From Verrucomicrobiota bacterium (GTDB taxonomy: Bacteria; Verrucomicrobiota; Verrucomicrobiia; Limisphaerales; UBA8199): a DNA stretch of 33,301 bases. The position numbers and the translations under genes were made by a program. The DNA is taken from contig JAAYVL010000062.1 of the NCBI GenBank assembly GCA_012517205.1, positions 1-33,301 of the forward strand, written 5' to 3'. The notes under the pieces were generated by a model, which made no database searches, was not told the DNA's origin, and worked only from the letters and a program-made list of their open reading frames with translations. Shown here piece after piece: positions 1 through 33,301 of the stretch (positions within the stretch are counted from its first letter, which is position 1; each line of letters starts with the position of its first letter).

Positions 1-44
1 CCCTCTTCCACTGCCCGCACGACCGTTTCTTCTTCGTCGTCTCA

Positions 45-145
45 GGCTATGTACAAGGGGAGTACACCGGAGGCGCGGCAGGAGCGCATAGAAAATAAGC
101 ATGAACCCCCTTTGAGCATCCTTGGTACACCCCTTGTACACAGCC
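45..145. repeat. Imperfect inverted repeat, 16-bp arms
   Basis: The arm at 45-60 (ggctatgtacaagggg) is matched by the reverse complement of 130-145, with one mismatch in 16 bases. The core TGTACAAGGGG is identical in both arms. The 69-bp spacer holds no recognisable gene. The right arm runs straight into a second small hairpin at 141-164. It lies beyond the end of the oxidoreductase gene, so it could be a 3' element of that transcript, an operator-like pair, or the edge of a dispersed repeat; the sequence does not decide. Confidence 0.6.
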
Positions 146-164
146 TATTGGGAGCCATAGGCTG
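141..164. repeat. Small hairpin, 8-bp perfect stem
   Basis: CAGCCTAT at 141-148 pairs perfectly with ATAGGCTG at 157-164 across an 8-base loop. It shares its left arm with the right arm of the larger inverted repeat at 45-145, so the two structures would be mutually exclusive in RNA. No T-run follows on either strand, so it is not a classical terminator. Confidence 0.5.
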
Positions 165-224
165 GCTGGGGAGGCTGGGAAGGGGGTGGGCGCGCGCCTG
201 AGGCGGAATTGTGGCCCTTATTGG

Positions 225-249
225 CCGAAAGGGGCTAGCCCCTTTTCGG
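225..249 (-). terminator. Possible terminator hairpin after the Gfo/Idh gene
   Basis: CCGAAAGGGGC at 225-235 faces GCCCCTTTTCGG at 238-249, giving a GC-rich stem with a one-base bulge and an almost absent loop. It lies about 55 bp past the oxidoreductase stop codon, as expected for an operon terminator. The T-run is missing, so it may act only as an RNA 3'-end stabiliser or in Rho-dependent termination. Confidence 0.35.
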
Positions 250-302
250 GATGACCTGCGGTTGCCCGGTTGGGCTTTGCGCCTGGCTGCCGGCTGGGGT
301 TA

Positions 303-1643
303 TCAGATTTTAGGCAACTCGAAGCCTTTGCGACGAGGGCGCGACCGTAATTGGTTTGCCTCGGCGTCGCCGATGAATTCCTCTTTTCGAGGGTCCCAAC
401 GGAGCTTGCGCTGGACCGTGCGGCAGATATTGACGAGATGGCAGAGCGTAGTGGCGCGGTGCCCGGTTTCGGCGTCGGCGTTGGTTGGCTTGCGCGTGCG
501 CATGCAGTTAAAGAAGTTCTCGATGTGGGGGACCGACTCATTGGGTCCTTGCGGCGTCACCGGGGGCGCGTGCTGGCGCAGTTCGGGCGGATCGGCGGTG
601 TAATCGCCGCGGAGAATCTCGATGCGGCCTTTGTCCCCGATAAAGATCGCGCCGAGGTCTTCCAGGTCGCGGTTGGCGCCCTCCAGTTTGACCTGGACGC
701 CATTGGCATAGCGCATGGTAAGTTTGCAGCGCGGCCCCGGTTCTTCCGGCCAGATTTCGACCGGGCCGGTGTTATCGGTGCCGAGGGCGCACTGAACCTG
801 GTCGAGGCTGTGGGTGCCCCAGCCGGTGACGCCCCAACACTGGCCGCCGCCGTCGTATTGGACGTATTCGCCCCAGCTATTGTACAACTCCAGGTAGAAG
901 GGGAGGAGTTCGGTCTGATTGCACCACTGGTTCCAATCCAGTTCCGCGGGAAGGTCGTCGGGGGTATCGCGCGGTTGCCAGACGCGGCCGGGGGCGAAGT
1001 TGCAGGTGATGACGGTGTGAACTTTGCCGATGGCGCCCTCGCGCACGAGCCGGCTGGCGTGGATGTTGATGGGCATCGAACGCTGCTGGGAGCCGGTCTG
1101 GACAATGCGCTTGTATTTGCGGGCGGCTTTGACCAGGACGCGGCCTTCGGCCAGCGTAAGGCTCTGGGGTTTTTCCACGTAGGCATCACAACCGGCCTGC
1201 ATCGCGTGGATGCAGATCAACACGCGGGCATGGGTGGTCGTTTCCACAAACACCGCGTCGAGCCGCTCCTTTTCCAGCATTTCGCGGTATTGCTGATAGA
1301 CGCGCCAGCGGTCGCCCCCCTCCACTTGCTGGGCGGCTTCGCGGATGCGGCCCAGGTGGCAATCGGCCACGGCGATGACATCAGCGCCGGGCAGGGCTTC
1401 GTGCTTAAGAATCCAGCGGGCGCGCCCGCCCATGCCGATAATGCCAACCCGGAGCCGGTCGTTGGGGCTGGGGCGGCGTGGCGCGCCGAGGGCTCCCGGC
1501 GCCACAATCATCGGAAAACCCAAGGCCAGGGCGGCGGCCGAACAGCGCAGGAATTCGCGCCGGTTCACCGAAGAGGACTTTGAAGCAGAGGCAGTCATAG
1601 CTGAGACGGATTTGGTTTCAGGAACGAAGGATTGATTATTCAT
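303..1643 (-). CDS. Tat-exported Gfo/Idh/MocA family oxidoreductase
   Basis: A 446-residue protein of the Gfo/Idh/MocA NAD(P)-dependent sugar oxidoreductase family. The N-terminus carries a twin-arginine signal (NRREFLR, residues 27-33) followed by an Ala/Leu-rich stretch, so it is probably exported folded with bound cofactor. A Rossmann fold begins at about residue 65 (VGIIGMGGRA), and the family's catalytic EKP motif appears as DAYVEKPQ. The ATG lies inside the 3' end of the upstream DUF1080 gene (8-nt overlap), implying translational coupling. An internal ATG at 1598 would also keep the Tat motif. Related exported members oxidise or reduce sugars, often at C3; the substrate here cannot be told. 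Confidence 0.9.
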   Translation of the reverse strand: MNNQSFVPETKSVSAMTASASKSSSVNRREFLRCSAAALALGFPMIVAPGALGAPRRPSPNDRLRVGIIGMGGRARWILKHEALPGADVIAVADCHLGRIREAAQQVEGGDRWRVYQQYREMLEKERLDAVFVETTTHARVLICIHAMQAGCDAYVEKPQSLTLAEGRVLVKAARKYKRIVQTGSQQRSMPINIHASRLVREGAIGKVHTVITCNFAPGRVWQPRDTPDDLPAELDWNQWCNQTELLPFYLELYNSWGEYVQYDGGGQCWGVTGWGTHSLDQVQCALGTDNTGPVEIWPEEPGPRCKLTMRYANGVQVKLEGANRDLEDLGAIFIGDKGRIEILRGDYTADPPELRQHAPPVTPQGPNESVPHIENFFNCMRTRKPTNADAETGHRATTLCHLVNICRTVQRKLRWDPRKEEFIGDAEANQLRSRPRRKGFELPKI

Positions 1644-2415
1644 AGTCGGAGCGGGGGCGAAATTGTTTGAGGCGGAGGTTTTTGAACTGGATCTTCATCG
1701 GCGGCCCCGGATGCATCTGGAGGGCCAGCACGCCCTCCCGGACGGCCAGGCCCGCCTGGTGATCCGTCACCTGGCACATGACCACATTGTTAATCTTCAA
1801 GGTAATATCCGGGCCGCGCGCGATAATGGCATAGGTGTTCCACTCGCCCATCTTAACCTGCCGGAGCAACGCGGCGCTGAGGGAAAGCCCTTTCCCCGCG
1901 GCGCCCTTGCCGGCCATGAGTTTGCGCACGCCGGCAGAGGCGGCGATCGGCGTGATGGTTTTTCGCCCGTCCCGGTCAATGTAGGCCTTCTCGCCGCGCA
2001 TTACGACGCCGCCGCGGGTATGCTCGAAGAGGCAGCCGGTCCATTGTTCGCCATATTCGATGTCGGCCTGGTAGCCCGAGGTATCCCAATCGGGCAGTTC
2101 ACGGCTGCGGAACTGGATGCCGGAGTTGCCGCCCGGGCCCTGGAGGCGAAAGTCCAGGCGCAGCTCGAAATCGCCCGGCAGGCCGCCGCGCCACATCAGG
2201 TAGTGGGCGCGGGTGCAGGGCTTTTCCGGGGTGCTCTCCGCCGTGATCGCGCCGTCCTCGACGTGCCAGGCCCCCGGCAAGCCTTCCCAGCCGCTCAAGT
2301 CCTTTCCGTTGAAAATGGAGACGAACCGCCCCGAGGCCTTCCCCGCCTGACCCAAGGCCGAAAGCGCCGCCGCGAGCAAGAGCACTGCGCCAATAAAGCG
2401 GTGGCAAAACTGCAT
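1636..2415 (-). CDS. Exported DUF1080 protein (3-keto-disaccharide hydrolase-like)
   Basis: A 259-residue protein with a Sec-type signal peptide (residues 1-22 or so, LLLAAALSALGQA) and a DUF1080 beta-sandwich. Recognisable family segments are FNGKDLSGWEG near the mature N-terminus, GDFELRLDFRLQGPGGNSGI and FRSRELPDWDTSGYQADIE in the middle, and IQFKNLRL at the C-terminus. Members of PF06439 have been linked to cleavage of 3-keto-glycosides. This fits the oxidoreductase that follows it with an overlapping stop/start. ATG start, no evident Shine-Dalgarno. It diverges from the Tat-exported protein starting at 2557, so the 141-bp gap probably holds promoters for both directions. Confidence 0.87.
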   Translation of the reverse strand: MQFCHRFIGAVLLLAAALSALGQAGKASGRFVSIFNGKDLSGWEGLPGAWHVEDGAITAESTPEKPCTRAHYLMWRGGLPGDFELRLDFRLQGPGGNSGIQFRSRELPDWDTSGYQADIEYGEQWTGCLFEHTRGGVVMRGEKAYIDRDGRKTITPIAASAGVRKLMAGKGAAGKGLSLSAALLRQVKMGEWNTYAIIARGPDITLKINNVVMCQVTDHQAGLAVREGVLALQMHPGPPMKIQFKNLRLKQFRPRSDYE

Positions 2416-2556
2416 ACGCCGAAACTAAGGCGCGACTTCGCGAAGTCAACCCCGGTTTTTCAGAAAGTTAAATCGCGACGCGGACGCCCGCCCCTGGCGG
2501 GCCGGGCCGGCGCGGCGGGCGGCAGAATAACTTTGCCAGGCGAGACGATCCGGGTT

Positions 2557-3936
2557 ATGCCAACGGATATGCTTGCGTTGAACCCGATTCAGCCGCCCTC
2601 CCGCCGCCAATTTCTCCGCACGAGCGCCGTCACCGCGCTCGCCGCCGCCCTGCCTGGAAGCGCGTCGGCCCGCGCTTCGAGCCGGCGCGGCACCGTGCGC
2701 GACCGGCTGTGGATTTGGGCGCATGACGGGCAGTTCTACAACTGCGAATTTGGGCTGCCCCGCAAGAGCCGCATCACGCCCGTGGAAGGGGCGTTTTACA
2801 TGGGCGTGCCCAACGTGATGTTTATCCAATACCAGGGGGTGCCCGTGCCGCCTTTCGAGCAGTATTACGTGCCCTTCAAGGCGCTGCGGCGGGTTTTTTG
2901 GACGCTGTCCAACAATGCCAACCAAATGCACCGGCTGGGGGCCGAGCAGGAGCATGTCTATCGGCTGGCCGCCGCGAACCCGAACATCCAGGGTCTGCTG
3001 CTGGATGATTACCTGATCGGGCCCCTCCAGCCGGCGGCGGGCCGCCAATGGCTGGCGGAAAACAGCCCCGCCTTTCCGGTGACCCTGACCCTGCGGCTGG
3101 CGGCGCCGGCCCGGGCCAACACGCTGGAATTGCAGCAGACGGACTGGGAAAGCGGCGATTACCGCACCGCGCGCCTGGAGGTGGACGTGGCCGCCCGGGA
3201 GGATGCCTGGGCGCCGGTTGGGCGCTTCGAACTGCCCAATGAACCGGGGGCGCGGCTGCGGGTGCCGCTGCCCCCGGGCGCTCTGGCGGCGGTGCGCGTG
3301 CAGATTCTCTCGACCCATGACCCGCAAGGCGCCCGGAGTTGCGGCTTAAACGAGCTTCGCCTGCTGGCGGACGGCCAGCCGCTCGCGCTGGACGGCGCGC
3401 AAATTCATGCGAGCAGCCAGTTTCCTGGCCATGAAGCCTTTCACCTGCTGGACAACCGCGCGGCGCCCGGGCAATCCCCCGGCTACGCCGCCCAGGTCGG
3501 TTTGGACGATTTGGCGGCGGCGCGGCGGCGAATGGCCGGCCTGGGCCGTCCGCTCGAGCTGGCGGCGGTTGTCTATGCCCACCAGCTTGACCCGGCCATT
3601 GCACCCCTGCTGGCGCCGATTGACACGGTGCTGTTCTGGACCTGGCGGGCGGCGGAGCTTCCGGGCCTCGAGGCGAATTTCCGGCGGCTGAAGCAACTGC
3701 TGCCGGGCAAGCGGGTGCTGCTGGGGTGCTATATGTGGAACTTCGGCGAGCCGAACGGCCCGATGCCGCTGGCGCAGCTTGCCCGCCAGTGCGACCTGGG
3801 CCTGCGCTGGCTGCAAGCCGGGGAGATCGAGGGGCTCATCTTTCTGGGCACCAATATCTGCGATCTGGACCTTGAGGCCGTCGAGTGGACGCGCCGCTGG
3901 ATCGCAACGCACGGCGACAAACCACTCAAGCGCTGA
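2557..3936 (+). CDS. Tat-exported putative TIM-barrel protein with inserted beta-rich domain
   Basis: About 459 residues. The frame is open further upstream but overlaps the divergent gene; ATG at 2557 (or 2569) sits just before a clear Tat signal (SRRQFLRTSAVTALAAALPG). The N-terminal part (RLWIWAHDGQFYN, then ITPVEGAFYMGVPNVMFIQY and GLLLDDYL) and the C-terminal part (TVLFWTWRA, RVLLGCYMWNF, GLIFLGTNICD) look like halves of one beta/alpha barrel. Between them, roughly residues 175-310, is a beta-rich block (TLTLRLAAPARANTLELQQ and following) resembling a galactose-binding/discoidin fold. I infer a glycoside-hydrolase-like role; no catalytic pair is assigned. The neighbours support sugar processing. 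Confidence 0.8.
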   Translation: MPTDMLALNPIQPPSRRQFLRTSAVTALAAALPGSASARASSRRGTVRDRLWIWAHDGQFYNCEFGLPRKSRITPVEGAFYMGVPNVMFIQYQGVPVPPFEQYYVPFKALRRVFWTLSNNANQMHRLGAEQEHVYRLAAANPNIQGLLLDDYLIGPLQPAAGRQWLAENSPAFPVTLTLRLAAPARANTLELQQTDWESGDYRTARLEVDVAAREDAWAPVGRFELPNEPGARLRVPLPPGALAAVRVQILSTHDPQGARSCGLNELRLLADGQPLALDGAQIHASSQFPGHEAFHLLDNRAAPGQSPGYAAQVGLDDLAAARRRMAGLGRPLELAAVVYAHQLDPAIAPLLAPIDTVLFWTWRAAELPGLEANFRRLKQLLPGKRVLLGCYMWNFGEPNGPMPLAQLARQCDLGLRWLQAGEIEGLIFLGTNICDLDLEAVEWTRRWIATHGDKPLKR

Positions 3937-4059
3937 CCGTTTTGCGCCGAAGCGGCCGGCGCCGTTCCCGGGCGGCCGCGCGGCGGCGAGAATAAAAGAG
4001 TGGCGCGCGGGCCTGTTTTCTGCTAAGCGAGTACGCGCAGCGATAAACTAACTGCCACA

Positions 4060-4503
4060 ATGAAAATCACCGAAGCTTTGCTGGCCGAACACCTGGTGTT
4101 CCACAACATGTTTGATCACGTCGAGGCGGTGGCGCCCAAGCTCAAGACGCTGGCCGAGGTCAAGTCGCTGGCGGCGTTGCTGGAGACGTTGCTAAAGGCG
4201 CATTCCGACACGGAGGACGAGTTGTTTATCGGGCCGCTGGAGCATTGTTTCGAGCAGATCGGGCAACGGGACGCGTTTCTCGAAGAACACCAGGAACTGG
4301 ACGCCTGCCTGGTGCGCATCCGGCGCGTCCGGCAGCTCAAGAAGGCGCGGCAACTGCTCGTGGCGGCGGTGGCCTACTCGCGCGAGCACTTCGACAAGGA
4401 AGAACGCATCGTCTTCCCGCTGGCCGAGCGCGTGCTGAGCCACAAGACGCTCACCGCCCTGGGCGATACCTGGGCGGAACAGCGCACGCGCTCCCTCCCG
4501 TAA
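4060..4503 (+). CDS. Hemerythrin-like HHE domain protein
   Basis: A 147-residue, mainly helical protein with the histidine/glutamate pattern of hemerythrin/HHE cation-binding proteins. Visible are H11, H15 and H20 in helix 1, H48 followed by TEDELF (glutamates 52 and 54), H77 in FLEEHQEL, and H110 with E114 in SREHFDKEERIVFPL. These would form a di-iron site in a four-helix bundle. No signal peptide or membrane segment, so cytoplasmic. Such proteins bind oxygen or nitric oxide, or act in iron and redox handling; which applies cannot be told. It stands alone, converging on bioB, with a weak ribosome binding site. Confidence 0.85.
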   Translation: MKITEALLAEHLVFHNMFDHVEAVAPKLKTLAEVKSLAALLETLLKAHSDTEDELFIGPLEHCFEQIGQRDAFLEEHQELDACLVRIRRVRQLKKARQLLVAAVAYSREHFDKEERIVFPLAERVLSHKTLTALGDTWAEQRTRSLP

Positions 4504-4520
4504 GACGGCGGCCTTTCCGG

Positions 4521-5600
4521 CTACGCGGCGGCCGGCACCGGCGGCGCGGCGGCGGACGCGGGAACGGCGCGGGGGCCGCCGGGCTCATCCCCGCGCCAGC
4601 TGAGGCCCAGGTCTTTGAGCATTTGGAGGTCCTTCGCGACGGGTTGATTGGCCGTGGTGAGGTAGTTGCCGACCATGAGGGCGCTGGCGCCGGCCATGAA
4701 GATCCAGCTTTGCAGGTCGCGCAAGTTCACCGCGCGCCCTCCGGCGATGGTGATTTCCGACTGCGGCAGGATGAAGCGGAAGCAGGCGATGATCTGGAGA
4801 ATCTCCATCGGGGCCAGGGGCGTCAACCGGGCGAACGGCGTGCCGGCGATGGGATTGAGGAAGTTCAGGGGCACCGTGTGCGCGCCCAGTTCCCGCAGCG
4901 CGAAGGCCAGGTCGCAGCGGTCCTCCCGGGTTTCCCCCATGCCCAGGATGCCGCCGGAACAAATGCGGATGCCCGCCTGCTTTAAATAGTGAAGGGTGCG
5001 CACGCGGTCCTCGTAGGTGTGGGTCGTGCAGACTTGCGAAAAAAAGCGGCGCGAGGTCTCCAGGTTATGGTTGTAGCACTCGCAACCCGCCGCTTTGAGG
5101 CGGTCGGCCACTTTTTGGCTGCGAATCATTCCCAGCGAGGCATCCGGCCGCACCTGGCCGGACTGCTTCAGCTCCGTCAGCCGCGCGCACATCTGGTCGA
5201 GCGCAGGGCCTTCCCGCAAATCGCGCCACGCCGCCACCAACCCGAGCGCCGCCACGCCCTGAGCCTGGGCTTCCCGGGCCGCTTCCCGCACCTCGTCCGC
5301 CTCCAGCAGGGCGTGCCGCGGTGAGTCCGCGGCGTGAACCGCGGACTGGGCGCAAAAACGGCAGTCCTCCGGGCAGCCGCCGGCTTTCACATTGACGATC
5401 GAACACAGGCGCACCCGGCGGCCGTGAAAGTGCTCGCGAATACGGTTCGCCCAGACCAGCAGATCGAGCCGATCCTCCGGGCGCGCCAGCGCAAACAGCC
5501 ACTCGCCCTCCGCCCGGGTGACGCCACCACCGGCCAGGACTCGCTGGCCCAGTTCGGCGATGCGGCGATGCGCGGCCGCGTCAATCAGAGTCACGCTCAT
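4521..5600 (-). CDS. bioB: Biotin synthase
   Basis: Radical-SAM enzyme that inserts sulfur into dethiobiotin, the last step of biotin synthesis. The [4Fe-4S] motif CPEDCRFC gives C76, C80 and C83. Further hallmarks are YNHNLETS, CTTHTYEDRVRTL, GILGMGETREDR and FLNPIAGTPF. About 359 residues from the ATG at 5600; the frame also opens at a TTG at 5636, but the ATG version matches the family's usual start and length. The last 25 or so residues are an Ala/Pro-rich tail beyond the conserved core. No other biotin genes lie alongside. Confidence 0.95.
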   Translation of the reverse strand: MSVTLIDAAAHRRIAELGQRVLAGGGVTRAEGEWLFALARPEDRLDLLVWANRIREHFHGRRVRLCSIVNVKAGGCPEDCRFCAQSAVHAADSPRHALLEADEVREAAREAQAQGVAALGLVAAWRDLREGPALDQMCARLTELKQSGQVRPDASLGMIRSQKVADRLKAAGCECYNHNLETSRRFFSQVCTTHTYEDRVRTLHYLKQAGIRICSGGILGMGETREDRCDLAFALRELGAHTVPLNFLNPIAGTPFARLTPLAPMEILQIIACFRFILPQSEITIAGGRAVNLRDLQSWIFMAGASALMVGNYLTTANQPVAKDLQMLKDLGLSWRGDEPGGPRAVPASAAAPPVPAAA

Positions 5601-5682
5601 GGTTGACAGCCTAGTCACCGGCGCACAGCGGCGCAAGCGGCGAGTGGCGCGGACATTTTGCGCAGGGGTTGAAGCGCGCGGA

Positions 5683-5925
5683 CTAAAGCGAAGCTGTCGG
5701 GCGCTGGTTTTGCCCGGGCGGCAGCGGCAGTATCGGCAAGACGATCTCCCGCTTCTCCTCGTCGAATTTGAGCACGATCTGCACTCCCGTCAGTTTGTTT
5801 GCCGCACAAAACTCCAGGGCGGCGGTGGAGCTGAGAAAATCCATCGCCCCGAAACTGTCCGGCGTCCACGCGCCCGTGTCTTCATAGTAAAGACCGCTGG
5901 CGATTCGCTGCAGAAGTATTCGCAT
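5683..5925 (-). CDS. Small protein of unknown function (80 aa)
   Basis: An 80-residue protein beginning MRILLQRIASGLYYEDTG. The N-terminal half is aromatic and acidic (DTGAWTPDSFGAMDF, then ALEFCAANKL) and resembles small proteins of unknown function in which a short beta-hairpin precedes a helix. The C-terminal tail (LPILPLPPGQ) is Pro-rich. ATG start, no signal peptide. Amino-acid use is ordinary, unlike the Arg/Ser/Pro-rich spurious frames around it, which is the main reason to accept it. It lies between lepB and bioB on the same strand, with 82 bp to bioB. No function is proposed. Confidence 0.6.
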   Translation of the reverse strand: MRILLQRIASGLYYEDTGAWTPDSFGAMDFLSSTAALEFCAANKLTGVQIVLKFDEEKREIVLPILPLPPGQNQRPTASL

Positions 5926-6119
5926 ACGCAGAATTCAGTGTTGTCTTCACCGTTGCGGACACCTTCGCCGGTCGCGCGGGAACGCGCTCGCCTTCCCACG
6001 CGGCAATCGGCCGAGTCTGCGTTGGGTATTTTGCGCCCGGCGTGATTTCCGGCAAGCCTAAAATCAGGGCGCCGGACCCGCCGCCGGCCGGCTGTGGGGG
6101 CGGGCAATTCCGCGCCGGG

Positions 6120-6701
6120 TCAGCGCATGATGGGGCCTAAAATGTTGCCGCGCGGGACCGGCCCATATCTGCGGCTGTCAACCGAGTTGGCCCGGTTATC
6201 GCCCAGAAGGAAATACTGGTCTTTGCCGCACAGGATCAGTTGGTCCTGCGGCTTTAACTCGGGGAACGTCGGCGTTCCCGGAGCGAGGTAGGGTTCCTTG
6301 AGTTTGCTCCCGTTGAGATACACCCCCCCGTCCTTCAGGTAGATCGAATCTCCGGGGACGGCGATGATGCGTTTGACGGAGAAGCCGTTATCGCCGGGGT
6401 CGCGCACAACCACAATGTCGCTGCGCTGCGGCGGGCGGACGCGATAAAGCCAGCGATTCAGCAGGTAGCGTTGCGAGTCCTGGAGCGTGGGGACCATGCT
6501 CCGTCCCACCACGCGGACCGACTGAACGAAGAAGTGGCTGATGGCGAAGTAGCATCCGCCGGCAAGCGCCGCGACCACCAGGTATTGAAAGACCTGCTGG
6601 AAAAATGCGCGCCCGCGTGATTGGGCCGGGCGCGAACGCGGCAGCAACACTGATCCGTTTAATACCGGTCTCGAATCCGTTGTATGCGTCACCACGCTCA
6701 T
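6120..6701 (-). CDS. lepB: Signal peptidase I
   Basis: A 193-residue S26A leader peptidase that removes signal peptides from Sec and Tat substrates at the membrane. One membrane anchor spans about residues 38-58. The catalytic serine is S68 in GRSMVPTL and the general-base lysine is K110 in SVKRIIAVPGDS; the box LGDNRANSVDSRRYGPV follows at the C-terminus. Small for the family, with only the core boxes. ATG start; it lies downstream of rpoC on the same strand, separated by 210 bp containing a strong palindrome, so it probably has its own promoter or depends on readthrough. The exported enzymes nearby are plausible substrates. Confidence 0.95.
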   Translation of the reverse strand: MSVVTHTTDSRPVLNGSVLLPRSRPAQSRGRAFFQQVFQYLVVAALAGGCYFAISHFFVQSVRVVGRSMVPTLQDSQRYLLNRWLYRVRPPQRSDIVVVRDPGDNGFSVKRIIAVPGDSIYLKDGGVYLNGSKLKEPYLAPGTPTFPELKPQDQLILCGKDQYFLLGDNRANSVDSRRYGPVPRGNILGPIMR

Positions 6702-6774
6702 CTATGCCCTCTCAATTTATCGCGCGGGTGCGGGGCCACAAGTCGTGAAAAATACGCAAGGCCGTTGTCGGGTC

Positions 6775-6801
6775 AATCCCGGGCCGCGGCGGCCCGGGAT
6801 T
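6775..6801 (-). terminator. Perfect 12-bp palindrome, candidate rpoC terminator
   Basis: AATCCCGGGCCG at 6775-6786 and CGGCCCGGGATT at 6790-6801 are perfect reverse complements around a 3-base loop, an exceptionally stable structure. It lies 110 bp beyond the rpoC stop and 73 bp before lepB. A TTTTT run on the minus strand occurs only about 25 bases further on, so it is not a textbook intrinsic terminator. A terminator, an RNA-stability element or a dispersed palindromic repeat are all possible. Confidence 0.5.
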
Positions 6802-6911
6802 CGCCGGCCCCGCCGTGTCCTTTTGTATGGCCCCGGGAACGTGCCCATCGGGCTCAGGTTCGCCGATTTGCGCGTCAGCCCGATCGCCGCGCGCCCATCC
6901 CGCCGGGCCGG

Positions 6912-9900
6912 TCAGCCCAGCAACGGATTCTCGTCGGCAGCCAGAGCTTTCAGCAGATCCGGTTCATCCTCGCTGATTTCCACGAGCGGCTTGAGCCGGG
7001 CTTTGCGATGGTAATCGAAGCCCGTGCCGGCGGGAATGATATGCCCCATGATGACGTTTTCCTTGAAGCCGCGCAAATAATCAACCTTGGCGCGCGTGGC
7101 CGCCTCCGTCAGCACCCGGGTGGTGTCCTGGAAAGATGCGGCGCTCAGGAAACTTTCTGTTTCCAGCGAGGCTTTGGTAATGCCGAGCAGGACGGGCTGG
7201 GCCTCGGCGGCCTGGCCGCCCATCTTCTCGACGCGCGAATTTTCCTCTTCGAACTCGAGCTTGTCCACCTGCTCGCCCCAGAGGAACCCGGTGTCGCCCG
7301 GCTCGGTGATGCGCACTTTGCGCAGCATCTGGCGGACGATAATTTCAACGTGCTTGTCGTTGATCGTCACGCCCTGCAACCGGTAAACTTCCTGGACCTC
7401 ATTGACCAGGTGCTCCTGGAGTTCCTGGGGACCACAGATGTCCAGGATTTCATGGGGGTCCACCGGACCTTCGGTAAGCTGCTGGCCTTTCTTTACGTAA
7501 TCGCCCTTGAACACAATCACATGTTTGCCGAGCGGAATAAGATGCTCCTCCTGCACCCCGGTTTGCAGGTCTTTGATGATGATGCAACGCTTGCCGCGAA
7601 CGCTGGGACCGAAGTCCACAATGCCCTCAATCTTGGAAATCTCGGCGGCATCTTTCGGCCGCCGGGCTTCAAAGAGCTCGGCCACGCGCGGCAATCCGCC
7701 CGTGATGTCCCGGGTCTTCGAGGTCTTGCGCGGGGTCTTGGCCATCAAGGTGCCCGCGACGATCTTGTCGCCTTCCGCGACGACAACGTGGGCCCCGGAA
7801 GGAATCAGGTAATTAGCGACCGGCTCGCCCCGGTCATCGCAAATAATGACTTGCGGGTGCAAATCCTCCTTGTGCTCGATAATCACCATGGCCTCCTGGC
7901 CGGTGGTTTCGTCCGTTTCCTGCTTCATTGTGACCCCCTCGATGATGTCATGGAATTTGACGCGGCCGGCTTTCTCCGAAAGAATCGGCACGTTGTAGGG
8001 ATCCCACTGGACGAAGGTCTCGCCCTTCTTGACCTTGCCCCCGTCCCCGACCGAAATGACCGCCCCGATCACCACGGGGTGCTGTTCCAACTCGCGTCCG
8101 TCGTTATCAAGGATGGAGACCGAGCCATTCTTGTTAAGGACAATATTGCTGCCGTCTTCCAGGGTCACCAGGCGCAGCTCGTTGTAACGCAAGATGCCAT
8201 CATGCTTGGCTTTGATCTGGGGCACCTTGAAAACCTGGGAAGCGGTGCCGCCGATATGGAACGTGCGCATGGTGAGCTGGGTGCCCGGCTCCCCGATGGA
8301 TTGCGCCGCGATAATGCCGGCCGCTTCGCCCAGCTTCACCCGCACGCCCGTGGCTAAATTGCGGCCGTAGCAATAGACGCAGACCCCATGCTTGCTTTCG
8401 CAAGTCAACACCGAGCGGATTTTAACCCGTTCCACGCCTGCCGCCTCAATTTGCTGGGCCTTGACTTCGTCAATTTCCTCGTTCGCCTTGACGAGCAATT
8501 CCTTCGGTTGCTGCGGGTTGGGATGATCGTCGCAGGCGAAGCGCCCGGCCAGGCGTTCGCTTAGTTTAACGACCTCGTCCTCTCCTTCATAGATGGCCTG
8601 CACCCAAATCCCATTGGTCGTGCCACAATCCTCCTCGCGAATAATCACGTCCTGGGCGACATCAACCAGTTTGCGGGTCATGTACCCCGAATCCGCCGTC
8701 TTGAGTGCCGTATCGGCCAGCCCCTTGCGGGCGCCGTGGGTCGAGATGAAGTATTCGAGCACGGTAAGCCCCTCGCGGAAGTTGGAGAGAATCGGCTTCT
8801 CGATAATATCGCCCGAGGGCTTGGCCATCAAACCGCGCACCCCGGCAAGCTGGCGGACCTGCTGCCGGTTGCCCCGGGCCCCGGAACCCACCATGAGCGA
8901 CACCGGGTTGTATTCCCCCTTGCCCTGGTTGTGCTCCAGCGTCCGCAGCATGACGTTGGCGATCTGATCCGTGCAGTGCGTCCAGATGTCGATGATCTTG
9001 TTGTAGCGCTCGCCCGGAGTTATGATGCCGCGGCGATATTGCTTCTCGACTTCCCGGATCTGCTTCTGGGCACTGTCAATCTCCTGATCTTTTTCCTTGG
9101 GAATGATCATGTCGTCAATGCCAATCGAAACCCCGGCATGCGTCGCTTCGCGGAAGCCCAGTTCTTTCAGTTTGTCCAGCATGGTGACCGTCTTGTCATG
9201 GCCGCAAATCTTGTAGCACCGCCAGATGAGGTCGCCGAGTTCGTTTTTCTTGACGGCCTTGTTGGGGAAGCCCAATTCCGGGGGCCAGATTTCACTGAAG
9301 AAAACCCGGCCCACGGTGGTCTCAATCACCTTCTTGCTGGCATCGCCAAAGGCGGTTTGCTTCCCGTAATCCGGGTTCGCCAGGCGAATCCGCTCGTGCG
9401 TCTTGACCGCGCCATCGTTAAACGCGAAGGCGACTTCGGTCTTGGAGCCAAACAGCTTTAGTTGCCGCGCATCTGCCGGCGCCGGAGTTCGCGGCTCGGC
9501 CGTCAGGTAGTAGCAGCCCAGGGTGATGTCCTGCGTCGGAGTGATAATCGGGCGGCCGCTGGAGGGGCTGAACATGTTGTTGGGCGCCATCATGAGCAGG
9601 CGCGCTTCCAACTGCGCTTCGACCGACAACGGCACGTGCACGGCCATCTGGTCGCCGTCGAAGTCCGCGTTATAGGCCGTGCAAACCAGCGGATGGATGC
9701 GGATCGCCTCGCCTTCGATGAGCTGTGGCTCAAACGCCTGGACCGACAACCGGTGCAGGGTCGGCGCGCGATTCAGCAGCACGGGATGGCCGCGCGTCAC
9801 TTCATCGAGAATATCCCAGACTTCCGTGGTTTGGCGTTCAATCAATTTCTTCGCCGAACGCACGGTATGAACATAGCCCAGTTCCTTGAGCCGGCGGATG

Positions 9901-11054
9901 ATGAAGGGCTCAAACAAGACGAGCGCCATCTTCTTGGGCAATCCGCACTGATGCAGCTTGAGTTCCGGCCCGATCACAATGACGGAGCGGCCGGAATAGT
10001 CCACCCGCTTGCCCAGCAGGTTTTGGCGAAAACGCCCGCTCTTGCCTTTGAGCATGTCGCTCAGCGACTTCAGCGCCCGATTGCCCGCTCCCGTTACGGC
10101 ACGGCCATGGCGCCCATTATCAAACAATGCATCCACGGCCTCCTGCAGCATGCGTTTCTCGTTGCGGATGATCACCTCCGGGGTTTTGAGCTGCAGCAGG
10201 TTCTTCAACCGGTTATTGCGATTGATGACGCGGCGATAGAGGTCGTTGAGGTCGGAGGTCGCAAAACGCCCTCCTTCGAGGGGCACCAAGGGGCGCAAAT
10301 CCGGCGGAATGACGGGCAGCACCGTGAGAATCATCCATTCCGGGCGGCTCTTGGAAGCCTGCAACCCCTGAAGCAGCTTGATGCGCTTAGCAATCTTCTT
10401 GCGGATTTGCTTGCTCTTGGTCTCGCCCATGGCCGCCTGGAGTTGGGTAATTTGCTTGCCCAGGTCCACCTTCGCCAGCGCCTCGCGCACGGCTTCCGCC
10501 CCCATCTTGGCGACGAACGCCTCCGCGCCATACGTCTCGATCGCCTCGTGGTATTCGTGTTCGCTCAGAAGCTGGTTTTGCTTGAGCGGCGTCGAACCCG
10601 GGTCAATGACCACGTAGTCTTCATAGTAAATCACCCGCTCGAGGTTGCGGGCGGTCATATCGAGCACCAGGCCAATCCGGGAAGGCATGCACTTGAAGAA
10701 CCAGATATGGCAGACCGGCACCGCCAGCTCGATATGCCCCATGCGTTCGCGGCGCACGCGCGCGAGCGTTACCTCCACCCCGCAGCGATCACAAATCACG
10801 CCGCGGTGTTTGATGCGCTTGAACTTGCCGCACGAGCATTCCCAATCTTTGACCGGGCCGAAAATGCGCTCGCAAAACAGGCCGCCTTTTTCCGGCTTGA
10901 AGGTGCGATAATTGATGGTTTCGGGATTCTTGACTTCCCCTTTGGACCAGGACCGGATGGCGTCAGGCGAGGCTACGCTAATCGCCACGTGTTCAACCTG
11001 GTTGACCTTTTCCAAACCGAGCAATTCCCGGGCGCTTTCTTTGGTGCTAATCAT
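6912..11054 (-). CDS. rpoC: DNA-directed RNA polymerase subunit beta'
   Basis: A 1380-residue beta' subunit, which with beta forms the catalytic cleft of RNA polymerase. The N-terminal zinc site is C73, C75, C88 and C91 (CSCGK ... CDRCG). The catalytic magnesium loop NADFDGD is at residues 462-468. The second zinc cluster lies in the segment [19 protein letters not shown], with its first ligand in EEDCGTTNG. The C-terminal [13 protein letters not shown] is typical. ATG start 50 bp after rpoB, with no clear Shine-Dalgarno. Last gene of the ribosomal-protein/RNA-polymerase block. No unusual insertion was noticed. Confidence 0.99.
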
Positions 11055-11104
11055 ACATTCGAAATGGCGGTGATGACTTGGGGTGGAAATACTTAAACGC
11101 GGTT

Positions 11105-14100
11105 CTAGACGGCGGTGAGAGCCCGAATGGGTTCGGACGCATGATCCAGCGGGTTGGAATAACCCACCTTCACATCGAGCCCCAGCGATTGCATTTCTTT
11201 CACGAGCACGTTGAAGGATTCCGGAATGCCTGCCTCCAGGCTGTTATCGCCTTTGACGATGTTTTCGTATATTCGCGTGCGGCCCTGGACGTCGTCCGAC
11301 TTGACCGTCAACAGCTCCTGCAGGGTGTAAGCGGCGCCATAGGCTTCCATAGCCCAGACCTCCATTTCGCCAAAACGCTGGCCGCCGTACTGCGCCTTGC
11401 CGCCGAGCGGCTGCTGGGTCACCAGTGAATACGGGCCTACTGCCCGCGCATGTATCTTGTCGGCCACGAGGTGCCCGAGCTTCATCATGTAGATGTATCC
11501 CACCACAATCTCCTGGTCGAACGGGATGCCTGTGCGCCCGTCGAAAAGCCGGGCTTTGCCATGCTCCGGCAGCTTGGCCTGTTTCAGGTAACTGCGGATA
11601 TCCTTTTCTTTTATCCCGTCGAACACCGGGGTGGCAAAATGCAGCCCGAGCAGCTTGGCCGCCCAGCCCAGGTGCGTTTCCAGCAATTGCCCGACATTCA
11701 TGCGGGAGGGCACGCCGAGGGGGTTCAACACAATATCCACCGGCGTCCCATCGGCCAGGAACGGCATGTCCTCTTCCGACATGATCTTGGCGACGACCCC
11801 TTTATTGCCGTGGCGGCCGGCCATTTTATCCCCGACCGAAAGCTTGCGTTTCGAGGCAATATAGACTTTGACGGACTTTATGACCCCGCTATCCACGCCT
11901 TCGCCGGATTCAGCACGCTCAATTTCTTCATCGTACTGCATCTGCAGGTCGTCAAACTTCTTCTTAAAGCTGCCGATGATCTCATTGATCTTGTTGCGAA
12001 TCGGCGAGGGGTCAATTTCGATACGATCATAAACCTGCGCCAGTTTGCGCAGCAGCGTTTTGGTGATTTTGCGATTGGCGGGAATAATGACTTCCCCGGT
12101 TTCGCTGTTGACAACGTCAAGCGGTATCTTCTCCCCCAGCAGAATATTGCTCAGGGCCTCGGTAAGTTGCTCGCGTAACTCCTCGGTCTTCCGCCGGTAT
12201 TCCTCTTCGACTTCCCGGGCATGGCGCTTCTCTTCGTTAGCCGAAGTTTTGGCATCGCGGTCTGACTCCTTCTTGGCCGATACTTTTACGTCCATGACGA
12301 TGCCATAGGTGCCCGAGGGAACCTTGAGCGAAGTATCTTTCACATCGGCGGCCTTTTCGCCGAAAATTGCCCGGAGCAGGCGTTCCTCCGGGGCCAACTC
12401 GGTTTCGCTTTTGGGCGTTATCTTCCCGACCAGAATATCTCCCGGTTTTACCTCTGCCCCAAGGCGAATCACCCCATCAGGGCCGAGATTTCGCAGGGCC
12501 TCTTCGCCCAGATTGGGAATGTCGCGCGTGATTTCTTCCGGCCCCAGCTTGGTATCACGCGCTCCCACCTCAAACTCATCTATATGAATCGAAGTGAAGA
12601 TGTCTTCCTTGACGATGCGCTCGCTAACGAGAATGGCATCTTCAAAGTTGTATCCGTTCCACGGCATGAAGGCGACCAGCACGTTGCGCCCCAGAGCCAA
12701 CTCGCCACCCTGAGTGCAGGGACCATCGGCTATGACCTGCCCTTTCTTAACGGTCTCTCCCTTTTTGACCAGAATCTTCTGATTAATACAGGTGGCGGCG
12801 TTGGAACGCATGAACTTGCGGACCGGGTAAACGAAAACACCCTTGTCCGGATCGTGCTTAATCTTCTTCTTGCCTTCGGGCAGTTTGCCGTTTTCGGTGA
12901 TAATAATCTGCCCGCCGGGGACGGCGGCTACTTTGCCCGCCGCTTCAGCCACAATAACGGCCCGCGAATCCCGGGCGACGCGTTCTTCAAGCCCCGTCGC
13001 TACCAGCGGAGCTTCCGTGACCAGCAGGGGCACCGCTTGCCGCTGCATGTTGGACCCCATCAGCGCGCGATTCGCGTCGTCATGCTCCAAAAACGGAATC
13101 AAGCTGGCGGCAACGGAAACCAGTTGTTTGGGCGAGACATCCATGTAATCCACCCGGGAAGGTTCGGCATCAATAAAGTCTCCCTTGCCCCGGCAAACAA
13201 CCCGGTCGGTCGTAAACTTTCCCTTGTCTTCAATGGGCGTATTCGCCTGCGCAATAACAAAGGACTCCTCGCGGTCCGCCGTAAGGTAGTCCAATTGATT
13301 GGTAACACGTCCCCCTTCGACTTTTCGATAGGGAGTCTCCAGAAACCCGAAGTCGTTGATGCGGGCAAATGTTGCCAGGGAAGCGATCAAACCGATGTTC
13401 GGCCCTTCCGGCGTCTCCACGGGACATATACGCCCGTAATGCGACGGGTGCACGTCGCGCACCTCAAACCCTGCCCGATCCCGCGAAAGCCCCCCGGGTC
13501 CAAGGGCGGACAGCCGCCGTTTGTGCGTCAACTCCGCCAGCGGGTTGATTTGATCCATGAACTGAGAAAGCTGGCTGCGGCCAAAGAAATCGCGGATGAC
13601 CGCCGAGAGTGCTTTGGGATTGATGAGCTTCTGGGGCGACATGGCTTCCACCCCCTGATCAAACAGGGTCATCCGCTCTTTGACCAGGCGCTCCGTGCGG
13701 GCCAAACCCACCCGGCACTGGTTGGCGAGCAACTCCCCTACCGTGCGCACCCGCCGACTGCCCAGGTGATCAATGTCATCCAGGCTGCCCTCGCCCTTCT
13801 TCAGGCGCAAAAGGTATTTTGTCGCCGCCACAAGATCCGCCTTGGTAAGGATGCGTGAGTCCCCGCCTTTGATGCCCAGCTTCTGGTTAATCTTGTAGCG
13901 CCCCACGCGGCCCAAATCATAGCGCTTGGGATCGAAGAACAATCGTTTGATCAGGGCCCGGGCATTCGCTGTCGTGGGCGGGTCGCCCGGTCGCAGGCGG
14001 CGGTAAATGTCTTTAAGCCCCTCCTCCTCGTTCTTGGCGGGATCCTTTTTCATGCATTTGATGATAATCCCGTCGTCCTGAGTCGTATCCACGACCCTGA

Positions 14101-14965
14101 TTTTGCTGACCCCCAGTTCGGCTATCTGCCTGACGACCGCTTTGGACAGCGGCTCAAAAGCACGCGCGATCACCAATCCTTCCGCTTGGTCAACCGCATC
14201 TTCAATCAGCACTTTGTTAGCCAGGTCGTCGCGCTTTTCGGCCTCCTTAACACTGAACTCCTCAATCTCGTAAAACAGCTTCAGGATCTCTTCGTCCGTG
14301 CCCCGATTCTTGTCCTGGTTGTCTTTGCCCCTGCCTTCGCCATCCAGGAAGGCCAGGGCGCGAAACAGGGTGGTCGTCAGGAACTTCCGCCGGCGTTTCT
14401 TGCGGTCCAGGTAAACGTAGAGCAAATCGCTGGTGTCAAACTGGGCTTCGTACCATGAGCCGCGGTCAGGGATGATGCGGAAAGAATGAAGGGTTTTTCC
14501 ATTGGGATGCAGCGTCGCCTCAAAGGCCAGGCCGGGGGACCGGTGCAACTGGCTGACAATAACGCGCTCGGCGCCATTGATTACAAAGGTGCCCTGCGGA
14601 GTCATCAGGGGCAATTCCCCCATGAACACCTTCTCCTCTTTGACGGTTCTTTCCTCCTTGAGCTGGAAAGTGACGTACAGGGGCGCGCCATAGGTCAAGC
14701 CCTCCCGCAAACATTCCAGCCAGTCCACTTTGGGTTCTCCTATTTCATAGGAATGAAAATCCAGAACGCACTTTCCATCGTAGCTTTCGATGGGAAACAC
14801 TTCCGTGAAAACGGCCTGCAGCCCCAGGTTTTCCCGCTTCGAGGGAGCGACACCGGCCTGGAGAAAATCCCGGTACGAGTTGGTCTGCAATTCGATCAGA
14901 TTGGGCGGGGCGATTATTTCTTTGATCTTGCCGGAATTGATTCGTTGACTTGCTCGCGTTGACAT
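11105..14965 (-). CDS. rpoB: DNA-directed RNA polymerase subunit beta
   Basis: About 1286 residues from the ATG at 14965 ([14 protein letters not shown]). The frame continues 20 codons upstream, but this ATG has AAAGGG a few bases before it and matches the usual N-terminus. The rifampicin-region landmarks are present: [36 protein letters not shown] and [17 protein letters not shown]. The C-terminal [17 protein letters not shown] and LEAYGAA-like segment ([15 protein letters not shown]) follow. An arginine occupies the usual rifampicin-contact position in HKRRLS and a serine follows, so no resistance-type change is obvious. Precedes rpoC; separated from rplL by a hairpin-bearing leader. Confidence 0.98.
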
Positions 14966-15144
14966 TGGGCCCTTTAATAAATGGCGGGCGGCAGCGCCAC
15001 GCCGTTGGTTACAGCTAAACAACACAAGGCAAGAACGCAGCGTTCACGCGCGAACTTGCCGAAACTCATACCGCCTGAGGCGGCCTGGCTGACAATCTGT
15101 CGGCTAATCTAAAACTTTCGTTATTCGGTCAAAACCAACCGGAG

Positions 15145-15171
15145 GGGGCGGCGGCGTCAAACCGCCGCCCC
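15145..15171 (-). promoter_or_regulatory. rplL-rpoB intergenic hairpin (attenuator-like)
   Basis: GGGGCGGCGG at 15145-15154 pairs perfectly with CCGCCGCCCC at 15162-15171 around a 7-base loop, starting about 16 bp after the rplL stop on the transcribed strand. The following bases are mixed, with a TTTT only about 15 bases on, so termination would be partial at best. In E. coli the equivalent gap carries an attenuator that lowers rpoBC transcription relative to the L7/L12 gene; the same role is inferred here. A weak -35-like TTGACC (plus-strand 15127-15132) could mark an internal promoter for rpoB. Confidence 0.55.
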
Positions 15172-15187
15172 GACAAGGAACGACCGG

Positions 15188-15577
15188 TTACTTCAATTCA
15201 ACCTTGGCGCCGGCATCTTCCAGCTTCTTCTTGGCGGCATCGGCCTCAGCCTTGCTGGCACCCTCCAGCACCGTCTTGGGCGCGCCCTCGACCAGGGCCT
15301 TGGCTTCCGCCAGCCCAAGACCGGCTTTAACCTCGCGCACCGCCTTGATCACCGAAATCTTCTTGTCCGCCGCCACTGCAGTCAAAATAACATCAAACTG
15401 CGTCTGGGCTTCCGCGGCTGGCGCTGCCGCCCCGGCTCCCGGAGCCGCGGCTGCGACCGCCACCGGCGCGGCGGCCGAAACGCCCCACTTGGTTTCAAGT
15501 TCCTTCACCAGATCGGCGATCTCGATCACCGTCGCATTACTCAACTCTTCTACGATTTTTGCTTTATCTAGAGCCAT
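15188..15577 (-). CDS. rplL: 50S ribosomal protein L7/L12
   Basis: A 129-residue stalk protein that recruits translation factors to the ribosome. An N-terminal dimerisation helix ([21 protein letters not shown]) leads to a flexible Ala/Pro hinge (residues 35-57 or so, [15 protein letters not shown]). The C-terminal factor-binding domain includes [20 protein letters not shown] and AKALVEGAP. Length is normal for the family. One of the few genes here with a clear ribosome binding site, AAAGG five bases before the ATG, consistent with the need for about four copies per ribosome. Follows rplJ by 141 bp. Confidence 0.97.
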
Positions 15578-15676
15578 GGTTACCTTTCATCTCGTCTCGT
15601 CGTCCCCCGCCTTTCCGGGTGAATTAAGCGCATTGTCTATCCGCCGACGATTTACGTTTTGTTTGTTTGTTCCCAC

Positions 15677-15699
15677 TCCCCGACGGCTTAAATCGGGGA
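15677..15699. repeat. Hairpin in the rplJ-rplL gap
   Basis: TCCCCGA at 15677-15683 pairs perfectly with TCGGGGA at 15693-15699 around a 9-base loop. It begins about 20 bp after the rplJ stop on the minus strand and 100 bp before rplL. No T-run follows. It could be a processing or translation-control structure that raises L7/L12 output over L10, but the sequence alone gives only the hairpin. Confidence 0.35.
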
Positions 15700-15718
15700 A
15701 GTGAAATCTGTTTTACCG

Positions 15719-16255
15719 TCAATTCGCCGCCGGCTTGGCGGCCTCCGCCTGCTGATCCGCCCGGGCTTGCAGAATCCGCGCCATCTGCTCGGCGGGAGTG
15801 TTCAACAGCCTGACCAGGGTGGTGGCCGGGGCGTTAAACAAAGCAAGCAATTTGGCCCGCAGCACCTCCAGCGAGGGCAAATCCGCCAGCATCATGATCT
15901 CCGGCTGCTCAAGCCGCTGGTTGTTCAAATAGCCAAATTGCACCTTCAGGCGGTCCAGTTCCGTCCCAAAAGTTTTAACAACCTTGGCCGCGGTGGAAAT
16001 ATCGCGCTGCCCGGTTACCACAGCCAGTTGCCCGCTCAGGCTACCGTTTAAATCGCCCACACCGGCTTCCCGGGCGGCCTCACGGAACACGGAGTTCTTC
16101 ACCACATGAATTTCCGCGCCAGCCGCACTCAGCCGTTTGCGCAGTTCGATCAACTGGACAACCTTAAGGCCCTTATAATTGACCACGATAAAGAACGGCG
16201 AAGCGTTCAACCGCGCCAGGTATTCTTTCGTCAGGTTTTGCTTTTCGGGACGCAT
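15719..16255 (-). CDS. rplJ: 50S ribosomal protein L10
   Basis: A 178-residue protein that anchors L7/L12 dimers to 23S rRNA. Typical segments are FIVVNYKGLKVVQLIELRKR near the N-terminus, VVKNSVFREAAREAG, and LSGQLAVVTG. The C-terminal helix that carries L7/L12 is MARILQARADQQAEA. Starts 41 bp after rplA, an interval too short to hold the long L10 leader known from enteric bacteria, so autoregulation must be arranged differently if it exists. No Shine-Dalgarno is evident before the ATG. Confidence 0.97.
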   Translation of the reverse strand: MRPEKQNLTKEYLARLNASPFFIVVNYKGLKVVQLIELRKRLSAAGAEIHVVKNSVFREAAREAGVGDLNGSLSGQLAVVTGQRDISTAAKVVKTFGTELDRLKVQFGYLNNQRLEQPEIMMLADLPSLEVLRAKLLALFNAPATTLVRLLNTPAEQMARILQARADQQAEAAKPAAN

Positions 16256-16296
16256 ATGCTTTTAAACTTGTTAAGCCCCCTGGGCGATAATACCAC

Positions 16297-16989
16297 TCAC
16301 ACCGCGAATTCCTTCAGGTCCAGCCGCACGGGCGGACTCATGGTTCCCGAGAGCGTGCAGGTTTTAATATACGTGCCTTTGACGCTCTGCGGCCGGGCTT
16401 TGGCCACCGCATCAATGACCGCGCGCACATTCTCTTCAATCTGGGTCGCCGCAAACGCCAACTTCCCAACCGGCACATGGATATTGCCCGCCTTGTCAAC
16501 TTTGAACTCCACGCGCCCCGCCTTGACCTCCTTGACCGCGCGCGCCGTGTCCTCCGTCACCGTCCCCGTCTTGGGGTTGGGCATGAGGCCGCGGGGGCCC
16601 AGCACCTTGCCCAGCTTGCGCACTTCGCCCATCGCTTCCGGCGTGGCCACGGCTACGTCAAAATCCGTCCACCCCTCCTGGCACTTCTTGAGCATATCCT
16701 CAAAGCCCACATATTCAGCGCCAGCACTTTTGGCCGCCTCAGCCGCCGGCCCGCTCTTGGCAAAAACCAGCACGCGGACGGTCTTGCCGCTGCCGTGCGG
16801 CAACGGCACCGTGCCACGGACCATCTGGTCGGATTGCTTGGGGTCAACCCCCAGGCAAAACGCCAGTTCCACGGTTTCATTAAACTTGGCTTTGGGAAAC
16901 TTAGCCAGAACCTCAACCGCATCTTTCAGCGGGTAAGTCTTCCGGACATCCACTAATTCGAGTGCTTTGCGATAACGTTTACTTGGCAT
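16297..16989 (-). CDS. rplA: 50S ribosomal protein L1
   Basis: A 230-residue L1 protein of the ribosomal L1 stalk, close to the usual family length. The start SKRYRKALELVDVRKTYPLK and the segments AEYVGFEDMLKKCQEGWTDF, VLGPRGLMPNPKTGTVT and GRVEFKVDKAGNIHVPVGK are characteristic. In other bacteria L1 represses its own rplKA message by binding an rRNA-like site; no such site was identified here. Starts 70 bp downstream of rplK with no clear ribosome binding site. Confidence 0.98.
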   Translation of the reverse strand: MPSKRYRKALELVDVRKTYPLKDAVEVLAKFPKAKFNETVELAFCLGVDPKQSDQMVRGTVPLPHGSGKTVRVLVFAKSGPAAEAAKSAGAEYVGFEDMLKKCQEGWTDFDVAVATPEAMGEVRKLGKVLGPRGLMPNPKTGTVTEDTARAVKEVKAGRVEFKVDKAGNIHVPVGKLAFAATQIEENVRAVIDAVAKARPQSVKGTYIKTCTLSGTMSPPVRLDLKEFAV

Positions 16990-17059
16990 TTAGTCTGGTG
17001 CGGTGCAAACGAGCCTGCGCTCTCCCGCGGTTATTCAAATGAACAAATTTCTACTTTAC

Positions 17060-17485
17060 TCAACCGACAACCTCAATCCCCATGCTGCGCGCCGTCCCGG
17101 CCACAACACGAAACGCCGCTTCTTCAGAGGTGGCATTCATATCCTTCAGCTTGATCTTCACGATATCCAGGACCTGCTTGCGCGTCACTTTGCCGACCTT
17201 TTCCTTGTTGGGTTCCTTGGAACCAGCGGTAATCCCCGCCGCTTTCTTGAGCAGAACCGCTGCCGGCGGCGACTTGGTGATAAACGTAAAGGACTTATCC
17301 TGATAAACCGTAATGACCACCGGAATAATCGTACCGGTCTGGTCCCGGGTCTTGGCATTATACTCTTTGCAGAAGGCCATGATATTGACCCCGTGCTGTC
17401 CCAGGGCCGGCCCGACCGGCGGCGCGGGATTGGCCTGCCCGGCCGGGATCTGCAACTTAATGACTCCAGTAATCTTCTTTGCCAT
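17060..17485 (-). CDS. rplK: 50S ribosomal protein L11
   Basis: A 141-residue L11, part of the GTPase-associated centre. The N-terminal domain begins [20 protein letters not shown] and continues with [20 protein letters not shown]. The RNA-binding C-terminal domain ends [20 protein letters not shown] followed by SMGIEVVG. The length equals that of many bacterial homologues. Lies 79 bp after nusG and before rplA in the classical order. Confidence 0.98.
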
Positions 17486-17564
17486 AATCTTTATTTGGTC
17501 TGGCGGACATCGCGGAGCGCGCCCGCCAAGCGGTCAACCCGCCCGGCCGCACTCCGTTCTGGTA

Positions 17565-18113
17565 TCACCCTTTTTCCACCTGCCAGTACTCCAGTTCGAC
17601 GGGCGTGTTCCGCCCAAAAATGTTAACCGTCACTTTCAACTTGCCCCGTTCCGGCTCGATTTCCTCGATCAAGCCGCTGAAATTCAGGAAGGGCCCATTA
17701 TTAATCTTCACCGTCTCCCCCACTTCAAAGCTGACCTTCGGCTTCTCATACTCCTCCGAAGCGGAGATCTGCTTTTTAATGGCCTCGACTTCCTCCGACG
17801 GGGTCGGGGCGGGCGGTTCGCCGCCTACAAAGCCGATAACTCCCGGCGTATCCTGGATAAAATACCACGGCTTCTCGACAATTTGCTTGTTTTCATCGAG
17901 CAGCACCATGTCCACAAACACATACCCCGGCCAGAGTTTGCGGGAGGAAACCGTCTTCTTCTGGTTCCGCACTTCCACCACTTTCTCCATGGGCACCAGC
18001 ACCTCTTTTATGTAATCACCCATCTCCTCCGCCTTGAGGCGCTTCTCGATGCTCTCCTTGACCTTCTGCTCCTGGCCGGCGAGCGTATGGATGATAAACC
18101 ACTGACTTCGCAT
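17565..18113 (-). CDS. nusG: Transcription termination/antitermination factor
   Basis: About 182 residues from the ATG at 18113 (MRSQWFIIHTLAGQEQKV). The frame extends 56 codons upstream, but that portion overlaps secE and is not NusG-like. The NGN domain contains SSRKLWPGYVFVDMVL and WYFIQDTPGVIGFVGG. The C-terminal KOW domain contains FEVGETVKINNGPFLNFSG. NusG binds RNA polymerase, suppresses pausing and contacts Rho or ribosomal protein S10. Starts 4 bp after the secE stop, so the two are surely co-translated; GAGG lies close upstream. Confidence 0.97.
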   Translation of the reverse strand: MRSQWFIIHTLAGQEQKVKESIEKRLKAEEMGDYIKEVLVPMEKVVEVRNQKKTVSSRKLWPGYVFVDMVLLDENKQIVEKPWYFIQDTPGVIGFVGGEPPAPTPSEEVEAIKKQISASEEYEKPKVSFEVGETVKINNGPFLNFSGLIEEIEPERGKLKVTVNIFGRNTPVELEYWQVEKG

Positions 18114-18117
18114 GGCC

Positions 18118-18369
18118 TCAGAGCTTGAAGAACATGAACAGCCGGAAAAATACCTGGTCCACCAGCACGATGAACGTGCCCAGCAACACAATCGAAATGG
18201 TGATGACCACGGTTGACCCCTTAAGCTCCCCCCACGTCGGCCAGGTGCACTTGCGCAATTCCTCGCGCGTCTGCTGTACATAGTTGGTCAACTGCAATAA
18301 ATACCCCTTCCGCCAGCAATACGCAAAGGCGGCTCCAATGATCACAGCCCATATCAGCAGCGTTATCAT
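18118..18369 (-). CDS. secE: Preprotein translocase subunit SecE
   Basis: An 83-residue SecE, the small subunit that clamps SecY in the protein-export channel. The conserved amphipathic region is QLTNYVQQTREELRKCTWPT, and the following segment (TVVITISIVLLGTFIVLVD) is the essential transmembrane helix. Unusually, a first hydrophobic stretch spans residues 2-18, suggesting two membrane passes rather than the single pass of minimal SecE or the three of E. coli. Position directly before nusG is classical. Confidence 0.95.
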   Translation of the reverse strand: MITLLIWAVIIGAAFAYCWRKGYLLQLTNYVQQTREELRKCTWPTWGELKGSTVVITISIVLLGTFIVLVDQVFFRLFMFFKL

Positions 18370-18398
18370 ACAACGTTATTCAAAATCTTATCATGTCC

Positions 18399-18488
18399 TG
18401 GCGGAGAGGGAGGGATTCGAACCCCCGTCGGCGGTTAAGCCGAAGCGGTTTTCAAGACCGCCGCGATAGACCACTCTGCCACCTCTCC
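18399..18488 (-). tRNA. tRNA-Ser (anticodon TGA)
   Basis: Ninety bases on the minus strand, including an encoded CCA at 18399-18401. The acceptor stem pairs GGAGAGG with CCTCTCC. The anticodon loop CTTGAAA gives TGA, reading UCA codons, in a GCGGT/ACCGC stem. A long variable arm typical of class II tRNAs (about 17 bases) and a T loop TTCGAAT follow. It lies 13 bp downstream of tRNA-Trp and before secE, so it is probably cut from the same transcript. Confidence 0.95.
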
Positions 18489-18501
18489 GGTTCTCATCAC
18501 T

Positions 18502-18577
18502 TGGCAGGGCGGGAGGGACTCGAACCCCCAACCGACGGTTTTGGAGACCGCTACTCTACCAATTGAGCTACCGCCCT
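18502..18577 (-). tRNA. tRNA-Trp (anticodon CCA)
   Basis: Seventy-six bases on the minus strand with encoded CCA (18502-18504). The acceptor stem is AGGGCGG with CCGCCCT. The D arm contains AGCTCAATTGGTAGAG. The anticodon loop CTCCAAA gives CCA for UGG codons, and the T loop is TTCGAGT. A tryptophan tRNA between tuf and secE is a well-known arrangement in many bacteria. Confidence 0.96.
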
Positions 18578-18619
18578 ACGGCCACCAAGTGTTGTCTTGT
18601 TTCACCCGGGAACCATGGC

Positions 18620-18641
18620 AGCGGGGGCCTCGCCCCCCGCT
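18620..18641. repeat. GC hairpin between tuf and tRNA-Trp
   Basis: AGCGGGGG at 18620-18627 pairs perfectly with CCCCCGCT at 18634-18641 around a 6-base loop, 24 bp past the tuf stop. On the strand of transcription no T-run follows, so efficient termination is unlikely and readthrough into the tRNAs and secE is expected. It may protect the 3' end of the tuf message after processing at tRNA-Trp. The T-run lies on the opposite (plus) strand. Confidence 0.45.
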
Positions 18642-18665
18642 TTTCCAATATTCTTCTCCGCCCGG

Positions 18666-19856
18666 CTACTCAATTACTTCCGACACCCGCCCCGCGCCAA
18701 TGGTCCGGCCGCCCTCGCGAATCGCAAACCGCTGCAGCTTTTCCATGGCCACCGGCGCGATCACTTTCACTTCAACGGATACATTGTCACCCGGCATGAC
18801 CATTTCCACCCCTTCCGGCAGGGACACCGTTCCGGTCACGTCCGTCGTCCGGAAGTAAAACTGCGGGCGATAATTGGTGAAGAACGGCGTGTGCCGTCCG
18901 CCTTCTTCCTTGGATAGCACGTACACCTCCGCCTTGAAGTGCGTATGCGGCGTGATGGACCCCGGCTTGGCCAGCACCATCCCCCGCTCCACCTCGTCCT
19001 TCTTCGTGCCGCGCAGCAGCACCCCAACGTTGTCACCGGCGGTCGCCGAATCCAGCAGCTTGCGGAACATTTCAATATCCGTCGCCACAGTCTTCCGGGT
19101 TGCCTTCAGCCCGACGATTTCAACATCGTCCATGCGCTTGAGTTGGCCGCGCTCCACCCGTCCGGTCACGACCGTGCCGCGACCTTCAATATTGAACACG
19201 TCTTCAATACACATCAGGAACGGCTTATCCACTTCCCGGGTCGGCAGCGGAATGAAGGCATCAATCGCTTCCATCAGTTCCTGGATGGACTTCTCGCCCT
19301 CTGGATCACCGGCCAGCGCCTTCTTGGAACTGCCGCGCACCACCGGGGTCTTGTCCCCGGGAAACTCATACTTGGTCAGCAGGTCGCGCACTTCCAACTC
19401 CACCAGATCCAGCAATTCGGGATCGTCCACCAGGTCCACCTTGTTCAGATAAACGACAATCGCCGGCACCCCCACCTGGCGCGCCAGCAGAACGTGCTCT
19501 TTGGTCTGGGGCATCGGGCCTTCCGCAGCATCCACCACCAGAATGGCCCCGTCCATCTGCGCCGCGCCGGTAATCATGTTCTTAATGAAATCGGCGTGCC
19601 CCGGGCAATCAATATGCGCGTAATGCCGGTTATCGCTCTGATACTCCACGTGCGAAACGGCAATCGTCACCGTCTTGGTTTCGTCGCGCACCGTGCCGCC
19701 TTTGGTGATATCCGCGTAGGAAATCGGGGTCGCCAGCCCTTTTTTGGACTGAGTTTGTACAATCGCCGCCGTTAACGTAGATTTACCATGGTCAATGTGC
19801 CCGATAGTTCCGACGTTGACGTGCGGTTTCGTTCGTTGAAATTGCTCTTTGGCCAT
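18666..19856 (-). CDS. tuf: Elongation factor Tu
   Basis: A 396-residue EF-Tu, the GTPase that brings aminoacyl-tRNA to the ribosome. The G motifs are all visible: GHIDHGKST (P-loop), DITKGGT with the switch I threonine, DCPGHADF (G3, residues near 81-88) and NKVDLVDD (G4). The C-terminal [12 protein letters not shown] and GRTIGAGRV are typical of domains 2 and 3. A strong AGGAGA lies six bases before the ATG, the best ribosome binding site in the block, matching its high demand. It sits between tRNA-Thr and tRNA-Trp. Confidence 0.99.
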
Positions 19857-19984
19857 TGTTGTCTCCTGATCTTATTGTTGACTCTGTCTATTTCTGTTAT
19901 TACGCCGTTCGTCCTGGCGACTATACTTTTCTTGCAATGTTCTACTACTCGTCTTCTACTGGCTTGCGTCTCGCGACACAAAAC

Positions 19985-20060
<76 letters not shown>

Positions 20061-20189
20061 AGCAACCAATTCAAATCAAATATTTCATCCCGATACCAAA
20101 AACGACAAAAACCCCACTGTCCCGCTTTCCCTTTCGAAAAAGGCCGGGATACCAAGGTTTTCGACATTTTAAGGCCCGATAACTGACAC

Positions 20190-20218
20190 AGACTACGAAA
20201 CCCTCAACCCCCTGTCAA
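20190..20218 (-). promoter_or_regulatory. Candidate promoter for the tRNA-Thr/tuf operon
   Basis: On the minus strand a perfect -35 hexamer TTGACA (plus 20213-20218) is followed, after exactly 17 bases, by TAGTCT (plus 20190-20195), a poor -10. A better -10-like TAAAAT lies about 20 bases downstream (plus 20166-20171) but at the wrong spacing for that -35. The position, between the upstream phosphatase gene and the first tRNA, is where the main promoter of this operon should be. Confidence 0.25.
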
Positions 20219-20314
20219 CGGGTTTCCAACTTTTTTTTCATTTTTATTTTCCGGGCATTTCCCCCTCCCCAATGGCCACTTTCACCGCCGGCCCCGGAGA
20301 TCCCGCTAGCGCCC

Positions 20315-20986
20315 TCAAGCCTCCCCCAGCAACTCCAATATCTCCCGGGGCTTTTGAACCAGGGCCTGCGCCCCTTCGCGCTGCAATTCCGAGCGATCCC
20401 GAAATCCCCACAGCACCCCCACCGCAAACATCCCCGCCGACCGTGCCGTCTGCATATCCACGCCCGAATCCCCCACATAAAGACATTCCGCCGCCGTAAC
20501 CCCCAGCCTCCGGGCGATCTCACGCGCACTGGCCGGGTCGGGTTTGCGCGGAAACGCCTCGCTCGCTCCCATAACCTCCGCAAAGTCCCGGCCGGGAAAA
20601 AATGCGCGCACGCACTGCCGGGTAAAAACATCCGGCTTGTTCGACAACACCGCCAGCTTGAGCCCGCGGGCCGCCAGCGCTTCAAGCAATCCGGCCACTC
20701 CGGCATACGGCTTCGTCTTGACATTCCAGTTCCGCGCGTATTCCTGCTGGTAAGCCTCGATACACGCTTGCACCATCGCCGGATCCGGATTTGGTTGAGG
20801 CACGGCCCGCGCGATCAGACGCGCCACACCCTCTCCGACAAACTCCCGATACCGCGAAATCGGATGCGCCGGGAAACCCCGGCTCACCAGAACCCGGTTG
20901 GCCGCATCGCCAATGTCCTCCAGCGTGTCGAGCAATGTCCCATCCAAATCGAAAATAACTGCGTGTATCGGTGAGGGAAGCCTCAT
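20315..20986 (-). CDS. HAD-family hydrolase, phosphoglycolate phosphatase-like
   Basis: A 223-residue cytoplasmic phosphatase. HAD motif I is FDLDGTLLDT, with nucleophile D13 and D15. Motif II is LAVLSNKPD, the motif III lysine is in FPRKPDPA, and motif IV is CLYVGDSGVDMQTA. A helical cap lies between motifs I and II. The arrangement and the segment LLDTLEDIGDAANRVL are close to phosphoglycolate phosphatase (Gph), which clears 2-phosphoglycolate, but related pyrophosphatases and nucleotidases share these motifs. ATG start 52 bp after the sulfatase stop on the same strand; the tRNA-Thr/tuf operon begins downstream. Confidence 0.88.
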   Translation of the reverse strand: MRLPSPIHAVIFDLDGTLLDTLEDIGDAANRVLVSRGFPAHPISRYREFVGEGVARLIARAVPQPNPDPAMVQACIEAYQQEYARNWNVKTKPYAGVAGLLEALAARGLKLAVLSNKPDVFTRQCVRAFFPGRDFAEVMGASEAFPRKPDPASAREIARRLGVTAAECLYVGDSGVDMQTARSAGMFAVGVLWGFRDRSELQREGAQALVQKPREILELLGEA

Positions 20987-21038
20987 ATCTCAAATCAAAC
21001 CCAATCCCGGCAAAACCAGGCGCGTTTGAACCGGCGCG

Positions 21039-22529
21039 TCATTCTGCGGCGCGGCGCTTCTTCTGGCCCCGGGTCGCGACTCCGTAGCCTTGGGCAATAT
21101 CCCGGCGGCAACGCTGCTCCGTTACCTCGGGATCTTCGCCAATTTCCCTGACCAGCGCGGCGTGCAACTGCTCAACCCGCGCCTTTTGCTCCGGGTGCAA
21201 TGCCAGGTTGCGGAACTCGCCCGGGTCGACCTGGAGATCGTAAAGCTCGCGTTGGGCCGGATGCCGCGCGTCCGGCGCCGCGTGATAAACATATTTATAT
21301 TGACCCGCGCGGATCATGGCGTAGCCGGAAGCAACATGGTGCGCATAATACTCGCTCACTGCACGGTCTTTCCAGGGCGCTCCCCCGTTCGCCAACACCG
21401 GCGCCAGCGAGTTTCCGTTCCAATCCGCCGGCGTCCGGGCCCCGCCCAGGTCGGCAATCGTTTGCACCACATCCACCAGCGAGCAAACCCCGGCGCGGCG
21501 CTGGCCGCCGGGCCAACGCTCCGGCCAGGACACGATTAACGGCACTCGAGCCGCCGAATCATACACGCAATTCTTCCACCAAAGCCCGTGCTCGCCCATG
21601 TTTTCGCCGTGGTCCGCCGTATAAATCACCACCGTGTTGCTGGCTGCGGCGCTCGCCGCCAGAGCCTTCAGCACCTTCCCTACCTCCGCGTCCATCCACT
21701 CCGTCAGGCCGTAGTACAACTCGCGCCCTTTCCGCACCAGCTCCGGCGGCACGTTTTCATAATGAAACCCCACCCGCAGGTGCTGGTAGTTTAACGGCAA
21801 GCCGGCGAGAAACCCCTCCGGGATTTCCGGCAGCGGAACTTTTCCCCGATACTGCGCCCAATACGGCTCCGGCACGATCAACGGAAAATGCGGCGCCAGG
21901 TAGCCCACCAGCAGAAAAAACGGCTTGCCTCCCGGCTGGCGTTGCCGAAGAAACTCCCGGGCCCCGGCCGTCACCGCCTGGTCATGCTTCATGGGACCGG
22001 AGGCCTCCCCCGTGCGAAAATCCTGGAAACGATCCGAATACCCCGGCGCGGATTGCAACTCGTCCGCCGGCCGCCGCCGCCCCAGCCCCGTCATCTGCGA
22101 CCGGTTCATGTTGCCGCCGGTCTCAGTAAAACCATAACGGCAAGCGGCGTCGTAATGCATCTTGCCGCAGAGAAACGTCTCGTAGCCCGCCGCCTGCAGC
22201 ACCCGCGGCAACGAGGGCGAATCCGCCGGCGCCCGGCAGTGGTTGTTCCACGCCCCGATGCGCGAGATATATTTGCCCGTGGTAAAGGACTGCCGCGAAG
22301 GCACGCACAACGGCGAGTTGCAATAGCAGTTCTCAAACACCACCCCTCGCGCCGCCAGGCGATCCAGATTCGGCGTGCGCACAATCGGGTTGCCGTAGCA
22401 CCTCAGCACGGATGCGTTGTGCTCATCGCTCATGATAACCAGAATGTTCGGCGGCTTCGGCCGCTCGGCGGGCGCGCCGCTGGCGCACTGGCCCGCCGCC
22501 AGCAGCAGCAGCACCCCCGTCCATCGCAT
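21039..22529 (-). CDS. Exported formylglycine-dependent sulfatase (CVPSR type)
   Basis: About 496 residues from ATG 22529. The frame extends further, but this start puts a signal peptide (MRWTGVLLLLAAGQCASG) at the N-terminus; ATG 22598 is the alternative. The sulfatase signature CVPSRQSFTTG has C75 as the residue matured to formylglycine. Metal-site segments NILVIMSDEHN near the N-terminus and YTADHGENMGEHGLWWKN in the middle are intact. It should hydrolyse sulfate esters of a glycan outside the cytoplasm, provided an anaerobic or FGE-type maturase exists elsewhere. cysK lies 143 bp upstream on the same strand. Confidence 0.93.
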   Translation of the reverse strand: MRWTGVLLLLAAGQCASGAPAERPKPPNILVIMSDEHNASVLRCYGNPIVRTPNLDRLAARGVVFENCYCNSPLCVPSRQSFTTGKYISRIGAWNNHCRAPADSPSLPRVLQAAGYETFLCGKMHYDAACRYGFTETGGNMNRSQMTGLGRRRPADELQSAPGYSDRFQDFRTGEASGPMKHDQAVTAGAREFLRQRQPGGKPFFLLVGYLAPHFPLIVPEPYWAQYRGKVPLPEIPEGFLAGLPLNYQHLRVGFHYENVPPELVRKGRELYYGLTEWMDAEVGKVLKALAASAAASNTVVIYTADHGENMGEHGLWWKNCVYDSAARVPLIVSWPERWPGGQRRAGVCSLVDVVQTIADLGGARTPADWNGNSLAPVLANGGAPWKDRAVSEYYAHHVASGYAMIRAGQYKYVYHAAPDARHPAQRELYDLQVDPGEFRNLALHPEQKARVEQLHAALVREIGEDPEVTEQRCRRDIAQGYGVATRGQKKRRAAE

Positions 22530-22672
22530 CCCGCCGAACCACCGGCCCGCGAACTTGCAGCCGTCCCGGAATCCCGGCGCTGACCCATCCATCTTCATAC
22601 CGCGCCAGCGTGCCAGCCCGCCCCGCCGACGGCAAGCTCCGCCGCCGCTCCCGGCCAGACGCCCGCAGCACC

Positions 22673-23560
22673 CTACATTAACGCCGTGCTGAAATAGCGC
22701 TCCGCGCGGTCGGGCAGGATGGTGGCGATATTCCCGCCAAGGCGCCGCGCCAGTTGCCGCGCCGCCCACACGTTCGCCCCGGAAGAAATTCCCACCAGCA
22801 ACCCGTGATCGCGCCCCAGCCCGCGCGTCGTTTCTATCGCATCCTCATCGCTCACCTCAATCACCTCATCCACCAGCTTCACATCGAGCACGGCGGGAAT
22901 AAAACCGTCGCCGATACCCTGAATCTGATGCAATCCCGGCTCATGACCAAGCAGGGCGGAGACATTCCGGGGCTCGACCGCCACAATGCGAACCTCCGGC
23001 TTGCGCTCGCGGAGAAACTGGCCGACGCCTTGCAGCGTCCCCCCGCTCCCCACGCCCGCCACAAACGCCGCAATATCGCCGTTCATCTGCCGCCACAATT
23101 CATGCGCCGTCTCCTCATAATGCACGCGCGGATTATCCGGGTTTTCAAACTGCTGCGGCACAAACACCCGCGCCTCCTCGGCCTGCATCCGCCGCACCTG
23201 CTCGACCGCCCCGCCAATCCCGGCCGCCGCGGGCGTGAGCACCAGCTCGCCCCCCAGGCTGCGAATCAGCTTCTTGCGCTCCTCGCTCATATTCTCCGGC
23301 ATCACAATCCGGACTTGATACCCCTTGAGCCGCCCCACCAGCGCGATCCCGATGCCCGTGTTGCCGGAAGTTGGCTCGACAATGATGGAATCGGGCCGCA
23401 GCCGGCGATCGCGCTCCGCCCCCTCAATCATGGCCAGGGCAACGCGATCCTTGATACTCCCGCCCGGGTTCAGAAACTCCGCCTTGGCAAAGATAAACTC
23501 GCCGTTCAAACGCACCAACGGCGTGCGCCCAATCAAATCCAGAATATTATCAGTCAGCAT
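22673..23560 (-). CDS. cysK: Cysteine synthase (O-acetylserine sulfhydrylase)
   Basis: About 295 residues from ATG 23560 (MLTDNILDLIGRTPLVRLNG). The frame continues 28 codons upstream without family likeness. PLP-enzyme landmarks: K37 in NPGGSIKDR forms the Schiff base, PTSGNTGIG (residues 63-71) binds substrate, and GVGSGGTLQGVG holds the cofactor phosphate. The end, ATILPDRAERYFSTALM, is the CysK-type C-terminus. The enzyme makes cysteine from O-acetylserine and sulfide. A cysteine synthase from the CysM branch is less likely. It directly precedes the sulfatase gene. Confidence 0.94.
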   Translation of the reverse strand: MLTDNILDLIGRTPLVRLNGEFIFAKAEFLNPGGSIKDRVALAMIEGAERDRRLRPDSIIVEPTSGNTGIGIALVGRLKGYQVRIVMPENMSEERKKLIRSLGGELVLTPAAAGIGGAVEQVRRMQAEEARVFVPQQFENPDNPRVHYEETAHELWRQMNGDIAAFVAGVGSGGTLQGVGQFLRERKPEVRIVAVEPRNVSALLGHEPGLHQIQGIGDGFIPAVLDVKLVDEVIEVSDEDAIETTRGLGRDHGLLVGISSGANVWAARQLARRLGGNIATILPDRAERYFSTALM

Positions 23561-24038
23561 GAAACCAGCGCGGATTCTTGGCCCTGCCCGCGCCGGGAGC
23601 AAGCCCGAACCCATCCCGGCGTCTGATCCTGCCGCCGTGAACACTCCACCTCAACCCGAACGGCAGCCGCCGAAAGCACCCGCCCCGCGACGGCCTTGGA
23701 CAGCGGTCGCGCGGCACGGTCGAAAGCCAGCCCGAGGCGGCGTTATGCTTTTGACCGCCAACCAGCGTGCGGCAGAGCTTCTCGAAGGTGCCCCGGGTTG
23801 ACGCGCCTTTGCCGAACCGTCCCACACTCAAAGCGCCCAAACATGCCGCCGCAGTTCCCGGGACGACAATCCCTTCACCCTCAAAACCTGCCCAACCCTC
23901 CATGGGCTTCCGTAAAAAGCCAAATCTTTTCCCCCTCATCCACGAAACTTAGGCCCGAGAACAAAAGACCCTGATGCGGCTCGCGAACACTTGCCATTTG
24001 ACCTTTTCCGGCGTACCTGACAGCTTTTAGCGGTCGCT
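23561..24038. other. Intergenic stretch of about 480 bp without a supported gene
   Basis: Lies between the divergent cysK and glycosyltransferase genes and must contain both promoters. A minus-strand open frame spans 23550-23939 (129 codons) and includes segments such as KLCRTLVGGQKHNAASG; its Gly/Arg/Cys-rich composition and its overlap with the cysK start make a real protein unlikely. The block at about 23590-23810 has the look of a dispersed intergenic repeat or decayed sequence. No convincing -10/-35 pair was identified. Confidence 0.5.
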
Positions 24039-24899
24039 ATGCCGTCGCCATTGAAAATCTCGGTCGTCACGCCCAGCTTTAACAGCATTCACACGATTCG
24101 CGCTACGATCGAGAGTGTCGCGCAGCAGGATTACCCTCACGTCGAGCACCTCGTAATGGATGGCGGCTCGACGGATGGCACCCTCGAAATCCTCAAAGCC
24201 TATCCCCGCCTCCTCTGGGTTTCGGAGAAGGACGAAGGCCATTATCACGCGATGGACAAAGGAACGCGCCAGGCTTCCGGAGACGTCGTCGCCATCCTCA
24301 ACGCGGACGATTGCTACCGGCCCGGAGTGTTGCGGGAAGTCGCGGCGGCTTTTGAAGCGCATCCCGACTGGGATGCCTTGTTTGGCAACATCGTGTTCGT
24401 GGACGGCGAGGGCCGGGAGATTTTTCGGCGCGAGGAGGCGAAGTTTGACCCGCAGATCGTCCGCTTCGGGCACAACATGGTCAATCACCAGGCCCTGTTT
24501 CTCAAGCGAGCGGTTTATCTGCGGCTCGGCGGCTATCGCTACCGGGAGTTCAAGAACTGCTGCGACTACGAATATGTGATGCGGTTAATCCGCGCCGGTT
24601 GCCGCATCGGCCATATCCCCGTGTATATCGTCAATTACCGCTACCACGATCACGGCCAGTCCGCCGACTTGCGGGTGCGGGCCAACATGGCCCGGGAGTC
24701 CGCCATCATCCGCAAGGAATACGGCATGCCCGGCGGGGTTGTCGGCAAAGCCTTGCAGACCTACGCCCGGTTCAAACGCCAGCTCGAAAAGCTTTTTATC
24801 CTCGGGAAATGCGACCTGATTCCCGGCGGACGGCATCTCAAACGGCACCTCCGGGCCAAAACCTCATTCTCCTCCAATATCGGGGTGGATAAGCTTTAG
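24039..24899 (+). CDS. Family 2 glycosyltransferase
   Basis: A 286-residue cytoplasmic GT-A enzyme that transfers a sugar from a nucleotide-sugar. The N-terminal ISVVTPSFNSIHTIRATIES, MDGGSTDGT (residues 40-48) and ILNADD (residues 86-91, metal-binding DXD equivalent) are standard GT2 features. HQALFLKRAVYLRLGGY and CDYEYVMRLIRAG form the acceptor-side region. No membrane segments, so it probably decorates a lipid- or protein-bound acceptor. Its 3' end overlaps the oppositely oriented GT4 gene by 36 bp. The only plus-strand member of this glycan region. Confidence 0.93.
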   Translation: MPSPLKISVVTPSFNSIHTIRATIESVAQQDYPHVEHLVMDGGSTDGTLEILKAYPRLLWVSEKDEGHYHAMDKGTRQASGDVVAILNADDCYRPGVLREVAAAFEAHPDWDALFGNIVFVDGEGREIFRREEAKFDPQIVRFGHNMVNHQALFLKRAVYLRLGGYRYREFKNCCDYEYVMRLIRAGCRIGHIPVYIVNYRYHDHGQSADLRVRANMARESAIIRKEYGMPGGVVGKALQTYARFKRQLEKLFILGKCDLIPGGRHLKRHLRAKTSFSSNIGVDKL

Positions 24900-26114
24900 G
24901 TAGGTCTCCTCCAGCAACTGCCGCTTGGCGTCCCACCCGAACCGGGCTTCCGCGCGCGCGCGCGCCGCCCGGGCCAGGCGGGTGCGCAAAGCCGGCTCCC
25001 GCTGCAGCCGGGCCAGCGCCGCCGCAAAGGCCCCAACCGCCGCCTCCGGCGTTGAGACCGGAACCTTTATTCCCGAAGTTTCATCCACCATCTCCCCCGG
25101 CCCGGCCCAGTCCAGGCAGATGACCGGCACCCCGCGCGCCATGGCTTCGAGCAGGGCCGAGCCGCCGCTGTCGCGCAAGGCCGGAAATACGAGCACGTCG
25201 GCCCGGGCATAAAAAGCGTCGAGCTGCGCGCGCGGCACTTTGCCGGCAAACCGGACATTGGCCGCCAGCCCCAGCTCCGCCGCCCGCCGTTTCCAGTGCG
25301 CCAGCGCCGGGCCGTCCCCGACTACCGTCAGCTCATAATCCCCCAGCCGCGCCTGCAGCAACGCCTCCAACACCAGCGGAATGGCGCGGGTGGGCACGCA
25401 ATTACCCACGTAAAGCATCCGAAACGCGGCCCCCCCGGCGGCAGCTTCGGCGGGGGGGCAAACCCATTGCTGATCTTCGGGGCGCAAAGCATTCGGAGAA
25501 ACAATCCGGCACTTGGCCTGGAAGCGGAGCGGCAGAAAGTCGAGCGTCGTGCGATTCGATATATAAAGCACGGAGGCCTGCCGCAGCGAACGCTGGATGG
25601 CAGGGGTCTGCAGCCAAAAGCGGTTCACCAGAGTCCGCCCCTTTTCGGTCCATCTTGCCGGCCCGAGGTAACGCCCAAATCCGGGCGGCACATGTTCGCC
25701 GCCGGCAATCGGTCCCCAAACCGATGGAATGCCCAGCCCCGCCGCCAGAAAGGGCACCCGGAAAGTGTGGAAGGTGGTCTGATGCACCAAGGAAAGCTTC
25801 TTTTCCCGGTTCAGCGCGCGGGCCAGCCGCGCCACCCGCTTCTGCCAGGCCAGCTTGCGCGACCAGCTCGCCCACCCCCGGTCGGCCAGCGACCGCAGCC
25901 ACTCCGGCACGTCAATGAAATGCGGCGCGATGCCCGCCGCGCGGGAGCTTTCCTCCACGGCGGCACGCGCCTTGGGGGTGGTCACCAACTCCACCTCGTA
26001 ACTGCGCGAGGCCTGTTCCGCCCACCCCCACCCCAGCCAATGCTCGCCGCTGCCACGGGGATCGCACGCATAGGCGATCATTAAAACCTTACCTGCGCGC
26101 GCTTTCGACTTCAT
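24864..26114 (-). CDS. GT4-type glycosyltransferase
   Basis: About 416 residues from ATG 26114 (MKSKARAGKVLMIAYACDP). The frame extends upstream over the methyltransferase gene, which argues against the longer form. A GT-B fold is indicated by the N-terminal GSGEHWLGWGWAEQ and the C-terminal donor-binding stretch RDSGGSALLEAMARGVPVI, containing the family E/E-type motif. It probably adds a sugar to a glycan intermediate. It overlaps the preceding methyltransferase gene by 26 nt, so co-translation is likely, and its last 12 codons overlap those of the convergent GT2 gene. Confidence 0.9.
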   Translation of the reverse strand: MKSKARAGKVLMIAYACDPRGSGEHWLGWGWAEQASRSYEVELVTTPKARAAVEESSRAAGIAPHFIDVPEWLRSLADRGWASWSRKLAWQKRVARLARALNREKKLSLVHQTTFHTFRVPFLAAGLGIPSVWGPIAGGEHVPPGFGRYLGPARWTEKGRTLVNRFWLQTPAIQRSLRQASVLYISNRTTLDFLPLRFQAKCRIVSPNALRPEDQQWVCPPAEAAAGGAAFRMLYVGNCVPTRAIPLVLEALLQARLGDYELTVVGDGPALAHWKRRAAELGLAANVRFAGKVPRAQLDAFYARADVLVFPALRDSGGSALLEAMARGVPVICLDWAGPGEMVDETSGIKVPVSTPEAAVGAFAAALARLQREPALRTRLARAARARAEARFGWDAKRQLLEETYLKLIHPDIGGE

Positions 26115-26817
26115 GTGCGGCAGGCTGGCTTGCGATTTGCGTGATCCGGAAAGCCGCTTGAGTGAGAGCGCGTGTGGCCGCGAGACATTCAACGGCGAGC
26201 CCGGCTTCATCGAGGAATTCCGTAAATGCCTTCAGTTCGTGTTCGCGATCGAAGAACTCGTCAAAAATGAGGATCGTGCCCGGCCTCAGAAATGGGAGCA
26301 TCTGCCGAAGAACAAATATGGTCGAACTGTAAAGATCGGCGTCCAGGTGCAGAACCAGACTGGCATGCGGTCGAAACGCCTGCACGTAATTCGGCAACGT
26401 ATCCGAGAACCATCCCTTGAACAACCGGACGCGCGGGTCGTCAAATTTCGGCATGACGCCATCAAGATTGAGAACCTGCTTGCCGACATACAGGCCCCGG
26501 TTCTCCGGCAGGCCTTCGAAGCTGTCGAATCCGTGGAGGAAGGAATCCGGATGTTTCAGCAATTGGGTCCAGTAACGCAGCGTGGCGCCCTTGAATACGC
26601 CAAATTCCAGATAAGAAACCGGTTCCTTCACAAACCCCGCAACGTAGTCATAGAGCGGTTCCCGTCCGGCACACCGAACCGGCACCTTCAGCTTCCGATC
26701 GTAAAACCACCGCCCGACATTCAGGTAGTTCAGAACGCCGTTGGCGAAGTGAATTACCTCCGGCGGCACCAGGAAGCCACCCCGGCTGAGCCACTCCTTT
26801 AGCAGAGGAAACTTCAT
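26089..26817 (-). CDS. TylF/MycF-like SAM-dependent methyltransferase
   Basis: A 242-residue class I methyltransferase. Motif I is YLEFGVFKGATLRYW (residues 69-83, E71 and G73), followed by HGFDSFEGLPE (D98), LHLDADLYSST (D159 and D161) and ILIFDEFF (D186 and E187). These acidic residues resemble the metal-dependent sugar O-methyltransferases of the TylF/macrocin family. I infer O-methylation of a sugar or glycan; a related FkbM-like or demethylase-associated role cannot be excluded. ATG start 6 bp after the FAD oxidoreductase stop; its end overlaps the GT4 gene. The three appear to be one operon. Confidence 0.85.
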   Translation of the reverse strand: MKFPLLKEWLSRGGFLVPPEVIHFANGVLNYLNVGRWFYDRKLKVPVRCAGREPLYDYVAGFVKEPVSYLEFGVFKGATLRYWTQLLKHPDSFLHGFDSFEGLPENRGLYVGKQVLNLDGVMPKFDDPRVRLFKGWFSDTLPNYVQAFRPHASLVLHLDADLYSSTIFVLRQMLPFLRPGTILIFDEFFDREHELKAFTEFLDEAGLAVECLAATRALTQAAFRITQIASQPAAHEVESARR

Positions 26818-26823
26818 GGTGCG

Positions 26824-28158
26824 TCAACTGGTTCGGCCCCGAGTAATTTGCTCGGCTGAAGTTTTCCCATCCTGCATGGCATCTTCCATCCCGCCGTAGC
26901 CCCACCCGCCCCACCGGCCACAGGAAAGGATGCCCTGGTCTGCCAGGTAATCAAGAATGACTTGCCGGCTCCGCTCGTAGTTGTGATCGAAAATGACGTA
27001 GGCGAATGGGATCTCGCATAATTTCATGAACAGGACCTCATCCCGGCTCGAAAGCACCCGAGCCTTCCGCAGATCGGACAGCACGCGTTGCTTCAACTGC
27101 TCAGGCTGCTTGAGCAAATCGGCGGCCCCGCCCGACATCTCAACGTAATAGCTGCGGCAGTCCGGGGGCGCGGTCCCCGGATGCACTGCGGAATAAGAGC
27201 CAGTCCGGTAGAAAACATACTCGGGCTCCGGGAAATAAATCCAATGGTGATGACTGGCGGCATCCCCGGGACCGCGCACGCCCAGGTCAAAGTAACGAAC
27301 CGTGGTCGAGCGAAGCTGGCGGGCGGCTTGTTGAACCTCTGCCGGCAGATCCAGCAGCAGCGAAAGGAACTGCGGGAGCGGCGCGGTGTTGAGCAGCCGC
27401 CGGTAAACCACCTGGCGGCCGTCGGACAGCGTGGCAACGCGGCGGCGGGGAGCCACCCGGGTCACGGCAACATTATAGACCGGCGGGACTTGGAGCCCCC
27501 GCGCAATCGCCCGCGGCAGGCCCCCAATGCCCCCTTCGCGAGGATAGACAAACCGGGCATTATAGCCCAGCGACTCGCGCGAAAAGCCCAGCGCGCCCTT
27601 GACGACATCTTCCAGCGAGGGCCGCGGGATAAACCGCTCGGCGTATTCCGGACGCAACTCTTCCAGCCGCACGCCCAGGAGTTTCTCGTTGTACGGCACC
27701 ATGAAATGCCGGGCGATGCCCTCGCCAAAGTTCCGCACGATCCATTCCCGAAAGTCCCGCGGCGCGGCCGCCGCCGGGCTCAGGCCAAAATCTTCAGGGT
27801 GCCGGGCCTCGAGCAATCCGATCAGGCATTCCAGCACCACCTCCCGGGGCAGCCCGTAAGTATTGGCCTGAAACGGGTAAGGAGTGAACGTATCGCACAG
27901 GTGGATGACGGCTTTTCGTCCGTGCTCGACGAGTCCGTCAGGCAGAAGCTTCCGCACCAGCGCCTTCATATAATCGCTCCGCAGGTGCAACCAGTGCCCC
28001 GTGCTGTCGCATAGGAAGCCCGGATGACGCTCATGCGTGCGGGCCATGCCGCCCGGTTCGCCCTCGCGCTCCACGAGGAGATAATCCCCCGCCAGATGAT
28101 ACGCGCAGGAAAGGCCGGTCAGGCCCGCCCCGATGATCAGTGTTGCATGTGTTTCCAC
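26824..28158 (-). CDS. FAD-dependent oxidoreductase, UDP-galactopyranose mutase/protoporphyrinogen oxidase-like
   Basis: A 444-residue flavoprotein with GTG start. The dinucleotide-binding motif is GAGLTG (residues 10-15), with E30 in LLVEREGEPGGMART binding the ADP ribose. The C-terminal FAD segment is GGWGYGGMEDAMQDG. The region STGHWLHLRSDYMKALVRKL resembles the substrate side of UDP-galactopyranose mutase-like proteins found in polysaccharide loci. It may rearrange or oxidise a nucleotide sugar, but amine-oxidase and porphyrinogen-oxidase relatives share the fold. First gene of the methyltransferase/GT4 operon; 111 bp separate it from the rhamnosidase gene upstream. Confidence 0.82.
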   Translation of the reverse strand: METHATLIIGAGLTGLSCAYHLAGDYLLVEREGEPGGMARTHERHPGFLCDSTGHWLHLRSDYMKALVRKLLPDGLVEHGRKAVIHLCDTFTPYPFQANTYGLPREVVLECLIGLLEARHPEDFGLSPAAAAPRDFREWIVRNFGEGIARHFMVPYNEKLLGVRLEELRPEYAERFIPRPSLEDVVKGALGFSRESLGYNARFVYPREGGIGGLPRAIARGLQVPPVYNVAVTRVAPRRRVATLSDGRQVVYRRLLNTAPLPQFLSLLLDLPAEVQQAARQLRSTTVRYFDLGVRGPGDAASHHHWIYFPEPEYVFYRTGSYSAVHPGTAPPDCRSYYVEMSGGAADLLKQPEQLKQRVLSDLRKARVLSSRDEVLFMKLCEIPFAYVIFDHNYERSRQVILDYLADQGILSCGRWGGWGYGGMEDAMQDGKTSAEQITRGRTS

Positions 28159-28269
28159 AAAACCCGGTTGTCCGATGAGTCGCTTGCCAATTAACGGCAG
28201 TTGATCCGCAGCCTACCTATCCCAAGCGCCCAGGAAAAGCTTTTATCGCAGCCGCCGCGCCGCGCCGGC

Positions 28270-31068
28270 TCATTCGAGCGGGCTGGCGAAGTGATATTCA
28301 CCCGCGGCCACGTTCAGCACGACGCTCCCGTTCTCCCGCCCGGAAAGGCGCACGCCCGCGGCGCGGGCAATCGGCTGGCCTCCCTCCGTGATTTCCGCGC
28401 CCGCCCGGGCCGGCACGAAAACCGTCGCCACGGCGCCGACCGGAACCCGGATATGGAGCTTGAACTGGCCGCCTTCCCTTCGCCACTCGCTGACCACTTT
28501 CCCGCGCACGGAATCATAACTCGCGGCCACCCAGCGCAGGCCGCCCACCGGTTGCGGCCGGATGAGGATCCGATCAAAGCCCGCGGCGTCCGGCGCGGCA
28601 TTGATGCCCGCCAGCACTTTGTAGAACCACTCGCTGACCGAGCCGAACATCGGGTGGTTGTGCGAATAGGTGTTGTCGCTGAACTCCCAATGCTCCCACA
28701 ACGTCGTCGCGCCGTTCTCCAACATGTGGCCCCAGCCCGGAAAGGTGCGCTGATTCACCACCTGGAACGCGGTGTCCGCCCGCCCCAGGTCCGCCAGCGC
28801 GTGCAGCATGAACCGGGTGCCGAAGATGCCCGTGCTCAAGTGGCCGTGATGGGTTTCTTCAATGTCCCGCACCAGCACCGCCAGCGCGCGGTCCTTTTCT
28901 TCCGGCGGCACCAGCCCCAGGTGCAGCGCAAACGCCTGGCAGGCCTGCGTGGCCGTGTCATAACGTCCCGTGCCCGGCTGCAGGAATCGGCGGTTGAACG
29001 CGGCCTTGATCGTTTCCGCCAGCGCCGCCGCTTCCGCCGCTTCCGCGTCCTTTCCCAGCACCCGCGCGAGGCGGGCCAGCAACCGGGCATTGAGGTAGTA
29101 GAAGCCGGTGCCCGTCAGGGCGCGCGGCTTGGGCACGAGGCTTTCATGGTCGCTGATGCCATTGTCCAGGATGCCGTCCCGCGCCTGCGATTGCAGCAGC
29201 CCCAGCCACCGCCGCGCCGCCTCATAATTCTCCTCCAGCAACCGCCGGTCGCCATAATGCTGATAAAGCCCCCACAGGAGAAACGGGTGCGCGGTGCCCC
29301 AGCCCACCGGCCCCGAGCGTTCCCCCAGCCCCTCGTCGCTGATCCCCACGAAGGGCGCGGTCTCCGTGAACCCGCCATTCGGGCGCACCGCGTCGGCCAG
29401 ATCCCGCACCGCCTTGGCATAAAAACGCCCCATATCAAAGTTGAACAGGGCCATCTCGCCGGACGCTACGATGTCGCCCCCGTAGCCGAACTTCTCGCGG
29501 TGCGGGCAATCGGATTGCACGCTGAACAGGTTGCTCAGCTCCGTCCAGAGCACCATCTCCTGGATCCGGTTGAACTGCTCGTTGGAGCAGGCGAACGAAC
29601 CCACCGGCGCCACATCCGCGTTAAGCCGCAACCCGTCCAGCGATGCCAGCGTCGGCTGCCCCGGGTAGCCCGTCACCTCGACATAGCGGAACCCATGGAA
29701 CGTAAACCGCGGCGTGTAGATTTCCCTCCCCTGCCCCTTGAGGATGTAGTCATCCATTTGCCAGGCCGTTTTGGGCGCGCCCTGCCCGTCGTAACGGTAG
29801 TCGCGGCCGCCGCCTTTAATCTGGCCGCAGACGGCGGTCATCCCGTTGAGGGTGCCGTCCGGGTAAAGCAGCTCTCCGTAGCGCAGTTTCACGCGCGTGC
29901 CCGCCGGCCCCTGAACGCGCAGCCGCGCCCAGCCCGCAAAGTTTTGCCCGAAATCAAAGATATGGACGCCCGGCTTCGGCTCGGTGAGTTTGACGGGCTG
30001 GAGCACGCGCGTCACGCGAATCGGCGGCGCATCCTGCGCCTGCAAGGGGCCCAGTTCGCCGCGGGCGGTTTGCGCCGGTTCCCAGTTCGAATCATCAAAG
30101 CCGGGTTGATCCCAGCCGGGCTGCTCCCGCCGCGCGTCATACACCTCGCCCAAGTACACGCTATTGCGCCGGATGGGGCCGGGGCCGGTCTTCCAACTGA
30201 CATCCGTGCCCAGCGTTTGCGTGGTTCCGTCCGCCAGCTCGATCCTTAACTGCGCGATGACGCGCGGCTCGCCGATGGTCAGGTTCTCGCGGGGGTTGAC
30301 ATGCCCCCACAACCGCAGCGGCAGCGGGTTAAACCACCCGTTGCCCAGCATCACTCCCCAGGCGTTGCGCCCCCGCCGCAGGCAAGCCGTCACGTCGTAA
30401 GTCGAATAGAGCACGCGCTGCGAGTAGGTCGTCCAGCCGGGGTCGAGCACCTGGTCGCCCACCCGGCGCCCGTTGAGGCGCAACTCGTAGTAGCCCAGGC
30501 CGCTCACATAAATCCGGGCGCGGCGAATCTTCTTTTCGACCACAAACTCCTTGCGCAGCAGCGGCGCCGGATCGTCCGCGAACAACTGCGACTCCGCAAG
30601 CGGCGCGGGCCTCCGGCGCGTAATCCAGTCCGCCTGCCAATCCGCCGGCGCCAGCAAGCCCATCTCCCACCACGCCGTCTCACTGTACCTCGAGGCCCGC
30701 CCGTCGCGATCCCAGGCGCGCACTGTCCAATAGACCCGCTGGCCCGCGCGCAACGGGCGCCCGCCATAGACGACATGCACCGACTCACTCGAGGCCACCT
30801 TGCCGCTGTCCCACAAATCCGCCCTGCCCTCCGCCAGCAGCTTCGGGCGGGTGGCGGCCAGCACGCGATAAGCCGTTTGCCGCTGCCCGCGCTCCGACGC
30901 CTCCAATCGCCAGCTCAACCGCGGCTGAGGAGTATCAATCCCCAGCGGGTGGGCGCGGTACTCGCACCGCAAGCCTTGCGCATGAAATCCAGCCGCCCGC
31001 CCGGCCGGGGCCGAGACGGCAAGGGTGAGTAAAACCGTGAGCGTGAGCCAGGAACAGCGGTGCATCAT
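28270..31068 (-). CDS. Exported GH78 alpha-L-rhamnosidase
   Basis: About 932 residues from ATG 31068 (MMHRCSWLTLTVLLTLAVSA), with a signal peptide. The frame runs further upstream inside the sulfatase gene. An N-terminal fibronectin-like domain (QPRLSWRLEASERGQRQTAY) and carbohydrate-binding beta domains (YYELRLNGRRVGDQVLDPGW) precede the (alpha/alpha)6 barrel. The general-acid region is SDCPHREKFGYGGD near residue 520 and the second glutamate is in GATTLWEHWEF near residue 790, both GH78 hallmarks. A C-terminal beta domain ends the protein. It should release terminal L-rhamnose from glycans outside the cytoplasm. ATGA overlap with the upstream sulfatase gene implies coupling. Confidence 0.93.
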   Translation of the reverse strand: MMHRCSWLTLTVLLTLAVSAPAGRAAGFHAQGLRCEYRAHPLGIDTPQPRLSWRLEASERGQRQTAYRVLAATRPKLLAEGRADLWDSGKVASSESVHVVYGGRPLRAGQRVYWTVRAWDRDGRASRYSETAWWEMGLLAPADWQADWITRRRPAPLAESQLFADDPAPLLRKEFVVEKKIRRARIYVSGLGYYELRLNGRRVGDQVLDPGWTTYSQRVLYSTYDVTACLRRGRNAWGVMLGNGWFNPLPLRLWGHVNPRENLTIGEPRVIAQLRIELADGTTQTLGTDVSWKTGPGPIRRNSVYLGEVYDARREQPGWDQPGFDDSNWEPAQTARGELGPLQAQDAPPIRVTRVLQPVKLTEPKPGVHIFDFGQNFAGWARLRVQGPAGTRVKLRYGELLYPDGTLNGMTAVCGQIKGGGRDYRYDGQGAPKTAWQMDDYILKGQGREIYTPRFTFHGFRYVEVTGYPGQPTLASLDGLRLNADVAPVGSFACSNEQFNRIQEMVLWTELSNLFSVQSDCPHREKFGYGGDIVASGEMALFNFDMGRFYAKAVRDLADAVRPNGGFTETAPFVGISDEGLGERSGPVGWGTAHPFLLWGLYQHYGDRRLLEENYEAARRWLGLLQSQARDGILDNGISDHESLVPKPRALTGTGFYYLNARLLARLARVLGKDAEAAEAAALAETIKAAFNRRFLQPGTGRYDTATQACQAFALHLGLVPPEEKDRALAVLVRDIEETHHGHLSTGIFGTRFMLHALADLGRADTAFQVVNQRTFPGWGHMLENGATTLWEHWEFSDNTYSHNHPMFGSVSEWFYKVLAGINAAPDAAGFDRILIRPQPVGGLRWVAASYDSVRGKVVSEWRREGGQFKLHIRVPVGAVATVFVPARAGAEITEGGQPIARAAGVRLSGRENGSVVLNVAAGEYHFASPLE

Positions 31069-32597
31069 AATTCTTTTAACTTCGCCTGGAGCGCCGGGTA
31101 CGGGCGGCCAGGAATCAGGTGGGTTCCGTCTGAGAAACCTTCCGGACGGCCGGCAAGCTGCCGGACCATCCGCGCGCGCCATTGCCCGAGCAACGTGCGC
31201 CGGGAGGGCTCCCGGGCCAGGTCATGCTCCTCCCGCGGGTCCCGGGCCAGGTCAAATAACTGCTCGGAGCCGTCCAGCGGCCGCCAGATGTATTTGAACT
31301 GCCCATCCGTCAGGGCCTGGAAAGCCTGGAGCGGACTGTAGCAGGGCGCATGCTCGAAATGCAGGCACTCGCGAAGCCTTTGCGTCTCCCCGCGCAGGAC
31401 GGGAGCCAGGTTCACTCCATCCATCGGCTGCGGGCAGCTCGCGCCGGCCAGGGCCAGCAACGTCGGCATCACATCCTCCAGGCAGACCGGCAGTTCGGAG
31501 CGCAGGCCTCGCTTAAAGCCCAGTTCCGGCGCCGCGGCCACGAGGAATGGGATGTTGGCCGACCCTTCATAAGGCTCGCATTTCCGGTAGAAGCCGTGGT
31601 CTCCGAGCATCTCGCCGTGGTCGGACGTGAACAGGATCACCCAGGGTCGCCGGGCCTTTTGGCTCCGCTTCTTAAATGCGGCCATCAGCGGCGCAATCTG
31701 GTCGTCCAAGTGTTGGATCAGGCCGAAGTAGCCCGCCTCCGCCGCCCGCAAAGCCTCGCCCTCCAGCAACACGCGATGCCCGGGTTTGTCGCCCGCCGGC
31801 GACAGAGCCGGCCAATCCACCCAATCGCCGCGAGCCGGGGCGGGCAGCTTTTGCCTCCAACAGGCATCAAAATACCGCTTGGGGGGAAAAAGCGGCGGGT
31901 GGGGCGCATAAAACGACGCCGTTAGAAAGATCGGCCTTTCGGGGGACAGCTCCTCCAGTATTTTGCGGGCCTGGCGAACCGTCCACGCCGTCGGATGCAA
32001 ATCATCCGCCAGCGGCCACGGCGCGGCCTGCCAGCCATTGTAGGATAAGCCCTGCCTGGTCAGCAGGTTGCGAATCCCGCCGGTGGCGGGCGCCGCCCGC
32101 TTTAGAAACCGGTCGTAGGCATCGTCGTCCACATGAACCGAGCCGCGGATTTCCATCTGGTAGCCGTAGGATTCCTCAAGCGGCTTCTGGTGCATGTAAC
32201 GCCCCACCAGAACGGTCTGGTAACCGGCGGCCGCAAGCCGTTGCGGCAGGGTGGGATAGGGAATGGGTCGGGCCGCGTAGCCTACCACCCCACGGGTGGC
32301 CGGGAAGAGACCCGTAAGCAATGCGGCACGCGCGGGGATGCAGGACGGGCAGGTCGAGTAGGCGCGACGAAACAACGCCCCCTCCGCCGCCAGCTTGTCC
32401 AGATGCGGCGTGCGGACCACCGGATGCCCCAAAAGCGACAGGCAATCTCCGCGCATCTGATCGGGCATGATGAAAAGAATGTCCGGCCTGGCCGGCGGCA
32501 CCGGCGCAGCCCCGGCGCCAGGGCTAACCAACCCCGCCAGTAGCGCCAGCCCAAGGCAGAATCCACGCCCCGGCGGGATGATTACATTTCGTTTCAC
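31065..32597 (-). CDS. Exported formylglycine-dependent sulfatase (CIPAR type)
   Basis: A 510-residue sulfatase with GTG start and a signal peptide (FCLGLALLAGLVSPGAGA). The signature is CIPARAALLTG, with C86 the formylglycine precursor and alanine at the position that is more often serine. Metal-binding segments are DILFIMPDQMRGD (D46) and LFTSDHGEMLGDHGFYRKCE. It should remove sulfate from a carbohydrate outside the cytoplasm; the coupled rhamnosidase suggests a sulfated rhamnose-containing polymer. No Shine-Dalgarno is visible before the GTG. Its stop overlaps the rhamnosidase start. Compared with the sulfatase at 21039-22529, the sequence is clearly divergent, so they are probably different subfamilies. 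Confidence 0.92.
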   Translation of the reverse strand: MKRNVIIPPGRGFCLGLALLAGLVSPGAGAAPVPPARPDILFIMPDQMRGDCLSLLGHPVVRTPHLDKLAAEGALFRRAYSTCPSCIPARAALLTGLFPATRGVVGYAARPIPYPTLPQRLAAAGYQTVLVGRYMHQKPLEESYGYQMEIRGSVHVDDDAYDRFLKRAAPATGGIRNLLTRQGLSYNGWQAAPWPLADDLHPTAWTVRQARKILEELSPERPIFLTASFYAPHPPLFPPKRYFDACWRQKLPAPARGDWVDWPALSPAGDKPGHRVLLEGEALRAAEAGYFGLIQHLDDQIAPLMAAFKKRSQKARRPWVILFTSDHGEMLGDHGFYRKCEPYEGSANIPFLVAAAPELGFKRGLRSELPVCLEDVMPTLLALAGASCPQPMDGVNLAPVLRGETQRLRECLHFEHAPCYSPLQAFQALTDGQFKYIWRPLDGSEQLFDLARDPREEHDLAREPSRRTLLGQWRARMVRQLAGRPEGFSDGTHLIPGRPYPALQAKLKEL

Positions 32598-33197
32598 AAG
32601 CGCGCAGCGTAGCGAATCGGTTCGGCTGCGTCAGGCCAAAATTCGCCAACCCGGAAGCAAGACCAGAGCCTTTGGCTTTGTAGATCATGAGCCGGGGCGG
32701 TTAAGGCTGTGGGTTGGGCGGCGGTTAAGCCCTGCGGAGCGGCTGCCTGGTCGGGCCGCCCAAGGCTTTGGCCATTGGGAACAGCGGAGGTGAGATCGCC
32801 CTCCAAGGCGAGCAGGCTTTCCCGCAGGCAGTCCGGGCGGGCGCGCAAGTGTTTTTCTCAGCCGCCGGGCGAACGGCCCCCGAGCGCCGCGTGTGGGCAC
32901 GCGGCCTACAGGAAATGGAAGCGCGCCGCGGCAAACCTCATGCCCTCTCGCAGCACCGCACTCCCGGCAGACCACAAGCCCTCACGCACCCTCCCGCCCC
33001 CTGTAGGCCGCGTGCCCACACGCGGCGCTTTGCACCCGCCCACCACCGCCAACCCCCAAAAATTGCCCTTGCGCGAAGCCCCCTCGCCCGCCAGCCTTCC
33101 CCAAGACCCTCGGAGTGGTGGTGGCTGGGACTTCCAGTCCAAGGAGTGGCAGGAATCCAAGCCGCTCTCCGGGGCAATAACGGAAAGGTAATTAACT
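32598..33197. other. Non-coding stretch of 600 bp with palindromic repeats
   Basis: No frame here has the composition of a real protein. The left part should contain the promoter of the sulfatase-rhamnosidase operon (minus strand), though no clear -10/-35 pair was found. The right part holds the inverted repeat at 32883-33029 and leads into the ribosome binding site of the gene at the window's end. Confidence 0.5.
32883..33029. repeat. 30-bp perfect inverted repeat with self-complementary arms
   Basis: Bases 32883-32912 are the exact reverse complement of 33000-33029, separated by 87 bp. Each arm is itself a hairpin: GCCGCGTG at 32886-32893 pairs with CACGCGGC at 32898-32905 around TGGG, and the mirror image occurs in the right arm. 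This nested architecture is like paired REP or BIME elements, or a miniature inverted-repeat element. No target-site duplication was detected and no transposase is near. Confidence 0.8.
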
Positions 33198-33301
33198 ATG
33201 AAAATGCTCACCTCTCCGCGCACGGGCAGTCTGGGCGCGGAAACCTACTACCAATCCCCCTTCGGCGTGTGCGCCCGGCGGCGCACCGTTCCCCGGGACC
33301 G
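33198..33301 (+). CDS. Start of an unidentified gene, cut by the window end
   Basis: An open frame begins at ATG 33198 and runs off the end after 34 codons (MKMLTSPRTGSLGAETYYQS at the start, then PFGVCARRRTVPRD). A good ribosome binding site, GGAAAGG at 33182-33188, lies nine bases upstream, stronger than those of most genes in this window. No signal peptide or membrane segment is visible in the available part. The product is not recognised; too little is present to assign a family. Confidence 0.5.
   Translation, partial: MKMLTSPRTGSLGAETYYQSPFGVCARRRTVPRD

Follow-up and report, generated by a model that had tools for sequence, protein, structure and literature searches.

Tail-to-tail GTAG-type REP dimer in the leader of a multicopy gene of a Verrucomicrobiota bacterium

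Close to one end of the window (the whole stretch of DNA analysed, 33,301 nt), two 30-base arms separated by 87 nt are complementary to each other, and each of them can also fold on itself. What kind of element do these nested palindromes form, and how did it come to lie at this position? The initial annotation regarded them as members of a REP/BIME-like or MITE-like family, perhaps mobilised in trans or serving as transcription-stop sites. Here, we show that each arm is a GTAG-type REP and that together they form a REP dimer (BIME) in tail-to-tail orientation. The features of the element are as follows.

32883-32912: arm 1 of the inverted repeat, 30 nt, from the repeat search of the window
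32886..32910, minus strand: REP 1, TGTAG-GCCGCGTG-CCCA-CACGCGGC, exact match within arm 1
32913..32999, no strand: spacer between REP 1 and REP 2, 87 nt, of the same length in 12/12 two-REP leaders
33000-33029: arm 2 of the inverted repeat, 30 nt, from the repeat search of the window
33002..33026, plus strand: REP 2, TGTAG-GCCGCGTG-CCCA-CACGCGGC, exact match within arm 2

The element and its family

In the inverted-repeat search of the window, the two arms are complementary at 30 of 30 positions across the 87-nt gap, which confirms the errorless match described before. This is the only long perfect inverted repeat in the window, the remaining pairs of at least 18 nt being 70-83% complementary. 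Folding each arm singly gives the 8-bp stem and 4-nt loop that had been claimed, and the 147-nt element folded as DNA reaches -53.5 kcal/mol versus a shuffle mean of -30.0 kcal/mol (z -8.2). The GTAG tails of REP 1 and REP 2 point inwards, in a tail-to-tail arrangement. The peptide phrase VGRVPTRGA, said to be readable on both strands, is indeed present; its direct reading is GTA GGC CGC GTG CCC ACA CGC GGC GCT from 33003. An Rfam scan of the window returned tRNAs only.

To count the family, we scanned the stem pattern GCCGCGTG-NNNN-CACGCGGC and used the reversed pattern as the control. The 3.6-Mb source genome contains 30 exact stem sites and the reversed control none, so the pattern does not arise by chance. 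Many REP families exceed 100 copies, and 30 sites is a moderate number. The TGTAG tail is exact in 21 of the matches in this genome. The stem also occurs in 14/40 relatives, with up to 97 sites per genome (controls 0), and the stem together with the TGTAG tail in 14/188 genomes of the class (control 0). The 30-mer is accordingly not a sequence found only here and unconserved in relatives. Alignment of 68 sites from the relatives gives the consensus TGTAG-GCCGCGTG-CCC(T/C)-CACGCGGC-G.

Pairing was assessed on units chosen by TGTAGGCC alone, with the 3' arm ignored. All eight stem positions are paired in 21/24 units of the source genome and in 87/112 units of the relatives' loci. Compensated stem variants include GCCGGGTC/GACCCGGC, GCCCGGTA/TACCGGGC and GCCGTGTG/CACACGGC, among others; the commonest stem class is enriched by the selection of loci, many of which were fetched via the GCCGCGTG stem, and the variant classes are unaffected. 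The REPs avoid long reading frames and are mostly extragenic: in the relatives' loci, coverage by ORFs of 900 nt or more is 24% versus 65%, by a crude measure taken without gene annotation. Close inverted hairpin pairs are also seen in the relatives G009, G010 and G012, and arms in relatives occur singly or in other combinations and spacings as well. Many genome copies, compensatory pairing and scarcity in long reading frames, together with the RAYT flanked by REP described below, support the idea of a REP/BIME-like family put forward in the initial annotation. At G051:C20:55652-56694, we notice nine REP copies in tandem, repeated about every 127 bases.

RAYT genes beside the REPs and published counterparts

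RAYT (TnpA_REP) genes were called at a cut-off of 80 bits with NCBIfam NF047646. In G051, which belongs to the same class, contig C33 carries a RAYT match of 85.4 bits with the DHLHL and YVRQNPVRAGL motifs. A trpC-like and a trpF-like reading frame, both named by eye from their translations, flank this match. TGTAG-GCCGCGTG-ACCC-CACGCGGC, with stem and tail identical to those of the window, locates 67 bp upstream of this match. It stands tail to tail with TGTAG-GCCGCGTC-ACCT-GACGCGGC, and a further such unit lies downstream of the RAYT. In G025, contig C420 carries a RAYT of 86.2 bits (NF047646) within a hairpin array; of the 28 GTAG hairpins in this array, three have the window's stem. REP-RAYT adjacency was seen only in these two genomes. 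We also notice that the RAYT frame of G051 C33 continues in frame through a REP into TrpF-like sequence (L258:1354-2538), a possible natural fusion or read-through.

In the source assembly, which is 93% complete and broken at repeats, no RAYT scores above the cut-off with Pfam PF01797, NCBIfam NF047646 or the G025 RAYT as query. The two Y1 genes of this genome score as IS200-type, and no GTAG hairpin was found near them. Among the first 32 Y1-gene loci of close relatives, none has the window's exact stem. The earlier expectation of a TnpA_REP-like transposase is supported, with one qualification: a RAYT is flanked by the REP in G051 and by variants of it in G025, and the source assembly contains none above the cut-off. 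One IS200-type Y1 gene of the source genome (L047, C98:28641-28985) is flanked on either side by several ACCCCTGACGGGGTT-form repeats, which may be a further family of hairpin repeats.

A GTAG directly before the hairpin is what defines GTAG-type REPs (PMC3733652, PMC8266576). Families of this type that form TT/HH dimers were reported by Di Nocera et al. (2013; PMC3733652) to be abundant in the verrucomicrobium Opitutus terrae. The window's element resembles the families described there in its GTAG tail, perfect 8-bp stem, short loop and TT dimers with GTAG inside, and also in a spacer within 20-100 bp, a mainly extragenic placement and units readable in frame. The GCCGCGTG/CACGCGGC consensus is absent from the paper's text. 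Unlike the families it describes, most copies here ride one multicopy gene leader, and the source assembly has no above-cut-off RAYT.

The Group 3 REPtron of Stenotrophomonas maltophilia (PMC8266576) likewise has a perfect 8-bp palindrome, which comes right after GTAG and has a short loop, and its RAYT adjoins its REPs, as in G051 and G025. It differs in stem and loop sequence, in loop length (3 nt, versus the 4-nt CCCN here) and in phylum, and the RAYTs found here are predicted enzymes. The E. coli REP and BIME (PMC8266576) likewise show GTAG followed by a GC-rich hairpin, and inverted pairs, but the E. coli stem is bulged and the stem here is a perfect 8 bp. For a group in which REPs have received little attention, probably the Verrucomicrobiota, our findings record a family of GTAG REPs that has a RAYT as its neighbour.

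The dimer in the leader of a multicopy gene

The inverted-repeat element is not solitary, and is embedded in a longer dispersed repeat. Its surroundings in the window are listed below.

1..209, plus strand: C-terminal end of a second multicopy gene copy, at the opposite contig end
31065-32597, minus strand: sulfatase
32664..33197, plus strand: 5' leader of the dispersed repeat, housing the dimer; upstream region common to copies of the multicopy gene
32811..33037, plus strand: dimer-bearing block missing from alternative leaders; edges transferred from the L019/L035 pair, ±~10 nt
33198..33301, plus strand: start of a multicopy gene copy (MKMLTSPRTGSLGAETYYQSPFGVCARRRTVPRD...), cut by the contig end

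The multicopy gene has 64 matches in the source genome, about 38 of which include the gene start, and nearly all lie at contig ends. Such repeats break assemblies: the window contig is flanked at both ends by copies of the gene, and so starts and stops in one gene family. The gene of this genome encodes about 246-310 aa (L033 is open to the contig end); the protein family spans about 220-310 aa and has the motif MKxLxxPxSGxxG...RYGQxxR...PRTxAQ...W, as in L033:2777-3514 and L096:1501-2433. An alignment of 17 members contains 15 invariant columns. Judged from its sequences, the multicopy gene is a real protein family. Diverged relatives occur in 3/12 other genomes of the family, with 7-41 matches each, and a relative was found in a Verrucomicrobia MAG (L049). 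Searches of Pfam, NCBIfam and PHROGs found no match to the protein, the PDB gave none that is convincing, and three query sequences found no relative in viral contigs; we therefore reject its assignment to a phage or a known family. Its C-terminal coding end in the window contains an imperfect 31-nt inverted repeat at 44-74 / 116-146 (ATGTACAAGGGGAGTACA ... TGTACACCCCTTGTACA), and similar sequence is visible in copies L112 and L126.

About 24 of the 30 REP sites in the source genome fall in the leader of this gene. By comparing 34 leaders, we found that 12 carry both REPs at identical positions, 6 carry a single REP and 16 lack a full REP. The stem-to-stem spacing is 121 in all 12 two-REP leaders. 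At the point of the dimer, about 9 of the 16 REP-less leaders have a common intact alternative sequence. The dimer-bearing block reaches past the arms on the left side, and the leader comparison shows no clear target duplication at its edges. Since 12 leaders have the dimer and about 9 have the intact alternative, the block of about 220 bp probably entered one leader once and was then multiplied with the gene. Under the simplest history, the single-REP leaders would result from truncation or partial conversion.

The dimer is thus copied in this genome mainly because it is located upstream of a gene with about 38 copies. As nearly all copies share one context, the mobility of the dimer itself is read here from its presence and absence among paralogous leaders. 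The hairpin and the gene are independent of each other, because the relatives' loci of the gene family have no such hairpin nearby, and G009 has 97 hairpin sites with the multicopy gene absent. The multiplication of the dimer with the gene suggests that a REP may gain copies as a passenger of a gene leader that is duplicated, and not by one hop per copy.

Over the 12 full copies, identity is 0.96-1.0 in the stems, 0.53 and 0.85 in the loops, 0.89 in the spacer, 0.80-0.85 in the flanks and 0.75 in the distal leader. The TGGG loop in arm 1, which makes the 30-mer perfect, is present in only 2/12 full copies. The arms match over 30 bp in the window because both loops are the same variant. One loop differs in 10/12 copies, hence arm identity does not point to recent duplication, one of the causes named in the initial annotation. 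In L009, L010 and L020, the arm 1 loop is in the opposite sense with the palindromic stem nearly unchanged, as if the hairpin were flipped.

Origin of the dimer and alternative readings

With high confidence, we regard the element as a tail-to-tail BIME of a GTAG-type REP, presumably moved by a RAYT in the past, whose block most likely entered one leader and was then multiplied with that leader. The steps are modelled on published TnpA_REP work, in which dimers are a usual arrangement of REPs. When the DNA is single-stranded, the REP would fold. A RAYT would bind GTAG plus hairpin, cut nearby and move the unit, its recognition of the window's REP being putative. The dimer block of about 220 bp would then enter the leader of one member of the multicopy family, and duplication or gene conversion of the leader would multiply the dimer. 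The assembled part of the genome now lacks this enzyme or contains it in diverged form. Past mobilisation by a RAYT on single strands is thereby inferred by analogy with the enzymes of E. coli and of S. maltophilia (PMC8266576). Mobilisation in trans, which the initial annotation thought possible, agrees with the copy number, the pairing, the extragenic placement and the RAYT neighbour in another genome of this class.

The hairpins might instead belong to the leader itself as a structural or regulatory component, such as an attenuator, an RNA stabiliser or a protein-binding cruciform, which is selected for gene expression and resembles a REP in look only. The fixed leader positions of about 24 of the 30 sites, the constant 121-nt spacing and stems conserved at 0.96-1.0 versus 0.75-0.89 for the rest of the leader would suit such a part. 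We nevertheless consider it unlikely: 16/34 leaders do without a full REP, the gene loci of relatives do without the hairpin, G009 is rich in hairpins without the gene, and both the GTAG tail and the RAYT linkage are left unaccounted for. It is also improbable that the unit of about 2 kb formed by the REP leader and the gene is a new transposase-less multicopy element, in which the captured dimer now belongs to the spreading or regulatory machinery.

A MITE, in which the arms would be the inverted-repeat ends of a short DNA transposon, non-autonomous and served by a classical transposase, was the other family that the initial annotation had in mind. A perfect 30-bp inverted repeat enclosing an 87-nt body, the dispersed copies and the absence of the block from some paralogous leaders would all be expected of it. 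However, the arms are themselves hairpins bearing asymmetric GTAG tails, relatives have them singly or in other combinations and spacings, and the block apparently missing from some leaders extends beyond the left arm without evident target duplication. The unit is not bounded by the arms, and we reject this reading as very improbable. An intrinsic terminator, possibly bidirectional, is the least credible of all. Its GC-rich 8-bp stems with 4-nt loops would be suitable, but neither stem is followed by a T run, and the sulfatase (minus strand) and the multicopy gene (plus strand, from 33198) are both directed away from the element. Because its neighbours diverge and the T run is lacking, we reject a terminator at this site, and with it the transcription-stop role suggested before.

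The REP dimer, as the preferred reading, is ordinary in kind and well supported, and the way it has spread is instructive; the multicopy gene family is the less ordinary part of the locus and merits its own study. One region of the window also encodes two sulfatases together with an alpha-L-rhamnosidase (31065-32597, 28270-31182 and 21039-22769, all on the minus strand). These predicted enzymes suggest the use of sulfated, rhamnose-containing polysaccharides.
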